From: Thermodesulfobacteriota bacterium
Lineage (GTDB): Bacteria > Desulfobacterota_D > UBA1144 > Nemesobacterales > CSP1-2
Length of the DNA: 64,000 bases
Reading direction: 5' to 3'
Assembly (NCBI GenBank): GCA_035559815.1
Contig: DATMAT010000010.1
Location: forward strand, 1 to 64,000
The notes below the pieces were generated by a model. It worked only from the letters and a program-made list of their open reading frames with translations. It did not search any database and was not told the DNA's origin. The position numbers and the translations under genes are program-made. This document shows positions 1 to 64,000 of this stretch, piece after piece. Position 1 is the stretch's first letter, and every line of letters begins with the position of its first letter.

Positions 1-140
1 TTATTCGTAACATTTGACCAAAAATACTGCTATACTTGTTCACGGGATGCCTCCTTCAGGTGGTTGTTTTGTTGTTGCAAATAAATCAATTCTACCTGTT
101 GGAGCTCCCTTCCCTTAAAACCTATTTTGGACAGATATGA

Positions 141-1691
141 GGTTCAATAGTAGTTTATAAAGATAAGAATGACACTTTTGGAATCGTTGATGGACAGCAA
201 CGCCTAACAACCATCACCATGATGCTATGTGCTTTAAGAAATATTTTAAGAAAGGAAGGTTTTGAGGATCTTGCTCAAGGGATACACAATCGAATAGAAA
301 GGCGAGATATTAATAATAAGGCACAATTTGTTCTTCAGTCAGAAACCTCTTATCCATATTTACAGGAACACATTCAGAAATTTGGACCACCAGAAGTCGA
401 ACCCGATGTGGGACAAGAGGAAGCTGACTTAAAGAATGCGTATGAATTTATAAACGAAAGCATCCAAAGTGCAGTTAATGCCATACATACTGACCGTTCC
501 ATCTCCAAAGAAAAGGCAAAGACAAAAATTCATGACAAATTATTAGATATTCGTGATCGTATTCTTCAATTAAAGCTTATCTTTATCGAACTTGATGACG
601 AAGATGATGCTTACTTCATATTTGAAACCCTCAACACACGTGGAAAGGATTTGAGAGTGTCAGACTTGGTTAAAAACCACCTGACGAAATTACTGAAACC
701 AAAGAATGCGAATGTAGATCTAACAAAAGAAAATTGGAATAAAACCGTAGATCTGATTGAACAATCAGATGAGACCCTCTCAATGGATAGTTTTCTGCAT
801 CATCTATGGCTTTCACAGTATGAGTACATAACAGCCAAGAAACTCTTCAAAGCAATCAAGCGACAAGTGAATAGGAATAACGCAAAACAGTTCCTTGAAG
901 CTTTGATTACAGATGCCCGGATTTATAGAGAAATTCATGAAACATCGTTCAGAAAATGGACCAGACAGGAGATTAAAATAAAACAATCTATCGATGCTCT
1001 AAACATTTTCCGGGTCAAACAAGATTTACCTATGATCATCTCCGCTATGCGTGAATATAGAGAAAAAAAACTTAAGAATAAGCATGTTCAGAAAATTTTG
1101 ACAGCTATTGAAAACTTTCACTTTATGTTTACAGCCATCACATCACAGCGTTCATCGGGTGGCATATCTCTTATGTATGCCTCTCATGCTAGAGAGTTGC
1201 ATACCGCTCAAACTCTTGAGAATAAACTAGAAGTAATAAATGAACTTATAAAGAAACTGCGAAATAAGCGTCCCTCTTACCCAGAGTTTGAAGCTAATTT
1301 TTTAGAAATTTTGTATTCTAAGAAGTACACGAAACATAAGAATCTGGTTCGGTACATTTTAGAGAAGATTGATCAGTCCCATCGGCAAAGAGGGGTTTCT
1401 ATTGATTATAATCAGATGACAATAGAACATATTGCATCTCAAAATCCCCACACTCAAAACGCTATGTCTGATAATCTCATAGCCCAAATTGGGAATCTCA
1501 TTTTGGTCAATGAGAATCTTAACAACAAGTTAGCAAACAAGGAATTCAACGAAAAGAAATCGATACTTTTAAACTCCGGCGTATGGCTAGATGATGTTCT
1601 GAGAAACGCTTCTAGTTGGGGTCAACAACAAATTGAATCAAGATCAAAGGCTCTCGCCAAACTTGCCTATGACAAAGTTTGGAGAATATAA
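141..1691 (+). pseudogene. GmrSD-type DUF262/DUF1524 restriction protein, 5'-truncated
   Basis: Open frame without a credible start. The reading frame runs back from the first ATG (219) to 141, where a TGA at 138-140 closes it. Codons 183-215 encode the DUF262 signature IVDGQQRLTT, so the normal N-terminal 50-90 residues before this motif are missing. Downstream are the second DUF262 block FETLNTRG (residues 135-142 counted from 219) and a DUF1524 HNH-like end with EHIxxQ (about 403-407) followed by GN-x-L and an N-x-K-rich tail. In the GmrSD family DUF262 is the NTP-dependent part and DUF1524 the nuclease part of a type IV restriction enzyme acting on modified phage DNA. The catalytic C-terminus looks intact, but with the N-terminus lost I read this as a decayed remnant. 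The sequence just before the break resembles the end of a dispersed repeat seen elsewhere in the window. Confidence 0.75.
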
Positions 1692-2034
1692 GAATTGATA
1701 AATATTGGTTCTTACCTTTGATTAAAACATTTCACTACACTAAAATACCGTCAGATCTTCTAACAACTACCGTTACAACTTTTGCCAAAAACTGTTCAAG
1801 AAGAACCAAAACCATAATTTCTTTATTTTCTCCAACTAGGTTGTGACTTTATACTTGTTAAGATGGCTTAATTTGTGACGTGAAAATAAAACTCAGGATT
1901 GTATGAGGAATCCCTCTGATAATTGGAGTGGTTTGGAGAAACCCTTTTGATTGTACTCTCCAAGTAGCGTATGCTTTCAAAAGTAATGGGGCTTAAGTTA
2001 GGGGGTATCGCCCCACTTAAAAAGGAGAGGAGAA
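1692..2034. other. gene-free stretch with partial copy of the CAP-lipoprotein leader
   Basis: No gene seen. Positions 1841-1897 are about 80% identical to 2677-2732, which is the leader and first codons of the CAP lipoprotein gene at 2716. The remainder shows nothing I can name. The last 20 bases carry the AAGGAGAGGAG ribosome site of the gene at 2035. Confidence 0.6.
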
Positions 2035-2301
2035 ATGCAGATAGTAAAGATTGAAGATTGTGAAGTAAGGGAAAATCCTAACTTTGAGAAAATGAATGAG
2101 GGTAAAGAATATGTTAGTGTGGTTTTTAGAACAGATGATGACAATCGTATTCTTGTTGATGTAGCTTATACTATGAACGGGACAATAAAAATTCACGTCT
2201 TGCCACTTCCCAATGAGAACACAAAGACTTACGATAAGACAGTTGAAATTAAATTGAGCGACGGCACCACGGTTTTGGATGACCTGCAGGCGCTTGATTA
2301 A
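2035..2301 (+). CDS. unknown 88-residue protein
   Basis: Small acidic protein with an excellent ribosome site (AAGGAGAGGAG, 5 nt before ATG), so it is probably expressed. There is no signal peptide, membrane segment or cysteine pair: one cysteine only. Its alternating hydrophobic pattern (for example VSVVFRTDDDNRILVDVAYT, about residues 28-47) suggests a small beta-rich cytoplasmic domain. I do not recognise a family. It stands alone, bracketed by two copies of the leader of the next gene (1841-1897 and 2677-2732), so it may be an inserted accessory cassette. An opposing frame at 2017-2430 is less credible. Confidence 0.6.
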   Translation: MQIVKIEDCEVRENPNFEKMNEGKEYVSVVFRTDDDNRILVDVAYTMNGTIKIHVLPLPNENTKTYDKTVEIKLSDGTTVLDDLQALD

Positions 2302-2715
2302 GCCACAGCAAACACTCAATAACCCATCCTTCGACCAGGATCCAGGATGATGCTTCGACAAGCTCAGCATGAGCGGATACATATATCCACTAAAATGATT
2401 AATGGAATAAAAACCGTTCATTCTGAGCATAGTCGAAAAATGAACACCTCAAGAGATTCCATCTTTCGATTGACAATTGGATAAACTTAGAGCAAGCTCA
2501 GAGCCTGTCCTCAGTGCATTCGTGGAGCCTGAACTGAGAGATGGGAATAGACTCTGCCAGGACTCTATGCACTTTTTTCTGTCATTCTATCCCTCTTTCT
2601 AACCATCCCGATAAACTACTCTCGGCTTAGTGCTCTGAATAAATCGGTATAATTTTGATTATATCTTCTGGCCAGCTTGTGACCTTATGCTCTTTAAGAT
2701 GGTTTAATTAACAGC
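2302..2715. repeat. gene-free stretch with 'cttcgac' type dispersed repeat
   Basis: No gene. Positions about 2319-2450 hold one copy of a family of short inverted elements recognisable by CCTTCGAC and CTCAGCATGAGCGG, found at seven or so places in this window. Positions 2677-2715 are the second copy of the leader repeat described at 1841. Confidence 0.6.
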
Positions 2716-3360
2716 GTGAAAATATATCTCGGAATTCTATTGGCTATCTGTCTTATTGTGGTTGCTGGTTGCGGAAAGCTGCTTTCTCCGTTCACCGGGG
2801 ATGGGCGCATGTCTTCCTTGGAAGACGATATAGTGCGGGAGATGAACCTGGCCAGGACGAACCCCCGTATGTACGCTTCATTCCTGGAAGAAAGGAAGAG
2901 ATATTACGACGGAAAACTATACTATCGCTCGTATGATACCGTTGTCAGGACAAGGGAAGGTGTGAGTGCGGTGAACGAAGCTGTAAGCTTTCTATATTCG
3001 GTGAACCCATTACCACCCTTGAGCGTTTCGAGGGGTATGTCTTTAGCGGCTAAGGACCATGCCAGCGATATTGGTCCCAGAGGGGCTATGAGACATGAAG
3101 GGCGAGATAGAAGCACCCCCGGTATCCGGCTTAGTCGGTACGGCACCTGGCAAGGGGAGGTAGCAGAAAACATTTACTACAGCGGTGAGAATGCTCGCGA
3201 CATCGTTATAGGGTTGATCGTTGATGATGGGGTTTACAGTCGGGGGCATAGAAAAAACATCTTCAACCCGGGTTTCCGGGTGGTTGGTGTTGGCTGTGAC
3301 CGCCACGCAACATACCGGATTGTGTGCGTTACCACATTCGCCATGGGTTATGTGGAGTAG
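2716..3360 (+). CDS. CAP/SCP-domain lipoprotein
   Basis: Starts at GTG. Residues 1-19 form a lipoprotein signal (hydrophobic stretch then VVAGC, Cys19 the lipidated residue), so the protein should be anchored in an envelope membrane. Residues about 37-213 are a CAP (cysteine-rich secretory/PR-1) domain: DHASD (His115), GEVAEN (Glu148, Glu151) and RGHRKNIFNPGF (His178) match the conserved His/Glu cleft and the CAP signature. Bacterial CAP proteins of this YkwD-like kind are extracytoplasmic and mostly of unknown function. The gene stands alone. Its first codons and leader are duplicated 840 bp upstream. Confidence 0.85.
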   Translation: MKIYLGILLAICLIVVAGCGKLLSPFTGDGRMSSLEDDIVREMNLARTNPRMYASFLEERKRYYDGKLYYRSYDTVVRTREGVSAVNEAVSFLYSVNPLPPLSVSRGMSLAAKDHASDIGPRGAMRHEGRDRSTPGIRLSRYGTWQGEVAENIYYSGENARDIVIGLIVDDGVYSRGHRKNIFNPGFRVVGVGCDRHATYRIVCVTTFAMGYVE

Positions 3361-4069
3361 GATAGCAACCGAGATTTGCTCACATATTATCTTAGTCAGA
3401 TCAGACGGAACTCAATTTAACCTTTTTCACACTGTTGTCCAAAATAATTAGAAACCAGCGGTTCACACTCGTAAGAAAAGGCCTTTAGATAGATAAAAAC
3501 GTCCTTTTAAAATCAGGTTCCCTTTTTTATGTCTGCTGTGCAACGCCATCCTAACTATTCGTTCAAATAATCTTTCTACTACCTCTGTGTCTACTCCTGC
3601 TTCTACTTAGCTCAGTAAGACCCTTCGACCATGCTGGGCAGGCTTGCTGAGAGGTATGAAACAGGAGTTGCATTCCCTTTCTCTTGTTTAATTTCCTCTC
3701 ACTTCCTCACTGCTTCTATGGCGTTCGTGATGAATCCTGAGCTTGCCGAAGGATCGAACCATAAACACCCTTCGACTGGCCTGCCCTGAGCCTGCCGCTC
3801 TCCTTCGACGGGCTCAGGATGAGCGGCAGAGTAGAACCCTGTCCTGAACGGGCCGAAAAGCTTGCTCTGAGCAACGTCGAAGGGGCTCAGGGCGAATGGA
3901 TTTCCATCAGTTCTCCTTTCCGTGAAGTGGAGAAAGGGAAAATCTTTATATGCCGCCATTGCTAGCCCCCTTCTTTTAGCAACGAAGCAATCTCTTGTTT
4001 TGGACAAGTTTGCCTTTTTGAGCAATTTACCACTTGCTCTGTCATTTGGTATAATGAAAGATTAGCAAG
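3361..4069. repeat. 709-bp gene-free composite repeat (element A)
   Basis: Begins near 3440 with AATAATTAGAAA and ends near 4016 with CAATCTCTTGTTTTGGAC. The same beginning and end, with similar sequence just inside, occur at 29874-30147, so these are two copies of one element. Copy A carries extra nested 'cttcgac' repeats (about 3615-3900). Opposing frames here are repeat-derived. A promoter for the next gene is plausible at 4027-4055 (TTACCA, 17 nt, TATAAT). Confidence 0.6.
4027..4055 (+). promoter_or_regulatory. probable promoter of gene 4070
   Basis: TTACCA (4027-4032), 17-nt spacer, perfect TATAAT (4050-4055). The expected start site (about 4062) leaves only about 8 nt of leader before the TTG start and no Shine-Dalgarno sequence. 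Confidence 0.45.
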
Positions 4070-4456
4070 TTGAAAAACAAGGACACCGCAAGAAAATCAT
4101 TAGAAAGGATGGCGCGAAAGCGCTTTCGCGGTTATCCAATCGCTACAGTCGCATACTATGGCCCGGATAATAAAGTGGCCTCGAAAGTAGCTGTGGGTAT
4201 TGTCATAAAAAGGGATGAACCCCCTGAGTTTTTAAAAAGGTGGTTTTCAACAGACTCCGATGTCCGCTCTGATGAATTGATTAACGGAAAGATATTGGAG
4301 TTTATCAGGTACCACAAGGCTTTATCCGTGATTATTACTGATAAAATTATTGGCTGCCCTCATGAAGAGGGAATAGACTACCCAATCGGGGAAAGCTGTC
4401 CCAAGTGTCCATATTGGGCTAAAAGAGACAGGTGGGCAGGGAAAATCATCTACTGA
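4070..4456 (+). CDS. conserved hypothetical protein with C-terminal Cys/His cluster
   Basis: 128 residues from a TTG start. The N-terminal half is basic (ARKSLERMARKRFRGYP), followed by an alpha/beta-like core. The C-terminus has GCPHEEGIDYP then CPKCPYW, four cysteines and one histidine that could bind a metal. I recognise the overall pattern (RKRFRGYP, GxxxCPHEEGIDYPxGExCPxCPxW) as a conserved bacterial hypothetical family of unknown function. Eight nucleotides after its stop lies the truncated copy of the ADP-ribosylglycohydrolase start, so this gene and the hydrolase were probably adjacent in one operon before the MazEF module was inserted. Confidence 0.7.
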   Translation: MKNKDTARKSLERMARKRFRGYPIATVAYYGPDNKVASKVAVGIVIKRDEPPEFLKRWFSTDSDVRSDELINGKILEFIRYHKALSVIITDKIIGCPHEEGIDYPIGESCPKCPYWAKRDRWAGKIIY

Positions 4457-4463
4457 GCAAAGA

Positions 4464-4530
4464 ATGCTGGGCGCAATTGCCGGAGACGTTATCGGTTCCT
4501 TTTTGAATGCAGTCTAAAAATCAAACTTAA
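4464..4530 (+). pseudogene. 5' fragment of the ADP-ribosylglycohydrolase gene
   Basis: Near-identical copy of the first about 50 bases of the gene at 5331. Both start with codons for MLGAIAGDVIGS. A one-base deletion after the TCC codon (TTTTTGAA here, GTTTTTGAA in the intact gene) shifts the frame, and a TAA follows at codon 18. Similarity fades by about 4530. The fragment and the intact gene bracket the mazEF module. Confidence 0.85.
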
Positions 4531-4623
4531 TTTACCCTCTTTAGCCGTCGCCCAAGGTTTGTTGATGTTAAGATTCCAACCGTTGCAGCAGTTTATTATT
4601 TCCTGCAACAACACATAATTTTA

Positions 4624-4660
4624 TTGACATTGGTATAACCATGGTTATACTTTATAACCA
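4624..4660 (+). promoter_or_regulatory. mazEF promoter with overlapping palindromic operator; leaderless start
   Basis: TTGACA (4624-4629), 16-nt spacer, TATACT (4646-4651). An exact 18-bp palindrome GTATAACCATGGTTATAC (4633-4650) fills the spacer and overlaps the -10, and a further half site TATAACC lies at 4653-4659. The predicted start site falls at about 4658-4660, at the antitoxin ATG, so the message should be leaderless. An operator in this place fits autorepression by the toxin-antitoxin complex. Confidence 0.7.
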
Positions 4661-4896
4661 TGAAGACAGCAATATCTATCCCCGACCCAATCTTCGAAGC
4701 CGCGGAAAAACTTTCACAACGTTTAGGTATATCCCGGAGCGAGTTGTACGCAAAAGCCATCTCTTCCTATGTTCAAAAACACCGTGAAGAAGGTATTACT
4801 GAAGCCTTGAACAAGGTGTATGATAAGGAGGAATCTTCTCTTGATCCGGTCATCGAGAATTTGCAGTTCAACTCTTTAAAGAGGAATGAGTGGTAG
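4660..4896 (+). CDS. MazE-type ribbon-helix-helix antitoxin
   Basis: 78 residues. The N-terminus MKTAISIPDPIFEAAEKLSQRLGISRSELYAKAI is a typical ribbon-helix-helix DNA-binding domain (residues 1-35). The acidic C-terminus (about 50-78) would wrap the toxin. It overlaps the toxin gene by a few bases, the usual arrangement of mazEF/pemIK operons. The ATG lies at the predicted transcription start and no Shine-Dalgarno sequence precedes it. Expected role: neutralise the toxin and repress the operon through the palindrome in the promoter. The family call is from fold pattern and context, so a MazE/CopG-like subgroup cannot be settled here. Confidence 0.85.
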   Translation: MKTAISIPDPIFEAAEKLSQRLGISRSELYAKAISSYVQKHREEGITEALNKVYDKEESSLDPVIENLQFNSLKRNEW

Positions 4897-5234
4897 TGCT
4901 CCGAGGAGAAATTTGGTGGGCTTCTTTACCTGATCCTGCCGGGTCGGGACCAGGCTTTCGTCGACCTCTGGTCATAATCCAATCTGATGCCTTTAACCGC
5001 AGCCGAATCAACACGGTCATAGTTGCCGTAATAACATCTAATCTCAAGCTTGCCGAAGCACCGGGAAACGTATTTTTACCATTCAAAACGACTGGGTTGC
5101 CGAAAGATTCGGTTATAAACGTCTCTCAATTGGTCACTTTAGATAAATCGTTTTTTACCGAAAAGATAGGCAAGTTAGCAGGCAAACAGATGCGGCAACT
5201 GGAAGAAGGTCTACGCCTGGTGCTCTCACTCTAA
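4890..5234 (+). CDS. MazF/PemK-family endoribonuclease toxin
   Basis: 114 residues from a GTG that overlaps the antitoxin stop. RGEIWWASLPDPAGSGPGFRRPLVIIQSD (about residues 5-33) is the N-terminal MazF signature, with the conserved G-x-RRP-x-VIIQ. V-T-SN-x-x-LAEAPGN (about 49-62) and KDSVINVSQLVTLDK (about 71-85) match the remaining MazF core. Members cut single-stranded mRNA at short motifs. Length is normal. A second in-frame GTG two codons on (4896) is an alternative start. The module lies between a fragment and the full copy of the ADP-ribosylglycohydrolase gene, which marks it as an insertion. Confidence 0.9.
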   Translation: MVVLRGEIWWASLPDPAGSGPGFRRPLVIIQSDAFNRSRINTVIVAVITSNLKLAEAPGNVFLPFKTTGLPKDSVINVSQLVTLDKSFFTEKIGKLAGKQMRQLEEGLRLVLSL

Positions 5235-5330
5235 GCCTAATATTTTATCCTCGGACCTAATTTTTTAAGATAATCTGTTTTATCAATCAAAAGTAGAATG
5301 ATAGCCAAACCGTGCTAACATAGTTTTATA

Positions 5331-6104
5331 ATGCTGGGTGCGATTGCCGGAGACGTTATCGGTTCCGTTTTTGAAAGCAGTCCAATCAAATCAACCGACT
5401 TTCCCCTTTTCAGCCTACACTCCAGGTTTACCGATGATACCGTTCTCACCGTAGCAGTGGCCTACTCTATCTTGAAGGGAGTCGATTATGCATCCTCTTT
5501 CAAGATATTCGGGAGAAAATATCCAAATGCCGGCTACGGACTTTCCTTCTATAATTGGATTTTCTCACCGGAAAGAAAGCCTTATGGCAGTTGGGGAAAC
5601 GGCTCTGCCATGAGGGTAAGCCCAATCGGGTTTGCTTTTGACACGGTCGAGGATGTACTCAAAGAAGCTAAAAAGAGCGCGGAGGTTACCCACAATCACC
5701 CGGAGGGCATAAAGGGGGCGCAGGCTACCGCCTTGGCGGTATTTCTGGCCAGCCGGGGAAAGAGTAAAGAAGAAATAAAAGCAGAAATTAGCAAGCGCTT
5801 TGGTTACAACCTTGACCGAACCGTGGATGAAATAAGGCCGTCTTACCGGTTTGACGTATCGTGCCAGGGCTCGGTACCCGAGGCCATAATTTCCTTTCTG
5901 GAGTCTCAAAACTTTGAAGATGCCGTAAGGAAGGGGATCTCGCTCGGCGGGGATAGCGACACTATAGCATGCATAGCCGGCGCCATAGCCCATTCGTTTT
6001 ATAAAGACCTGCCCAGAGAGATCGTCTCAAACGTCAAAGATAGATTGCCCGAAGAATTCCTTTCCATTATCGAAGAGTTTAAATCCAGATACAGCTTGGA
6101 ATAG
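5331..6104 (+). CDS. ADP-ribosylglycohydrolase (DraG/ARH-like)
   Basis: 257 residues. The paired acidic metal-binding motifs of the family are present: GAIAGDVIGS at the N-terminus, FTDDTVLT (TDDT 34-37) and GGDSDTIACIAGAIAG-like (206-220, here ending AIAHS). GNGSAMRVSPIG and HNHPEGIKGAQATA lie between them. The family removes ADP-ribose from proteins or small molecules using two divalent metals; the substrate is unknown here. It would act in the cytoplasm. The gene's first about 50 bases are duplicated at 4464, next to gene 4070, its likely former operon partner. The mazEF insertion has probably changed its promoter; I see no strong ribosome site. Confidence 0.9.
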   Translation: MLGAIAGDVIGSVFESSPIKSTDFPLFSLHSRFTDDTVLTVAVAYSILKGVDYASSFKIFGRKYPNAGYGLSFYNWIFSPERKPYGSWGNGSAMRVSPIGFAFDTVEDVLKEAKKSAEVTHNHPEGIKGAQATALAVFLASRGKSKEEIKAEISKRFGYNLDRTVDEIRPSYRFDVSCQGSVPEAIISFLESQNFEDAVRKGISLGGDSDTIACIAGAIAHSFYKDLPREIVSNVKDRLPEEFLSIIEEFKSRYSLE

Positions 6105-6217
6105 GATATGGATACGCCGGAGTTAATCATTTGCTCTTGCCACCTACACGAGTATAATTCGGGCTAAAACATAATAGTATTATTTCCTATATCATTCCCC
6201 GGTCGGAAAAGTCAAAA

Positions 6218-8284
6218 TTGCAGAGAATCTTCCTGGCTTTATTCATCTTTTTCTACTCGAATATTCCCCATCTGTCCTCTCAAGAAATGGATGAAGAGGA
6301 TGAACTAATATTACTCGAACCGGTAGAGGTTACCGCACCACGGGTGGAAAAACTTCTTAACAAGGTCCCGTTTTCCGTCGGTGTTTTAGAGGAAGAAGAC
6401 ATACAACTGGGAAGGCCTATGATTGGGCTCGATGAATCCCTTAACGAAATACCCGGCGTCTATGCCCAGAACCGATACAACTTTGCTCAGGACACCCGCA
6501 TATCCATAAGGGGTTTTGGCGCCAGGGCGGCGTTCGGAGTTAGAGGCATAAAGATTTTGGTAGATGGAATACCGTTAACCCTTCCCGACGGCCAGAGCCA
6601 GATAGACAGCGTTGACCTAGGTTCTACGGAAAGGATCGAGGTGATACGCGGCCCGGTCTCTGCCCTCTATGGAAACGCCTCCGGGGGAGTGATAAGCATA
6701 ATCACCGAGGATGGGCCGGAAGAGCCCTTTATCGGGGCGAGGATGGTCCTGGGTTCCTTCGGTTTACAAAAATATCAGGCTAAAGCGGGCGGGCAGGTAA
6801 AAAACCTTAACTATCTTTTAAACCTGTCCCGACTCGATCTAGACGGATTCAGAGAGCAAAGTGAAACCGAGAATGTTTTATTCAACAGCAAGCTTCGCTA
6901 CACCATAAATGAGAACTCCGATTTGACCATTCTACTTAATTATCTTGATGCGCCCGTTGCCGAGGACCCCGGGGCGCTGACCAAAGAAGAGCTTGAGCAA
7001 GATAGAGAACAGGCCGCTCCCGCAAATCTTCTGCGTGATGCGGGCGAGTCCGTAAAGGAAGGCCGGTCGGGGATTGTCTACCGTAATTACCTTTCCCAAA
7101 ACCAGGAGGTTAATTTAAGCGTCTACGGGTCGGTCAGGGATTTCAGTCAGAGGCTTCCTTTTGGAATAGTCTCTTTTGATAGGTTGGTCTTGGGAGGAGG
7201 GGCAAAATACGTTTGGGACAGCTCCCTTTGGAGTAGAGCTAACCGCCTGATTGCCGGGGTCGATGTGGAATACCAAAACGACGACAGGAAGAATTTTGAT
7301 TACGCGGATGGAAAGGAAAGGGGCGAGCTGACCCTTGACCAAAAAGAGGAGGTGGCTAATATCGGGGTATTTGTGCAGAATGAATTTCAAATCTTAGATA
7401 ACCTGGAGCTTACCCTGGGACTACGCTACGACTACATCCGTTTCTCCGTGGATGATTCCTTCACCATTGAAGACGACCCAGACGATTCCGGCTCCATTAC
7501 TTTTAAGGAGCTAAGCCCCAAAGTCGGCCTGTTGTATAGCCCGTTATCTTTTCTTAACATTTATGGAAACTTTTCCACCTCCTTTGAAACCCCCACCACC
7601 ACCGAGCTTGCCAATAGCCCGAGCGAGGCGGGCGGGTTTAACCCGGACCTCAAGCCCCAGAAAGCAATCAGTTACGAGGCAGGTTTAAAGGGGTTGATCT
7701 GGAATCGTCTGACCTATGACCTGGCCGTTTTTTATGCGGACGTAAAGGATGAGCTAATTCCGTTTCAGGTGCCCGATGTTCCGGGGAGGGAATTCTTCAG
7801 GAACGCCGGAAAGTCCAGGCACTACGGACTGGAGCTTGGTCTCAGCCTGGAAGTTATAGATGGTTTAAAGCTCACCGTTGCCTATACCTACCTTAACTTC
7901 AAGTTCAAGGACTTTGAAACCGAGGAGGGAAATTTTGACGGCAACCGTGTGCCCGGGATTCCACCCAATCAACTATATGCCGAGGTCTTCTATAATAGTC
8001 CCTACGGTTTTTATGGCGGAGCTGAGTTATTCTATGTCGACGGTTACTTCGTCAACGATTCCAACACGGAAAAAAATGGCAGCTATGTGGTAACCAGCAT
8101 AAGATTGGGATATCAAAAGAGGTTATTCCGTCACTGGGAGGTTTCTCCTTTTCTCGGCTTTAATAATATCTTTGATGAAAAATATAACTCCTCGGTAAGG
8201 GTGAATGCGGTAGCAGGAAGGTTCTTCGAACCCGCTCCCGGGTTTAATGTTTACGGCGGCGCATCGCTGTCCTACGTGTTTTGA
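6218..8284 (+). CDS. TonB-dependent outer-membrane receptor
   Basis: 688 residues from TTG. Residues 1-21 are a signal peptide. The plug domain (about 37-165) shows PVEVTAPR (TonB-box region), then DTRISIRGFGARAAFGVRG, IDSVDLGSTERIEVIRGPVSALYGNASGGVISI, all canonical. The rest is an outer-membrane beta barrel ending in a terminal aromatic residue (SLSYVF), the Bam recognition signal. The type resembles ferric-siderophore or FecA-like receptors (FNNIFDEKYNSSV and AGRFFEPAPG near the end), but the substrate cannot be deduced. There is no TonB, ExbBD or ABC importer nearby. The start lacks a clear ribosome site; a later start would lose the signal peptide. Confidence 0.92.
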   Translation: MQRIFLALFIFFYSNIPHLSSQEMDEEDELILLEPVEVTAPRVEKLLNKVPFSVGVLEEEDIQLGRPMIGLDESLNEIPGVYAQNRYNFAQDTRISIRGFGARAAFGVRGIKILVDGIPLTLPDGQSQIDSVDLGSTERIEVIRGPVSALYGNASGGVISIITEDGPEEPFIGARMVLGSFGLQKYQAKAGGQVKNLNYLLNLSRLDLDGFREQSETENVLFNSKLRYTINENSDLTILLNYLDAPVAEDPGALTKEELEQDREQAAPANLLRDAGESVKEGRSGIVYRNYLSQNQEVNLSVYGSVRDFSQRLPFGIVSFDRLVLGGGAKYVWDSSLWSRANRLIAGVDVEYQNDDRKNFDYADGKERGELTLDQKEEVANIGVFVQNEFQILDNLELTLGLRYDYIRFSVDDSFTIEDDPDDSGSITFKELSPKVGLLYSPLSFLNIYGNFSTSFETPTTTELANSPSEAGGFNPDLKPQKAISYEAGLKGLIWNRLTYDLAVFYADVKDELIPFQVPDVPGREFFRNAGKSRHYGLELGLSLEVIDGLKLTVAYTYLNFKFKDFETEEGNFDGNRVPGIPPNQLYAEVFYNSPYGFYGGAELFYVDGYFVNDSNTEKNGSYVVTSIRLGYQKRLFRHWEVSPFLGFNNIFDEKYNSSVRVNAVAGRFFEPAPGFNVYGGASLSYVF

Positions 8285-8367
8285 GCTGAGGAGTAACAAC
8301 CACTCCGCTTTTGATTGCGTGCTCTGACCTGCGTATAATTTTTTATCACTCAGGTTTACAGGATGCT

Positions 8368-8994
8368 ATGTCCTCCACGGAACACAAATCACATTGGGAA
8401 AAGGTCTATGCCCAAAAGCTCCCCACCGAGGTGAGCTGGTACCAGGATCACCTTCAGATGTCCCTTCAATTTATCCAGCGGACGGGGGTCGGTAAATTGG
8501 CATCGATAATCGATGTCGGCGGCGGGGCTTCTACACTTGTTGATGACCTATTAGCCAGGGGCTTCGAGCGCCTGACGGTCCTTGACATTTCTTCTAAGGC
8601 TATTGACCTTGCACAATCGAGGCTCGGTTTCAATGCAGGTAAGATAACATGGATTGAAGCCGATATTACCAAAGTATCGCTGCCGGAGAATCATTATGAC
8701 CTCTGGCATGACCGTGCGGTATTTCATTTTCTTACCGGTACCGAGGATCGCCAAAAATATGTGGAACTGGTGAAGGATTCATTGAAGCCAGGTGGCCACG
8801 TTATTATCGCTGCCTTTGCCCTTGATGGCCCGCCCCGGTGCAGCGGTTTGGATGTTGTAAGATACAGTCCGGACAGCCTCCTCGAAGAGTTTGGCAATGA
8901 TTTCGAGTTGATCGAAAGCGCCGGAGAAGAACACCTTACACCCTCCGGAGTAAAACAAAGGTTTATTTACTGCTATTTGAGAAAGGTTGAATGA
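8368..8994 (+). CDS. class I SAM-dependent methyltransferase
   Basis: 208 residues from ATG 8368; a longer frame from TTG 8311 includes the promoter-like TATAAT at 8334-8339, so I prefer the shorter start. SHWEKVYAQKLPTEVSWYQDHL at the N-terminus is typical of a small methyltransferase subfamily. Motif I is IIDVGGGASTLVDDLL, motif II LTVLDIS, and a post-motif DLWHDRAVFHFL follows. The substrate is unknown. It acts in the cytoplasm with S-adenosylmethionine. It follows the TonB receptor by about 80 bases with an own promoter likely, so co-regulation is not shown. Confidence 0.85.
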   Translation: MSSTEHKSHWEKVYAQKLPTEVSWYQDHLQMSLQFIQRTGVGKLASIIDVGGGASTLVDDLLARGFERLTVLDISSKAIDLAQSRLGFNAGKITWIEADITKVSLPENHYDLWHDRAVFHFLTGTEDRQKYVELVKDSLKPGGHVIIAAFALDGPPRCSGLDVVRYSPDSLLEEFGNDFELIESAGEEHLTPSGVKQRFIYCYLRKVE

Positions 8995-9069
8995 GGTATG
9001 CATGAGAGTTCACCGCTGCCTTAATGCTTTTAAAGCTATAAATACAATTAAAATTTGGGAGAAAGCATT

Positions 9070-9351
9070 ATGACCGACATGGAGGTTGCAGACCAACTTG
9101 AAGAGCTATTTCGTAAAGCCGGAAGCGAGCACCACAAGGCATTCATAAAAACAAATGGAGAGGATTCTGACTGGCCCATATGGTATGCGGATTATCTGCT
9201 AGAGAAACTAAAGAAATTGCTCAAGTCCGATTTTACAAAGAGCGAATTGATATATTTGATGGTTATGGTGGAAAAAGAAAGAGCGATGATGGCACCCGGA
9301 TCTGATTGGGCCAGATATTATGCCAATTTCTTCATCGAGCGGTATCTATAG
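9070..9351 (+). CDS. conserved small hypothetical protein
   Basis: 93 residues from ATG 9070, with GGGAGA 9 nt upstream; the in-frame TTG at 9055 would overlap that ribosome site. The protein is acidic and helical, with two W-x-x-Y patterns: DWPIWYADYLLEKL (about 34-47) and DWARYYANFFIERYL at the end. The repetition of W-x-x-YYA-x-(F/L) suggests two related helical hairpins. I recognise it only as a conserved hypothetical of unknown function. No membrane segment or cysteine. Confidence 0.65.
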   Translation: MTDMEVADQLEELFRKAGSEHHKAFIKTNGEDSDWPIWYADYLLEKLKKLLKSDFTKSELIYLMVMVEKERAMMAPGSDWARYYANFFIERYL

Positions 9352-9753
9352 TTTGTTAAGCTGACGCTGGTGTAATTAATTCAGTAAGACCTGCGATTTA
9401 TTTACAATGTAGCGACCTTACGGTTGCCACTACACCGGATTTATTACCATTCGTCATTCCCGCATGTGGTTAGCGGGAATCCAATCTTTAATTATAGATT
9501 CCCGATTAAAAGATTTCGGGAATGACAAGGGGGGATAGACCCTATTAAGCTTGTTCCCGACCATGATCGGGATTGGGATTCCCCCGACCGGTCATTCCTG
9601 CGCAAGCGGGAATCCAGTTTTTCAACAGATGAATCCCCGATTAATGCATTCGGGGATGACATGCGGTGTGGATCCTCGATTGATCCTCCGGTTTAACCGG
9701 GGATGGGCATGACGGTGCTAGATGGATGCAGACTTTAGACCCATATCTGTAAC
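9352..9753. repeat. gene-free stretch with tandem 'cattcccg' inverted repeats
   Basis: No gene. From about 9447 to 9715 several arms of the form GTCATTCCCG, AGCGGGAATCC, GATTCCCGATT and CGGGAATGAC follow each other and can fold into stacked hairpins. The same family recurs at 31148, 36078, 45978, 49405 and 53333. Confidence 0.65.
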
Positions 9754-10377
9754 CTAAAACGAAGAACCGGGTTGTTTTAAAAATTCAACCTCCTCCGGTG
9801 TGGACTTACGCCCCAGCACTTGGTTTCGGTGGGGGAATCTGCCGAATCTCTCGATAATGACGTAGTGCATATCCGCATATTTCTTGAATTCCGATACCAT
9901 GTATGACAGATTATGAGGAGAGGGAAATAGTTCTTCCATCATGGAAAAAAGCTCAACCGATTTCTTCTGCATCTCCAGGTCTTCCGAATGTTCCAAGGGC
10001 ATGTAGAAGAATAGCCTTTCTACCGGATGGAGTTTCATATCAAACCCTTTTTCAATCCCTTTCAGGCAAAGTTCGAGCGCTAAATGGTCCTGAGTAAATG
10101 CCCTCGGCAAACCTCGATATATATTTCGAGAAAACTGGTCGAGCAGTATTATCAGTGCCAATGCGCCACGGGGCGCCTCCTCCCAGCTCCTTAAGTGGCC
10201 ATCTATAGCCCGCTGCAGGTCACTTTCAAAGTTTGTCTTTATGAAATGGTCGACCCGCTCATCTTTTGCAAACCACTTTTTATAATATTCGTTCGAAGGC
10301 CCTTCGTTTTCCTTCAACTGGCCAAACCAGTAATTTAAAATGTCCTCCTGTCTACGGCTTTCGGGTTTTGCAGTCAT
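9754..10377 (-). CDS. DUF924 family protein
   Basis: 207 residues, close to the family's usual length. Family landmarks are visible: ILNYWFGQ at the N-terminus, WFAKDERVD, SWEEAPRGALALIILLDQFSRNIYRG (about 64-89), AFTQDHLAL and HPVERLFFYMPLEHSEDL (about 117-134). DUF924 proteins are all-helical, TPR-like soluble proteins of unknown function found in many bacteria and eukaryotes. The gene is alone on this strand. No ribosome site stands out in front of the ATG. Confidence 0.88.
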   Translation of the reverse strand: MTAKPESRRQEDILNYWFGQLKENEGPSNEYYKKWFAKDERVDHFIKTNFESDLQRAIDGHLRSWEEAPRGALALIILLDQFSRNIYRGLPRAFTQDHLALELCLKGIEKGFDMKLHPVERLFFYMPLEHSEDLEMQKKSVELFSMMEELFPSPHNLSYMVSEFKKYADMHYVIIERFGRFPHRNQVLGRKSTPEEVEFLKQPGSSF

Positions 10378-10704
10378 TGGGTGTTCACCACTTGAACTTA
10401 TCCTATCACAACCTACAAGTCAAAAAAGAGTATCACGAACTATTTATCGGCAGGAGATGTGCAATTTCCTTCCCCCGGATTGCAAATTTTGACACTATAG
10501 CCTTTTAATGTCGCAACAATATTCAATGATTCCAGATAATTATGTTTCGAGCATCAATGGCATGTACATTGCTAAAATACATGCAGAGCCTTTATTATTA
10601 TGAACTTCGAGTACTAAAAGAGTTCTTTGTATGATGCCTGCTTACTTCTATTTCACCTCTCTATTATAAATAAAGGTTTTGATTTTTAGGCAGGAGGGGA
10701 AATA
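10378..10704. other. gene-free stretch between divergent genes
   Basis: Holds the promoters of two divergent genes. No repeat or structured element recognised. AGGAGGGGAAATA just before 10705 is the ribosome site of the rightward gene. Confidence 0.4.
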
Positions 10705-11151
10705 ATGGAAACAGTTGGAAAGATATTAAGCTTAACCCTTTTCGCCATATTTGGCGCGGCGGGCACAGTTATCTACTTTACCGACCACAATCCCCATACA
10801 CCGATAATATCTATATCTCGAAATCAAGAAGTTCAGTCTGAAAGCAATATAGATTATTCAGCCTATAGAAAGAAGCTTAGAAAGAGTTATGTTCAGTCTG
10901 AAACACCGATCAAAACAACCCTCGAATCCCCGGAAGCTAAATCGCTATGGACAAACAGCTATCATTATCCTTCAGAAACAGCAAAAAGACTAGCGGAAGC
11001 AAATTCACTAGCTGAGCTTCGTGATAAGATGAACTTCTGGAATAGCCAGTATCATAAGGCCCTACAATCCGGAAACACCCAGCAAGCAAACGAAGCCTAC
11101 ATCAAGTATAAAGACTATAAAGAGGCTCTAGATATCAAGGGAGTTTTCTGA
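10705..11151 (+). CDS. unknown protein with one N-terminal membrane anchor
   Basis: 148 residues with a strong ribosome site (AGGAGGGG, 6 nt before ATG). Residues about 5-27 form one hydrophobic segment (ILSLTLFAIFGAAGTVIYF), so it is a signal anchor or uncleaved signal. The remainder is hydrophilic and tyrosine-rich, with a helical C-terminal half (residues about 88-145). The phrase VQSE(S/T) occurs twice (about 43 and 66) as a possible short repeat. No family recognised. It converges with mlaE. Confidence 0.6.
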   Translation: METVGKILSLTLFAIFGAAGTVIYFTDHNPHTPIISISRNQEVQSESNIDYSAYRKKLRKSYVQSETPIKTTLESPEAKSLWTNSYHYPSETAKRLAEANSLAELRDKMNFWNSQYHKALQSGNTQQANEAYIKYKDYKEALDIKGVF

Positions 11152-11184
11152 TAGGGAAGATGTTTCGTCCGGTCCCGCCCGGTA

Positions 11185-11961
11185 TCAAAGCATCAAAAAA
11201 AGCTTAGTGAGAAAGAAATCCCCGATTATTATCAACACCAGTGAAACTACTACGGTAAGCGTTGTAGCCCTTCCTACCCCTTGCGTTCCACCCTCTGTGT
11301 TCATACCGACATAGCAACCGATTATTGCCACAATAGAGCCAAAAAAGACAGTCTTTAAAATTCCGCTAAGCAGGTCGGAGATGAAAACCAAACCAACCAT
11401 CCCGGAAATAAAAAGCCTGGGCGTTACTCCGAGCTCGATCTCCGCCATGATTATAGCGCCGACGATGCCCGAAAGGTTGGCAATTATGGTGAGAAATGGA
11501 AAACAAATTACTGCCGCAATAAACCTGGGCACGACCAGCTTCTTTATGGGGTCGGCACCAAGGGTTCTCAACGCATCTATCTGTTCGGTTACCTTCATCG
11601 ACCCTATTTCCGCGGTGATCCCGGAACCGACCCTGCCCCCGACCAGGAGGGAAGCGAGCACCGGCCCCAGTTCTCTCACTATTGCCAGTGAAACGACCGA
11701 GCCCACCAGGCTTTTAGCGCCAAACCGGCCGAATCCGTAGGCAAGTTGAACCACCATGACCATCCCTATGGCCATAGCAGAAATAATGACTATGGGAACC
11801 GATTTAAAGCCTATTTCATCTATTTGCTCTAAAATCAGGCGGAAATTAAATGGTGGCCTTAAACAGCCATATATGGTCCTGTAAAGGAGAATCCCTAGCT
11901 CGCCTACGTGTTCCAGGAGGGAGATGCTTAATGTGCCAAGCTGAATGATAAAATTTTTCAT
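11185..11961 (-). CDS. mlaE: MlaE/YrbE-type ABC transporter permease
   Basis: 258 residues, five to six membrane segments. The family signature is clear: ELGPVLASLLVGGRVGSGITAEIGSMKVTEQIDALRTLGADPIKKLVVPR (about 97-146). In the Mla/Mce systems this permease works with an ATPase (MlaF), an MCE-domain protein (MlaD) and other parts to move phospholipids between inner and outer membranes. None of these partners is in the window. The gene follows a lipoprotein gene by six bases on the same strand, so the lipoprotein may be its outer-membrane or periplasmic partner here. That link is inference from position only. Confidence 0.92.
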   Translation of the reverse strand: MKNFIIQLGTLSISLLEHVGELGILLYRTIYGCLRPPFNFRLILEQIDEIGFKSVPIVIISAMAIGMVMVVQLAYGFGRFGAKSLVGSVVSLAIVRELGPVLASLLVGGRVGSGITAEIGSMKVTEQIDALRTLGADPIKKLVVPRFIAAVICFPFLTIIANLSGIVGAIIMAEIELGVTPRLFISGMVGLVFISDLLSGILKTVFFGSIVAIIGCYVGMNTEGGTQGVGRATTLTVVVSLVLIIIGDFFLTKLFLML

Positions 11962-11967
11962 CTTCCC

Positions 11968-12513
11968 CTATATTACCTTGAACTGCAAGACAAACTCCCT
12001 GAATTCAAAGATTCCGGCCTCGAAACTATCCGGCGAAGAGGCATAGCTGAGGTCATAAAAGCAACTACCTTTTTTGAGGACGACAGTGCCTATTTTAACC
12101 GAGGTCTTATCCAACTTTCCCCGGTATACGCTCTCCAGGGCATTTTCCCCGCCCACCACTATTTCTTCTCTATGAATTAGCTCTTTATCGCTAATACCCA
12201 AAATAAGGGAGTCGGAAAGTGCCTTCAAGCTGTACTTAACCTCTTTATTATCTTTATTGCAGGTTGAATTAACCGTTATCGTTGACCCCAGCTTCTCATT
12301 CCAGAATGCTAGGTCTCCCCCCTTTATGTTTATCCTCTTCCATCCGTCTGCCAGCTCCCCGATCTCGTAGCTGGTGCGGTCGGTTTGATATATGCGCCCT
12401 TTAAGTACCCCTTTCGAGGAGTCGGCCGCGGCATAGTAACGGGCAAATTTTACCACCGAGCAGGAGTTAAAAAAAAAGGTAAATAGAAGTGATACAAGAA
12501 AAAGCCTCTTCAT
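11968..12513 (-). CDS. unknown lipoprotein upstream of mlaE
   Basis: 181 residues from the ATG at 12513; a longer frame to 12570 would place 19 non-signal residues before a good lipoprotein signal. KRLFLVSLLFTFFFNSC gives Cys17 as the probable lipidated residue. The mature part looks beta-rich (ISDKELIHREEIVVGGENALESVYRG and so on) and has two further cysteines. No family recognised. It ends six bases before mlaE, so the two are probably co-transcribed and this may be an envelope partner of the permease. An inverted repeat (12532-12606) sits directly upstream of the start. Confidence 0.7.
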   Translation of the reverse strand: MKRLFLVSLLFTFFFNSCSVVKFARYYAAADSSKGVLKGRIYQTDRTSYEIGELADGWKRINIKGGDLAFWNEKLGSTITVNSTCNKDNKEVKYSLKALSDSLILGISDKELIHREEIVVGGENALESVYRGKLDKTSVKIGTVVLKKGSCFYDLSYASSPDSFEAGIFEFREFVLQFKVI

Positions 12514-12531
12514 ATTCAGCCGGAATATAAC

Positions 12532-12606
12532 GATGCAAGATGTACGACAAATAAATGATGCATGATTCATGATGCATGATAAAAAAATAAATCGTGCATC
12601 TTGTAT
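12532..12606. repeat. 75-bp imperfect inverted repeat
   Basis: Outer arms ATGCAAGATGTACGA and TCGTGCATCTTGTAT pair with few mismatches. The centre has two direct copies of CATGATGCATGAT-like sequence. It lies in the leader region of the lipoprotein-mlaE pair and may fold into a hairpin in the message or be a small mobile repeat. Confidence 0.55.
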
Positions 12607-12666
12607 CTAGATTAATTTTATTCGTTAATACTTCACTGCAACTTGATGTCACAGGTTACTTCATGA

Positions 12667-13656
12667 TTATATTAAACCAATCAACTGAAAGAGCAATCCA
12701 GCTACGATAGCACATACCGGGAGGGTAAAAATCCAGGCTAATATGATATCCCTAGCGATTCCCCACCTAACCGCAGAAAATCTTATGGAAGAGCCTACGC
12801 CCATTATCGAGGATGCAATCACGTGTGTCGTGCTCACCGGCATTCCCAGTGATGCGGCCCCTAGAAGCACGATCGATGCCGAAGTCTCCGCGGCAAAGCC
12901 GTGAATGGGCTTCAGTTTCAGGAGGTTGACTCCAAGGGTTCTTATCACCTTCCACCCGCCTAAAGCGGTTCCCAGAGCCATCACCGTGGCACATGCGGTT
13001 ATTACCCAGAATGGCACCTCTATCTTATCGAGAAAACCCCCGCTCACCAGGGCTATAGTTATCACTCCCATAACCTTTTGTGCATCGTTAGTGCCGTGGC
13101 TTAACGCCATGAATCCGGCAGAAACCAACTGGAGCTTTCCGAAATATCTATTGATCTTGTATGGAGAGGAGCGGTGGAAAAGCCAGGTAAGACAATACAT
13201 CAAGAAAGCCCCCACCAAAAAACCGAGGACAGGAGAGATAATAAGAGCAAGGAGTATTTTGAAGACACCGTCAAGTTTAAGTGCCGCAAAACCTTTTGCT
13301 GAGACGGTAGCCCCGATGATCCCGCCGATCAACGAATGAGATGCGCTGATCGGAAGCCCCAGCCTAGTCATAAGCGCCGTCCACCCGGCAGCAGTGATCA
13401 TGGCAGTTAAAACTGCGGTTTGAGTGATGGTAGCGGGGTCGGTGATATCACCGCCTATTGTTTTTGCCACCCTGGTGCTCAAGTATGCACCTAAAAAGTT
13501 CAAAACCGCGGCGAACATCACCGCTTGAAAGGGGGAAAGAACCCTCGTCGATACCACCGTGGCAATTGCATTAGCCGAGTCGTTCCAACCGTTTGTGAAG
13601 TCAAATAAAAGGGCGACTGCTACAACCAATGCAGTCAATAAAAGCACATCAGGCAT
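12667..13656 (-). CDS. pit: PiT-family inorganic phosphate transporter
   Basis: 329 residues from ATG 13656, with about 9-10 membrane segments. The duplicated PiT signature is present: FDFTNGWNDSANAIATVVSTRVL near the N-terminus and GFMALSHGTNDAQKVMGVI in the middle, both with the G-x-NDA-type phosphate/cation motif. It imports phosphate (as metal phosphate or with a cation) across the inner membrane with low affinity. Its start overlaps the stop of the DUF47 gene by eight bases, so translation is probably coupled. A high-affinity Pst system is found at 53.6-58.0 kb. Confidence 0.93.
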   Translation of the reverse strand: MPDVLLLTALVVAVALLFDFTNGWNDSANAIATVVSTRVLSPFQAVMFAAVLNFLGAYLSTRVAKTIGGDITDPATITQTAVLTAMITAAGWTALMTRLGLPISASHSLIGGIIGATVSAKGFAALKLDGVFKILLALIISPVLGFLVGAFLMYCLTWLFHRSSPYKINRYFGKLQLVSAGFMALSHGTNDAQKVMGVITIALVSGGFLDKIEVPFWVITACATVMALGTALGGWKVIRTLGVNLLKLKPIHGFAAETSASIVLLGAASLGMPVSTTHVIASSIMGVGSSIRFSAVRWGIARDIILAWIFTLPVCAIVAGLLFQLIGLI

Positions 13657-14272
13657 GCTCAAGCACTATTCCTTCCAGTATGTTTGCCACATCTTCGCAG
13701 ATGTCTATGGCATCTTCGAGCGTCTCGTAGATATCCTTCCATTTGATTATCTCTATAGGTTCGGAGGTTGAATTAAATAAAATTGATAGCGCATTCCTGA
13801 AGGTTCTATCCCCCTCGTTTTCGAGCCGGTTGATTTCTATACAGATGTCCAGGATGGTGCGGGGGTTTTTTATATTCCGTAGTTCGCCCACTCCTTTTGC
13901 CACCTGTGCTATAGCCCTCTCTAGTATGCCAATTAAAGCCAAAGCTTCCGGTGTAGAGCTCTTTATCTTGTAGAGGAAAACCCTCTCACAGGCAGAATCG
14001 ATCAGATCAAGAATATCGTCTAGCCTGGTTATAAGGTTGTAAATGGACTCGCGGTCGATAGGAGTGACAAACGTGGTGTGTAATTTGGACACGGTCTCAT
14101 GGGTTATATGATCCGCTTCGTGCTCAACGTCTTTTATAGCCCTGGCCTTTTCTTCGGCATGAGATAAATCCTGCATCATATTTTTAAAAAGCCCTACTCC
14201 ATTCACTATCTTTTCCGATGCCTGGTCGAAATAGTCGAAGAACTTCTCCTCTTTTGGGAAAAATCTAACCAT
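13649..14272 (-). CDS. DUF47 (PhoU-like) Pit accessory protein
   Basis: 207 residues, all helical. VRFFPKEEKFFDYFDQASEKIVNGVGLFKNM, EHEADHITHETVSKLHTTFVTPIDREDI-like (here DRESIYNLITRLDDILDLID) and the C-terminal LENEGDRTFRNAL ... WKDIYETLEDAIDICEDVANILEGI are the DUF47 signature. These proteins are distant PhoU relatives, encoded next to Pit transporters and thought to govern their activity. Coupled overlap with the transporter gene supports this role. Confidence 0.92.
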   Translation of the reverse strand: MVRFFPKEEKFFDYFDQASEKIVNGVGLFKNMMQDLSHAEEKARAIKDVEHEADHITHETVSKLHTTFVTPIDRESIYNLITRLDDILDLIDSACERVFLYKIKSSTPEALALIGILERAIAQVAKGVGELRNIKNPRTILDICIEINRLENEGDRTFRNALSILFNSTSEPIEIIKWKDIYETLEDAIDICEDVANILEGIVLEHA

Positions 14273-14403
14273 AATGACCCCTTAGCATGTTTTTTTAGAG
14301 ATATAGTGGACTAAGTTGAACGGGTTTCAATCTTACTTGAAACCACAGCCAAAAACAAGCATGATAACTTTAACTTCAGAGCTAACGTTGGAGTCAGTAG
14401 AAA

Positions 14404-14655
14404 TTGAGCAGAGTTCGAGTTTTTACGACAGCCTATTGTTCCTTTTGCTATGCGGCAAAAGCCCTTCTCGACCGTAAGGGAATAAGATATGAAGAAATTG
14501 ACGTCTCGAAAGACCCAGCCATGAAAAGAAAAGTGATGGATGAAATAGGCTGGAAGACAGTGCCGATCATTCTTATTGACGGCAAACTAATCGGCGGCTT
14601 TCAAGACCTGAAGGCCCTGGATATAGAGAAAAAACTGGATGAAATGCTTAAATAA
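14404..14655 (+). CDS. glutaredoxin
   Basis: 83 residues from TTG. A complete thioredoxin-fold glutaredoxin: RVRVFTTAYCSFCYAAKALL with redox pair Cys12-x-x-Cys15, the cis-proline loop KTVPIILID (about 52-60) and GG-x-x-DL at about 64-69. The active site is CSFC rather than the common CPYC. It would reduce disulfides or glutathione adducts in the cytoplasm, or another low-molecular thiol if glutathione is absent. It lies about 110 bases before gltX on the same strand. Confidence 0.9.
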   Translation: MSRVRVFTTAYCSFCYAAKALLDRKGIRYEEIDVSKDPAMKRKVMDEIGWKTVPIILIDGKLIGGFQDLKALDIEKKLDEMLK

Positions 14656-14766
14656 TTAAGTGGTCCGTGTTCTGGGTTTCGGGTTTAAAGTTTTTAACTC
14701 GGAACTCGAAACTCTAAACTGTAATTAAGTTTGACTCACTATTGACTCTAATTTAACCTAACTCCC

Positions 14767-16167
14767 ATGGAAGTAAGAGCAAGATTTGCCCCGAGCCCCA
14801 CCGGGGCGCTTCATATCGGCGGTGCCCGGACGGCCATATTCAACTGGCTCTTTGCCAGGCATTATCAGGGGAAATTCATCCTCAGGATAGAAGATACCGA
14901 CCGCACCCGCTCTACTGAAGAGTCCATCGCCGAAATACTGGACGCCATGACCTGGCTTGGTCTTGACTGGGATGAGGGGCCGTTCAGGCAATCGGATAGG
15001 TTATCCATTTATCAAGGCTACGTTAATGAGCTTCTTCAGTCGGGTAAAGCCTACAGATGTTATTGCACCCCGGAGGAGCTTGAAGCCAGGAGAAAAGAGG
15101 CACAGAGCCAGGGAAGGGTATATAGGTACGAGGGAAAATGTAGGGGTCTAGAGTCCCATCCTTCCGACAAGCCATTCGCCATTCGACTCCTAGTACCGGA
15201 AGAAGGAATTATAAAAGTAGAAGATTTAATAAGAGGCACTATTACCTTCGATGCCAAAGAGATTGACGATTTCGTCATCCAAAAAACGGACGGGTTTCCC
15301 ACCTATAATTTCGCCGTGGTCATCGATGACGTAACCATGAAAATAACCCATGTCCTACGGGGAGACGACCACATAGCCAATACCCCGAAGCAGATTCTTA
15401 TCTACCAGGCTCTTGGTTATGAAGCTCCTAAGTTTGCCCACGTCTCTATGATTCTCGGGCCAGATAAAACCAAACTGAGCAAAAGGCACGGTGCTACTTC
15501 GACCATTGCCTATAGAGAAATGGGGTATCTTCCGGAGGCACTGGTGAATTATTTAGCCCGCCTCGGCTGGTCCCACGGAGACCAGGAAATTTTTTCTAAA
15601 GAGGAGTTAGTCGAGAAATTCACGCTTGAAAATGTGGGGAAATCCCCAGCAGTTTTTAACCCGGAGAAACTCCTCTGGCTGAACGGTTGGTACATAAGAA
15701 ATAAACCCGCAGAGGAGATTGCTAAGCTGGTTATTCCTTTCCTCGATAAGAAGGGATTTAAGGTCACACAAGATAAAAAGCTTATAAAAATCGTGGAGAG
15801 CTTAAGGGAAAGAGCTAAGACCCTCGTCGACCTGGCCGACTCTGCAGACTACTTCTTCTTAGAGGAAGTTAAATACGAGGAAGCAGCCAGGAAGAAGTTT
15901 CTCACGCCTGAAGTAATTCCGCTTTTTGAAATCCTGATAGATAAACTCTCTTCTCTCAACGACTTTACCGCTCCCGAATTACAAAAGATATTTGGAGAGA
16001 TTATCGAAAAGAAAGAACTAAAGATGGTTCAGCTTGCCCAGCCGGTAAGGGTCGCCCTAACCGGAGGAACGGTAAGTCCCGGAATATTTGAAGTCATGGA
16101 GATTCTGGGGAAAGAGAAGGTCATAGGAAGATTAAAAAGCGCCGTCCAGGCTATTTCCCGTTGCTGA
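14767..16167 (+). CDS. gltX: glutamyl-tRNA synthetase
   Basis: 466 residues, normal length. Class I signatures: FAPSPTGALHIGGARTAIFNWLFA (HIGH-type motif at 16-19) with LRIEDTDRTRSTEESI, and the KMSKS-type KLSKRHGAT near residues 236-244. CYCTPEELEARR (about 98-109) lies in the region that often binds zinc in this family. It charges tRNA-Glu with glutamate and in many bacteria also tRNA-Gln; no amidotransferase or glnS is in the window. The C-terminal anticodon-binding part is complete and ends with TGGTVSPGIFEVMEILGKEKVIGRL. Confidence 0.97.
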   Translation: MEVRARFAPSPTGALHIGGARTAIFNWLFARHYQGKFILRIEDTDRTRSTEESIAEILDAMTWLGLDWDEGPFRQSDRLSIYQGYVNELLQSGKAYRCYCTPEELEARRKEAQSQGRVYRYEGKCRGLESHPSDKPFAIRLLVPEEGIIKVEDLIRGTITFDAKEIDDFVIQKTDGFPTYNFAVVIDDVTMKITHVLRGDDHIANTPKQILIYQALGYEAPKFAHVSMILGPDKTKLSKRHGATSTIAYREMGYLPEALVNYLARLGWSHGDQEIFSKEELVEKFTLENVGKSPAVFNPEKLLWLNGWYIRNKPAEEIAKLVIPFLDKKGFKVTQDKKLIKIVESLRERAKTLVDLADSADYFFLEEVKYEEAARKKFLTPEVIPLFEILIDKLSSLNDFTAPELQKIFGEIIEKKELKMVQLAQPVRVALTGGTVSPGIFEVMEILGKEKVIGRLKSAVQAISRC

Positions 16168-16240
16168 GCCTGTAACAGCATCATTAGCCCCACAGGACAA
16201 AATGATTTATATAGCGCTGATGAATTAAACAACCAGCAGG

Positions 16241-17251
16241 CTATGACTTAAGCCTTTTAATGATTTCTTGCACCTGCTGATAACCCTCCTCATTACCCTC
16301 TTTCTTATACAGGATTGCTGCTATTTCCAGGTCATCGAAACCGGATGAATCTTTATTGGCAAGGCGGGCCACACCCCGGTAACGATAAGCCACTGCATTA
16401 TCCGGTTCCATAAGGATGACCTGGCTGTAATCCTGTATGGCTCCGTTAAGATCACCAAGCTCAAATCTGGTGTAACCTCTAATCAGATATGTGTTTACCA
16501 GCTTGGGATTGATGAGAAGGGCTTCATTCAGGTCCTCAAGAGCTCCTTTAAAATCACCTTTTGAGTAGCGAAAAGCCCCACGGGCGGAGTAGGCATTGGC
16601 AAGCTTGTCCAGGGTGAGATTGTAGTTATCTATATCGCCTTTTTCTAAATAAACTTCCGCTTGTTTACTGTATTCTTCCACTTTGTCCGCTTCCCCGAAG
16701 ATGGTGGTTTGCTTTCCTTCTTTTCTTTTCGGGGCTGTAGGCGCATAGATTTCAAACGAGCCGGTTGCGACCTGTGCACCCTCGATGTATAAATCCACCC
16801 GGTAAGTACCGGTGGACCATTTCCCGGGCTCTTTCCAGCCATAGCCATGATAGAGATAAGACCCGGACCAGCCCGGTTCTACGAAACTATTGAAATTCTG
16901 TGTGGTGATGACTTTGTTGTCAGGTCCATACCAAACCTCCACTATGGTAAAGTTGATGCGTCGGCTAGGAGGGGGCGTGTGTTCGAGAGCGAGTTCCCAG
17001 AATATGTATCTGGTCTTCGATTTTTCGAAGAGGTTTTCATAAACCCTTTGTCCTTGTGGAAGCGAAGTATAAGGCCCTTCAAAGAAACGGAATGACGTCA
17101 CCTTTGCATTGAGCGAAGGTATGTAGACGGACGAGTTCTGAGCTTTAGCCTCCGGGTGGGAAAGCGGAATTGTCAGGATTATCAGAGAACTGGCAAGCAC
17201 TTTTGGTAAAAATGACATTTTATTCATAAGTAATCTTGGAAAAGTTATCAT
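16241..17251 (-). CDS. secreted TPR-repeat protein
   Basis: 336 residues from ATG 17251, chosen because GGAGGAACGAGA directly precedes it; an upstream frame adds 17 residues and spoils the signal peptide. Residues about 8-38 are a signal (LPKVLASSLIILTIPLSHPEAKAQ). Residues about 40-165 form a beta domain (FTIVEVWYGPDNKV, GTYRVDLYIEGAQVATGSFEI). The C-terminal part has at least three TPR motifs (AYSARGAFRYSKGDFKGALEDLNEAL, TYLIRGYTRFELGDLNGAIQDYSQVI, AYRYRGVARL). Probably a periplasmic scaffold of unknown partner. Stand-alone gene convergent with gltX. Confidence 0.8.
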   Translation of the reverse strand: MITFPRLLMNKMSFLPKVLASSLIILTIPLSHPEAKAQNSSVYIPSLNAKVTSFRFFEGPYTSLPQGQRVYENLFEKSKTRYIFWELALEHTPPPSRRINFTIVEVWYGPDNKVITTQNFNSFVEPGWSGSYLYHGYGWKEPGKWSTGTYRVDLYIEGAQVATGSFEIYAPTAPKRKEGKQTTIFGEADKVEEYSKQAEVYLEKGDIDNYNLTLDKLANAYSARGAFRYSKGDFKGALEDLNEALLINPKLVNTYLIRGYTRFELGDLNGAIQDYSQVILMEPDNAVAYRYRGVARLANKDSSGFDDLEIAAILYKKEGNEEGYQQVQEIIKRLKS

Positions 17252-17501
17252 TCTCGTTCCTCCAAAATTAGGATTTCCTTTTATCTCATCGAAAAAACTC
17301 ATTCGATATTAAACCCATGCATTCTTTTAAGAAACTAATATAACCGATTAAAGGGTGAGCAATATCAAGGCCGACAGCATACTCGGTAAACGAGTCAATA
17401 CCGACTGCGGGCAAAACCCTCAATGGTTGAATCCAGCTTATATCTGCTGAAGTCTTTATGTTTAAGCTAAGACAGGTTCGATTTGCCTATGAGTTACAAG
17501 C

Positions 17502-18365
17502 TCAGTATTTATAGAACCCTCTACCCGTCTTCCTTCCCAGCCATCCGGCGCGAACCATCTGGCGTAAAAGGGGAGCGGCGCGGAACTTCGGGTCCCGGAA
17601 CTCCTTGTATAAAACGTCTATCACATCCAGTGTTACATCGAGCCCGATGAGGTCGATGAGCGCAAGCGGACCGAGCGGTTGATTTGTCCCGAGCTTCATA
17701 GCCTTATCTATATCTTCGGCACTGCCCACCCCGTCCTGAAGGGCAAACACGGCCTCGTTGAGCATAGGCATGAGAACCCGGTTTACGATGAACCCGGGTA
17801 CGTCCTTGGTCTTAACTGATTCCTTCCCCAGGGATTTTGCAAACTCGCAAGCAAACTCGAAAGTCTCGTCGGATGTGGTGAGGGCTTTTATTACCTCTAC
17901 CAGCTTCATAACAGGCGCAGGATTAAAGAAGTGCATCCCTACTACTTTATCCGGTCTTTTGGTGCTTACCGCTATCTCCACTATAGAAAGCGAGGAGGTA
18001 TTGGTAGCCAGGACAATCTCCGGCCGGGTAGAGGCGTCCAGACTGGTAAAGGTCTCTTTCTTTATCTCCAAGTTCTCAAAAATAGCCTCTATTACCAAAT
18101 CCACATCGGATAAATCGCTATACATCTTGGTAACGTAAATCCTGGAGAGAATAGACTTGCTGTCCTCTTCGCTCATCTCACCCTTTTTTACGAACCTGGC
18201 CATGCTGTTCTTTATGGCGGTCATTCCCCGGTCGAGCGCGGAATCGGAAACGTCCAATAAAACGACCTCCCTGCCGGACGAAGCCACCACCTGAGCGATT
18301 CCAGAACCCATTGTTCCTGCTCCGACGACGCCAACCCTTTTCACATCCTCAACCTTTAAAACCAT
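17502..18365 (-). CDS. 3-hydroxybutyryl-CoA dehydrogenase
   Basis: 287 residues from ATG 18365, chosen because AAAGGAGGTAGTC precedes it. NAD-binding GAGTMGSGIAQVVASSG (about residues 14-30) and the family run VGMHFFNPAPVMKLVEVI (about 140-157) with catalytic His in the FFNP context. The C-terminal dimer domain (PGFIVNRVLMPMLNEA, GxxQPLGPLALIDLIGLD) is complete. It oxidises (S)-3-hydroxyacyl-CoA, or runs in reverse, in fatty-acid or butyrate metabolism. The gene is alone; its ribosome site is part of a dispersed repeat shared with other genes (see 18371-18408). Confidence 0.93.
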   Translation of the reverse strand: MVLKVEDVKRVGVVGAGTMGSGIAQVVASSGREVVLLDVSDSALDRGMTAIKNSMARFVKKGEMSEEDSKSILSRIYVTKMYSDLSDVDLVIEAIFENLEIKKETFTSLDASTRPEIVLATNTSSLSIVEIAVSTKRPDKVVGMHFFNPAPVMKLVEVIKALTTSDETFEFACEFAKSLGKESVKTKDVPGFIVNRVLMPMLNEAVFALQDGVGSAEDIDKAMKLGTNQPLGPLALIDLIGLDVTLDVIDVLYKEFRDPKFRAAPLLRQMVRAGWLGRKTGRGFYKY

Positions 18366-18370
18366 GACTA

Positions 18371-18408
18371 CCTCCTTTAACTTGAGAATTCCCTGTGGCT
18401 TGCCCATA
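18371..18408 (-). repeat. dispersed repeat carrying a Shine-Dalgarno (copy 1)
   Basis: On the minus strand it ends GAATTCTCAAGTTAAAGGAG and supplies the ribosome site of the dehydrogenase gene. Related copies are at 20657-20691 (+), 32111-32146 (-) and 49359-49380 (-). Confidence 0.65.
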
Positions 18409-18873
18409 CAATTCTCCTCCCCCCTTGCGGGGGAGGATTAAAGGTGGGGGGAGCTTAAAATTACCTTATTCACCCTCCCCTTCATCCCTCCCATCAAGAA
18501 AGGGGAAATTTTCGGATACCCTGCAGCTCACTGCAGGGTGGTTCATTCTCAATATCGATTTTAAAAAGGTATTATACCCAACAAATACATGATTACTTGC
18601 CACAAAGACATAAAGATGGAATATGGAATACGGAAGTCAGGAGTCAGAATACAGAATTCGGAGGAAAACTAATCCGCTGACTCTTGACTCCTAAATTCCT
18701 TCTTCGCGTCTTTGTGCCTTAGTGGTGATTGACACCTCAGGACCAAGCCCGTCCTGAGCGGAGTCAAAGGGCCTCTACGGATTAAAAAAACGAATGGCGC
18801 TTCTACATCGTTGATTGTATCGAATGGGTGCCACTATAGAGTAAGCTTTAAACCTAATTCCCTCGTTTAACAA
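18409..18873. repeat. gene-free stretch of several short repeats
   Basis: About 18413-18500 holds a GC-rich element (CTCCCCCCTTGCGGGGGAGG). About 18598-18735 is an inverted pair: TTGCCACAAAGACATAAAG on the left and CGTCTTTGTGCCTTAGTGG on the right. About 18745-18785 is a 'cttcgac/cctgagc' repeat fragment. No gene. Confidence 0.55.
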
Positions 18874-19500
18874 TCAAGGAACGATAAGATTTTGTACCCT
18901 GATGAAATCAACGGGTTGGTCTATTCTTGGCACGGAAACAATATGGAACGGAAAACCGGGAGCCGGCGGGGGTGGGTCGCTCTCATCATCTCTTACGATA
19001 ACAGCCAATTCCGAATCAAATTCAAGAACAGCCTCTATTTCCGTTCCTAAAGCGTCTATATCCTGCATGGAAACCATTACCATCTGAGTTGAGAAATCTA
19101 TATCGGGTAAAGGAGTTCCTGTTTCAGAGGAATAAACAGAGAAAAAGCAGCTGTCCCTAAATCTATCCCAATCTTCCTCGGTTTTGATAACTATTTGGTT
19201 CACTCCCCAAGCTTCTATGCATTTATCGCTCAAAGAATCGGGAGGAATCCCCACAAAAGCTCTATCCATAACAATATTTGTTATCTCTAACTCTCCTACA
19301 AAATCATCCCGGCTTTCTTGCTCGCTTATGACCTCGTCAACCGTTTGATCCGTAACAGTAGTTGTACTCCCGCCCACATTAAGGTCGAAACAGGGATTGG
19401 ATGACATTTCGGAGAAGCAGATATTTATGGTTCCCCCACCGTCGTCGTTACAGCTTAGAATAAAAATGAACAAAGGAATCAAGATAAGCCACTTTCTCAT
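18874..19500 (-). CDS. lipoprotein, possibly PrcB-like
   Basis: 208 residues. Residues 1-17 are a lipoprotein signal (LIPLFIFILSC), with Asn-Asp-Asp following the cysteine. The mature region is acidic. A C-terminal section EDWDRFRDSCFF ... PDIDFSTQMVMVSMQDIDALGTEIEAVLEF ... resembles the 'vDFskeMVv' strand pattern of the protease-complex PrcB C-terminal domain, which is often found in lipoproteins; this is a weak, by-eye match. Three cysteines lie in the N-terminal half. Stand-alone gene with no context clue. Confidence 0.65.
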   Translation of the reverse strand: MRKWLILIPLFIFILSCNDDGGGTINICFSEMSSNPCFDLNVGGSTTTVTDQTVDEVISEQESRDDFVGELEITNIVMDRAFVGIPPDSLSDKCIEAWGVNQIVIKTEEDWDRFRDSCFFSVYSSETGTPLPDIDFSTQMVMVSMQDIDALGTEIEAVLEFDSELAVIVRDDESDPPPPAPGFPFHIVSVPRIDQPVDFIRVQNLIVP

Positions 19501-19759
19501 TATATTGCCTCCTAAGATGATTCTCAGAATTTAAAACTACAATTAAGGACATTATCTGAAGAGAAAACCAATTCTACAGCTTGCTTTATTACCCATACTC
19601 GGGATTAGTGATAACTTATTTTATCAAAAAATGTCAATAGGTTATTTTAACTTCACATTATATTTGCATTCGCATGATTCAGGGGCACATGGATAAGCCC
19701 CATTAATGGCTCAATTCGCTGGTTGAAAGCAATTAGCGGACAAATTAAAATACCCAAGA
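19501..19759. other. divergent promoter region
   Basis: About 260 bases between divergent genes 18874 and coaE. Apart from a ribosome site (AGGAGGC) for the leftward gene I see nothing distinctive. Confidence 0.35.
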
Positions 19760-20356
19760 ATGAAAGTGATAGGGCTTACCGGGAATATTGCCTGCGGGAA
19801 GAGCGTCGTAGCTAGAATGTTCGAGGAGCTTGGAGCCAAAATCATCGATGCCGACCGGATAGCCCGGTTGGTTGTCGAGCCGGGCGAACCTGCCTGGAAA
19901 GAAATAGTGGAGAAATTTGGGGAAGGAATTCTAAATACCGACAGAACTATCGACCGGAACAAGCTCGGAGAAATCGTCTTTAATGACGATGAAAAAAGAG
20001 AAGAGCTTAACCGGATTACCCATCCTAGGATCATTGAAAGAATAAAGGGAAAAATAGAAGAATACAGAGGAGAAAAGGCCAAGGTGGTGATGATTGAAGC
20101 GGCGCTGATAGTGGAAAAAGGGGGCATGAAGCCGCTTATTAGTGACCTAATAGTGGTTACCGCGGACGAGGAGACACAGATAAAGAGGTTAACCGAAAGG
20201 AGCGGGCTTTCCAGAGAAGAGGCGCTTTCGCGAATCAGGTCTCAGATGCCCATATCGGAGAAGGTAAAGCATGCAACCTACGTGATCGACAATTCAGGCA
20301 GTTTGGAGCATACCAGGCAACAGGTCGAAGCGATCTGGAAAAGGATAAAACCGTAA
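19760..20356 (+). CDS. coaE: dephospho-CoA kinase
   Basis: 198 residues, normal length. P-loop GLTGNIACGKS (residues 5-15), then AKIIDADRIARLVVEPGEPAW (about 27-47), the conserved DAD of the family, and RITHPRIIERIK. RLTERSGLSREEALSRIRSQMP (about 136-157) is the lid region and YVIDNSGSLEHTRQQVE the end. It phosphorylates the 3'-OH of dephospho-CoA, the last step of CoA synthesis. A single gene. Confidence 0.95.
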   Translation: MKVIGLTGNIACGKSVVARMFEELGAKIIDADRIARLVVEPGEPAWKEIVEKFGEGILNTDRTIDRNKLGEIVFNDDEKREELNRITHPRIIERIKGKIEEYRGEKAKVVMIEAALIVEKGGMKPLISDLIVVTADEETQIKRLTERSGLSREEALSRIRSQMPISEKVKHATYVIDNSGSLEHTRQQVEAIWKRIKP

Positions 20357-20770
20357 TTTTATTGCCACTAAGGCACCAAGGCACGAAGTAGTAGAGACGC
20401 AAAACTTTGCGTCTCTACCATTTCTTGGCTTCTGAATTCCGGATTCTAAATTCCTGGTCTTAAATCTGTATTAACCTCTTCTTATTATTCCTTCGTGTCT
20501 TAGTGTCTTTGTGGTTAATTAATTGTGTTTTGATTAGGATTTATTTGTCTGGTATAGTTCACACCATTTTTATGGATGAAATTCAAGGGGTTAACCCCTC
20601 TGGTCTTCTAAAACCTTTGTGTTAATCTAAGCTGTCTCAAATGGATAAGATAACACTATGGCAAGCACTGGGAATTCTCAAGTTAATGGAGCCTTAAGAC
20701 ATGGCTGGTCATGTTTAGGGTTCAAGAGTACATATTCGTCGAGCCTAAACAGAGGGAAGGAGTATAGAAC
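20357..20770. repeat. gene-free stretch with inverted pair and palindrome
   Basis: An inverted pair spans about 20362-20520 (TTGCCACTAAGGCACCAAGG on the left, GTGTCTTAGTGTCTTTGTGG on the right). Inside is a 28-bp palindrome at 20391-20418 (arms GTAGAGACGCAAA, 13 bp, two-base centre). Its relative at 36170-36197 is perfect. 20657-20691 is copy 2 of the Shine-Dalgarno-bearing repeat. Confidence 0.6.
20657..20691 (+). repeat. dispersed repeat carrying a Shine-Dalgarno (copy 2)
   Basis: Reads TATGGCAAGCACTGGGAATT then CTCAAGTTAATGGAG, matching the minus-strand copy at 18371-18408 nearly base for base. Here it lies 80 bases before the carboxyltransferase gene, too far to act as its ribosome site. 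Confidence 0.6.
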
Positions 20771-22315
20771 ATGAAGGACAAAATAGCACTTCTTGAGGAA
20801 AAAGAGAGGGAAGCGGAGTTAGGCGGAGGAGAAGAGAGAATCAAGAAGCAGCACGAGATGGGCAAACTCACGGCCAGGGAGCGGATAGACCTCCTTCTCG
20901 ATAAGGGCACGTTTGTAGAGCTGGATAAGTTCGTGGTTCACCGCTGCACCGACTTTGATATGCACAAGAAGAAATACCTTGGCGACGGTGTAGTAACCGG
21001 GTATGGCAAGATCGACGGGCGTCAGGTGTTTGTCTTCGCTCAGGATTTTACCGTTTTTGGTGGTTCCCTGGGAATAGCCTACGCAAAGAAGATATCCAAG
21101 ATCATGGACCTGGCCATGGAAGTGGGCGCCCCGGTAATCGGACTCAACGATTCCGGTGGCGCAAGGATACAAGAAGGCGTGGAAAGCCTGGCCGGGTATG
21201 CCGATATATTCTTAAGAAACGTCCTCAGCTCCGGTGTAGTTCCTCAAATCTCGGCTATCCTCGGCCCATGCGCCGGGGGAGCGGTCTATTCTCCGGCTAT
21301 GACTGACTTCATTCTAATGGTTAAGGATACGAGCTATATGTTCATCACCGGGCCCGACGTTATCAAAGCGGTTACCCACGAAGAGGTAAGCAGGGAAGAA
21401 CTAGGCGGGGCAATGGTTCACAATTCCACGAGCGGCGTAGCCCACTTTGCAGCAACGGACGACCGAGAGTGCCTTCTGCTGATTCGGGAGCTTTTGAGCT
21501 TCCTCCCCTCGAACAACATGGAAGACCCACCCAGAATCCGAAGCGACGACCCGGCGGACAGGCGTGATACCCGGCTTAGGGGGATAGTCCCCGAAAATCC
21601 GAACAAGCCCTATGACATCAAGGAGCTAATTAGAGGTGTAGTTGACGACGGATTCTTTTTTGAGATTCAAGAGCACTTCGCCCAAAACATAGTGATCGGC
21701 TTTGCCAGAATGGGCGGCCGGGTGGTGGGAATCGTGGGAAACCAGCCTAACGTGCTGGCCGGTTGTCTCGATATAAACGCCTCCATAAAGGGCGCCCGGT
21801 TCGTTAGATTTTGCGATTGCTTCAACATCCCCCTGCTCACCTTTGTCGACGTTCCCGGTTTTCTCCCGGGCACGGCCCAGGAATGGGGCGGGATCATCAA
21901 GCACGGCGCAAAGATTCTCTATGCCTACTGCGAAGCCACCGTGCCCAAGGTTACGGTCATAACCAGGAAGGCTTATGGCGGGGCTTACGACGTGATGTCG
22001 TCGAAACATTTAAGGGGTGATATCAACTTTGCTTATCCCACGGCGGAGATCGCCGTGATGGGCCCCGAAGGCGCGGTCAACATAATCGCCAGAAGAGAGA
22101 TCGAGCAGGCTGAAGACCCTGCCGCGGAAAGGGCAAGACTGGCCGCGGAGTACAGAGAAACCTTCGCTAATCCTTATAGAGCGGCTGAACTGGGATATAT
22201 CGACGAGATTATAAGGCCGGAGGATACAAGACCGCGGGTAATAGCGGCTTTAGAGATGCTTGAGGGGAAAAGGCAAACCAATCCCCCGAAAAAGCACGGG
22301 AATATACCGTTGTAA
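20771..22315 (+). CDS. pccB: acyl-CoA carboxylase, carboxyltransferase (beta) subunit
   Basis: 514 residues with a good ribosome site (GGAAGGAG, 9 nt before ATG). Typical PccB carboxyltransferase: [77 protein letters not shown], and the C-domain [48 protein letters not shown], ending KKHGNIPL. It moves the carboxyl group from biotin to propionyl-CoA or a related acyl-CoA. Biotin carboxylase and carrier genes follow. The end sequence favours propionyl-CoA, but substrate choice among acetyl-, propionyl- and other acyl-CoAs needs testing. Confidence 0.93.
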
Positions 22316-22489
22316 ATTAGAGCAGCGAGCCACGAATTGACACTAATACTCACGAATGAAGATTATAATTGTTCTCTGGTTTACGTGTTAACTCGTTAAC
22401 GCGATAACACTTTAACTCGACAACCGAATATCTATTAGTGTAAATTCGTGTTCATTTGTGGCTAAAAAGAACTCATGAGGAATAAAAAG
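22316..22489. repeat. inverted-repeat element inside the carboxylase cluster
   Basis: Arms at about 22329-22362 (AGCCACGAATTGACACTAAT) and 22433-22463 (TATTAGTGTAAATTCGTG onward, ending TTTGTGGCT) are imperfect inverted copies. The element separates the carboxyltransferase and biotin carboxylase genes and would form a large hairpin in a shared message. Confidence 0.6.
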
Positions 22490-23986
22490 ATGTTCAAAAA
22501 GATTCTCATCGCTAACAGAGGGGAAATCGCCATCCGGATTATCCGGGCATGTCGGGAATTAGGAATTAAGACCGTGGCGGTATACTCCGATGCCGACCGC
22601 CGTTCCCTTCATGTGGCCATGGCGGACGAGGCCTATCATATCGGCCCTCCCGCTCCGGGAGAAAGCTACTTGGTGATAGAAAAGATAATCGATGTAGCAA
22701 AGCGCTCCGGTGCAGAGGCCATTCACCCGGGATACGGCTTTCTCTCGGAGAAGGAAGCCTTTGCCGAGGCGTGCGAAAGGGAAGGAATCATATTCATAGG
22801 TCCTTCTTCCGAGGCCATACGGCTTATGGGAGATAAAATAACGGCGAGAAAAATAGCACAAAAGGCAAAAGTGCCACTGGTTCCGGGCTCGGATGGAGCA
22901 GTAACCGATGTCGAAGCCAAGGGTGTTGCCAAAAGGATAGGCTTTCCGGTGATGATAAAGGCCTCCGCCGGTGGAGGCGGAAAGGGGATGAGGCTTGTAC
23001 GAAAACAGGAGGAATTCGAGAGTGCCCTGCGTATGGCTAGAAGCGAAGCCCATTCTGCATTTGGAGACGACTCGGTTTACATAGAAAAATTCGTCGAGCA
23101 GCCTCGTCACGTCGAGATTCAGGTGATAGGCGACTCACATGGCAATATTTTGCACCTCTTCGAGCGCGAATGCTCGGTTCAAAGGAGACACCAAAAGGTA
23201 ATCGAAGAAGCCCCTTCCCCGGCTATAAGTCCTAAGACCAGAAAGAAGATGGGGGAGGTCGCGGTCAGAATAGCCAAGGCCGTTTCCTACCGCGGCGCTG
23301 GCACGATTGAGTTCATCATGGACCAAAAGGAGAATTTCTATTTCCTGGAGATGAACACCCGCGTGCAGGTAGAGCATCCGGTGACGGAGATGATCACCGC
23401 GTTTGACATCGTAAAGTGGATGATCAGGATTGCCGCCGGTGAAAAACTGCCTTTCAAACAAAAGGACATATCCATGAAGGGCCACGCGCTCGAATGCCGG
23501 GTATATGCGGAGGATCCCAAGACTAAGTTCCTTCCCTCCCCGGGAAAGCTGGAATATGTAAAAGCCCCCAGCGGACCGGGCATAAGGGACGATTCGGCCA
23601 TATATAGCGGGTACGAGGTTACCCCTTTTTATGACCCCATGTTGTCAAAGCTGGTCGTTTGGGCGGACACCAGGAAAGAAGCGATAAATAAAATGAGAAA
23701 CGCACTCAGAGAATACGTGGTACTGGGGGTGAAGACCAACATCGGCTTTCTGGGAAGGGTAATGGAGAACGACGAGTTCATCCAGGGTAAGATCGACACC
23801 GGTTTTATAGACCGCCATCCCGAACTCCTGGAGTCCAACGGAAATAACCTACAATACGCCCTCATTGCCGCGGCCATTGCCATGAGGAATTCGACAAAGG
23901 AAGTGGAGTCATCAAAAGACACACCGGTGTCTAACTGGAAGCTTTTTGCCAGAAAATTAGCCGTATCCGGGAACTCACTGCTATGA
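22490..23986 (+). CDS. accC: acyl-CoA carboxylase, biotin carboxylase subunit
   Basis: 498 residues from ATG 22490, chosen because GAGGAATAAAAAG precedes it; ATG 22475 is a possible earlier start. KILIANRGEIAIRIIRACRELG, HPGYGFLSE, the glycine-rich ATP loop KASAGGGGKGMRLV, EKFVEQPRHVEIQV, ERECSVQRRHQKVIEEAPSP and EMNTRVQVEHPVTE are all present. It carboxylates biotin on the carrier protein using ATP and bicarbonate. About 50 residues longer at the C-terminus than E. coli AccC, as in propionyl/methylcrotonyl types. Its stop overlaps the carrier start (ATGA), so the two are coupled. Confidence 0.95.
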   Translation: MFKKILIANRGEIAIRIIRACRELGIKTVAVYSDADRRSLHVAMADEAYHIGPPAPGESYLVIEKIIDVAKRSGAEAIHPGYGFLSEKEAFAEACEREGIIFIGPSSEAIRLMGDKITARKIAQKAKVPLVPGSDGAVTDVEAKGVAKRIGFPVMIKASAGGGGKGMRLVRKQEEFESALRMARSEAHSAFGDDSVYIEKFVEQPRHVEIQVIGDSHGNILHLFERECSVQRRHQKVIEEAPSPAISPKTRKKMGEVAVRIAKAVSYRGAGTIEFIMDQKENFYFLEMNTRVQVEHPVTEMITAFDIVKWMIRIAAGEKLPFKQKDISMKGHALECRVYAEDPKTKFLPSPGKLEYVKAPSGPGIRDDSAIYSGYEVTPFYDPMLSKLVVWADTRKEAINKMRNALREYVVLGVKTNIGFLGRVMENDEFIQGKIDTGFIDRHPELLESNGNNLQYALIAAAIAMRNSTKEVESSKDTPVSNWKLFARKLAVSGNSLL

Positions 23987-24474
23987 TATACACATTCAAA
24001 TTTCAAGACCAGGTCCACAGGATCGACCTGGATGAAGGGAAAAATACGGAAGTGGAAATAGACGGGAGAAGGATGCCCGTAGAGTTTCAGAAGATAGATG
24101 AAAGGTTTTATTCGATCATTATAGACGGTAAATCCATCTCGGCGGGGATATTAAAAAAAGGAAAGAAGGTGGAAGTCTTTCTGGATGGTGACCTCTACGA
24201 GTTTGAATCCATCTCAGAAAGAGAAAGACAAAGCGGCTCTGCGCTCATATCCGGCATTCAGGATATAAAGTCTCCTATGCCCAGCCGTGTGGTCAAAATT
24301 CTAAAAGAGGAAGATGAGGAAGTGAAAGAAGGAGAGGGTGTTATAGTTATTGAGGCGATGAAGATGGAGAGCGAGCTCAAATCTCCGATCGACGGAAAGG
24401 TAAAACAGGTCAAAGTCCAAGAAGGGAGCGCCGTGGAGGGTGGAACGGTGCTTCTGGTGATTTCGTCGGAGTAG
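23983..24474 (+). CDS. biotin carboxyl carrier protein of acyl-CoA carboxylase
   Basis: 163 residues. The C-terminal 70 residues are a biotinyl domain: SPMPSRVVKILKEEDEEVKEGEGVIVIEAMKMESELKSP with the biotinylated lysine at 127 in AMKM. The N-terminal about 85 residues are a beta-rich domain of the kind that links the biotinyl domain to the carboxylase in three-part acyl-CoA carboxylases. Start overlaps the biotin carboxylase stop. With the two preceding genes this gives a complete three-polypeptide carboxylase. Confidence 0.93.
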   Translation: MIYTFKFQDQVHRIDLDEGKNTEVEIDGRRMPVEFQKIDERFYSIIIDGKSISAGILKKGKKVEVFLDGDLYEFESISERERQSGSALISGIQDIKSPMPSRVVKILKEEDEEVKEGEGVIVIEAMKMESELKSPIDGKVKQVKVQEGSAVEGGTVLLVISSE

Positions 24475-24875
24475 AATTTGGCTTAAGAGTAAGTCTCCAA
24501 TCCGGCGCTGGTTGGCTTTTGAGGGAATGGTATTGAGACTCTGCACTCCGATTTTCATTTGACGAATGCAGACACAGATATGATAAACCCATCCCAACAT
24601 TTTTCATTGCGTTTTGGGTGATCAATTTTAACAAGCCTGGATAAACCCCCCTTTAGGAAGAAAAACGTCAAATATGAGATCTAACCCCTTATTCTTCGTT
24701 CTAAGAATGGATTTGTGTATTACTACACAGAAAAGCCTGTGTAAATATACACAGACTTATTTTTTTAAAATGTTTTCTACTTATAACTTGTTGTAAAAAC
24801 TAATGATTAAAAACACAGGTGGTGGTATAGATATTGCCCTGGACTTCTTATCCTCGAGCTTAGGAGGGTAAAGCC
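24475..24875. other. gene-free stretch with TACACAG inverted/direct repeats
   Basis: The only clear structure is at 24724-24754: TACACAG, then CTGTGTA (24737-24743) forming a 7-bp inverted repeat, then TACACAG again (24748-24754). It lies about 120 bases before the next gene and looks like a regulator site. An AGGAGGGTAAAGCC ribosome site precedes 24876. Confidence 0.5.
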
Positions 24876-25577
24876 ATGCGGAATCGATTAAAAAGTAGGT
24901 TTCTCATATTTTCCTTTATCACTGCGATCACGTTTGTAATTGGGTGGGGATGCGATGACAATCCTTTTGATGAGGATGCGTTTGATGTGGGTCCTGAAGA
25001 CGAGCCTAATTTTAGGGCTTTTGCTGCCGGCATAGAGGGCGATGTGAGCATAGAAGTTACAGCAACAAGGGACGAAAGGGAACCGGGCGGGGACGGATTT
25101 TTGCTTATAGGGGATGATGAGTTCGACTTCGGTATAGCGGATGCAATACTCTCGACCGATTCCGACATAGGGACTCTTATACCGCAGTCGGATGAGGATA
25201 CAGGAGATTTCGTACTCTGCACTCCTTCATTTGCAAGGTTTACCGTTGATATAGACGGTACACAAACCACACTCCAGCTTAATGAGTGTGAAGAGGATAA
25301 TCCCGAGAATCCGCTTTTCATAGAGGACGGAGTATTAATCAACCCATGTACCGGAGATGAGGTTACCGATATAGAGGCCTTTAAGGGGGAGTGCTTGCCC
25401 GAGGAGAGTGGAGGCGAGCCCGGAAAAGATAGCATAGTGCTCCGTGAGTTTAATGGAAACTGCACTGCCGATGACCCCTGTATTGTTAATATCGATGTAG
25501 TAATCTTTGTGCCGCTCTTTAATCCGGATATTGACCCAGACATCGATTTAGATGACATCGTTGCTGATATCTTCTAA
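24876..25577 (+). CDS. unknown acidic exported protein, probable lipoprotein
   Basis: 233 residues with a strong ribosome site (AGGAGGG). Residues 1-26 are a signal: basic start, hydrophobic core, then GWGCDDNPFDEDAFD, where Cys26 may be lipidated although the lipobox is atypical (Trp before Gly-Cys). The mature part is extremely rich in Asp and Glu with six or more cysteines in its second half (CTPSF, NECEED, NPCTGDE, GECLPEE, NCTADDPC), suggesting disulfides and perhaps calcium binding. No family recognised. A serine-rich frame on the opposite strand covers the same span and is its shadow. Its end overlaps the convergent nitroreductase by four bases. Confidence 0.7.
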   Translation: MRNRLKSRFLIFSFITAITFVIGWGCDDNPFDEDAFDVGPEDEPNFRAFAAGIEGDVSIEVTATRDEREPGGDGFLLIGDDEFDFGIADAILSTDSDIGTLIPQSDEDTGDFVLCTPSFARFTVDIDGTQTTLQLNECEEDNPENPLFIEDGVLINPCTGDEVTDIEAFKGECLPEESGGEPGKDSIVLREFNGNCTADDPCIVNIDVVIFVPLFNPDIDPDIDLDDIVADIF

Positions 25578-26248
25578 AGATAGTTTTCAGTAAGCTGCTT
25601 GCCATCCCAACGCTCCAGCACCGCAAATGATGAAACCGGTTTACGCCTTAGTTTTGTGAGGTTTCTGGTCGGCTTCCCCATCGGTATAACCGCACACACC
25701 GCAAAGTGTTTGGGAATGCCCAGAAGTTCCTGCAGTTTGGGCTCCTGGGCTATGGGCATTGTGGTAATGGTTCCGCCATACCCTTCGTGACGGGCCGCAA
25801 GCAATATGTTCCAGACAAAGGGGTAAACGGAAGCACCGCTCACCACACCGATGCGCTTTAAATCTTGGTCCATCGATGCAACGACCTTAAGGTCAACACA
25901 CACCACAAGAACAAGAGCCGCCCGTAAATATGTTTCTCTCATGTGTGACGGAACCGGAGTCTGCTCGATTGTCTCCGCATCGACGGACGTAGGGTCGATA
26001 GTGTTCCAAGGGTTTTCTCCCGCTTTCTTTTGCGCCGCATAGCGCCTTGCCGCCGGTTCAGCCAACTCCGCTAGGGTTTCCTTGGTATTATGATCCCGTA
26101 TGACAATCACCCGCCATCCCTGCCTGTTCCCACCGCTCGGGGCAAAACGGGCATTGTCCAGAATCCGGTAGAGAATAGAATCGGGCAAAGGATCGTTAGT
26201 AAATTCTCTTGCCGAAAAGGTTGTGCGCATGATATCGTAGAGCTCCAT
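25574..26248 (-). CDS. nitroreductase-family FMN oxidoreductase
   Basis: 224 residues. RTTFSAREFTNDPLPDSILYRILDNARFAPSGGNRQGWRVIVIRD is the nitroreductase FMN-binding N-terminus (Arg-x-x-Phe-x-x-x-x-Pro and PSGGNRQ-W). Later EGYGGTITTMPIAQEPKLQELLGIPKHFAVCAVIPMGKP is the conserved C-terminal half. Such enzymes are dimeric and reduce nitro compounds, quinones or enones with NAD(P)H. The substrate is not predictable. AGGAAAG precedes the start. Confidence 0.9.
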   Translation of the reverse strand: MELYDIMRTTFSAREFTNDPLPDSILYRILDNARFAPSGGNRQGWRVIVIRDHNTKETLAELAEPAARRYAAQKKAGENPWNTIDPTSVDAETIEQTPVPSHMRETYLRAALVLVVCVDLKVVASMDQDLKRIGVVSGASVYPFVWNILLAARHEGYGGTITTMPIAQEPKLQELLGIPKHFAVCAVIPMGKPTRNLTKLRRKPVSSFAVLERWDGKQLTENYL

Positions 26249-26315
26249 AAGCTTTCCTCCATAATTGTGTCTCGTTAATTTTAACTAATTTAATTCAAAA
26301 TTTTTTAGCCAGCAT

Positions 26316-26350
26316 TTGACATCATGATGCTTTTACACTATCATCATGAT
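26316..26350 (+). promoter_or_regulatory. vapBC promoter with twin palindromic operators; leaderless start
   Basis: TTGACA (26316-26321), 17-nt spacer, TATCAT (26339-26344), then six bases to the ATG at 26351, the predicted transcription start. Two copies of CATCATGAT (26320-26328 and 26342-26350), each containing the palindrome ATCATGAT, sit 22 bp apart, two helical turns, one over the -35 and one over the -10. This fits autorepression by a VapB dimer pair. Confidence 0.7.
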
Positions 26351-26593
26351 ATGAGAACAACGTTAACGTTAGATGACGATGTAGTTGCCAAGCTAAAAGA
26401 AGAAATGAGGCGCAGTGGTCAATCTTTCAAAGAAACTGTGAATACGGTTTTACGAAAGGGATTAAACGTTCCAAAGAAAAACAAATTTGAACCTTTCAAG
26501 GTTAATCCCAAGAATTTAAAACCTCGAATTACAATTGATTACGATAATATCGGCGAACTCCTAGAGCAAATTGAAGGCCCTTTGCATAGATGA
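26351..26593 (+). CDS. vapB: VapB-type antitoxin
   Basis: 80 residues from ATG 26351. The upstream in-frame ATG at 26324 lies before the -10 element and cannot be transcribed from this promoter. MRTTLTLDDDVVAKLKEEMRRSGQSFKETVNTVLRKGL (1-38) is a ribbon-helix-helix domain. The C-terminus (about 45-80) would bind the toxin. Stop and toxin start overlap (ATGA). Expected role: toxin neutralisation and autorepression. Confidence 0.85.
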   Translation: MRTTLTLDDDVVAKLKEEMRRSGQSFKETVNTVLRKGLNVPKKNKFEPFKVNPKNLKPRITIDYDNIGELLEQIEGPLHR

Positions 26594-27021
26594 TACTCAT
26601 TGATGCCAATCTCTTGCTTTATGCTTATGATAGCTCAAGCGAGCATCATAACAGGGCGCGTAGCTGGTTGGAAAATATTCTTTCTGAGCCTCAACCCATT
26701 AGATTAGCCTGGGTCACCATATTGGCATTTTTGAGGATATCCACTAACCGTAAAATTTTTGAAAACCCCTTCACCATGTCAGAAGCAACTTCTATAGTTC
26801 AAAAATGGCTTGAGCATCAAACGGTTGACCTGTTACATCCCTCAGAACGACATTGGACAATCCTTTCAAAGCTGCTAAAAGACGGACAAGCAAACGGTCC
26901 ATTAGTAATGGATGCTCATCTGGCCGCCTTGGCAATCGAACACGGAGCCAAGCTCTATACTACGGATAGAGATTTTTCTCGTTTTGACAATCTTCAGGTA
27001 GTTAACCCGTTATTGAAATAA
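26590..27021 (+). CDS. vapC: PIN-domain ribonuclease toxin VapC
   Basis: 143 residues. PIN-domain acidic residues are in place: ILIDANLLLYAYD (Asp5), a central acidic site (SEAT region, about 67), VMDAHLAALAIEHG (Asp about 110) and TTDRDFSRF (Asp near 128 and 130). LYAYDSSSEHHNRARSWLE matches the VapC family closely. Members cleave tRNA or rRNA loops. Its last 16 codons and about 50 bases beyond recur as a diverged copy at 28663-28767. Confidence 0.92.
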   Translation: MILIDANLLLYAYDSSSEHHNRARSWLENILSEPQPIRLAWVTILAFLRISTNRKIFENPFTMSEATSIVQKWLEHQTVDLLHPSERHWTILSKLLKDGQANGPLVMDAHLAALAIEHGAKLYTTDRDFSRFDNLQVVNPLLK

Positions 27022-27073
27022 ACCGAAAAGAGCCCGCCTTTGTTTTTATCAATATGAAATACAGATTGTGTTT
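26974..27073 (+). repeat. direct repeat flanking the FAD oxidoreductase (left copy)
   Basis: Includes the last 16 codons of vapC and 52 bases beyond. About 75% identical to 28663-28767 on the right side of the FAD oxidoreductase gene, including the shared ATCAATATGAAAT then ATTGTGTTT. Confidence 0.75.
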
Positions 27074-27209
27074 GATTGATTAAATAGAATTAACATAAAT
27101 GCGTAATTTGCTCTTCAAGATGGTATGATTTACGTCGAGATTATAAGCTCCTATTGGCTTTAAGGAATACGATTACAATTAGCCCTCGAAATCATGATCG
27201 ACAACTAAT

Positions 27210-28676
27210 ATGGCCAGAACCTATGAATATGATGCAGTTGTGGTCGGTTCGGGACCGAATGGCCTCGCCGCCGCGATTACGCTGGCTCAGGCAGGCTTTT
27301 CTGTGCTGGTGTATGAGGCTAAGAGCACCGTAGGCGGGGGTACTCGCTCGGCCGAGCTGACCCTGCCTGGATTTGTCCACGACGTATGCTCCGCAATACA
27401 CCCCCTAGGAGTGGGCTCCCCTTTTTTCAGGTCCCTGCCACTTTCGCAGTACGGCCTTGAGTGGATTCATCCCATCGTTCCGCTCGCCCATCCCTTCGAT
27501 GACGGTAGAGCGGCGGTGCTCGAACGCTCGATTGACAAAACTTGTGAGACCTTAGACCAGGACGCCAATGCCTACCGAGACCTAATGGAGCCGCTCGTAT
27601 CCGACTGGGATAAGCTTGCCGATGGGTTACTTGGTCCGTTGCAGCTTCCGCATCATCCGATAGCGATGGTTCGCTTCGGCTTGAATGCGATCCAGTCAGC
27701 GAACGGCTTGGCAAGGAGGCTATTCAAGGGAAAACGAGCTCGTGGGCTTTTTGCCGGGTTGGCCGCGCATTCCATCATGCCGCTAGACCATATGATAACT
27801 GCCGCAATCGGGCTTGTTCTCGGAATCCTGGGACACGCCGTCGGCTGGCCTATGCCCCGGGGAGGGTCGCAGAAAATCGCAGATGCGCTTTCCGGATACC
27901 TACGTTCCCTCGGCGGAGAAATCATTACTAATACCTTAATCGAATCGATTGACGACTTACCGACTGCTCGTGCCATCCTACTCGACGTAACACCCCGCCA
28001 GTTGCTTAGGATGACCGGCCATCGCCTGCCGGCCGGATATCGTCGCAGGCTCGAGAGTTATCGCTACGGCCCGGGTGTATTCAAGGTTGATTTGGCACTA
28101 GACGGCCCTATTCCCTGGAAGGCAAAGGAATGTGCCGGTGCCGGAACCGTGCACTTGGGCGGGACGATTGATGAGATTGCAGCCGGTGAGCGCATGATGT
28201 GGGAAGGAAGGTATCCAGAGAGACCATACGTGTTAGTAGCCCAGCATAGCCTTTTTGACCCGTCCCGCGCCCCGGAGGGAAAGCACACCGTTTGGGCTTA
28301 CTGTCACGTTCCCAACGGCTCTACATTTGATATGACCGAGCGAATCGAAGCACAAATTGAACGGTTTGCACCAGGGTTTCGGGACCTTATACTGGCAAGA
28401 AGCACCAAGTCGCCGATAGAGTTTGAAGAATACAATCCCAATTATATAGGCGGCGACATAAATGGCGGTATACAGGACCTGAGGCAGCTTTTTACCCGGC
28501 CGGTAGCCCGGCTGGTACCCTATTCCACTCCCATCAAGGGACTCTACATCTGTTCCTCATCCACGCCTCCGGGCGGCGGTGTACACGGTATGTGCGGCTA
28601 TCATGCTGCGCGGGCCGCCCTTCGTGACGTTTTTCAGCATCGTGATTATAGAGCGTTAAAATTTTTCTCTTTGTGA
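27210..28676 (+). CDS. FAD-dependent oxidoreductase, phytoene-desaturase-like
   Basis: 488 residues. N-terminal Rossmann motif YDAVVVGSGPNGLAAAITLAQAGFSVLVYEAKSTVGGGTRS (about 7-47), with GxGxxG and the glutamate for ribose. The C-terminus GLYICSSSTPPGGGVHGMCGYHAARAALRD (about 447-476) is the second FAD-contact motif of carotenoid/amine-type oxidoreductases. The substrate is unknown: bacterial relatives range from carotenoid desaturases to poorly studied enzymes, and no other carotenoid gene is nearby. The gene looks richer in G+C than vapBC and is flanked by duplicated vapC 3' sequence, suggesting acquisition. The last four codons lie inside that repeat. No clear ribosome site. Confidence 0.85.
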   Translation: MARTYEYDAVVVGSGPNGLAAAITLAQAGFSVLVYEAKSTVGGGTRSAELTLPGFVHDVCSAIHPLGVGSPFFRSLPLSQYGLEWIHPIVPLAHPFDDGRAAVLERSIDKTCETLDQDANAYRDLMEPLVSDWDKLADGLLGPLQLPHHPIAMVRFGLNAIQSANGLARRLFKGKRARGLFAGLAAHSIMPLDHMITAAIGLVLGILGHAVGWPMPRGGSQKIADALSGYLRSLGGEIITNTLIESIDDLPTARAILLDVTPRQLLRMTGHRLPAGYRRRLESYRYGPGVFKVDLALDGPIPWKAKECAGAGTVHLGGTIDEIAAGERMMWEGRYPERPYVLVAQHSLFDPSRAPEGKHTVWAYCHVPNGSTFDMTERIEAQIERFAPGFRDLILARSTKSPIEFEEYNPNYIGGDINGGIQDLRQLFTRPVARLVPYSTPIKGLYICSSSTPPGGGVHGMCGYHAARAALRDVFQHRDYRALKFFSL

Positions 28677-28710
28677 CGATTTCCAAATTGTTACTCCGTT
28701 GTTAAAATAA
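28663..28710 (+). pseudogene. vapC 3'-end remnant
   Basis: In its own frame this encodes FSLCDDFQIVTPLLK then TAA, against FSRFDNLQVVNPLLK then TAA at the end of the intact vapC (26974-27021). 36 of 48 bases agree, and similarity goes on to 28767. It overlaps the stop of the FAD oxidoreductase in another frame. A TAA just upstream closes the frame, so only the tail survives. Confidence 0.75.
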
Positions 28711-29267
28711 ATCGGGAAAAGGGTCTGTTGTCCTAGTTCTTATCAATATGAAATGTAAATTGTGTTTAAACGAAAAATCCTTAAATAAACAACTGTTCCT
28801 TTTAAGATTTCTCACTACGTTCGAAATGACAATTCATATAGGTATGTTCCGAGATTTAAGCTGAGTTCTTTGTTATCATTCCTAGCGGATGAGAATCCGC
28901 TCATCCTGAGTCTAATCGAAGGATGGATAAATATGCCGAGTTCGCCCTTTGACTCCGCTCAGGACGAACGTGGTTATTGAATTGTTGCCCATTCATCCCG
29001 AGTTCCGAGCTTTAATGAAGTGTCTTTCCAGAACTAACTTGAGTGAGCTTCAGAGGAATCTTAACTCTGGGCATAAGTAAGGTTTCTGCATTCGAATCAA
29101 GGATGACAGAATATCTCTGGGCAAAACTCGTCCCAACATTGTCTGAAGCCTTAAATTTTGACTGTTACAGATTGACCTTTTTAATACTAGCCAGGATTTT
29201 GGCTATTTTAATCCTAAGCTCTATTGGAGCATTATAATTAGAACTCTCTCTGTTATAGCAAACTATT
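28711..29267. repeat. gene-free stretch with dispersed repeats
   Basis: 28711-28767 continues the vapC-tail duplication. About 28895-28985 is a 'cttcgac' family element (CTCATCCTGAGTCTAATCGA). A frame at 29043-29237 has no ribosome site or family features and is not called. Confidence 0.55.
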
Positions 29268-29756
29268 TCACCTAGGCAATTTGAGCGGTTTGGGGGACAC
29301 AACGATACCGTTATTATCGGCGTAGACGAACTCGCCCGGATGGAAAGTAACACCGCCAAAGGCAACCGGGATATTAAACTCTCCAACCCCGCGTTTTTCG
29401 GTTTTTAAGGGAATGGCATTAAGCGCCTTGACGCCAATATTCATTCCACGAATAGCATCCACATCGCGGATGCAGCCGTAGATTATAAACCCTTCCCAGC
29501 CGTTTTTTACTGCGGCTTCGGCGATCAAATCGCCCAAAAGAGCGCGCCGCAAAGAGCCTCCTCCGTCAACCACCATCACTTTGCCATGGCCAGGGGTAGA
29601 AGCGGTTTCCTTGACGACGGAGTTATCCTCGTAGCATTTAACGGTAACGACCTCTCCGCCAAAAGAGGCTTTACCGCCATAGTTGTTGAAGAGCGGCTCT
29701 ACCACTCGCACCAGGCCGGGATAGGCGTCGCATAGGTCGGGGGTTTGATACTCCAT
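29268..29756 (-). CDS. RraA-family protein (RraA or HMG/oxaloacetate aldolase)
   Basis: 162 residues, the usual length. TPDLCDAY at the N-terminus, [47 protein letters not shown] (about 56-102) and [29 protein letters not shown] are the family core; G-x-L-x-A-x-x-G-D and GxxRD form the metal/substrate site of the aldolases. Members are either RNase E inhibitors or class II 4-hydroxy-4-methyl-2-oxoglutarate/oxaloacetate aldolases. I cannot choose between these from sequence; a preserved metal site favours an enzyme. Single gene. Confidence 0.9.
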
Positions 29757-30232
29757 TTATTTTCCTTACCTCATTTTTATGAATGGCTAGTTCGGGATAA
29801 AGAGTCTACGACGACGAACGGATTAACAGTATTAACGAAATCCATTTTATTACAAGTGTGACTACCTTACAGAATAATTAGAAAGCAATAAATTCACTCC
29901 TGTAAAACAAGGCTTTTAGGCAGGTAAGAACGGTTTTTCCAAATCGAGTTTCCCCCTTTTATGTTTGCTGTGTAGGCGCTGTCCTAACCCTATTCATTCA
30001 AACAGGTATTCTACCCCCCTTGTATTTCCACCCTTACAAAGGGGGGAATCAAAGAGGGGTTGCTTCCTCTTTAATCTTTCATGAAGTCCCTTGATTTACC
30101 TCAGGTGAACCCCGCTAATCAATCTCTTATTTTGGACGAATTTGGCCCTGATTTTTTAAATAATCCGTTCAACGTAATTGCTGATTGTGAGAGCTCGGAA
30201 CGCTATACTATTACTCAAGCTACGTTTAAACA
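29757..30232. repeat. composite repeat (element B)
   Basis: 29874-30147 starts AATAATTAGAAA and ends CAATCTCTTATTTTGGAC, like element A at 3440-4016, with similar internal text (TTTTATGTTTGCTGTG, CTATTCATTCAAACA). Here without the nested 'cttcgac' insert. No gene. Confidence 0.6.
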
Positions 30233-30706
30233 ATGATAAGAAGCCCGAATCCCTTACTCCTAGCACTGTTTTCAGTCATGCTTACCATAATGGGGTTAAA
30301 TATCTCATCCGCAAAAGACATCCGGGATAAGGTTATTAACGAAACAATTCTGGATGAAGAGATCACCCGATTCTGTATTCAGTACTGCCAAGGAAACGAG
30401 CGGAAGGGTTATCTGGAGAGTTTAGTGATAGAGCCGATGAATGATAGCGGCCGATACCGGGTTGTGGGAAGAGCCTCTCTTCAAAACCGCCACGTCATTC
30501 GAGACCCGTTCGAGTTCGTGCTATACGACCATACCGTTATAGTGAATGCATTTGGAACGCTCGACCCGGATAATTGTGAATTACGCATTGATAATGCCTT
30601 TGTGGAGAACGACTTTCACGATATTTTTAAGACTTTGCTTCGAAATCATACCGACGTCATCGGAAGGGTGGAGAAAATTCCCGATTGCCGCCGGTTTCTG
30701 GAGTAA
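30233..30706 (+). CDS. unknown secreted protein
   Basis: 157 residues with a signal peptide: LLLALFSVMLTIMGLNISSAKD, probable cleavage after Ser-Ser-Ala near residue 28. Four cysteines (CIQYC near 46-50, DNC near 119, DC near 152) may form two disulfides in the periplasm. The core looks like a mixed alpha/beta domain (YRVVGRASLQNRHVIRDPFEFVLYDHTVIVNAFG). Not recognised. The next gene starts 15 bases downstream, so they are likely an operon. Confidence 0.65.
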   Translation: MIRSPNPLLLALFSVMLTIMGLNISSAKDIRDKVINETILDEEITRFCIQYCQGNERKGYLESLVIEPMNDSGRYRVVGRASLQNRHVIRDPFEFVLYDHTVIVNAFGTLDPDNCELRIDNAFVENDFHDIFKTLLRNHTDVIGRVEKIPDCRRFLE

Positions 30707-30720
30707 ACACTTTAACAGCA

Positions 30721-31101
30721 ATGCTCAGAAAAGACTTCGGCAATAACAATAGCGAATCAAATAAGTTAAGGGAAAACACGGTATTCCCGATAATTCAAAG
30801 AATCGTCACAGACTTGGAACAAGCGGGCTGGTATTGCGTCGTGGGCGATGAAATTCCTAACAAGGTTAAGCAAGGATTAGAGAATTCAACACACGCGGAT
30901 TCACCATATTGTTTCACCTCTCTGCAAATAGTGGACATAGAACACCGGCTGGTTCAATACGTTTATGTGTTTTTTCGGGATGAAACCATCCGCGTTATGG
31001 GCGATGAAAATTCTAGGATTAAAGAATTAATCGTCGAATTAAACCGGGCAAATGAAGAGTTAGAAAATGCGATAAGAGGGGTAATAGACCTGGGTGTCTG
31101 A
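30721..31101 (+). CDS. unknown cytoplasmic protein
   Basis: 126 residues from ATG 30721; a longer in-frame start at 30685 would overlap the previous gene by 22 bases. No signal or membrane segment. VFPIIQRIVTDLEQAGWYCVVGDEIPNKVKQGLE (about 16-49) and the charged C-terminal helix (IKELIVELNRANEELENAIRGVIDLGV) suggest a small alpha/beta domain with a coiled end. No family recognised. Probably co-transcribed with the secreted protein before it. Confidence 0.6.
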   Translation: MLRKDFGNNNSESNKLRENTVFPIIQRIVTDLEQAGWYCVVGDEIPNKVKQGLENSTHADSPYCFTSLQIVDIEHRLVQYVYVFFRDETIRVMGDENSRIKELIVELNRANEELENAIRGVIDLGV

Positions 31102-31478
31102 ATGTATTGATATTTGGAGTTTGGGCTTAATCCAGAACCCACTTCCCCCTGTCATCCCCGAATTATTTTTCGGGGATCCAGAATTAAATACTGGATTCCC
31201 CCTTGCCCGGGAATGACCGGTCGGGGGATTCTCACTCCCGGATCAAGGTCGAGGACAAGCTTCGTGGGAATGACTAACCAATTTGTTCAATAAAGCAGAT
31301 GGGAAAAGAATGTGCCGCCTTCTACCTAAAGTTTGTTTCGTCTTAAAATTGACAGAATCAGAAATTAGTGCTAAGTTTTCTTTAGTTTGCAGTAGTTCCA
31401 GTCTAATGAAGATGTCAATCTGAAATTAATCTTGAACCACTCGCATAACCAATACCACACAAAGGAGGTTGCTGAATC
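31102..31478. repeat. gene-free stretch: 'cattcccg' repeat and cold-shock leader
   Basis: 31148-31278 holds the inverted repeat family (GTCATCCCCGAATTATTTTT, GACCGGTCGGGGGATTCTCA). A TTGACA at 31349-31354 may be the -35 of the cold-shock gene, giving a leader of about 100 bases, long as usual for this family; its -10 is poor. Confidence 0.5.
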
Positions 31479-31688
31479 ATGGCAGAACGCGAAATTGGCA
31501 CTGTAAAGTGGTTCAATTCTACCAAGGGCTTTGGTTTTATTGAGCGCGCTAACAACAAAGACGTTTTCGTTCACTACAGTGAGATTAATGCTGCCGGCTA
31601 TCGTTCCCTGGAAGAGGGACAGCGGGTAGAATTCACCGTCGTTGACGGCCCAAAGGGTCCGCAAGCACAAAACGTCGTTAAAGCTTAG
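31479..31688 (+). CDS. cold-shock protein (CspA family)
   Basis: 69 residues, normal size, with a perfect AAAGGAGGT ribosome site. [16 protein letters not shown] contains RNP1 (K16GFGFIE) and DVFVHYSEI is RNP2 (about 28-36). It binds single-stranded RNA and acts as an RNA chaperone. A stem-loop terminator follows directly (31695-31726), so it is a single-gene unit. Confidence 0.96.
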
Positions 31689-31694
31689 TGAACA

Positions 31695-31733
31695 AAAAGT
31701 GCGTTGTGTCTTTTCAGCGCACTTTTCCCTTCC
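31695..31733 (+). terminator. rho-independent terminator of the cold-shock gene
   Basis: Nine-base stem AAAAGTGCG / CGCACTTTT (31695-31703 with 31718-31726), 14-base loop, followed by a pyrimidine-rich tract. Confidence 0.7.
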
Positions 31734-31825
31734 TCTTTTTTTCCTGCTTAAAAAAATTAGAGATTACATTTGTCCCAGGATTTTCAGCTTGATTAATCTA
31801 AGGCAGGCAATCCGAACCGGAGGAT

Positions 31826-32104
31826 CTACTTTGTCTTGTCTATATTCTTCGCCAGATTAATGTCGTTATCGGTTACTCCGCCCTGGCTGTGTGTGGAAAG
31901 GCTGAGAGTTACTTTGTTGTATTTAATCAAAATATCCGGATGGTGGTCCGCCTTTTCGGCAAGGATGGCAACCTTGTTCACAAAGGCCATAGCATCTACA
32001 AAATCTTTATGGGTATAGGTCTTGGCAATCTCATTCCCCTTCAACTGCCAGCCTTCTAGGTCCTTTAGTTTTTCCTTAATCTCTTTTTCCGATAGTACAG
32101 CCAT
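31826..32104 (-). CDS. phhB: 4a-hydroxytetrahydrobiopterin dehydratase
   Basis: 92 residues from ATG 32104, chosen by AAAAGGAGGTCGCAA directly upstream. LKDLEGWQL near 13-21, then EKADHHPDILIKYNKVTLSLSTHSQGGVTDNDINLA (about 50-85) with the catalytic His54-His55-Pro and His72. It dehydrates the 4a-carbinolamine of pterin; in bacteria without phenylalanine hydroxylase it often supports other pterin or molybdopterin functions. folK is nearby on the other strand. The ribosome site is inside a dispersed repeat (32111-32146). Confidence 0.93.
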   Translation of the reverse strand: MAVLSEKEIKEKLKDLEGWQLKGNEIAKTYTHKDFVDAMAFVNKVAILAEKADHHPDILIKYNKVTLSLSTHSQGGVTDNDINLAKNIDKTK

Positions 32105-32110
32105 TTGCGA

Positions 32111-32146
32111 CCTCCTTTTAACTTGAGAATTCTCTATGGCATGCAC
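32111..32146 (-). repeat. dispersed repeat carrying a Shine-Dalgarno (copy 3)
   Basis: Minus strand reads GTGCATGCCATAGAGAATTC then TCAAGTTAAAAGGAGG, the same pattern as at 18371-18408, again placed directly before a start codon. Confidence 0.65.
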
Positions 32147-32383
32147 CGGGTTACCGCTACATTGTCATTGCGAACGTCAGAAGGATGTGAAGAAATCTCT
32201 CTTTTTGCCATTGTTCACGAGATTGCTTCGTCACCATGCCTGTCCTGAGTTTATCGAAGGGTTCCTCGCAATGACACTTGAGGCAATATTATTACAAGTG
32301 CATACCCCCCTTGCCGCGGGGTTTTCGATTAGGTTAAATAAACGCCTTTGTATAGTCAAACTTTTATTCTTAAAATATTAGCA
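32147..32383. repeat. 'attgcgaacg' dispersed repeat
   Basis: About 32158-32280 is a single inverted element whose ends read CATTGTCATTGCGAACG and CCTCGCAATGACA, with a 'cctgagtttatcgaagg' core. No gene. Confidence 0.55.
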
Positions 32384-32884
32384 ATGGCATCGGCATTCAT
32401 AGGAATAGGCTCGAACCTGGGAAACAGGGTGGAGAACTGCCTCAAGGCCGTTCATGAAATTTCCGCCTTTGCCGGCATCTCCTCCGTATCCTCCTTGTAT
32501 GAGACCGAGCCGGTAGGCCGGGAAAACCAAGCTGATTTCATTAACTGTGTGGTAAAAGCCGAGACCGACCTCTCCCCTTCCGGTCTTCTGGTTTATCTTC
32601 AATCTATCGAGCATAAGTTTGGCAGGGCACCGGAAGAAAAATGGGGGCCCAGGATAATTGACCTCGATATTCTCCTTTATGATGACTCGATAATCGAGAC
32701 CGAGGAATTAACCATACCTCATCCGATGATGCATCTAAGAAGATTTGTCCTTTTACCCCTGAGCGAGGTCGCCCGAGACCTGGTTCACCCGGTTTTAAAT
32801 GTTCCTGTCTCGAAGCTACTGGACGACCTGAAAGACACAAAGCGTGTGGTAAGGCTGGGAGAGTTCGCCATAAAAAACGAATAG
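32384..32884 (+). CDS. folK: 6-hydroxymethyl-7,8-dihydropterin pyrophosphokinase
   Basis: 166 residues from ATG 32384. Full HPPK pattern: FIGIGSNLGNRVENC, SSLYETEPVGRENQADFINCVVKAET, LQSIEHKFGRAPEEKWGPRIIDLDILLYDD (with the RxxxDLDILL motif) and IPHPMMHLRRFVLLPLSEVA. It transfers pyrophosphate to hydroxymethyl-dihydropterin in folate synthesis. Other folate genes are not in the window. Confidence 0.95.
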   Translation: MASAFIGIGSNLGNRVENCLKAVHEISAFAGISSVSSLYETEPVGRENQADFINCVVKAETDLSPSGLLVYLQSIEHKFGRAPEEKWGPRIIDLDILLYDDSIIETEELTIPHPMMHLRRFVLLPLSEVARDLVHPVLNVPVSKLLDDLKDTKRVVRLGEFAIKNE

Positions 32885-33451
32885 GTATCCATCAGGTTTC
32901 GATTCCAGGCCTGAGTAGCAATCAACATAAGCTAATCACAAAAACACGATTAGTTGTTTTTAGATTCCCCACAGTTATTTCACACAAATCCACAGCTTGT
33001 CCACAAATCTAGGGCGTCTGCCCACAATTCTATTCACATGAAATAAAATAACGGCTCCGCATAGATTACAGTGATAACAATAGGTTAAGCATAAAACCTA
33101 GCATGGACATTAAATTAAGTGGGTAAGTCCTTGCTACCGGGTTTGATGTTTATCCACAGGGCACTAACCAAAGTTAAAAACTGTAATAATCAAAATTTAA
33201 TTTGTCAGACAGGGTTGGAATAAATTAGGGTTTCCCGATAGATTCCTAATGCTGTCATTCTGAACCGAAGGTGAAGAATCTCAAAAGTATAGACTCTTCG
33301 CTCCAGAGTGACGGTTAGACAGCTAACATTGTCCGTTAGATGTGACTAGCTGAGGCAGTGTCTTTTTGGTTAAATACTGGTTATTACAGTTTAAACAAGT
33401 TTATCTTTTATAGATCGAGGACGGAAGTTTTATCTGGCCGGTACCATAGCT
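32885..33451. other. gene-free stretch with DnaA-box cluster and dispersed repeat
   Basis: The left half has same-orientation DnaA-box-like sites at 32965, 32986, 32997, 33018 and 33150 (see separate entry). From about 33170 to 33400 lies a long repeat whose second copy is at 52895-53255. Confidence 0.6.
32965..33158 (+). promoter_or_regulatory. cluster of DnaA-box-like sites
   Basis: One consensus box TTATCCACA at 33150-33158, and four near-boxes ending in CCACA: TTCCCCACA (32965), AAATCCACA (32986), TTGTCCACA (32997), CTGCCCACA (33018). Steps between the first four are 21, 11 and 21 bases, in helical phase and all in one direction. An AT-rich run follows (about 33170-33210). Candidate origin, or DnaA titration or control site. 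Confidence 0.5.
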
Positions 33452-35278
33452 CTAATTAGTTATTTTTAAGATAAACTGTGCATCCTTAACCATAGGTTCA
33501 CTAAGAGAGGTTCTGAGGGCCTTTTGGGCGTTTTCCCTGGCTTTGTCCCTCTCCCCGAAGCGCATGTATAGCTTTGCCAGCACCAGATATGCCCTTCCAA
33601 ACTTAGGATAAATCCTCACTGTTCTTTGGAGATATTGCTCCGCCTTTTTGTAGGCGGAAGGATCCCCGTTATCCCCTCTTATTACATAAATCACCCCTAG
33701 GTGATAGTATGACCTCCAATAGCTTGGGTCAAGATTTATAGCTTTGATGAACCATCTTTCGGCATTCACAAGGTCTCCTTTGATCCCATATACAATACCG
33801 ATGTTACTGGAGGCTCGAGCTTTCTGTCTCCTATTGTTGCTTTCTTTGGCATTAAGGGCCAGTATATATTCACCGAGCGCTTCATCTAGCTTCCCGGCCT
33901 CTTGTAGGGCTGCTCCATAGTTCAGATGGGGAAGAAATTCATCCGGAGAGCTTTTTGTAGCATCTTCCCAAAGACTCAGGTTATCTCTCCAGACGCTTTG
34001 TCTGTCTACCGTGTAAAACAGATAGGAAAGAAGGATAACCGTGCTAATCACCCAGACTACTCTTTGATCCTTAAACCATTTACCTCCAAGGAATATTAAA
34101 TATCCCAGCAGCATGCAGTAGCCTGCTGAGGGAACGTACAGATATCTCTCAGCAAGGGGCGTAGCGGCGATGAAGGAGACGGCGATGATTAAAGAGGGGG
34201 CGATAGTGATAAAAATCCACAAGAGGGAGAAGGCAATCAGTCCCTTTTTCCTCTTTATGGATATATAGCTTGCCACACCGGAAAGGAAAAAGATAAGAAC
34301 TGAGGAGAATAAATATTTAAACCCACCCGGCACCTTCCCAATAAATGCATTAAAGTCAAAGGGGAAAACCAGCTCCTTTATGTAGAAGGCATAAGAATTT
34401 AGCAGGATTTTTAAAACTCCCCAATAATGAAAACCGTGGTCGACTGTGTCCTGTATTCTCCCCGCAGATATTTGGGGGATGGTTACGAAGCCCCTTCCCC
34501 TCAGGTATACGAAGGCAAAGACCAGTATCAGACATAGGGCGTATTTCAATAAATTGACCCGGCTTTTATACCTGCCGCTAACCAGGTCAAAGGCTAGTGC
34601 AGCGACCGGAAAGGCAACGGCTACTTCCTTGGAAAACAGGGAAAGAACGAGGGAAAGTATCACCAATACCAAGAATCCCAATTTCCGATAAGAAAGCATG
34701 TAGAAAATAAACGCCAAGAAAAAAAACAGGCCGCATAAGACATCTGTCCTACCGGCTACCCAGGAGACAGACTCTACATGCATTGGGTGAAAGGCAAAAA
34801 GAAGGGATGATAAAAAGGCAATGCTTTCTTTTCTCTCTACCCCGAATTCCTTGAGAAGAAGAAGAGCCATAAAATAAAATAGCACCGTGGCAGTCGAGTT
34901 GAACACAAGGTTGCTCAGGTGAAAGCCAAATGGTGATAAACCCCACACATTTCTATCCACATACATCGACGTATAAACCATCGGACGAAAATATCCGACC
35001 CTTTTTACCTTTCTATCTTTGGGGATGAGGAGTGAGGAGGGATGAAATCTCTTAAAGGCATTATAGTTTTGCTGTATAACCACCACATCGTCCCAGACAA
35101 ACCCGTTCTTAAGAGACGGGAGGAATACCAGGAACGAGACGAAAAAGAGAAAAATCGCCACAAACCCCTTGTGATTCAATATAGATTTAATTCTTCCGAC
35201 CCTTTCCTGGTTGGGAGTTAGCTCGGCTTCGGGGGATACTGGCTTTCTGACATGCTTCGATTTCTTATTCTTACCCAT
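33452..35278 (-). CDS. TMTC-like membrane protein with TPR repeats
   Basis: 608 residues from ATG 35278 (a TTG two codons earlier is possible). A basic N-terminus is followed by about ten membrane segments (about 38-430). NGFVWDD near 58-64 and FHPMHVESVSWVAGRTDVL (about 164-182) are the conserved luminal/periplasmic motifs of the TMTC/DUF1736 group, GT-C-fold O-mannosyltransferase-like proteins. The C-terminal 170 residues have three to four TPR units (EFLPHLNYGAALQEAGKLDEALGEY and so on). Function in bacteria is unknown; protein or lipid glycosylation at the periplasmic face is the best guess. Confidence 0.85.
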   Translation of the reverse strand: MGKNKKSKHVRKPVSPEAELTPNQERVGRIKSILNHKGFVAIFLFFVSFLVFLPSLKNGFVWDDVVVIQQNYNAFKRFHPSSLLIPKDRKVKRVGYFRPMVYTSMYVDRNVWGLSPFGFHLSNLVFNSTATVLFYFMALLLLKEFGVERKESIAFLSSLLFAFHPMHVESVSWVAGRTDVLCGLFFFLAFIFYMLSYRKLGFLVLVILSLVLSLFSKEVAVAFPVAALAFDLVSGRYKSRVNLLKYALCLILVFAFVYLRGRGFVTIPQISAGRIQDTVDHGFHYWGVLKILLNSYAFYIKELVFPFDFNAFIGKVPGGFKYLFSSVLIFFLSGVASYISIKRKKGLIAFSLLWIFITIAPSLIIAVSFIAATPLAERYLYVPSAGYCMLLGYLIFLGGKWFKDQRVVWVISTVILLSYLFYTVDRQSVWRDNLSLWEDATKSSPDEFLPHLNYGAALQEAGKLDEALGEYILALNAKESNNRRQKARASSNIGIVYGIKGDLVNAERWFIKAINLDPSYWRSYYHLGVIYVIRGDNGDPSAYKKAEQYLQRTVRIYPKFGRAYLVLAKLYMRFGERDKARENAQKALRTSLSEPMVKDAQFILKITN

Positions 35279-35502
35279 TGTCAAGCGAACAAGACAAGTC
35301 TATATCATATTAAAATAGGCACTGCAACCTTCATAAATTTCACTGTAAGGTTCCATATCTAGCCCCGCTCTCCTTTTAAAACATTTTGATACCTCGCCCC
35401 TTTGCCCAGGCCGTAGAAACGCCTAAGCCCCAGATAGCACAAAAGTACTATAGATTCCTGGTTTCAGCAGTAGAGATAATTGCGTTCAAGGAGATGAAAA
35501 CA

Positions 35503-36021
35503 ATGAGAAAAATAATTTTACATCTCATCCTTTTTTGCATCATGATTCCGCCTTTCACCGGAATTAGCAGAGCGGGAAACTCGGAATCAAAATGCAACTC
35601 GGAACACGAGCAATGCACAGAATCCTGTGAGCGGAAGCATAGCACGCCTAAATACGACGTATGGGGAAAATCGAGGAAAGAATCGGAGATAACCAGGGGG
35701 AGAAGAGAAAAATGCAAGGATCAATGTCTAGCTCTCAAGGATTTTTGCCTGGAACGGAAAAGAAAGCTCGAGGATGCCGAGAAGGTGCAGAAAGAACTGG
35801 AAAATGAAATCGAGGAAACAGAGGAGTATCCCGGCGATGATACATTTTCTGAATATCCTGTGCACTCATCCGATACTAATATCTACAAATGGACGGACAA
35901 GGATGGAGTGATTCATATAACAAATAAAATTGATTCCATCCCTACTGAGTACCTAGAGCAAGTTGAGCACGGCACAAATGAGGAAAGTAAGATTATTAAG
36001 GGCGAAAGTGAATCGGATTAA
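35503..36021 (+). CDS. secreted DUF4124-domain protein
   Basis: 172 residues from ATG 35503, chosen by AAGGAGA eight bases before it; upstream in-frame ATGs add 39 residues in front of the signal. Signal peptide about 1-25 (ILHLILFCIMIPPFTGISRAG). The middle has six cysteines in pairs (CNSEHEQCTESC ... CKDQCLALKDFC, about 31-84) and then a coiled, acidic stretch. The C-terminal NIYKWTDKDGVIHITNKIDSIP is a DUF4124 domain, a short motif frequent in envelope proteins. Role unknown. Confidence 0.8.
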   Translation: MRKIILHLILFCIMIPPFTGISRAGNSESKCNSEHEQCTESCERKHSTPKYDVWGKSRKESEITRGRREKCKDQCLALKDFCLERKRKLEDAEKVQKELENEIEETEEYPGDDTFSEYPVHSSDTNIYKWTDKDGVIHITNKIDSIPTEYLEQVEHGTNEESKIIKGESESD

Positions 36022-36433
36022 TCGTATACCCCATTCATGAGAGCTAACAACCTATAAACAAGATTGAGTAACCTAGATTTGTTATCATTCCCACAAAGCT
36101 TGTCCTCACGCACGTAGGGAGTGAGAATCCCCAGACCTGTCATTCCCACGAAAGGGGAATCATTTCTTTGTAGAGACGCATTGCAATGCGTCTCTACCAG
36201 TTGATACTCGATAAGCCTGTCCTCACATGTATGACAATAAAGTTAGAGCCTAAATTTAACGTATTACTCCGGCATTAACCGGGGCGTTTAGCATACCAAC
36301 TCATTTCCCGATCCTGGCTGTTGTTTTAAATCCTGACCTTTGCGTGTAGAGCTTTACACCAAATACGGCTTAGTTCATAATGAAGGTAATATAACCTTTT
36401 TGCTAAAGTTATATCAGTCCTTACTCACGAACC
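36022..36433. repeat. gene-free stretch with 'cattcccg' repeat and perfect palindrome
   Basis: 36078-36245 contains the inverted 'cattccc/gggaatc' family. Inside, 36170-36197 is a perfect 28-bp palindrome (two 14-base arms, GTAGAGACGCATTG and its complement). No gene. Confidence 0.65.
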
Positions 36434-37936
36434 ATGGGTCGGTTTAATATGAGTGAGCATCCCCGAGCCAAACCACAAAACTGGAAAAGAAGTTTTGCCG
36501 ATAGATTACTCCGGATTTTGGACCCAGACGGGGTTATCTCTTCTCCCGATGAACTCATAGTGTACGAGTGCGATGCACTCACCGGTTACCGAATAAAGCC
36601 TATTTTTGTGGTGCTACCCAAATCGGCTAGGGAAGTTTCTGAAATCATAAAGCTCTGTAACCAAGAAAATATCCCATTCGTCCCCAGGGGCGCGGGGACC
36701 GGGCTCTCTGGCGGGGCGCTACCCACCGAAGAAGGGATCGTGATTTCCCTTTCGCGCATGAACCGAATTCTGGAAATCGACGTCCCCAATCAAAGAGTGG
36801 TGGTCGAGCCGGGGGTGGTAAATCTATGGGTTACGAATGCGGTGAGCGACAGCGGATACTATTACGCTCCCGACCCGTCGAGCCAGCTTGTTTGTACCAT
36901 CGGCGGTAACGTTGCCGAGAACTCGGGCGGCTTACATTGTCTGAAATACGGCGTTACAACAAACCACGTTTTAGGGCTGGAGGTAGTCCTTCCCGACGGG
37001 GAAATAGTAACGCTAGGAGGAAAAACCCAGGACCATCCCGGATACGACCTGGTGGGGATATTCGTAGGATCGGAGGGGCTTTTGGGAATTGTGACTAAAG
37101 TGGTCTTAAGAATTATAAGGAAGCCGGAGATGGTAAAAACGTTCCTAGCGGCGTTTGAGAAGGTTGAGCACGCCGGAGCCGCCGTGGCCGCAATTACGGC
37201 CAGGGGGATCATCCCTGCCGGCATGGAGATCATGGACAGCTTGAGCATTATTGCCGTAGAAAAAGCCGTTCAGGCCGGTTATCCGGTGGATGCCGGGGCC
37301 ATACTACTGGTCGAGCTGGACGGGCCGACTGCCGAAGTACAAGCACAGTCCCCACTGGTGGTGGAAACGCTAAAAGAATGTAAAGCCGCCGAGATAAGAT
37401 TGGCCAGGGATGCCGAGGAAAGGGCGCTATTCTGGAAGGGGAGAAAAAGCGCATTCGCAGCGATGGGACGGATGAGTCATAACTACTACGTCCAGGACGG
37501 AGTCATTCCCAGGACCAAGCTGGCCGAGGTCTTGGGGGAGATAGAAGACCTGAGTAAAAAATTTGGCCTTCGGGTGGCCAATGTTTTTCACGCCGGCGAC
37601 GGCAATCTTCACCCTCTCGTGTTATATGACTCCTCTAAACCCGGGGAGGCGGAAAAGGCCGAAGAGTTGGCCGGGGAGATTCTCAAGGTATGCGTGTATG
37701 TAGGCGGGAGCATAACCGGAGAGCATGGCGTAGGACATGATAAAAAGCGTTTTATGTCCCTCATGTTCGACGAGCAGGCTTTAGATACGATGAATATGAT
37801 TCGATGCACCTTTGACCCCAAGGGACTCTGCAACCCGGGCAAGGTATTTCCTACGCCCCGATCATGCATCGAAGCAGGGGCAACATCCTATAGAGAGCAT
37901 CCGGTCGAAAAAGCCGGCTTGGGAGAAAGATTTTGA
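36434..37936 (+). CDS. glcD: GlcD-like FAD-linked oxidase (glycolate/lactate dehydrogenase subunit)
   Basis: 500 residues. The FAD_binding_4 domain (about 55-195) shows VPRGAGTGLSGGALP, PGVVNLWVTNAV and TIGGNVAENSGGLHCLKYGVTTNHVLGLEVVLPDG; the C-terminal FAD oxidase domain shows NVFHAGDGNLHPLVLYD and SITGEHGVGHDKKRFM. GlcD is the catalytic subunit of glycolate oxidase (GlcDEF), oxidising 2-hydroxy acids to 2-keto acids. A GlcE-like gene lies 1.2 kb downstream, but no iron-sulfur GlcF is in the window. ATG 36449 is an alternative start. Confidence 0.92.
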   Translation: MGRFNMSEHPRAKPQNWKRSFADRLLRILDPDGVISSPDELIVYECDALTGYRIKPIFVVLPKSAREVSEIIKLCNQENIPFVPRGAGTGLSGGALPTEEGIVISLSRMNRILEIDVPNQRVVVEPGVVNLWVTNAVSDSGYYYAPDPSSQLVCTIGGNVAENSGGLHCLKYGVTTNHVLGLEVVLPDGEIVTLGGKTQDHPGYDLVGIFVGSEGLLGIVTKVVLRIIRKPEMVKTFLAAFEKVEHAGAAVAAITARGIIPAGMEIMDSLSIIAVEKAVQAGYPVDAGAILLVELDGPTAEVQAQSPLVVETLKECKAAEIRLARDAEERALFWKGRKSAFAAMGRMSHNYYVQDGVIPRTKLAEVLGEIEDLSKKFGLRVANVFHAGDGNLHPLVLYDSSKPGEAEKAEELAGEILKVCVYVGGSITGEHGVGHDKKRFMSLMFDEQALDTMNMIRCTFDPKGLCNPGKVFPTPRSCIEAGATSYREHPVEKAGLGERF

Positions 37937-38312
37937 GTATAGCCTAACCGGATTGAATTAATGATCATGCAGCAGCCTGCAGAGGATATTAAGATTTCTC
38001 CTCCCTTGATAGGAGGAGATGAAGGAGAGAGTGAAAGAATTTATTTCCGATACACCTTCCCCCCTTAGTGGGGTGCCTTATTTGATACGCAGTGGGATCT
38101 GAGGTCGCTATTGAGAGGGAGGTTTTTCAGGGAACCACATGCATCAAATGGAAATAAAAATTAGGATGGGGGAAAAAAGATACAACTTTAATCCTCACCC
38201 GCAAGGGGGGAGGAGAAAGAGGGAAATCCTATAGCAAGTTACAGGGAAATATCGAGTTAAAATTAAATTTCTTTCGTTGCTGTAAAACGATAGTAAATTA
38301 GGAGAATATCCC
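37937..38312. repeat. gene-free stretch of 'ctccccctt' repeats
   Basis: GC-rich fragments such as CACCTTCCCCCCTTAGTGG (about 38049-38070) and CACCCGCAAGGGGGGAGG (about 38197-38215) resemble the element at 18413. AGGAGAATATCCC before 38313 is a ribosome site. No gene. Confidence 0.5.
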
Positions 38313-39098
38313 ATGAGATTAGAAAACAAGGTAGCGATTGTTACCGGGGGCTCTTCGGGTATAGGTCGAGCAATAGTTCATGCCTACGCCAAAGAAGGCG
38401 CCAAGGTGGTCATAGCCGCTCTGGATGAGCAAAAATGCAGGGAAACGGTAGAAGAGGTAAAAAGTGCTGGTGGAAACGCCATCTACGTGGTTACCGATGT
38501 CGGAAACCTGGATGACCACGACCGTTTGCTGACGAGGGCTGTAGAGGAGTTTGGCAAGGTCGATATCCTGGTCAACGATGCGGCCTATTCCGCGCGGGAG
38601 GAGTTATTGGAAGTAACGCCGGAGAGCTGGGACAAACACATGAATATCGACTTGCGAGGCCTTTTTTTCCTTTCTCAGAGCTTCGCAAAACGTATAATTG
38701 CCCAGGGAACCAGCGGACGCATAATAAACATCGGTTCGGTAGCCGGAGTTATGGACTTTCACCCTGTTTCTGCTGCCTACCAGGTAGCAAAAGCAGGGGT
38801 GATACACATTACGCGGGTAATGGGTGCAGACCTGGCGCCATACAAAATCACCGTAAATTGCATCGCACCGGGGTCAACGGTAACCCCGATGTCTTCCTCT
38901 TCAAAAAAGTCTGAATATGAAAATTACATGACAAAGGGAATTCCGGAAGGACGGCTGGCCAAGCCGGAAGATATGGTGCCCCCGGCTATCATGTTCGCAT
39001 CGGATGAGGCGGAGTACATAACCGGTCAGACGTTATTCGTGGAAGGTGGCGCCCTCTCTCTTTACCTTGGACGGCCTGCCCCTACTTTTAACCCTTAA
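38313..39098 (+). CDS. short-chain dehydrogenase/reductase
   Basis: 261 residues. Classical SDR: NAD(P)-binding VTGGSSGIGRAI (9-20), VTDVGNLDDHDRLL, LVNDAAYS (the NNAG position, with the second Asn replaced by Asp), and the active-site triad Ser (NIGSVAG), Tyr and Lys (AAYQVAKAG, about 152-160). ASDEAEYITGQTLFVEGGALSLYLG closes the fold. Substrate unknown. Placed between GlcD-like and GlcE-like genes with a short gap to the second (36 bases), so it may act on the same 2-hydroxy- or 2-keto-acid route. Confidence 0.92.
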   Translation: MRLENKVAIVTGGSSGIGRAIVHAYAKEGAKVVIAALDEQKCRETVEEVKSAGGNAIYVVTDVGNLDDHDRLLTRAVEEFGKVDILVNDAAYSAREELLEVTPESWDKHMNIDLRGLFFLSQSFAKRIIAQGTSGRIINIGSVAGVMDFHPVSAAYQVAKAGVIHITRVMGADLAPYKITVNCIAPGSTVTPMSSSSKKSEYENYMTKGIPEGRLAKPEDMVPPAIMFASDEAEYITGQTLFVEGGALSLYLGRPAPTFNP

Positions 39099-39134
39099 CA
39101 TCGAGGAAAAGAGCAGAATTCTCCATCCGAAAAG

Positions 39135-40463
39135 ATGAAAAGCGCAATAAAGGAAATAATCGACATCGTAGGTGAGAATAATGCACTATTAAAACCGCCT
39201 GAACTGGAACGTTACTCCGTCGAGGGTAAAACGCCAAGTATGGTAGTGCTTCCTAAAACTGTAGAGGAAATCTCAGAGATTGTGAAACTAGCTTTTGCTG
39301 AATCGCTGGCGATTATCCCCTGGGGAGGAGGAACTAAAATAGGCCTGGGAAGAGAACCGCGCAGTATAGACATTGTGCTCTCCACCAGGCGTATTAACCG
39401 TGTTATTGAGCATGAGTCATCAGACCTGGTGGCAATTACCGAGTGCGGCATCTCCCTAGAGGAATTCCAGAAGGCCCTTCGAGATAAAAACCAGTTCGTA
39501 GCCATTGACCCGCCGCATCTCGACAGCGGTGCAACGGTGGGGGGAATAATCGCCACAAACGACAGCGGGCCCAGAAGGCTTAGATATGGAACGATTAGAG
39601 AGTTTCTCATCGGGATCAAGGTGGTTCGCTCCAACGGGAGTATCGTAAAGGGCGGGGCCAAGGTGGTCAAAAACGTCGCCGGATATGATTTACCCAAGCT
39701 ATACGTCGGATCTCTCGGAACCTTGGGAATCATGGTGGAAGCCACTTTTCGACTTTACCCTGTACCTGAATTTTCTCAAACATTCATAGCAACTTTTTCA
39801 ACCCGGGAAGGGCTTCAACAAGCCGTGAACACCGTCTTAAACTCCTCCCTCGTGCCCACCTGCCTGGAGGCTCTAAATCCAAACCTGGCGGGTATCATCT
39901 CCGATAAATTAAACCTAAACTTGAGCAAAGATAGATACGCACTTGCCGTGAGAATGGAGAGTGTGGAAAAAGCGGTTAGAGAACAGATTGCCAGGGTAAA
40001 AGATATTTGTGAGTTGGATGGAATCTTAGTGGATGGCAACACTGAAAAAGACATTTGGCATGAGGTAAGGGACTTTCCCTGGAGCGAGGCAACCGTAAGC
40101 AGTAAAGCCGTGTGTAAAGCAAGCGTCTTAATTACCGATGTTCCCAGGGTCTTTCAAGAATTGGAAGAGCTGTCTAGAAACACCGGGCTTAGGGTTTTAG
40201 CATCGGCAAGGGCGGGTAACGGAGTTATAATCTCTTCCCTGGAGGGCGAAATACCGGCACTAGTAGAAGCCGTCGGTTCTCTTCGTAACCTGGTAAATTC
40301 CCTGGACGGCACACTGGTCGTCCAATACGCCTCTCCCGATTTAAAATCGCAGGTAGATGTTTGGGGTGAGGTAGGGACATCACTCCGTATAATGAAGAGG
40401 TTGAAATCCCTTTTTGACCCGAATAATATTTTCAATCCCGGAAGATTCGTCGGGGGCATCTGA
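39135..40463 (+). CDS. glcE: GlcE-like FAD-binding oxidase subunit
   Basis: 442 residues. FAD_binding_4 pattern: IIPWGGGTKIGLGREPRSIDIVLSTRRINRVIEHE, LDSGATVGGIIATNDSGPRRLRYGTIREFLIGIKVVRSNGSIVKGGAKVVKNVAGYDLPKLYVGSLGTLGIM. The C-terminal region ends RIMKRLKSLFDPNNIFNPGRFVGGI, typical of the GlcE branch. In E. coli GlcE joins GlcD and GlcF. Longer than E. coli GlcE but usual in other phyla. The DUF3891 gene starts 11 bases after its stop. Confidence 0.88.
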   Translation: MKSAIKEIIDIVGENNALLKPPELERYSVEGKTPSMVVLPKTVEEISEIVKLAFAESLAIIPWGGGTKIGLGREPRSIDIVLSTRRINRVIEHESSDLVAITECGISLEEFQKALRDKNQFVAIDPPHLDSGATVGGIIATNDSGPRRLRYGTIREFLIGIKVVRSNGSIVKGGAKVVKNVAGYDLPKLYVGSLGTLGIMVEATFRLYPVPEFSQTFIATFSTREGLQQAVNTVLNSSLVPTCLEALNPNLAGIISDKLNLNLSKDRYALAVRMESVEKAVREQIARVKDICELDGILVDGNTEKDIWHEVRDFPWSEATVSSKAVCKASVLITDVPRVFQELEELSRNTGLRVLASARAGNGVIISSLEGEIPALVEAVGSLRNLVNSLDGTLVVQYASPDLKSQVDVWGEVGTSLRIMKRLKSLFDPNNIFNPGRFVGGI

Positions 40464-40474
40464 GGAGTTCTATA

Positions 40475-41245
40475 GTGATCAGGAGAGAAGGAAAAAAGGG
40501 CTGGATTCTTATCAATCAGCACGACCATGCCCAGCTGGCCGGGGATATCATGAAATACTGGGGCGATGATTCATTCGCCAGGCCCAACCCATACGACGAG
40601 GTTTTATTCGCCATAAGGGAACACGACAACGGCTGGAGAGAATGGGACTCCTCTCCCAAAGTGAACCCAGAAAACAAATACCCCATGAACTTTCTGGAGA
40701 TGAGCTCTTCCGACCAGGCGGAAATATGGCGGCGCTGTTTTAAAAGGCATTCGCTGGAGCACCCTTACGCCTCGGTACTCATTGCGCTCCATTTTGGGAA
40801 GCTCAACGAGAAGTCGCTCAATAACAACTCAAACAAAACAACGGCAAGGACTTCACACGATGAAATAATTGATTTTGTCTCCGATATGCTCAAGGTTAAT
40901 ATCTCGAATCTAGACCTCAAATCCCTCCCCGGGGACGTTCGGGTTAACCTCAGGCTCGTCCAGATCGGGGATGTAATCTCACTAGCGCTTTGCCATGGTT
41001 GGAATTCGATCAAGATCAAGGACGTACCCCTCGAGTATAACGGCAGTGTAACCACGCTTAACCTGAAATCAGGGAACGGCTCTAACTACACAATCGACCC
41101 CTATCCTTTCACCGAACCTCTTATTAATCTTCGGCTGCGCAGCCGAAGGCTAAACCAAAAGAAGTTCTCCCGAGACGAGGAGCTTAGAGAAGCGTTGAGA
41201 CAGTCGAAATACGAAACGCTTGAGTTTTCGATAAGAAAAAGATAG
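40475..41245 (+). CDS. DUF3891 family protein
   Basis: 256 residues from GTG. Family landmarks: ILINQHDHAQLAGDIMKYWGDD near the N-terminus, IREHDNGWREWD (about 48-59), SVLIALHFGKL (about 101-111) and a C-terminal VRVNLRLVQIGDVISLALCHGW ... The repeated His/Asp positions (QHDHAQLAG, REHDNGW, HS-x-x-HPYASVLIALH) look like an HD-type metal site, so an unknown hydrolase is possible; that is inference. Downstream of GlcE-like gene by 11 bases, likely one operon. Confidence 0.85.
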   Translation: MIRREGKKGWILINQHDHAQLAGDIMKYWGDDSFARPNPYDEVLFAIREHDNGWREWDSSPKVNPENKYPMNFLEMSSSDQAEIWRRCFKRHSLEHPYASVLIALHFGKLNEKSLNNNSNKTTARTSHDEIIDFVSDMLKVNISNLDLKSLPGDVRVNLRLVQIGDVISLALCHGWNSIKIKDVPLEYNGSVTTLNLKSGNGSNYTIDPYPFTEPLINLRLRSRRLNQKKFSRDEELREALRQSKYETLEFSIRKR

Positions 41246-41484
41246 ATGATTCGTATTTAAAGCTGAAGCATTAGTCGTTTGGAGTCTCACTTTTCTCTTA
41301 CTGATATGTAATTAGAAGAGGCCATATGGAGTAAATGTTAGAGTCAACAAGGAAATGTTGAATATCTATATTATTATTAGGATCTACATATTGCGGCAAA
41401 TAAGAAGGTTTTATAAAATTTATAGCATATATTAAGAAGAAGTAGATTTTCACTTGAAAAGGATAGCAAGAGAAGGAAACTTTA
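41246..41484. other. AT-rich gap
   Basis: No gene, repeat or hairpin I can support. AGAGAAGGAAAC before 41485 may be a ribosome site. Confidence 0.3.
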
Positions 41485-41667
41485 ATGACAATTGATTTTT
41501 CAGGGGTTGAGAGATTCTACACACACTTTCTTGGTCGTGACCTCGCATATCTTTTTGCTGGCGGACTCTTTATCAGTGCGTTTCAATACTCATTTTTTGA
41601 AGAGGTTTCATATCCTACTTTGGACATGCCCCTCGAACTAGTTGGTTTCTTGTTAGAGGGGCAATAA
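41485..41667 (+). CDS. small unknown protein, possibly truncated
   Basis: 60 residues with a plausible ribosome site (AGAAGGAAAC). One hydrophobic segment (about 18-33, GRDLAYLFAGGLFISAF). The sequence looks like the N-terminus of a larger membrane protein (VERFYTHFLGRDLAYLFAGGLF) cut short by a stop. I know no family. Could be a real small membrane protein or a remnant. Confidence 0.45.
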   Translation: MTIDFSGVERFYTHFLGRDLAYLFAGGLFISAFQYSFFEEVSYPTLDMPLELVGFLLEGQ

Positions 41668-41747
41668 AGGAAGTTATAACACCATAAATCCGAAAGGTTT
41701 AAAAAGAAAAATACGGAGAATAGACTTAAAGAGCATGGGAGGTAGAT

Positions 41748-41969
41748 ATGAGATATAAGGTCAACCTCAAAGAAACCGAAGAAGGTTATGCTGTCTGGTG
41801 TCCTGGCTTACCCGGTTGTTGGTCTCAGGGACAGACAGAAGATGAGGCGCAAGAGAATATCAAAGACGCCATACAATCTTACTTACAGACATTGGAGGAA
41901 GGGATTAGAAGCTCCTTCACGTTAGTTCGGGAAGACCCTTTATCAAAGTTTAAGACTGAGAATGAGTAG
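41748..41969 (+). CDS. HicB-like antitoxin domain protein (orphan)
   Basis: 73 residues, good ribosome site (GGGAGGT). MRYKVNLKETEEGYAVWCPGLPGCWSQGQTEDEAQENIKDAIQSYLQTLEE is the partial RNase-H-like HicB fold. It lacks the C-terminal DNA-binding domain of longer HicB proteins. No HicA toxin (about 60 residues with a double-stranded-RNA-binding fold) is seen on either side, so it is an orphan antitoxin or a member of the stand-alone UPF0150 group. Confidence 0.85.
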   Translation: MRYKVNLKETEEGYAVWCPGLPGCWSQGQTEDEAQENIKDAIQSYLQTLEEGIRSSFTLVREDPLSKFKTENE

Positions 41970-42238
41970 AGAACTATTCAATAATCCCGTTCGCCCTGAG
42001 CAGGGTCGAAGGGCGAACTCCGTCTATCAATCTCATCCTTCGATTAGACTCAGGATGAGCTGATTCTTATCCGCTAGGAAAAATAACAAGAAATAAAGCT
42101 AGCCTACCTATAATCCCGGAACATAACTTGTGAATTGTCGTTTAGAGCGCAGGGAGAAATCTTAGAAGGTACAGTTTATTCCTACGTTAATTTAGTTGCC
42201 CTCTTGAACATGACAACGTCTGTTTGATCAAATCCAGA
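41970..42238. repeat. 'cttcgac' repeat fragment
   Basis: 41985-42070 holds CGCCCTGAGCAGGGTCGAAG and CATCCTTCGATTAGACTCAG, an element of the 'cttcgac' family. Nothing else of note. Confidence 0.5.
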
Positions 42239-43312
42239 TTAATACAGATTAATGGACTGATCCCGCTCTACTATAGTTTCCTTTCTCCGTAAAGTGTGGG
42301 AAAGAGTTTGTCCACGAAATTTATTACTCTCCGCTATCTCTAAGACAGACTCAATTATCGTAGGCAAGTTATTTTTATAATCGGCATAATAAATAAAAGA
42401 AGAACCAACCCATTCTTTTAAAACCTTATCGAAATCCTTTCCCAGCTTTTTTACGACGGGAATACCCAGTCTTCTCAAAGCCTCGGCGTTGCAGTGCTGT
42501 TCGTATTGTCCCTTCATCGGCACTATCATCAGTTTCTTCCCTAAATAAAGGGCCTCGGCCGGGGTGTCAAACCCCCCGCCGCACAAAAGGCCTTCACAGG
42601 TGGTCATGCTCTTGACGAACTCCTCATTACTCACCGGAAATACCTTCACATTATCCTCGCTGTAGGGCAAGCCTCTATGATGCTTAGAGAATATCTCCCA
42701 TTTTACCCTGACCTTCTTCAAGAACCTCATCAAGTAATTGGCATCGTATGCCGGGAGATAGACAGAATAATGGCCGTTATTCTTCACATCCGCGTTTCTT
42801 ATTTCATCCCTAATAACCGGCGTGTGAATAAACGTGTCATACCTGTCGAAATGAAAGCCGATGGGAACCCTGCACGGGGCATACCACCTCATAATGAATT
42901 CCACAAAGTAGTTCTTCCTTTTCGGTCTTGGCGTCTTTGGGGAAAGGAAAGAGGCGTGATGAGATAGCGACAAGCTGGGAACCCCTTTCGTCTTTGATGC
43001 CCAGGCAGTGATGGGCTCGAAGTCGCTTATGACTAAATCATATTTTTCCACGGGCAGATTGGATATGTCCGATATGAATTTGCTGAACCTGGCGTTTTTT
43101 ACAGAATTCCAGTAATCTATCCCCCCGCGCTTCCCAAACACATAACCGAGGCCGCTCAAGTTATATTTGACGTCAAAGCCTACGTCTACTTCGTGCTGAC
43201 TTTCGCTGACCAGTATATCCACGTCTGCATGCTTGACCAGATGCCTTATCACTTCTTTGGAGCGGCTTATGTGTCCGTTACCGGTCCCCTGTATCCCGAA
43301 TAAAATCTTCAT
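42239..43312 (-). CDS. MJ1255/VC2487-type glycosyltransferase
   Basis: 357 residues. GT-B fold pattern: KILFGIQGTGNGHISRSKEVIRHL at the N-terminus (the GNGH loop), VISDFEPITAWASK, LSLSHHASFL, and the C-domain donor site LLCGGGFDTPAEALYLGKKLMIVPMKGQYEQHCNAEALRRLG (about 243-284). This is the MJ1255/VC2487 family, related to the MurG/diacylglycerol glucosyltransferase superfamily. It is the second gene after a metallophosphoesterase (nine-base gap). I infer a glycolipid synthase acting on diacylglycerol made by the phosphoesterase. The promoter region shared with olsBA carries phased Pho-like repeats. The family's measured activities are few, so the substrate is open. Confidence 0.88.
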   Translation of the reverse strand: MKILFGIQGTGNGHISRSKEVIRHLVKHADVDILVSESQHEVDVGFDVKYNLSGLGYVFGKRGGIDYWNSVKNARFSKFISDISNLPVEKYDLVISDFEPITAWASKTKGVPSLSLSHHASFLSPKTPRPKRKNYFVEFIMRWYAPCRVPIGFHFDRYDTFIHTPVIRDEIRNADVKNNGHYSVYLPAYDANYLMRFLKKVRVKWEIFSKHHRGLPYSEDNVKVFPVSNEEFVKSMTTCEGLLCGGGFDTPAEALYLGKKLMIVPMKGQYEQHCNAEALRRLGIPVVKKLGKDFDKVLKEWVGSSFIYYADYKNNLPTIIESVLEIAESNKFRGQTLSHTLRRKETIVERDQSINLY

Positions 43313-43321
43313 GTATATCTC

Positions 43322-43999
43322 CTATTCCAGTACGTGTAGTCGAACACACTGTCCGTCTATTGATACGTAGCTGGCCGGTCTGTCGGTCCAACAACCGGTA
43401 TTGTAGTAATGGATGTCGTCAACCCGCATGGACATAGCCTGATGCGTGTGGCCGCAAAAAACATAGCTGACCCCTTTGGCCAAGGCATAGTGTATGGCGT
43501 CATGGGCGACCTTCTTCGATAAACGAAGCAAAGTGGTAGAATGCCTCTGGAGAAACCGGCTCAGGATAAACCTGTTCGTATCTATTCTCTCTATCAACCG
43601 ATGAAAGAAGCATGCCAGGCTGGTGATTTTACCGTTGTTTGTCACGAAATCATCGAACTGATGCCCGTGCATGGCCAGATATCTTTTTCCGTTGTAGTCC
43701 CAAGTGTACTCCCGGCATGCTCGGATACCGAGAAGATAAGGAACGACGTGGACGAGCCCTTGGTCGTGATTTCCCTCTATCCATACCACTTCTTTCTGTG
43801 AGGCTATGTGTTTAACGTAAGAAAGAAAATTCCAGTGGATTTTGTTCAGCCTGTTAAGATTGAGGTTATCAAAAATATCACCGAGAAGAATCAACCTCTC
43901 GTAAGTCCAAGAGTCAAGGACCTTTATCAGCTCGGGAACCCGGCTGAGCTCAGAGCCTAGGTGGATGTCAGAAACGATAATGGTATTAGCCGAAGACAT
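43322..43999 (-). CDS. calcineurin-like phosphoesterase, PlcP/LpxH-like
   Basis: 225 residues. Two-metal site complete: SDIHLGS (Asp11, His13), GDIFDN (Asp41), GNHDQG (Asn77, His78), HGHQFDD (His111, His113), CGHTHQA (His184, His186). The end YYNTGCWTDRPASYVSIDG resembles the PlcP phospholipase C group, which is commonly annotated as UDP-2,3-diacylglucosamine pyrophosphatase (LpxH). PlcP releases diacylglycerol from phospholipids during phosphate shortage. First gene of an operon with a glycosyltransferase and divergent from olsBA; this context favours PlcP over LpxH. It has no signal peptide, so it acts on the cytoplasmic face. Confidence 0.85.
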   Translation of the reverse strand: MSSANTIIVSDIHLGSELSRVPELIKVLDSWTYERLILLGDIFDNLNLNRLNKIHWNFLSYVKHIASQKEVVWIEGNHDQGLVHVVPYLLGIRACREYTWDYNGKRYLAMHGHQFDDFVTNNGKITSLACFFHRLIERIDTNRFILSRFLQRHSTTLLRLSKKVAHDAIHYALAKGVSYVFCGHTHQAMSMRVDDIHYYNTGCWTDRPASYVSIDGQCVRLHVLE

Positions 44000-44103
44000 T
44001 TGCCCTTTCAGATTTAAAGACCAGATGTGAAAGTTTACCAGTTTGGTTAGCCATATATATCAATGAAATCACTTATATCTAATATATATGATTGTATCGA
44101 TAT

Positions 44104-44142
44104 ATTATACCAGTATTAAAGATCTATTAAGAACAAATTAAG
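44104..44142 (-). promoter_or_regulatory. Pho-box-like array I with -10 (phosphoesterase operon)
   Basis: On the minus strand three units CTTAATT, CTTAATA, TTTAATA lie exactly 11 bases apart (TTAA cores at + coordinates 44116, 44127, 44138). TATAAT follows at 44109-44104. The pattern PyTTAA with an 11-base step is the form of the Pho box known from cyanobacteria and, more loosely, other phyla, and matches the pstS array at 58092. Confidence 0.5.
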
Positions 44143-44169
44143 AAATATAGAGACGACCCATTCAAAAAC

Positions 44170-44198
44170 GTTAAACGAGAATTAATAAACCTTTAATA
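44170..44198 (+). promoter_or_regulatory. Pho-box-like array II (olsBA side), weaker
   Basis: TTAAAC (44171), TTAATA (44182) and TTAATA (44193) on the plus strand are 11 bases apart and in register with array I (33 bases away). The region is AT-rich and the flanking letters are less conserved, so this is suggestive only. Confidence 0.35.
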
Positions 44199-44254
44199 AT
44201 AACTGAACAATCGTCCCTTAATCTTCCATACATATAAATCAAGGAGATCAAGGT

Positions 44255-45115
44255 ATGATTGCAGAAAAAGTCGTACACCTAAGAAACACCGTCGCCAGCT
44301 CGAACGTGCTTTTAAAGGCATATCTATGGAAGCTCAGGTACTTCAAGCCCAAGGTCTCATTTTCACTTGACACCAGCAGATTCGTGATAAAGACAGTGGA
44401 AAACGGCTGCGAACTGGAAAAAGCCTTAAACCTGAGATACGAGGTGTTTTATGAAGAGCTTCTCAACAGGAAGGCCTTTCTAAACATAGACGTCGATAAA
44501 TTCGACCCCATATGCGACCATCTGGTCATATTGGACAAAAGGTCGGAAAGGGCGGTCGGCACATACAGGCTTATTTCATCCACCTACTCCAACCGCTTTT
44601 ACTCCGAGACAGAATTCCTGATCCAGAACCTGAAGAGTGCCCCGGGCAACAAACTCGAGCTGGGGAGGGCCTGCGTCCACAGGGATTACCGGAACGGGAT
44701 TACCCTGGCTCTTCTGTGGAAGGGCATATCCGAGTATATGAGGAGAATTGACGCCAGGTACCTATTCGGTTGTTCCAGTATAAACACTACTAACATCGTG
44801 GAGATAAGCCTCATATACCGGTATCTGAAGGAGCATCATCTTTCTTCCGACGATTTCCGGGTATATCCCCGGGAGAGACACATAATAAAACAGATAAACC
44901 AGCACTTGCAGACGTTCGACCGCTTCGAAATAAAAACGGAAACGATTGAAGAGCTGATACCGCCCCTCCTAAAGAGCTATATAAAGGCTGGAGCCAAGGT
45001 CTGTGGGGAGCCCGCCTTAGACCGGAAGTTCAAATGTGCAGATTTTTTGACCGTCCTGGACATCGAGCTACTGAACGACTCCTATGAAAAAAGGTATAGG
45101 ACTGCAAATGGCTAG
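44255..45115 (+). CDS. olsB: OlsB-like lyso-ornithine lipid N-acyltransferase
   Basis: 286 residues, AAGGAG ribosome site. A GNAT-fold acyltransferase of the OlsB/autoinducer-synthase-like group: ALNLRYEVFYEELLNRKAF, DKFDPICDHLVILDKRSERAVGTYRLISS, and LELGRACVHRDYRNGITLALLWKGISEYMRRIDARYLFGCSSI. OlsB adds a 3-hydroxy fatty acid to ornithine. The next gene encodes an OlsA-like O-acyltransferase overlapping by eight bases, which is the classical olsBA order. Ornithine lipids contain no phosphorus and are often made in phosphate shortage, fitting the Pho-like sites and neighbours. Confidence 0.88.
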   Translation: MIAEKVVHLRNTVASSNVLLKAYLWKLRYFKPKVSFSLDTSRFVIKTVENGCELEKALNLRYEVFYEELLNRKAFLNIDVDKFDPICDHLVILDKRSERAVGTYRLISSTYSNRFYSETEFLIQNLKSAPGNKLELGRACVHRDYRNGITLALLWKGISEYMRRIDARYLFGCSSINTTNIVEISLIYRYLKEHHLSSDDFRVYPRERHIIKQINQHLQTFDRFEIKTETIEELIPPLLKSYIKAGAKVCGEPALDRKFKCADFLTVLDIELLNDSYEKRYRTANG

Positions 45116-45878
45116 AAAATTAATAAAAATTTGCCTGCTTTCTCTCTTGGTCTCATTCTCCGTGCTGGTAGCCTCGTTAACCGACCTTTTCATACAAGAC
45201 AGAAAGAGAAAGCTGTTTTGCCTATCCCGGATTACTTCCCTATTTTCCAAAGCCCTACTCAAAATACTGGGGGTCAGGGTTTACGTGAAAAACCTCGAGA
45301 ATTCACTCAAAAGCAATAATAATCATTTCATCGTCTCCAACCACCTTTCCTACATCGATATCTTCGTGATATCGTCGGTAATCCCCTCCCTCTTTGTGGC
45401 CAGCATCGACCAGGTCAGGGACAGATTCTTACTGGGCACGATGGCCAAGCTCGGCGGGAGCATCTTCGTAGACAGAAGGAGCAGAGCCAAGCTCTCGGAA
45501 GAAATAGATAACATATCCGAGCTACTAAAGGATGGACTCAACGTCGTATTGTTCCCGGAAGGGACTACGTCTAACGGGGAATGTGTGCTCTCTTTCAAAG
45601 CCCCTTTCCTGACCCCGGCCATTAAAACCAAAAGAGACATACTCCCGATTTGTTTGAGATACCGGAGAATAAATGGTGAGGGCGTAAATTCTGATAACCG
45701 AGATTTTGTGTTCTATTACGGCAACATGGATTTTTTCGGGCACTTTGTGGAGCTTCTGTCGCTTAGGTCTATCGATGTCGAGCTTATCGGCCTCGAAAAC
45801 ATCAGGGTAGATTCCGGCGTTTCCAGAAAAGAAGTAACAAAATTAGCCTTTGATTTCATCAAACTGGCTTATCAGTGA
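45108..45878 (+). CDS. olsA: OlsA/PlsC-type O-acyltransferase
   Basis: 256 residues from ATG 45108, overlapping the olsB stop by eight bases and preceded by AGGACTGCAA; ATG 45084 is a longer option. One N-terminal membrane segment (about 6-26). Acyltransferase motif I NHLSYID (His79, Asp84, the HX4D pair), the SIFVDRR block (about 122-128) and motif III FPEGTTS (about 155-161). With OlsB it would make ornithine lipid: OlsA esterifies the 3-hydroxyl of lyso-ornithine lipid. It could also be a general lysophosphatidate acyltransferase, but context favours OlsA. Confidence 0.88.
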   Translation: MARKLIKICLLSLLVSFSVLVASLTDLFIQDRKRKLFCLSRITSLFSKALLKILGVRVYVKNLENSLKSNNNHFIVSNHLSYIDIFVISSVIPSLFVASIDQVRDRFLLGTMAKLGGSIFVDRRSRAKLSEEIDNISELLKDGLNVVLFPEGTTSNGECVLSFKAPFLTPAIKTKRDILPICLRYRRINGEGVNSDNRDFVFYYGNMDFFGHFVELLSLRSIDVELIGLENIRVDSGVSRKEVTKLAFDFIKLAYQ

Positions 45879-46614
45879 TATTAACCCAATCCCCGGGTCT
45901 CGGCTGATAAATACAAGGGGCTGATCACTTTGTCTCCGCTGTTGCTGATTGCTATAGGCGCATGGACTCCGCCCGCTGTCATTCCCACGGAAGTGGGAAT
46001 CCAGTTTTCAATTATGGATCCCCGATTAATGCACTCGGGGATGACATAAAGACTGGAGCCCAGATTAATCCTGTCCCCAAATGTTTTTATTGGGGAACAT
46101 TCGGAAATGACATGCGGAGGAAACCCCCGATTGATCCCCGGTTCAAACGGGGACTGGATGACTATAGAATGAAACTCAATTAATCAACCCAGTTTAACTA
46201 AGGCGGGATGTAGCTCAAATAATTTAGGGAAAAGAAAAACTATTTATATCTCTGTGCATTTTTACACACTTCTTACTGTGCATTTTTACACAATTTAATA
46301 TAATCATATCATTAAATCAATGCTTCTTCCCGATAAGTAGCGCCAACAGTTAAATATTTTAAAAATGGAAAATTAAAGGTATGGAGATTGCTTTTGCTCT
46401 TTAAAGGAGGTTTTGTGAGGAGATACGGACTTAATCCGACCTTGACAAGAACCTGAAAATTCTTCACAAAATAGAAATTACTAAGGTGAACCCACGATTG
46501 CTTGTTTGGTAATCGGTGATTTGAAGGTCTTATCGCGTTCCCTTGCCGTCAGAAAACTCATAAGTTATGATTAGCAATCCCCAGGAAACCAGCCGTTATC
46601 GAGGAGAGTCCCCG
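45879..46614. repeat. 736-base gene-free stretch: repeats and tandem operator-like sites
   Basis: 45978-46165 has the 'cattcccg' inverted family. 46254-46269 and 46278-46293 are two exact copies of TGTGCATTTTTACACA, 24 bases apart, each with TGTG/CACA ends (separate entry). GCGGGATGTAGCTCAA at 46204 looks like a tRNA 5' end but no tRNA follows. Confidence 0.6.
46254..46293 (+). promoter_or_regulatory. two identical 16-bp operator-like repeats
   Basis: TGTGCATTTTTACACA twice, starting 24 bases apart, with imperfect dyad symmetry (TGTG ... CACA). Looks like a tandem regulator site, about 320 bases before dapL. No regulator gene is adjacent. Confidence 0.45.
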
Positions 46615-47781
46615 ATGGAAATCAAATGGGCAAAGAGGATCGAACAGCTACCGCCATACCTTTTCGCCGAGATCGATGCAAAGAAACAGGAGATGAAAGC
46701 AAAGGGCGTTGACATCATTGACCTGGGGGTTGGAGACCCGGATATCCCAACTCCTTCCCACATTATTAATGCGTTGAAAGCGGCCGCTGAAGACCCGTCA
46801 AACCATAGATACCCTTCTTACGAAGGCATGCTGTCCTTCAGAAAATCGGCAGCAGACTGGTATGCGGAGCGCTTTGGGGTCAGGGTAGACCCCAAAACCG
46901 AGGTGGTCACTCTTATCGGGTCAAAAGAGGGAATTGCCCATACTCCCCTTGCCTTTGTCGACCCCGGTGACGTTGTCCTGATTCCTGACCCCGGGTATCC
47001 GGTTTATCCTGTCGCTACGAGCTTCGCCGGCGGCATCCCCTATTCCATGCCCCTAAGGAAGGAGAACGGTTTTCTCCCCGACCTCGGCTCTATCCCGGAA
47101 GACATCAGGAAAAAGGCCAAACTTATGTTCCTCAACTATCCCAATAACCCCACATCAGCGGTTACGGAAAGGGCTTTTTTCAGGGAGGTAATAGACTTCG
47201 CCTCAAAATATAACATTCTTGTCTGCCACGATGCGGCATACACCGAGGTCTCATTCGACGGCTTCAATCCGCCCAGCTTTCTGGAGTTGGACGGAGCAGA
47301 GGAAGTGGGGATGGAGTTCCACTCCCTTTCTAAAACCTTCAACATGACCGGATGGAGGCTCGGCTTCGCCGCCGGGAATAAGAAGGCTATCGCCGGGCTT
47401 GGAAAGGTAAAGACGAACATAGACTCCGGTGCCTTCCAGGCCATTCAACTCGCCGGTATCGAAGCCTTGAGGAACTATTCCCTGGGGATTCAGGAGAGAA
47501 AGAAGATTTATGAGGAGAGAAGGAATATATTCTGTAGAGGGCTCGATGAGATTGGATTGAGCTATCATCCACCCAAAGCGACCTTTTATGTTTGGTTTGA
47601 GACCCCCAAGGGAATCTCATCAAAGGATTTTACCGCCAGGCTCCTCAGCGAGGCCGGCATTGTGGTCACGCCTGGAAACGGATTCGGAGAATACGGAGAA
47701 GGATATATTCGCGTGTCGATCACCATCGGTAAAGAGAGGCTCGCCGAAGCGGTGGAGAGGCTCAAGAATTTAAGATTCTAA
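46615..47781 (+). CDS. dapL: LL-diaminopimelate aminotransferase
   Basis: 388 residues from ATG 46615, chosen by CGAGGAGAG eight bases before; the longer start at 46567 adds 16 residues. MEIKWAKRIEQLPPYLFAEIDAKKQEMKAKGVDIIDLGVGDPDIPTP is the DapL/class I aminotransferase start. GSKEGIAHTPLAF, PDPGYPVYP, LNYPNNPTSAV, CHDAAYTEVSFDG and the lysine motif HSLSKTFNMTGWRLGF are present. It converts tetrahydrodipicolinate to LL-diaminopimelate with glutamate in one step (lysine and peptidoglycan synthesis). Confidence 0.93.
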   Translation: MEIKWAKRIEQLPPYLFAEIDAKKQEMKAKGVDIIDLGVGDPDIPTPSHIINALKAAAEDPSNHRYPSYEGMLSFRKSAADWYAERFGVRVDPKTEVVTLIGSKEGIAHTPLAFVDPGDVVLIPDPGYPVYPVATSFAGGIPYSMPLRKENGFLPDLGSIPEDIRKKAKLMFLNYPNNPTSAVTERAFFREVIDFASKYNILVCHDAAYTEVSFDGFNPPSFLELDGAEEVGMEFHSLSKTFNMTGWRLGFAAGNKKAIAGLGKVKTNIDSGAFQAIQLAGIEALRNYSLGIQERKKIYEERRNIFCRGLDEIGLSYHPPKATFYVWFETPKGISSKDFTARLLSEAGIVVTPGNGFGEYGEGYIRVSITIGKERLAEAVERLKNLRF

Positions 47782-47819
47782 TAATAAACAAGAACCTGAG
47801 TTCGGACTGCCTAACTGCC

Positions 47820-49358
47820 TTGGAAAGCTTGACTGTAGTCGCCAAAGTAATCGTAACTTCGATATATGTGACCGCCCTTGCACTCCTGTGCGTGTTCGGG
47901 ATTCATAGGTATTATCTGGCTTATCTTTTCAATAAATACAAAAGACAGCCACCAAAGCCCCGGGAGAAATTTACAAATTTACCAACGGTTACCGTACAAC
48001 TCCCCATTTACAATGAGATGTACGTTGCAGAAAGGCTGATATCCTCGGTTTGCCGGATTAACTATCCGAAGGAACTCCTGGAAATCCAGGTGCTCGACGA
48101 CTCCACCGACCCGACCAGGGAAATTGCCCGAGAGTGTGTCGAAAACTACCGGTCCCTGGGCTTCGACATACACTACATCCACAGAGAAAACAGAGTCGGG
48201 TTTAAGGCGGGAGCTCTGGCCGAAGGCCTCGAGACCGCCCGCGGAGAGCTAATCGCCATATTCGATGCCGACTTTATTCCGCCGGAGGATTTCCTCACAA
48301 AAACGGTAGATTACTTCACTGACCCCCGGGTGGGCATGGTTCAGGTGAGATGGGGACACGTAAATCTCGATTACTCCCCGCTCACTAAGGCCCAGTCCAT
48401 TCTCCTCGACGGACACTTCGTCATAGAGCAGGCCTCCAGATTTCATGCGGGCAGGTTTTTTAACTTCAATGGAACCGCAGGCGTTTTGAGAAGATCGTGC
48501 ATCGAATCATCCGGGGGCTGGCAGCATGACACGCTTACCGAAGACCTGGACCTCAGTTACCGGGCGCAACTAAAGGGATGGAAGTTCGTTTACCTGAAGG
48601 ATTGGGCGGTTGATGCGGAACTGCCGGTTGACATGAATGCCTTTAAATCACAGCAGCACCGCTGGGCTAAGGGAGCAATACAAACGGCAATAAAGCTCCT
48701 GCCCCAAATTCTGAGAGCAAAAGAACTTCCCCTGAGCATAAAGGTCGAAGCCTGTTTTCACCTGCTCGGGAATTTTGCCTATGTTTTACTTTTGATCCTT
48801 CTCTCCCTGATGCTGCCAATATCCTATTTCTGGCACTCTTTCGGATGGGAGAAAGTGGTCTTTTTCAACCTATTCATCGTATCCGCCTGTACTCTGAGCG
48901 TTATAAGGTTCTATGTGCTCACCACTAGAGAGGTTCACGGCAAGGAATGGACCAAATACTTAAAATATGTACCCCTATCCATTGCCCTTGGAACCGGCAT
49001 CGCCATAAACAATTCAAAAGCGGTGTTTGAAGCCATCCTTGGTAAGAAGTCCGAATTTAAACGCACCCCCAAATTTGCCGTAACCTCCAAAGGCGACAAC
49101 TGGCGCACCAGAAGCTATACCTCTTCTAAAGAGATAACCAGCCTGATAGAACTGATAGTGGGTATTCTTTTCGTGCTCCAGACCGCCTACGGCGCTTTTA
49201 TCGGCTATGTCGGATGGATACCGTTCCTCCTGCTCATTCAATTCGGCTTCATATACACCGGGCTGCTCTCCATCATCCACGGCTCGCAAAGACAGTCGGC
49301 AAAAGTAAGTTCATTTATTTCCAAGCCGGTGCTCCAGAAGGAAATAAAGAATCTATAG
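47820..49358 (+). CDS. processive family 2 glycosyltransferase (CESA/CSL-like)
   Basis: 512 residues from TTG. N-terminal membrane segment, then a GT2 domain: PTVTVQLPIYNEMYVAERLISSV, VLDDSTD, IFDADF (about 154-159), TEDLDLSYRA and QQHRWAKG, so the D, DxD, TED and QxxRW motifs of processive synthases are all present. At least four C-terminal membrane segments follow. Close bacterial relatives make glycolipids or polysaccharide such as glucomannan-like chains. It starts 38 bases after dapL and is downstream of the lipid-remodelling genes. Product unknown. Confidence 0.9.
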   Translation: MESLTVVAKVIVTSIYVTALALLCVFGIHRYYLAYLFNKYKRQPPKPREKFTNLPTVTVQLPIYNEMYVAERLISSVCRINYPKELLEIQVLDDSTDPTREIARECVENYRSLGFDIHYIHRENRVGFKAGALAEGLETARGELIAIFDADFIPPEDFLTKTVDYFTDPRVGMVQVRWGHVNLDYSPLTKAQSILLDGHFVIEQASRFHAGRFFNFNGTAGVLRRSCIESSGGWQHDTLTEDLDLSYRAQLKGWKFVYLKDWAVDAELPVDMNAFKSQQHRWAKGAIQTAIKLLPQILRAKELPLSIKVEACFHLLGNFAYVLLLILLSLMLPISYFWHSFGWEKVVFFNLFIVSACTLSVIRFYVLTTREVHGKEWTKYLKYVPLSIALGTGIAINNSKAVFEAILGKKSEFKRTPKFAVTSKGDNWRTRSYTSSKEITSLIELIVGILFVLQTAYGAFIGYVGWIPFLLLIQFGFIYTGLLSIIHGSQRQSAKVSSFISKPVLQKEIKNL

Positions 49359-49832
49359 TAAACTTGAGAATTCCCTGATTTACCACAGGATTTCCGCTGT
49401 CGAGGCGATGTAGTCCCTCGACTTCCTCGGCGGGGATCTCCTCTTCATGTCATGCCCGTCCCTCGGTTGAACCTGGGGATCAGTCGGGCATCTATAATTA
49501 AATACTGGATTCCCGCTCCCCGCTTGCGCGAGGACATGTTTCACGGGAATGACTGGTTACAGAGACTCAGAAGGGCTTTTAGGGTAAAAACAAAATAGTG
49601 GAAGTAAGGATTATAAAAGTAAAGCGTAATCACCATCCAATCCAGGCATTGCTACGTAATGAATTGACAAGTTTGATAACAATTGATTTAAATTGTCCGA
49701 CAATAGCACAAATGGAATGTGATGCAGTTCCTTTTGACCTTTCCGTAGGGGCGACCCGGCGGGTCGCCCCTACATTTTCATCAAGAATTAGCAGGCTCCA
49801 TACCACTCCACACGAGCGTTAAAAAAAGGCAC
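49359..49832. repeat. gene-free stretch with several repeat families
   Basis: 49359-49380 is copy 4 of the Shine-Dalgarno-bearing repeat, inverted. About 49405-49560 is a 'cattcccg' element. 49745-49773 is a hairpin with 13-base arms (GTAGGGGCGACCC and complement, GGC loop). No gene supported. Confidence 0.6.
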
Positions 49833-49882
49833 TTGACAAACCGTATAATATATACTACATTGGTGACTGACTAGTCAGTTCA
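49833..49882 (+). promoter_or_regulatory. tetR promoter and palindromic operator
   Basis: TTGACA (49833-49838), 17 nt, TACATT (49856-49861). Directly after it lies TGACTGACTAGTCAGTTCA (49864-49882), with the perfect palindrome CTGACTAGTCAG at 49867-49878, a typical TetR-family operator placed to block its own promoter. A TATAAT at 49844 has no matching -35. Confidence 0.65.
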
Positions 49883-49897
49883 CCGGGGTATAGCAAT

Positions 49898-50587
49898 ATG
49901 GCAAAAGCAAAAGAAGCAATAGGGAAAAGGCTGGCAAGGGTTAATTTCCGCAGTAAGAGAACCGGCCGGAGGGATGAGATTATACATACTGCCGCCCAGT
50001 TGTTCTCCGAAAAAAGCTATCATGACGTAACTATGGATGAGATAGCGGAGAAGGTAGGCGTTGCCAAGGGCACCATCTATCTTTACTTTGAGTCTAAGGA
50101 AAAGCTGTACTTAGAAATTCTGGAAGAAGGGTTTGAATCCATCGAGTCCCTGATCGAAAAAGAGGTAGAAAAGGGCGAGTCCGCTCCGCAGAAGATGAAA
50201 AAGGTCTTAAAGCTTATTTTTTCCTTCTATCGCCAAAACCTGGACGTGCTTCGCATCCTGAGCCGGGATGAAACCCATCTCATTCGAGAGCACTTTGAGT
50301 TCACCGAACACTGGAGACACAGAAGGGTGAAGCTTTACAAAAAAATCCTGGAGAAGGGCGTCAAGGAGGGCTCCTTCCGTCCAATAAACACGGAGCTTAC
50401 GTCATTAATAATCTTCGGCCTGGTAAGGTCGGTGATGTTTTTCTACGAGACGGATAAGAGCGCCGAGGAAACGGCCGATGAGGTATTTTCGGTAATTGAA
50501 AAAGGGATTCTGGCCCCGGCCGAAAAGAAATTACATACACAAGAAAAAACGGAAAAGGATCAACAAGCGACGGATGATGGGGATTAA
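49898..50587 (+). CDS. TetR-family transcriptional regulator
   Basis: 229 residues. RRDEIIHTAAQLFSEKSYHDVTMDEIAEKVGVAKGTIYLYFESKEKLYLEILEEG (about 24-78) is a textbook TetR HTH domain. The C-terminal ligand domain (about 85-210) is helical with the TetR_C pattern of fatty-acid or envelope regulators. It ends in a charged tail. Its operator (49864-49882) suggests autorepression. The aminotransferase starts 31 bases downstream and is probably in the same transcript. Confidence 0.93.
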   Translation: MAKAKEAIGKRLARVNFRSKRTGRRDEIIHTAAQLFSEKSYHDVTMDEIAEKVGVAKGTIYLYFESKEKLYLEILEEGFESIESLIEKEVEKGESAPQKMKKVLKLIFSFYRQNLDVLRILSRDETHLIREHFEFTEHWRHRRVKLYKKILEKGVKEGSFRPINTELTSLIIFGLVRSVMFFYETDKSAEETADEVFSVIEKGILAPAEKKLHTQEKTEKDQQATDDGD

Positions 50588-50618
50588 GATAATAACCTAA
50601 CAAAAGGAGGTACAGTCC

Positions 50619-51800
50619 ATGTCCATAAGATATCCATTCAGTAAAAGGATACATCATTTTGTCCCGCCAAAACAATGGGCCAGTATGAGAATAGCCAAGG
50701 AGCTTGAGAAAAACACTGGCAAGAAAGTAATCCACTTTGAAAAGGGTGATTATCAGGGGCCCGATTTTGAGACGCCGGAACACGTTCTTGAGGCCACGGT
50801 GAAAGCACTCAAAGATGGTTATGTAAGGTATGACCCGGGACCCGGTCTTCCCGAGCTTAGAGAGGCCATAGCCGAAGAGATGAACCGTAGAGGAAGGCCG
50901 ACCACGCCCGACGAAGTTATAGTAACAGCCGGAGCTAAGCAATCCCTTAATATGGCCCTTTTAACATTCCTGGAAGACGGTGATGAAGTAATCTTTCCAA
51001 ACCCGGGGTATCCTCCAGATGAGGTTTGGGCGAAATATGCCAACGCACACATAAAGCACACACCGTTGACAAAGCCGGACTGGCAGTTTGACCTGGACAA
51101 GCTCGAACGCATGATTACTCCGAAAACAAAGCTCTTGATCATAAACACCCCGCAAAGGCCCAACGGTCACTTGGTGCAGAACCCGGAAGAGATCGCCGAG
51201 CTTTGTTTAAGGCACAAACAGCTTATGGTTATCTCCGACGAGATATTCTCACACATAGTGTATGACGGTAAACAACATAAGACCATAGCCGCCGTGCCCG
51301 GTATGGCCGAGAGGACCATAGTAATCGATACATTCTCCAAGACCTATGCTATGACCGGATGGAGGATAGGCTGGTCGGTCGCTCCTAAGCCGGTCATCGA
51401 GAAGCTATCCATATTTTTACAGGACACCATTACCAACGTGGCCGCATTTATTCAAAAAGCCGCTTACGCCGCAATGGTCGGCCCCCAAGACTGGGTGGAT
51501 AGGAAACTGGAAATTCTGCAAAGGAAGAGAAATAAAATGGTAGCGGGGTTAAACTCGATTCCCGGTATAAAATGCGATACTCCCGACGGTGCTTTCTACG
51601 CTTTTCCGGACATCAGCGGAACCGGTCTGACTTCACAGGAGTTCACCAACAGGCTGATGGAAACTGCCGGGGTTGCAGTAGTAGCGGGAACGGCCTTCGG
51701 AAGCCAGGGAGAGGGCTACGTCAGAGTGACTTATGCCGTATCCGACGACGATATCGATGAGGGAATCAAGAGAATAAGCCAAACAAACCTCAAGGCTTAG
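50619..51800 (+). CDS. class I/II pyridoxal-phosphate aminotransferase
   Basis: 393 residues, AAAGGAGGT ribosome site. AGAKQSLNMALLTFLEDGDEVIFPNPGYP and the lysine motif DTFSKTYAMTGWRIGW are of the aspartate-aminotransferase group. The usual N-P-x-N-P-T-G block reads INTPQRPNGHLV, where the third Asn-Pro-Thr becomes Arg-Pro-Asn; this is unusual. Substrate unclear: alanine, aspartate or aromatic amino acids, or a different keto acid. Downstream of tetR. Confidence 0.88.
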   Translation: MSIRYPFSKRIHHFVPPKQWASMRIAKELEKNTGKKVIHFEKGDYQGPDFETPEHVLEATVKALKDGYVRYDPGPGLPELREAIAEEMNRRGRPTTPDEVIVTAGAKQSLNMALLTFLEDGDEVIFPNPGYPPDEVWAKYANAHIKHTPLTKPDWQFDLDKLERMITPKTKLLIINTPQRPNGHLVQNPEEIAELCLRHKQLMVISDEIFSHIVYDGKQHKTIAAVPGMAERTIVIDTFSKTYAMTGWRIGWSVAPKPVIEKLSIFLQDTITNVAAFIQKAAYAAMVGPQDWVDRKLEILQRKRNKMVAGLNSIPGIKCDTPDGAFYAFPDISGTGLTSQEFTNRLMETAGVAVVAGTAFGSQGEGYVRVTYAVSDDDIDEGIKRISQTNLKA

Positions 51801-51965
51801 TTTGTAGGACGGGCTTTCATCTCGGTGTTTTTAACAGCCAAAGCACCGTGGGTGAAAGCCCGTGCCTATTGCAAATCGGCCGTATCAATCTAATCAAATA
51901 CCCGATGCACCTTTTTTCCGGGGTATAATATTTTTTACAATAAGAATAAAGAGAAGGTTTCTTCC

Positions 51966-52853
51966 ATGTATAGGTCTGCAAGAAAATCTAATTGGATATT
52001 AAAACCTTTTATTGTTTTATCTCTTGCAATCACCTTCGTTTTTCTCTTTATAACCTGTTATAAGGCTCCGGTCACCGGGAGGTCCCAGTTGATTCTAATC
52101 TCCCCGGAGATGGCCGCTCAGATGGGGGCGACTGCCTTTCAGGATTTGCTCAGCAAAGAAGAGTTATCCGATGACCCAAACTTTAATGAGGCTGTCAGAC
52201 GGGTGGGCACGAGAATAGCCGGAGTTTCCAATACCCCCAATCAAAGCTGGGATTACAAAGTGATCAAGGACGATAATACGATTAACGCCTTTGCCCTTCC
52301 CGGAGGAAAAGTAGGCGTATACACCGGGATACTCCCAATCGCTGAGACCGAAGCAGGGCTGGCGACAGTAATCGGACACGAAGTAGCGCATGTCGCCGCT
52401 CGTCACGGCGCAGAGAGAATGTCAGCCGGAATCCTGGCCGAGCTAGGAGCCGTCGGCCTTAGCGCTGCTCTCAGAAACAGCGACCCCACCGTTCTTAATG
52501 CAATAATGCAAGCTTACGGTATTGGAGTAACGGTGGGAGGGATATTACCTTTTAGTCGCTCTCAGGAATCGGAGGCCGATAGAATAGGCCTGATCTACAT
52601 GGCCCAGGCAGGGTATGACCCTAGAGAATCGGTCGCCTTCTGGCAAAGGATGGGCGAGGCCACTAAGAATAGGCCGTCCCCGCCGGAGTTCCTGGCTACT
52701 CACCCCAGCTACGGTACAAGAATAAATAACCTGAATAGATGGCTTCCCGAAGCGATGTACTATTATGAGCGTTCTAATAAAGCTCCCGACAATCCGATTG
52801 TCGCCGATAAAAAAGGGGAAGAAGAAGTCAACATAAGCTCGAATGCAGAATAG
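51966..52853 (+). CDS. M48-family metalloprotease, probable lipoprotein
   Basis: 295 residues. Hydrophobic segment about 12-30 ending FITC, Cys31 a possible lipid site. Zinc motif HEVAH (His138, Glu139, His142) and the third ligand region ESEADRIGL (Glu201-Asp205). NAFALPGGKVGVYTGIL (about 107-123) is the conserved preceding strand. LoiP/BepA-like peptidases of this type degrade or check misfolded envelope proteins in the periplasm. C-terminal extension about 40 residues. Single gene. Confidence 0.92.
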   Translation: MYRSARKSNWILKPFIVLSLAITFVFLFITCYKAPVTGRSQLILISPEMAAQMGATAFQDLLSKEELSDDPNFNEAVRRVGTRIAGVSNTPNQSWDYKVIKDDNTINAFALPGGKVGVYTGILPIAETEAGLATVIGHEVAHVAARHGAERMSAGILAELGAVGLSAALRNSDPTVLNAIMQAYGIGVTVGGILPFSRSQESEADRIGLIYMAQAGYDPRESVAFWQRMGEATKNRPSPPEFLATHPSYGTRINNLNRWLPEAMYYYERSNKAPDNPIVADKKGEEEVNISSNAE

Positions 52854-53595
52854 AGTGCAGATAGAAATCACGAGCTAGAATTAAACACAGTTGTAATTTC
52901 AAGTTGTAATAATCAAGATTTGATTTGCTGGACAGTGTCGGGATAGGTTACATTTTCAGCAGATGTAAGTACGCTCGTTCGTTCATGGAATTTACACTGA
53001 GTTTATCAAAAGATGAAGTCTCTTCGGGTGTTCATTCTTCGACTGCGCTCAGAATGAACGGTTTTTGTTTCATTAATCATCTTAGCGGATATACATCCGC
53101 TCATCCTGAGACCGGTCGAAGGATGAGTTATTGAGGTGTTTGTCCTTACAACCTACTCCAGAGTGACAGTTAAACAAGTAAAATGCCCCATTAGATGCTA
53201 TTAGCTAAGGCAGTGTCCGTTTGATTAAACCCTAGCTATTACATTTCAGTATATGTTCTGAATTAACCTTGTTATATCAAATCCCGCTAGATACCACTTA
53301 TACCCTTCAAACTCATTTTACTTTTTTGGCTTCCCCCGGTTAAACCAGGGAATCAACCGGGTGTCCACATTTTCTGTCATCCCCGAAGTCTTTTATCGGG
53401 GGTCCATAGTTGACTGGATTCCCACTCCCCGCATACGCGAGGACAAGCTTCGTGGGAATGACAAGAAGGGGAGAATCCCCCAAACCGAATAAGATTCCTC
53501 ACATTCGTCCGGAATTGTGAGCCGCTTTTTTGGCGGCGAAGCAATCTCTTATTTTGGACAGGTTTAGTACTAACTAATAACTTATAGGATCTCTA
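52854..53595. repeat. 742-base gene-free stretch made of dispersed repeats
   Basis: 52895-53255 is the second copy of the long repeat at 33170-33400, here interrupted by a 'cttcgac' element (about 52980-53145). 53333-53475 is a 'cattcccg' element. 53510-53570 shares the GAAGCAATCTCTTATTTTGG end of elements A and B. Confidence 0.6.
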
Positions 53596-54264
53596 TTAAG
53601 AAATCCCCTCTTCCATGGCATGATGCTTTAAGACCTTGCCGCTGGCTATATAAAACGTATCTTCGGCTATGTTCGTTGTCAGGTCTGCAACCCTTTCCAG
53701 GTCTCTTGCTAAAAGAATGAGATAAATAGCACGGTCGATAACCGTCGGGTCTGCTATCATGTAGGTGATAAGCTCCCTTATAACCTGGGTTTCAAGTAAA
53801 TCCACTTCATCGTCTTTTTTACAGACCTGGACCGCCAGCTCCTCATTCTTATTCACGAAGGAATCCAGGCTTTCCCTAAGCATCTCCATTGCTTTTTCTG
53901 CCATTTTCGGTATATCGATGAGCGGTTTCACAGGGGGTTTATCGGCCAGGTAAATGGCCTTCTCAGATATGTTGACTGCGTGGTCGCCTATTCTCTCCAG
54001 GTCATTGTTTATTTTCATAATCATGGTAACAGTCCTTAAATCCTCGGCCTCGGGATGGAACAGTGCCAATATCTTTATACAGAGGTTATCTATCTCGATT
54101 TCCATCTTGTTTATCTTATCGTCGCTTTTTATTACCTCTTCGGCGAGAATCATATTTTTTTCTTTGAGTGCCTTTATGCTTTTAGCTATCATCTCTTCTA
54201 CAGAAGTAGCCATTTCCAGGAGCAGCTTTTTTAAATTAGTTATTTCCTCTTGTAGCCTTTTCAT
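53596..54264 (-). CDS. phoU: phosphate uptake regulator PhoU
   Basis: 222 residues, two three-helix PhoU bundles. The metal-binding motifs NNDLERIGDHAVNISEKA (about 87-104) and ARDLERVADLTTNIAEDTF (about 189-207) are complete. PhoU links the Pst transporter to the PhoR-PhoB signalling pair and lowers uptake when phosphate is plentiful. Last gene of the pst operon. No phoB or phoR is in the window. Confidence 0.95.
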   Translation of the reverse strand: MKRLQEEITNLKKLLLEMATSVEEMIAKSIKALKEKNMILAEEVIKSDDKINKMEIEIDNLCIKILALFHPEAEDLRTVTMIMKINNDLERIGDHAVNISEKAIYLADKPPVKPLIDIPKMAEKAMEMLRESLDSFVNKNEELAVQVCKKDDEVDLLETQVIRELITYMIADPTVIDRAIYLILLARDLERVADLTTNIAEDTFYIASGKVLKHHAMEEGIS

Positions 54265-54321
54265 GATGTGTTCCTTTTTCTCAAGTATTAATCAGTTATC
54301 GATATTTTTTCCAAACTCACC

Positions 54322-55194
54322 TCAACCGAACCGTCCACTTACATAGTCCTCGGTGAGTTTATTCTTGGGATTTGTAAATATAGTTTCCGTAATGTCGAAT
54401 TCAACCAGCTCGCCAAGATGCATAAATGCAGTGTAATCAGCTATTCTTGCTGCCTGCTGCATATTATGTGTAACTATAACTATTGTGGTGTATTTTTTGA
54501 GTTCTATGGATAGCTCCTCAATCTTTGCGGTAGAAACGGGATCGAGTGCGGATGTTGGCTCATCGAAAAGAAGCACCTCTGGGTCAACTGCGATTGCACG
54601 GGCAATGCAAAGCCTTTGTTGCTGACCACCGGAAAGCGAATAAGCATTTTCTTTTAATCTGTCTTTAACTTCGTCCCAGAGTGCTGAGGCTTTGAGCGCC
54701 CATTCCACTTTTTCATTCAAAACCCTTTTGTCTTTCATTCCCTTAATTCTCAATCCGTAGGCAACATTCTCGTATATAGATTTCGGAAATGGGTTCGGTT
54801 TTTGGAAAACCATTCCTACTTTCATTCTTATTAAAATAGGATCAATACTTGTATCAATTATGTTAATTCCTTCGGGATGGAGTAATATTTCACCCCGGTA
54901 ACCATTACCAGAATAAAGGTCATGCATCCTGTTGAGACAGCGGAGAAAGGTGGTCTTTCCGCAGCCAGAAGCACCTATTAATGCAGTGATTTGATTTATG
55001 GCAATTTTAACATTTACATTTTTTAAAGCCTGGACGTCTCCATAGTAGAAATCAAGGTTCTTCACTTCGACTTTAACATTCTTAGGTTCAGTATTAAGCA
55101 TTATCTCATCTTTTTTGAGCTTATCATCTTCCTCACTTTCCGGCAATGCTCCATTATCCTCTAATAATACTTCTGTGGCCTTGCTTACTACCAT
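54322..55194 (-). CDS. pstB: phosphate ABC transporter ATPase PstB
   Basis: 290 residues. Walker [10 protein letters not shown] (74-82), Q-loop [12 protein letters not shown], signature [14 protein letters not shown] and Walker [14 protein letters not shown], followed by the PstB-typical [13 protein letters not shown]. About 35 residues longer at the N-terminus than E. coli PstB, an acidic extension ([13 protein letters not shown]-like, about 10-32) with no known role. Its start overlaps the pstA stop by seven bases. Confidence 0.97.
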
Positions 55195-56129
55195 TTTATA
55201 CTCCTCCTTACTCGATAGCGAATGTATATGGCTAGGCTGCTCAAGATTAGGGTTAACATTATGAGAACTAAACCGGCGGCAGCGGCATTTTCGTGAAACC
55301 CTTTCTGAGGTCTCGAAACCCAGTTAAACATCTGTATAGGTAATACTGTGAAGGGAGTTTTTATCATTTCAATAAAGGATTCAAAAGAGAAGAATGGGAA
55401 TTCAGCCTTAACGGGAGAAGGCGGAAGAAAAGCTATAAATGTTAAAGCCCCGATAGTTATCAGAGGCGCTGTCTCTCCTATGGCTCTTGATGCGGCAATT
55501 AATACCCCAGTCAAGATTCCACCAATTGAATATGGAATGATATGGTCTCTCACCGTTTCCCATTTTGTAGCACCCACCGAATACGCCGCTTCTCTGACGG
55601 ATAATGGGATCCTTCTTATAGATTCTCTGGTGGCTACCACTATAATAGGGAGCATCAAAAGGGCTAGTGTAAGTCCCCCTGTAAGTATGCTTGTTCCAAA
55701 ATCAAACCTATAAACGAAAAGCCCAAGTGCTAGGAGCCCATATATTATCGAGGGAACGGCCGCCAAATTATATATATTTATCTCTATGGCATTTGCTATC
55801 CAATTTTTAGTTGCGTATTCCTCTAGGTATACCCCTGCTGGAATTCCCAATAAGACCGACCAGAAAACTGCCCCAAGCATCACGTAAATTGTTCCAACCC
55901 ATGCCGACAGTATGCCGGCTTTTTCCGGAAATCTCGACGGATATGAAGTAAGAAAATCTGGACTTAACCTACGATAACCATCTAAAAAGAGGTCCAGAAT
56001 TATGGCAAAAAGAAAAGTCATAAGCAGAAAGACCAGTATAATCCCCAGTATCCTGAATACTAAATCGGAGATTCGCATTTTTTTTATTATTACATCGGGA
56101 ACTTCTAATATTCCGATTTTTTCTTGCAA
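55188..56129 (-). CDS. pstA: phosphate ABC transporter permease PstA
   Basis: 313 residues, six or seven membrane segments. [64 protein letters not shown] (about 164-228) is the ATPase-contact (EAA) loop and PstA signature. It pairs with PstC; its first base follows pstC's last without a gap. Confidence 0.96.
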
Positions 56130-57026
56130 TTAGTAGACCTCCCTGATTTTTGACTTAAGCCAGAAGGCAATCAAATTAAATATCAACGTTATTACAAATA
56201 GAGTAAATCCGACGGCGAATATAGAGAGGTATTCTATTGTACCGTAAGGAAGGTCTCCTAAACTAATCTGGACAATGTAAGCGGTGATTGTTTCTATAGG
56301 CTCGAGTGGATTTAAGGTTAAATTGGGATAAATACCGGCGGCTATAGCAACGACCATAGTTTCTCCCAATGCCCTCGATATACCTAAGATAAAACCAGCC
56401 ATCACTCCAGAGATAGCTGCGGGCAGTACCACTTTGAATGCAGCGTTTAATCTAGAGTCTCCCAGAGCATACGCTGCTTCTCTCAGTTCCTTTGGTACAC
56501 CTCTCAAAGCATCCTCACCGAGTGAGGCCGTATATGGAAGGACCATAATTCCAATTACTATGCCCGGAGCCAGCGCGTTAAGTCCCTGAAGTCCAGGTAG
56601 GATCTTCTGAAGAAGAGGTGTCAGGAATAAAAGCGCAAAGTATCCATAAACAACTGTTGGAATAGCTGCCAGAAACTCCATTATCGGCTTTAAAATTTCT
56701 TTTACGGTATCAGAAACATATTCGCTTATGTATATGGCGATTAGCAAGCCTATAGGAACTGATACCAGCGTCGCAATACCTGCGGTAAGAAAAGTCCCCG
56801 CGATTAAAGGCAAAACTCCAAACTTTTTGATTGCAAAAACAGGAGTCCATTCAGTTCCTGTTAAAAATTCAAATAAACTGACTTCAGGGTATTGAAAGAA
56901 CTTGACTGTATCAGTCAAAAGAACGTAAACAATCCCTGCTGTAATAAATATGGTAAAAAAGGAGGCGGTAAACAAAAGTATCGTCACAAGTTTGTCTACC
57001 GCCTTTTTATAACTTATCTTGTTCAT
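56130..57026 (-). CDS. pstC: phosphate ABC transporter permease PstC
   Basis: 298 residues, six membrane segments. LREAAYALGDSRLNAAFKVVLPAAISGVMAGFILGISRALGETMVVAIAAG (about 183-233) is the EAA loop and PstC signature; FFQYPEVSLFEFLTGTEWTPVF near the N-terminus is also typical. It sits between pstS (23-base gap) and pstA. Confidence 0.96.
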   Translation of the reverse strand: MNKISYKKAVDKLVTILLFTASFFTIFITAGIVYVLLTDTVKFFQYPEVSLFEFLTGTEWTPVFAIKKFGVLPLIAGTFLTAGIATLVSVPIGLLIAIYISEYVSDTVKEILKPIMEFLAAIPTVVYGYFALLFLTPLLQKILPGLQGLNALAPGIVIGIMVLPYTASLGEDALRGVPKELREAAYALGDSRLNAAFKVVLPAAISGVMAGFILGISRALGETMVVAIAAGIYPNLTLNPLEPIETITAYIVQISLGDLPYGTIEYLSIFAVGFTLFVITLIFNLIAFWLKSKIREVY

Positions 57027-57049
57027 GTTCGTCCGTAGGGCCTATTTTA

Positions 57050-58048
57050 TTAATGCTTTACCATATCTTCTATCTTTACCCCAACCGTAGAACCACCCGC
57101 AAACGTAGTCCCCTTCTTCATACTTTTAAATTTCTGGAGGCCAAGCTTATATGCTTCGTCCGGAAGAGCAACATATCCTACGGAGGTACAGTAATCACTT
57201 GCATTACTCAAATATAGCTCAACAAACTCCTTTACCTCCGGTTTTTCCGCTGACTTGGCATTCACATAGATAAAGATTGGCCTCGAAAGCGGCTGATAGC
57301 TACCGTTAATAACGTTTTCGGCAGAAGGCAATACGCACTCACCGGTTGTAGGATTCTTAACTTTTATCAGTTTTGCTTTATCTTTGTTTTCAAAATAGTA
57401 GGCATAGGGGAAAAAGCACAAAGCATTATCCTGGCTGTTAACAAACTGCACTAGGACGTTATCATCCTCACTTGCGGTAAAGTCCCCTCTGCTAGAATGT
57501 TCTTTCCCAACTATCGCCTCAGTATAATAGTCATAAGTTCCGGAGTCAACTCCTGCTCCACACAGCCTTAAATCTTTATCCGGCCACTCAGGTCTTATCT
57601 GATTCCACCTGGTAATCTTACCCTGAGCTTCGGGCTCCCAGATCTTCTTGAGCTCTTCAACCGTCATACAATCAACCCAATTGTTATTAAGGTTAACCAG
57701 ATTTGCGAGGGCATCAAAGCAAACCGGAAGTTCAACGTATTCGATTCCTGCTTGTTGACATGCCTCGATCTCAGAGGTTTTAATGGGTCTTGAGGCATCA
57801 GAAATGTCAGTTTCCCCCCTACAGAACTTCTTAAATCCGCCACCTGTTCCGGAAATGCCAACAGTTATATTCACCTCGCCTCTTCTCATATTTTGAAAGT
57901 CCTCTGCGGCTCCTTCCGTAACCGGGTATACCGTGCTAGACCCGTCTACTTTTATTTCCTTCGTAGCCGCCCTAGCTACATCAGTTACATCCACTGCAAA
58001 AAAAAGTGAAACCATAAAACTTAGACCTAAAAGCAACTTTCTAATCAT
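57050..58048 (-). CDS. pstS: phosphate-binding protein PstS
   Basis: 332 residues. Signal peptide about 1-27 ([18 protein letters not shown]). [20 protein letters not shown] (about 33-52) and [26 protein letters not shown] (about 64-89) carry the Ser/Thr/Asp residues that bind phosphate. It delivers phosphate to PstC/PstA. First gene of pstSCAB-phoU; the CCTTT-GAGG ribosome site and the Pho-like repeats lie directly upstream. Confidence 0.95.
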
Positions 58049-58071
58049 TTTCCTGACCTCCTTTGAAATTT

Positions 58072-58119
58072 TTAATAGGCTATAGGCTAAATGTTAAGAG
58101 AATGTTAAGAAGATGTTAA
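58072..58119 (-). promoter_or_regulatory. Pho box: three 11-base repeats upstream of pstS
   Basis: On the plus strand TGTTAA occurs at 58092, 58103 and 58114, exactly 11 bases apart; on the gene strand this reads TTTAACAT, CTTAACAT, CTTAACAT (downstream one last). A degenerate fourth (AGCTAA) lies in phase at 58125. TATTAA at 58077-58072 may be the -10. Direct repeats with an 11-base step are the hallmark of PhoB/PhoP sites. Confidence 0.7.
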
Positions 58120-58208
58120 AGCCCAGCTAAAATCTTTTAAATTAATCGCTTAATTATTTATTTTTTTTAGGATTATAACAATACTATGCAAAATACTCAT
58201 AAAAAGCA

Positions 58209-58243
58209 TTTAGATGATTCTATATTTTTACTATAATAGAAAT
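58209..58243 (+). promoter_or_regulatory. arsR promoter, leaderless start
   Basis: TTTAGA (58209-58214), 17 nt, perfect TATAAT (58232-58237), then six bases to ATG 58244, which is the predicted transcription start. The longer reading frame from 58214 would begin before the promoter and is excluded. Confidence 0.65.
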
Positions 58244-58597
58244 ATGAAATCAACGGACTTGGATAAAAATAATGATGCAACAGGTTATGCCAATATTTTA
58301 TCAGCAATGGGAACCGAGCCACGTCTCAGGATTATGCGGCTACTGCTCTCTGCACATCCAGAGGGCATGGTAGTTGGCGATATACATGCGGAACTGGGAA
58401 TAGCTAACTCTACACTTTCTCACCACTTAGAGAAGTTAAAAAACGTAGGTCTGGTTACGGTCAGGCGTGACCGACAGTTCCTATGGTATACGGCCAATAC
58501 TAAAGTATTGCAGGAACTATTAGCTTTTTTGTTTTCTGAGTGTTGTTCCCATAACCGTGCAATCAAACCCGAAACCATAATTTCATCGTGCAAATAA
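58244..58597 (+). CDS. arsR: ArsR/SmtB-family regulator
   Basis: 117 residues from ATG 58244. GTEPRLRIMRLLLSAHPEGMVVGDIHAELGIANSTLSHHLEKLKNVGLVTVRRDRQFLWYT (about 23-82) is the winged helix-turn-helix with the recognition helix NSTLSHHLEKL. Near the C-terminus Cys100-Cys101 and Cys116 form a cysteine cluster resembling the arsenite site of AfArsR (adjacent cysteines near the C-terminus) rather than the helix-4 CVC site. Followed by an arsenate-reductase-like gene, so a local arsenic response is likely. No efflux gene (arsB or acr3) follows within the window. Confidence 0.9.
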   Translation: MKSTDLDKNNDATGYANILSAMGTEPRLRIMRLLLSAHPEGMVVGDIHAELGIANSTLSHHLEKLKNVGLVTVRRDRQFLWYTANTKVLQELLAFLFSECCSHNRAIKPETIISSCK

Positions 58598-58672
58598 TAA
58601 TAGCTAATGGGCAAAATTTAGGATGTCGTTTAACACAGCAAAAGCATGTGTCGTATACCGGTAGAGGAAGTG

Positions 58673-59062
58673 ATGAAGAAGAAAGTTCTTTTTGTCTGCG
58701 TCCATAACAGTGCTAGGAGCCAAATGGCGGAAGCGTTTCTCAAACTATATGGTGGTGAATTCTTCGAAGCTGAAAGTGCTGGCATAGAACCGGGTACTCT
58801 CAATCCACTGGTTGTTGAGGCAATGCAAGAAATTGGAATCGATATTTCAAAGAATAAGACCAAAAGCGAACTTGATTTCCTCAAGCAAGATAAAACCTTC
58901 CACTATGTTATACCAGTATGCGATGAGACGAGTGCGGAGCGATGTCCTTTATTTCCGGGAGCAGTGCAAAGACTCCACTGGAGTTTTGAAGATCCCTCCA
59001 TTTTTAAAGGAACGAAGGGAGAAAAAACTGGCAAGGATAAGAGAAATTCGAGATTCCATTAA
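58673..59062 (+). CDS. arsC: LMW-PTP-type arsenate reductase, frameshifted near the end
   Basis: From ATG 58673 (GAGGAAGTG before it). [19 protein letters not shown] has the C(X)5R phosphate loop (Cys9, Arg15). [30 protein letters not shown] holds the redox cysteine region and the conserved tail HW-x-F-x-DP. At about 59016-59028 the frame slips: after [11 protein letters not shown] the annotated frame reads [14 protein letters not shown] and stops, but the +1 frame goes on as [25 protein letters not shown], the normal C-terminal helix. One extra base in AAGGGA or in the six-A run explains this. It may be a sequencing error, a mutation, or (less likely) a real truncation; catalysis could survive. 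Confidence 0.8.
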
Positions 59063-59106
59063 AGCTAAAGTTCTTCAACTCGTAAAAGACATAACTAATA
59101 AAAAAA

Positions 59107-59328
59107 ATGAACCCGGTCAAAACGTGGGCCATTATACGGTTTATGCTCGGCATTGCACAGATGTTTGGAGCCGTATTCTCAGTTCGCTTACTCATCAAAA
59201 CAGGTTTAAACGAGTATTCCTTAATTGCGGTCGTGGTTACATGCATGCTGACGATCATTAGCGTTGTTTTATTTGGAGGTAGATCAAGGAAGAACGAGAT
59301 TGGGAATGAAAATATAATAAAAGAATAA
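59107..59328 (+). CDS. small membrane protein
   Basis: 73 residues, two hydrophobic segments: TWAIIRFMLGIAQMFGAVFSVRLLI (about 6-30) and LIAVVVTCMLTIISVVLFGG (about 39-58), then a charged tail. No ribosome site. It begins where the arsC helix frame runs on, so it could be reached by coupled translation. Unknown family; paired after arsR-arsC, perhaps a small accessory of that cluster. Confidence 0.55.
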   Translation: MNPVKTWAIIRFMLGIAQMFGAVFSVRLLIKTGLNEYSLIAVVVTCMLTIISVVLFGGRSRKNEIGNENIIKE

Positions 59329-59359
59329 TCAAATGAAAGCATTATCTGATCTAAGTTAT

Positions 59360-61063
59360 TCAAAACTCCAATTGTATCCTTGAAAACAGCTCGTAAATAT
59401 TTCTATCAAGCTGCTGATCCTCTGCTATAAGCGATTCGAAGAAGTTCCCTAATCTCGCGTAGGCAAAACCAATATTTACGTTAAGCGGCCTAACTATGGG
59501 AAAAGTAAACATCCCACCTACTTCGGTGCCCATGTAGTTAGCTCCTGCTCTTTTTTTAGCAGACCAAAAGCTGCCACTTTCCAGTTCTAATCTAATCAGT
59601 CTATGTAAAGGCAAATTTAACTTGACTTGCGCAGTAAGAAGGCCCGCTCCGCTACCCAGTCTTGTGTTTCCAATATCAAGCCCAAAGTCATTGACATCGG
59701 AAGGTCCGTTTGCCGTGAATATATGGGTGTAAGCCCAATATCCCTCCGTGCCTACCAAACCTTCAATTGTATTGAAGCGATTATCCATTTTTCCTTCTTC
59801 GTCTCCAGTGGCAAAGATAAATAGACCACTCAGAAGTAATGGACCGTAGGGAAGATCAGTAAGGGGAACTACACCCTCGCCTTTGAATGCCACTCCTTGG
59901 TGTGAACCCTCCGGTATTGTGAGACCCGAGGGAAGAGAGGTTGGCTGGTCAAACTCACCCACATTTAAAACAAAGAAACCATTTAATCCCACTAAACCTA
60001 TTTCTGTTCTTCCGCTGACTCCAATCCATGCTTCCTGAAAATCCCCCACGGAAGGTTCATCAATGTCATTTAGAATATAATAAACATGAAGTCCCACCCT
60101 TGTGGCTTCATTAAAAAAAGGTGTGGTAAAATCGGCAAGGATTAGGTGAGCATCTTCTCCCAGTTCATTGATTATGTTGAATCCGAGTCCGTCAATGAGT
60201 CTTAAATAGCTTAACCTGTAAGTAAAGTCACTAATCTCCCCGGTAAGAGCCACCCCTCCGACATTAAAATCCCAGTCCGCACTGAACTGTGTGTCTCCCA
60301 AGTAGTCTGAAGATGGGATAATCCCTGCTACAAACGTAGCTTCTTTAATCGGGGAAGCATAGAAATAAGCGTAACGGAGTCCTCGGTCATCTAACCTATT
60401 GAAGGCAATATTATCAAAATCAATTCCCTCTCTCGGATCGCTAATGTCGGGCCCAACTCCTAGTCCGCTTCTATACTCAAGCTGTACATAACCGCCTACG
60501 TTCTCTAACGGTCTTATATCAATCCCTAATCGCGCTCTCTGACGTAGGAAATCGTAGTTCTTAGTGTTGCCAAAATTGGTGTTTGCCGGACCAGGAATAT
60601 TACTTGCGTTGTACATAAGGCGCTGCTGAACCCAGAATCCTACGCGGAGCTTGTCTAGTGAAACTACTCTTTCAGGGAGGTTTTCGTTAAGACCCAGTCC
60701 TTCAAAATATAGATGCTCATCAGAAGGCGTTTCAGGAGAAATTTCTGCATCTGTCTCATAACTGGTTTTAATCTCCTTCTCTTCTTCACCCGGTTTTCCC
60801 TTCATCTCGCTTAGTTCTCTAGTGAGTTGATTGAGCTTCTCTTTTAGCTCCGTCATCTCTTGCTTTTCTTCAGCACGGTCTTCTATTACTTTCTGAAAAT
60901 CTTCACTCAGCTTCTCCAGTTTTTTCTCAAATTCCTCCATTTTGCTTTTCTCGGTAGTTTCTTTCTCCGTAATCTCTTCAGCAAAGACTAGGGATAATCC
61001 TGCACTGAAAATAATTCCCAAAAAGACGGCAGGAATACAAAGAATAAGGGAACTTTTTCTCAT
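59360..61063 (-). CDS. coiled-coil porin of the outer membrane
   Basis: 567 residues from ATG 61063, chosen by AGGAGGGAAAG before it; an upstream frame adds 70 residues before the signal. Signal peptide about 1-27 (IPAVFLGIIFSAGLSLVFAEE). Then a coiled coil (about 30-90, KKLEKLSEDFQKVIEDRAEEKQEMTELKEKLNQLTRELSEM). The C-terminal 450 residues are a beta barrel with alternating aromatic strands, ending QLEF, a terminal Phe. Overall this matches the OprO/OprP-like or DcaP-like porin groups; the pore specificity cannot be read. It lies just downstream of the Mo-enzyme gene on the same strand. Confidence 0.85.
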   Translation of the reverse strand: MRKSSLILCIPAVFLGIIFSAGLSLVFAEEITEKETTEKSKMEEFEKKLEKLSEDFQKVIEDRAEEKQEMTELKEKLNQLTRELSEMKGKPGEEEKEIKTSYETDAEISPETPSDEHLYFEGLGLNENLPERVVSLDKLRVGFWVQQRLMYNASNIPGPANTNFGNTKNYDFLRQRARLGIDIRPLENVGGYVQLEYRSGLGVGPDISDPREGIDFDNIAFNRLDDRGLRYAYFYASPIKEATFVAGIIPSSDYLGDTQFSADWDFNVGGVALTGEISDFTYRLSYLRLIDGLGFNIINELGEDAHLILADFTTPFFNEATRVGLHVYYILNDIDEPSVGDFQEAWIGVSGRTEIGLVGLNGFFVLNVGEFDQPTSLPSGLTIPEGSHQGVAFKGEGVVPLTDLPYGPLLLSGLFIFATGDEEGKMDNRFNTIEGLVGTEGYWAYTHIFTANGPSDVNDFGLDIGNTRLGSGAGLLTAQVKLNLPLHRLIRLELESGSFWSAKKRAGANYMGTEVGGMFTFPIVRPLNVNIGFAYARLGNFFESLIAEDQQLDRNIYELFSRIQLEF

Positions 61064-61278
61064 TGAACTTTCCCTCCTAAGCTTTGAATTACAGGTAGCT
61101 ATAAACTCAAACACACCGGTACGGATTCGTTTTGAAGATGCGATTCTGCTCTTAGGTAACTTGGGGGCTAATTTTTCATAACGGAGCGTAGAGTGATTCC
61201 CTAGGAGGTAAGAAGCCCCAGACGTCAAGATTGTTAGCTCCGCACCCCATCGATCTCCTCTACGCTCCGGCATTACGT
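61064..61278. other. gap between Mo-oxidoreductase and porin genes
   Basis: 215 bases. An open frame from the porin continues into it but has no signal or ribosome site. A ribosome site AGGAGGGAAAG lies just before the porin. I see no clear promoter. Confidence 0.35.
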
Positions 61279-64000
61279 TTATACTTTCAACAATTTTACT
61301 TTCGTGTCATAAAAAGAAACGCTTGCGCCTACGAGGTCGGACAACGTACTTTTCAGGTAAGGATCTATCAACATCGCTGCGTTCGCGTGAACCCCTTTTC
61401 CTCTTCGTGAATCACCCTCAATTCTCTTACCATCAATCACTATGTCTTTTGAACCGTAAGACCAGTGTCCCCATCCTAGGCCAAACGTAACCACTCCCGG
61501 CCTTATTCCCTGGACCACTTTCAACTTACCAATCATCTTCTTTTCCACGCCGTTTCCTATATCCCATACCCCTTCGGGGTTAGAAGGAGATATTACTAAG
61601 ACCTCGTCACCATTCTTCAAGCCGAGATTGTCGGCGTCGCGTTTGTTTATGACAATGGCGTTATCGGGCATAAGAGAAAGCAACCAGTAATTGGAAGGCG
61701 TTCTGGATTTAGTCATGGATATTTCTCTATGAGTTATGAGATGAAGATTGTATTCATCGAACTTGATTTCGTTACCTTGTGAATCGGTTATGGGATAGTG
61801 TTTTGCGATACCGCTAAATTTTTTGCCGGTTATACTATTTTTGGTTGTTGCCGCTTTTTCCGAGTAGAGGTTTACGAGGGTACCGTATTTGTTCTTGACC
61901 AGATCACCTTCGTAGCCATCTTCATAGTTCTGGTATCTACCGCCGCGATTTAGTACATAAACAACCCGACGCCAGGTTTTCTCATCATCGCCTACCGCTT
62001 TTTTCCATCTTTTAGCGTCATAAATGGTATCTGGCAAGTGTCTTCTTGTTTTTTCAAACATTTCTAACTCTTGCCCATCAGCTTCAGCTACTGGTTTTCC
62101 GTCGAAACCGACATTCGCCACCATTTTAAGGTACAAGTCTTCTTCTCTTTTAAAATCCATACCGTTTCCGAAACCATTCTCACCAAAACCCGGCAAGCCC
62201 ATCTTTTCAGCGATTGCCAGAATAGTAGCCTCAAGCGAAATTGGCATTTTCTGGCCAAAGACCTCAACCGTTTCGGTAATGGGTGGAATCACCGGCTGGC
62301 GGACAGGCTGTATTTTGTGAGCGAACCCAGGATGTGAACCTTGGAACTCCCACCGCTCTAGGTATGTTAGGTCGGGGAAAATGTAATCGGAGTAGAGGGA
62401 GGTCTCGCCTATAGTTATATCTATAGTGATAAATAGAGGAAGCTTATTTACGTCCATCAGAACCTCTATAAGCCTGTTTCCCCCCGGTAATGCGTAAACT
62501 GGGCTTCCCATGTACAAAAACATGGCTTTTACCGGATACGGATACTCATCCCGTATCGAAGGTATTATTTCTTGATATATGTCGGACGCGAGGGGGAAAA
62601 ATGGTCTTTTTGCAGGATAATCATTATAAAGAGTAGTTTCCTCGTACTTAACGTCATGTCGTATTATGCTGATGCCCGATGTGGTTAGTTTGCCCGGGTG
62701 TAACTTTTCAATGTTGAAAGGGAATCCCTCTTTTTCACCAAGGTGATTCCACTTGCTAGCGGTTATGTAACCTCCTTTCCAGTCATAGTTTCCTATCATC
62801 AGGTTTAAAGAGTTCCATGCCAGACAATTATAAAAACCGTTCGTGTGTTGTGAGACACCTCTATGTATGTCAGCTACCGCTTTTTTGCCGTGACTGGTGA
62901 ATTCGTTTGCCAACTCTAGAATGTCCTGTGGTTTTGACCCGCAGATTTCTGCCCATTCCTCTAATGTGTGTTCCTTTGACGATTCGAAGAATAATTGAAA
63001 TGCACTTTTCACACGAATTCCGTTTATTTCGCTTTCCATTAAAAGATCCCCTTCAACGGCGTTTTCTTCGTCGTAGGGGTTTACCGGGATTGGTTTTCCG
63101 TCCTTCATGGCAACAAAAAGCTCATAGTCGAATGTCACCCCATCCTTTGTTTGCCTTTTGATCGGCTCTGAAAGCCCTATCTCATTAGCTCTGAGGAACT
63201 TGTCCGGTTCTCCTTTTTCATTTATTTTCACAAGCCATGTAGCGTTACACCAGGTTGGCTCCCCGTCCGCTTTAGCGGCGGCTTTATTGGCGTTCTCAAG
63301 GTATTTTTGATCATATTTTCCATTCTCAATTATCCATCTGGCCATTGCCAGAGCTAGAGCGCTTTCCATACCCGGTTGTATAGGTATCCACTTCCAGGCC
63401 TTTGATGCTGTTTTTGAAAACCGGGGATCGACAACTGCGATTTTCATTTTCCCATCTACTACGTTATTAACTATTCTAGGGGTTCTCCCTGGCGGACCGT
63501 AGTTCCCCTCGAATGGAGAGGCGCCAACGAAGATTATAAATTCAGCATTACCAGTATCTGCTTGCCAGTAGAATTTTTTCCCGCCCGTCCATTTTACTTC
63601 CTTCGATTTTTCGTCGTAATCCCATTGCTCGCTCATAGCTTTTCCGGTGAAATAAAGTGAACCCTGACATACAGTTGTGTGTCCATGGGCATTAAGGGAG
63701 CCAAAGGAGCCCATGAACCTCTTTATGAAGTCACCTCTACCGTCTTTTACTCTCCCCCATACAAAAGCCAGTTGATTGTTCTTGGGGCCAAGATCGGGGT
63801 GATCGGGGTCAATAAGGATATCCAGGTATTCTTTGTTGACTTTCTTGAAATTGCTTATTTCCTCTTCAAGAGCGCTTTCAGGTAATTCCCCTTTTCTCAC
63901 CTTCTTTATAACTTTTTTGAGTTTTTTTAGCTCCTCATCTATATTCTTCGAAGTCTGCTGGTCACGTAGTGCCCATATTTCTTTCAGACCTGAAACATAT
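61279..64000 (-). CDS. DMSO-reductase-family molybdopterin oxidoreductase, 5' end outside the window
   Basis: The frame is open from the last base of the window inwards, encoding at least about 906 residues; the GTG at 63900 is internal. The N-terminal Tat signal and Fe-S cysteine domain would lie past 64000. AHGHTTVCQGSLYF (near 70-83 from GTG 63900) has a cysteine at a position suited to ligate Mo. GASPFEGNYGPPGRTPRIVNNVVDGKMKIAVVDPRFSKTASKA and HRGVSQHTNGFYNCLAWNSLNLMIGNYDWKGGYI are pterin-binding blocks. The end GHWSYGSKDIVIDGKRIEGDSRRGKGVHANAAMLIDP ... SVSFYDTKVKLLKV is most like the TtrA/SrdA/ArrA/PhsA branch. It respires an oxyanion or sulfur compound; a porin follows, and ars genes lie near. 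Substrate open. Confidence 0.85.
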   Translation of the reverse strand, partial: YVSGLKEIWALRDQQTSKNIDEELKKLKKVIKKVRKGELPESALEEEISNFKKVNKEYLDILIDPDHPDLGPKNNQLAFVWGRVKDGRGDFIKRFMGSFGSLNAHGHTTVCQGSLYFTGKAMSEQWDYDEKSKEVKWTGGKKFYWQADTGNAEFIIFVGASPFEGNYGPPGRTPRIVNNVVDGKMKIAVVDPRFSKTASKAWKWIPIQPGMESALALAMARWIIENGKYDQKYLENANKAAAKADGEPTWCNATWLVKINEKGEPDKFLRANEIGLSEPIKRQTKDGVTFDYELFVAMKDGKPIPVNPYDEENAVEGDLLMESEINGIRVKSAFQLFFESSKEHTLEEWAEICGSKPQDILELANEFTSHGKKAVADIHRGVSQHTNGFYNCLAWNSLNLMIGNYDWKGGYITASKWNHLGEKEGFPFNIEKLHPGKLTTSGISIIRHDVKYEETTLYNDYPAKRPFFPLASDIYQEIIPSIRDEYPYPVKAMFLYMGSPVYALPGGNRLIEVLMDVNKLPLFITIDITIGETSLYSDYIFPDLTYLERWEFQGSHPGFAHKIQPVRQPVIPPITETVEVFGQKMPISLEATILAIAEKMGLPGFGENGFGNGMDFKREEDLYLKMVANVGFDGKPVAEADGQELEMFEKTRRHLPDTIYDAKRWKKAVGDDEKTWRRVVYVLNRGGRYQNYEDGYEGDLVKNKYGTLVNLYSEKAATTKNSITGKKFSGIAKHYPITDSQGNEIKFDEYNLHLITHREISMTKSRTPSNYWLLSLMPDNAIVINKRDADNLGLKNGDEVLVISPSNPEGVWDIGNGVEKKMIGKLKVVQGIRPGVVTFGLGWGHWSYGSKDIVIDGKRIEGDSRRGKGVHANAAMLIDPYLKSTLSDLVGASVSFYDTKVKLLKV

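Follow-up and report, generated by a model that had tools for sequence, protein, structure and literature searches.

In a stretch of 64,000 nucleotides from a Thermodesulfobacteriota bacterium, analysed as a whole and hereafter called the window, a four-gene cluster is likely to be a PhoB-controlled membrane-lipid remodelling locus, which would represent a variant of the PlcP-Agt system combined with OlsBA. Other bacteria are known both to remodel their lipids through PlcP-Agt and to place OlsBA under PhoBR (PMC4796936, PMC9239053, PMC11828411). The assignment is based on the gene content, the TTAA arrays and their recurrence at phosphate genes, the preservation of the locus in one relative and its decay in another, the absence of the lipid A pathway, and the pairing of the glycosyltransferase (GT) with PlcP or PAP2. 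The enzyme activities of the phosphoesterase (PE), GT, and OlsBA are predicted from their sequences.

The open reading frames and the gene order described in an earlier sequence-only reading were all found. PE, the upstream gene, is separated from GT by 9 nt on the minus strand, and the pair diverges from the overlapping olsB and olsA genes on the plus strand across an intergenic region of 255 bp (44000-44254). The olsB/olsA overlap is 32 nt from the first OlsA ATG, or 8 nt from an in-frame ATG at 45108. The features are as follows.

42239-43312, minus strand: GT, MJ1255/VC2487-type glycosyltransferase, probable diacylglycerol glycosyltransferase (PF13528 and neighbours in relatives)
43322-43999, minus strand: PE, two-metal phosphoesterase of a separate PlcP-like clade, predicted to be of the phospholipase C type and to yield diacylglycerol (motifs, profiles, and tree)
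44091-44096, minus strand: -10-like hexamer TACAAT of the putative PE-GT promoter, just downstream of array A on that strand (consensus match only)
44105-44141, no strand assigned: putative Pho-box array A, TTAT/TTAA/TTAA/TTAA, 11-bp step, nearest PE-GT
44171-44207, no strand assigned: putative Pho-box array B, TTAA/TTAA/TTAA/TGAA, 11-bp step, nearest olsBA
44255-45115, plus strand: OlsB-type ornithine N-acyltransferase (PF13444)
45084-45878, plus strand: OlsA-type lyso-ornithine-lipid O-acyltransferase, overlapping olsB (PF01553)
53596-58048, minus strand: pstS-C-A-B-phoU operon, a putatively co-regulated neighbour outside the locus (pstC, 56130-57026, by position only)
58094-58119, no strand assigned: TTAA array upstream of pstS, a regulon marker with the same pattern as arrays A and B

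For OlsB and OlsA, the best models were the respective equivalogs, with 148 bits (cut-off 350) and 128 bits (cut-off 300). An Acetyltransf_5 N-acyltransferase gene is followed by a PlsC-like Acyltransferase gene, which is the composition of an olsBA gene pair. The amino acid of the predicted lipid is uncertain, because both proteins score under the curated cut-offs. The OlsBA system under PhoBR, as in Acinetobacter (PMC11828411), has the same two acyltransferase families and a Pho-type box upstream of olsB, whereas the present locus differs in these lower scores, in the olsB/olsA overlap, and in the promoter region held in common with PE-GT.

GT matched PF13528 with a score of 127.8 against a gathering score of 25, and TIGR00661 with 144.7 bits, under the cut-off of 195.9; it is present in 37 of the 58 genomes of the phylum. 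No BLAST similarity to PA3218 (Agt, GT4) was detected, and GT was therefore rejected as an Agt homologue; an Agt-type GT4 is encoded elsewhere in the genome (contig C47). A single-sequence structure model of GT was unusable (pLDDT 31). Its sequence marks GT as a divergent member of the MJ1255/VC2487 glycosyltransferases, with no relation to Agt. As the sequence-only reading had proposed, this family is unusual for remodelling: in the papers searched for MJ1255, VC2487, and PF13528, it was not previously tied to lipid remodelling, and no functional study or tested activity was found. The Vibrio member, VC2487, is a binding target of the chitin regulator ChiS (PMC11856585).

The neighbours of the GT family bear on its acceptor. 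A canonical PlcP overlaps an MJ1255-type GT in two Bacteroidota genera, Parabacteroides (L047) and Aureibacter (L135/L137), and the Aureibacter GT is 49% identical to the locus GT over 290 residues. These pairs resemble the locus in that a phosphoesterase is coupled to the same GT family, and differ from it in the canonical PlcP and the lack of olsBA beside them; they are uncharacterised in the papers found. PAP2 adjoins a GT-family gene in Aeromonas, in two further genomes (G339 and G108), and in PE-less relatives. Most of the sampled GT-family members in other phyla had no PlcP or PAP2 next door. PlcP and PAP2 can both supply diacylglycerol. The PAP2 family includes undecaprenyl-pyrophosphate phosphatases, and PAP2 enzymes may act on undecaprenyl pyrophosphate instead.

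Alternatively, GT might glycosylate a polyprenyl phosphate or another acceptor, with the adjoining PAP2 acting as an undecaprenyl-pyrophosphate phosphatase and only PE and OlsBA taking part in remodelling. In favour of this alternative, GT is retained by genomes that lack PE or olsB and show no clear array, and TIGR00661 extends to archaea, organisms that do not have diacylglycerol lipids. However, GT is paired with canonical PlcP, the product of which is diacylglycerol, in the two Bacteroidota genera, and with PE behind one Pho-array promoter here, and we regard the alternative as unlikely. With about equal weight on either side, we propose that the MJ1255/VC2487 family comprises unrecognised diacylglycerol glycosyltransferases, repeatedly coupled to diacylglycerol-producing phosphatases (PlcP, the PE clade, and PAP2) in several phyla, and here replacing Agt in a Pho-controlled locus head-to-head with ornithine-lipid synthesis.

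Control by phosphate is suggested by the intergenic region. The two in-register arrays of three TTAA units with an 11-bp step, noted in the sequence-only reading, were confirmed at 44116/44127/44138 and 44171/44182/44193, with an offset of 55 bp (5 x 11 bp); both are perfect TTAA-N7-TTAA-N7-TTAA. TTAA triples in the 255-bp region arise at the 11-bp step only, with none at the other steps from 5 to 24. The probability of at least one array in this region by chance was 0.00055, and two or more were seen in 0 of 20,000 Markov shuffles. The pattern occurs three times in the window (0.02 expected) and 12 times in the 3.97-Mb genome, as compared with 0 in the reversed control; for the four-unit form, the counts were 27 and 5. 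An Rfam search of the locus region gave no match.

The array sites include pstS, phoH, a phosphoesterase beside phoBR, a GT2-PAP2-Agt-type GT4 cluster, and the PE-GT/olsBA locus itself, and a four-unit array sits between phoB and a Porin_O_P gene. The 11-bp-step direct repeats are thus common to the locus, pst, and phoBR promoters. In several array promoters, a -10-like hexamer lies 8-11 nt past the last unit, as in the PhoB-type layout. Among the genes scored, an array was found upstream of 8 of 9 PE/PlcP genes and of 14 of 319 unclassified genes (p = 9e-10). Arrays were also observed at a phasin-like gene, a Sir2 gene, and a P-type ATPase cluster.

Another OmpR/PhoB-family regulator could bind these arrays, in which case the locus would answer a general envelope or stationary-phase signal. 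The 11-bp step, a 7-bp half-site plus a 4-bp spacer, is used elsewhere in the family, for example by M. tuberculosis PhoP (PMC4832192), and the last three sites listed above have no known phosphate link. Nevertheless, one genome carries sites at pstS, phoH, and phoB/Porin_O_P, and beside phoBR, and the classical PlcP beside ppk in a genome of the same class (G047) also carries an array, which makes such a regulator improbable. The TTAA arrays are probably the Pho boxes of this organism. A general rule that GT is always Pho-controlled was rejected, because most genomes of genus g13 have no clear array at GT; likewise, no clear array was found at GT in several relatives in which PE and olsB are both missing.

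The sequence-only reading had counted the pst and pit genes of the window as parts of a new arrangement, and both are present. The array pattern recurs ahead of the pst genes, 45 bp before pstS; this operon lies about 10 kb from the locus and is taken as a probably co-regulated neighbour outside it. The Pit and DUF47 genes (12667-14272) were left out of the unit because no array was found upstream of Pit and it is about 30 kb from the locus.

PE matches Metallophos_2 and has the motifs DIHLG, GDIFD, GNHD, HGHQFD, and GHTH. In its fold and its metal-site motifs it resembles LpxH, except that its GNHD motif is that of PlcP, as opposed to GNRD in LpxH. In a tree built without one out-of-frame Methylobacterium row, PE formed a separate clade (support 99/99) outside the characterised PlcP proteins (SMc00171 and PA3219), with which it shares about 25-29% identity; an AU test gave p of about 0.11 for placement with PlcP or with LpxH alike. 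In the profile comparisons, the PE-clade profile scored 71-117 bits for PlcP and 25 for LpxH, and the PlcP profile scored 116 for PE and 60 for LpxH. The PlcP-like character claimed by the sequence-only reading thus holds in that PE is nearer to PlcP than to LpxH by profile, but the tree rejects an ordinary, canonical PlcP. These comparisons place PE in a distinct clade beside PlcP, not within the characterised PlcP clade. The traits of PlcP, phosphate-starvation control and a lipid-synthesis neighbour, are present at the sequence level as the array and the adjoining GT, and PE is probably a phospholipase-C-type enzyme giving diacylglycerol.

That PE is instead the LpxH of the cell (UDP-2,3-diacylglucosamine hydrolase), the locus serving lipid A and the outer membrane, has very little probability left: databases annotate PlcP relatives as LpxH, and a fold comparison of the PE model ranks LpxH structures first, but this ranking shows the superfamily only, because the model has a pLDDT of 73 and a poorly resolved cap region, and the profiles, the GNHD motif, and the Pho-type arrays upstream of PE all oppose it. 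The LpxC, LpxH (TIGR01854), and LpxI models matched nothing in the 98.3%-complete genome, in which the controls were detected. PE therefore has neither a TIGR01854 score over the cut-off nor a lipid A pathway in its genome, and LpxH identity was excluded because this pathway is missing.

Related genomes also bear on the remodelling reading. The same four-gene PE-GT/olsBA arrangement is found in one relative (G012), with identities of 51-59% for PE and GT and 38-48% for olsA and olsB, and a decayed locus with a PE relic beside GT and olsA is found in another (G020). G047 has a ppk-PlcP-GT4(Agt)-olsB-olsA operon with its own TTAA array; this operon likewise unites the two routes at a single locus, but with a canonical PlcP and an Agt-type GT4 that are co-directional with ppk, whereas the present locus is divergent. 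Because PlcP or PE, a glycosyltransferase, and olsBA occur together also in G012 and G047, the arrangement, which had been proposed as new, is rare rather than singular. The PlcP-Agt operons of Sinorhizobium (SMc00171 for PlcP), Pseudomonas (PA3219-PA3218), Agrobacterium, SAR11, and Methylosinus likewise have an LpxH-like two-metal phosphoesterase directly before a glycosyltransferase, with phosphate-starvation control and a predicted swap of phospholipid for glycolipid; in the present locus, both the control and the swap are predicted. In contrast to them, it has a PE of a separate clade, an MJ1255/VC2487-type GT in place of a GT4 Agt, and a PE-GT promoter region common with olsBA. The proposal of a single Pho-controlled locus uniting the PlcP-like/GT route with OlsBA is supported by the sequence tests: the repeats appear across the genome at phosphate genes and, in relatives, at the corresponding loci, LpxH is set aside by the missing lipid A pathway, and GT-family genes elsewhere are paired with canonical PlcP or PAP2.

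In the remodelling reading, phosphorylated PhoB, the gene of which adjoins phoR on contig C33, would bind the 11-bp-step TTAA arrays at low phosphate and turn on both divergent operons. PE would split phospholipids into diacylglycerol and a phospho-headgroup, from which phosphate would be recovered, and GT would add a sugar to the diacylglycerol to form a glycolipid. OlsB and OlsA would join an amino acid and two acyl chains into a phosphorus-free ornithine-type lipid.

If this is true, a widespread glycosyltransferase family would gain a function, and a third branch would be added to the LpxH/PlcP enzyme group. Phosphate-driven membrane remodelling would extend to a small uncultured phylum, and the Pho-box code, TTAA with an 11-bp step, would be usable to find the rest of the phosphate regulon of that phylum.

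The phosphoesterase gene (PE, 43322-43999, minus strand) and the MJ1255/VC2487-type glycosyltransferase gene (GT, 42239-43312, minus strand) are divergent from the plus-strand pair olsB and olsA (olsBA). The four open reading frames, the 9-nt gap between PE and GT, the overlap of olsB and olsA, and the 255-bp divergent intergenic region all match the sequence-only reading. TTAA occurs in the intergenic region at 44116/44127/44138 and 44171/44182/44193, and triples at any other step from 5 to 24 bp were not found there. The window has three occurrences of the exact three-unit pattern, with its 11-bp step; the expected number is 0.02.

In the whole genome (G000; 3.97 Mb assembly, 98.3% complete), the three-unit pattern had 12 placements and the reversed pattern, used as the control, had 0; for the four-unit form with up to two mismatches, the counts were 27 and 5, respectively. 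The annotated sites are as follows, and several of the remaining sites lie at genes without an assigned function.

Annotated TTAA array sites
Window 58094: array at pstS
Contig C73: array at phoH
C33:49234: array at a phosphoesterase gene adjoining a Porin_O_P gene and phoB-phoR
C33:51625: array in the phoB/Porin_O_P intergenic region
C47:103483: array at a GT2-PAP2-GT4 cluster
Window: two arrays at the PE-GT/olsBA locus

The 11-bp step is compatible with the OmpR/PhoB family, whose sites are direct repeats of a 7-bp motif with 4 bp between them (PMC4832192). A -10-like hexamer lies 8-11 nt past the last array unit in several promoters, among them that of PE-GT (TACAAT, 44096-44091) and four PE promoters of relatives. 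In the loci analysed, 8 of 9 PE/PlcP genes had a strong upstream array no more than 300 bp away, compared with 14 of 319 genes left unclassified (p = 9e-10, which is optimistic given the kinship of the genomes). On these results, the TTAA arrays are the probable Pho boxes.

The region C33:49223-51661 (L041), which encodes a PhoB-type regulator and a PhoR-type kinase and has arrays in the phoB/Porin_O_P gap and at a metallophosphoesterase gene, is probably an autoregulated Pho centre. A perfect four-unit array lies upstream of a weakly phasin-like gene (L023:17671-18241; C10:77670-78240), a possible link between storage granules and phosphate starvation. Arrays at L042:6272 and 11855 are located at small unassigned genes adjoining a P-type ATPase gene, and two related unknown proteins (L042:12054-12623 and L023:18440-19030) have a CGDIGDFDF motif in common. 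In the window, a Pit phosphate transporter gene with a DUF47/PhoU-like gene (12667-14272) adjoins an MlaE permease gene and carries no TTAA array; an AT-rich stretch at the window start contains a gene for a GmrSD-type restriction endonuclease (219-1691).

PE is a calcineurin-type phosphoesterase by Pfam, and LpxH structures were the first fold matches of its low-depth AlphaFold model. The following results oppose an identity as LpxH. Models of LpxC, LpxH, and LpxI had no match in the 98.3% complete genome, in searches that were positive in control genomes. The profile scores are nearer to PlcP: the PE-clade profile gave 71-117 bits for PlcP proteins versus 25 for LpxH, and the PlcP profile gave 116 bits for PE versus 60 for LpxH. 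The metal motif GNHD is kept in PE, whereas LpxH has GNRD at that place. The PlcP references were L045, on an S. meliloti record adjoining an AHL synthase gene and a LuxR gene, the setting of SMc00171, with which it is identified by synteny, and L046, which matches the PA3219-PA3218 pair of P. aeruginosa. In the tree, PE forms a separate clade (99/99), apart from PlcP and LpxH alike; AU tests joined PE to neither (p 0.108 and 0.117). Of the earlier proposal of a PlcP-like enzyme, the likeness to PlcP rather than LpxH stands in the profiles, and the phylogeny places PE apart. Judged by context, PE would work like PlcP, though outside the characterised clade. PlcP-linked lipid remodelling has been studied in P. 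aeruginosa (PMC8528852).

The PE clade was found in this genome, seven others of the phylum (one as two contig-end pieces), and a relic in G020; outside the phylum, it was found only in one Terriglobia MAG, where the gene lies ~3 kb from a GT28/MGDG-synthase-like gene (L013:3108-8031). The genome apparently has an outer membrane without lipid A, as judged from its gene content; it lacks LpxC, LpxH, and LpxI matches, yet has genes for a TonB-dependent receptor and for a Porin_O_P protein.

GT has a strong PF13528 match, a TIGR00661 score below the cut-off, and no similarity to the known remodelling glycosyltransferase Agt. Within the phylum, 37 of 58 genomes have GT (E <= 0.001); it is divergent from olsB in the f3 family genomes that have olsB, and convergent with a PAP2 gene in G012, G020, and G011, the last with a perfect four-unit array at the PAP2 gene. 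Outside the phylum, a GT-family gene overlaps canonical PlcP in Parabacteroides and in Aureibacter (where it is 49% identical to GT), and lies next to a PAP2 gene in Aeromonas, G339, and G108. Either enzyme, PlcP or PAP2, can be a source of diacylglycerol. Mainly because the family pairs with these possible sources, diacylglycerol is the predicted acceptor of GT. Against this prediction, no PlcP or PAP2 neighbour was detected in the remainder of the 18 GT-family regions sampled outside the phylum, and most genomes of genus g13, which lack PE and olsB, lack a clear array at GT. It is about as likely as not that diacylglycerol glycosylation is a general function of the family. In agreement with the earlier statement that this family is not usually tied to remodelling, the open-access literature yielded no work on MJ1255/VC2487 proteins in lipid synthesis; there, VC2487 came up solely as a ChiS-bound target (PMC11856585).

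The GT2-PAP2-GT4 cluster (L042:14547-16936; C47:103483-105936) has a perfect four-unit array, and its GT4 shares 35-41% identity with Agt-type enzymes; it would probably provide a second, Pho-controlled glycolipid route.

For the two acyltransferases, the best-scoring models were OlsB and OlsA, both below curated cut-offs, and an ornithine headgroup is therefore likely rather than certain. In another bacterium, olsB is under PhoBR control (PMC11828411); at low phosphate, Desulfovibrio alaskensis replaces phospholipids by ornithine lipids together with glycolipids (PMC5193443), and both lipids rise in Methylosinus (PMC9239053). After olsBA (46567-50587) come genes for an LL-diaminopimelate aminotransferase, a cellulose-synthase-like GT2, and a TetR protein. 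Several relatives keep this order, including some that lack olsB and PE.

The same gene pairing was sought in related genomes and recurred. G012, of another family, shares the PE-GT/olsBA layout, arrays included (identities: PE 51%, GT 59%, OlsB 48%, OlsA 38%), and G004 keeps PE-GT with an array, with olsBA elsewhere. In G020, of a third family, the locus is caught in decay: olsA and GT are retained, olsB is absent, and PE is a broken remnant, located between olsA and GT (L020:9780-10053). These comparisons show the locus to be a conserved unit, which we infer to be ancestral in the order. The combination of a phosphoesterase and a glycosyltransferase with olsBA is seen again with other enzymes: G008 has GT2-PAP2-Agt-type GT4, adjoining GT and olsBA, all inside 7 kb, and G047, from the same class, carries ppk-PlcP-GT4-olsB-olsA together with an array (ppk named by sequence inspection). 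PlcP with Agt, and plcP adjoining other glycosyltransferases, are already described (PMC4796936, PMC9239053). Overall, it is quite likely that PE-GT/olsBA is a real, probably Pho-controlled lipid-remodelling locus.
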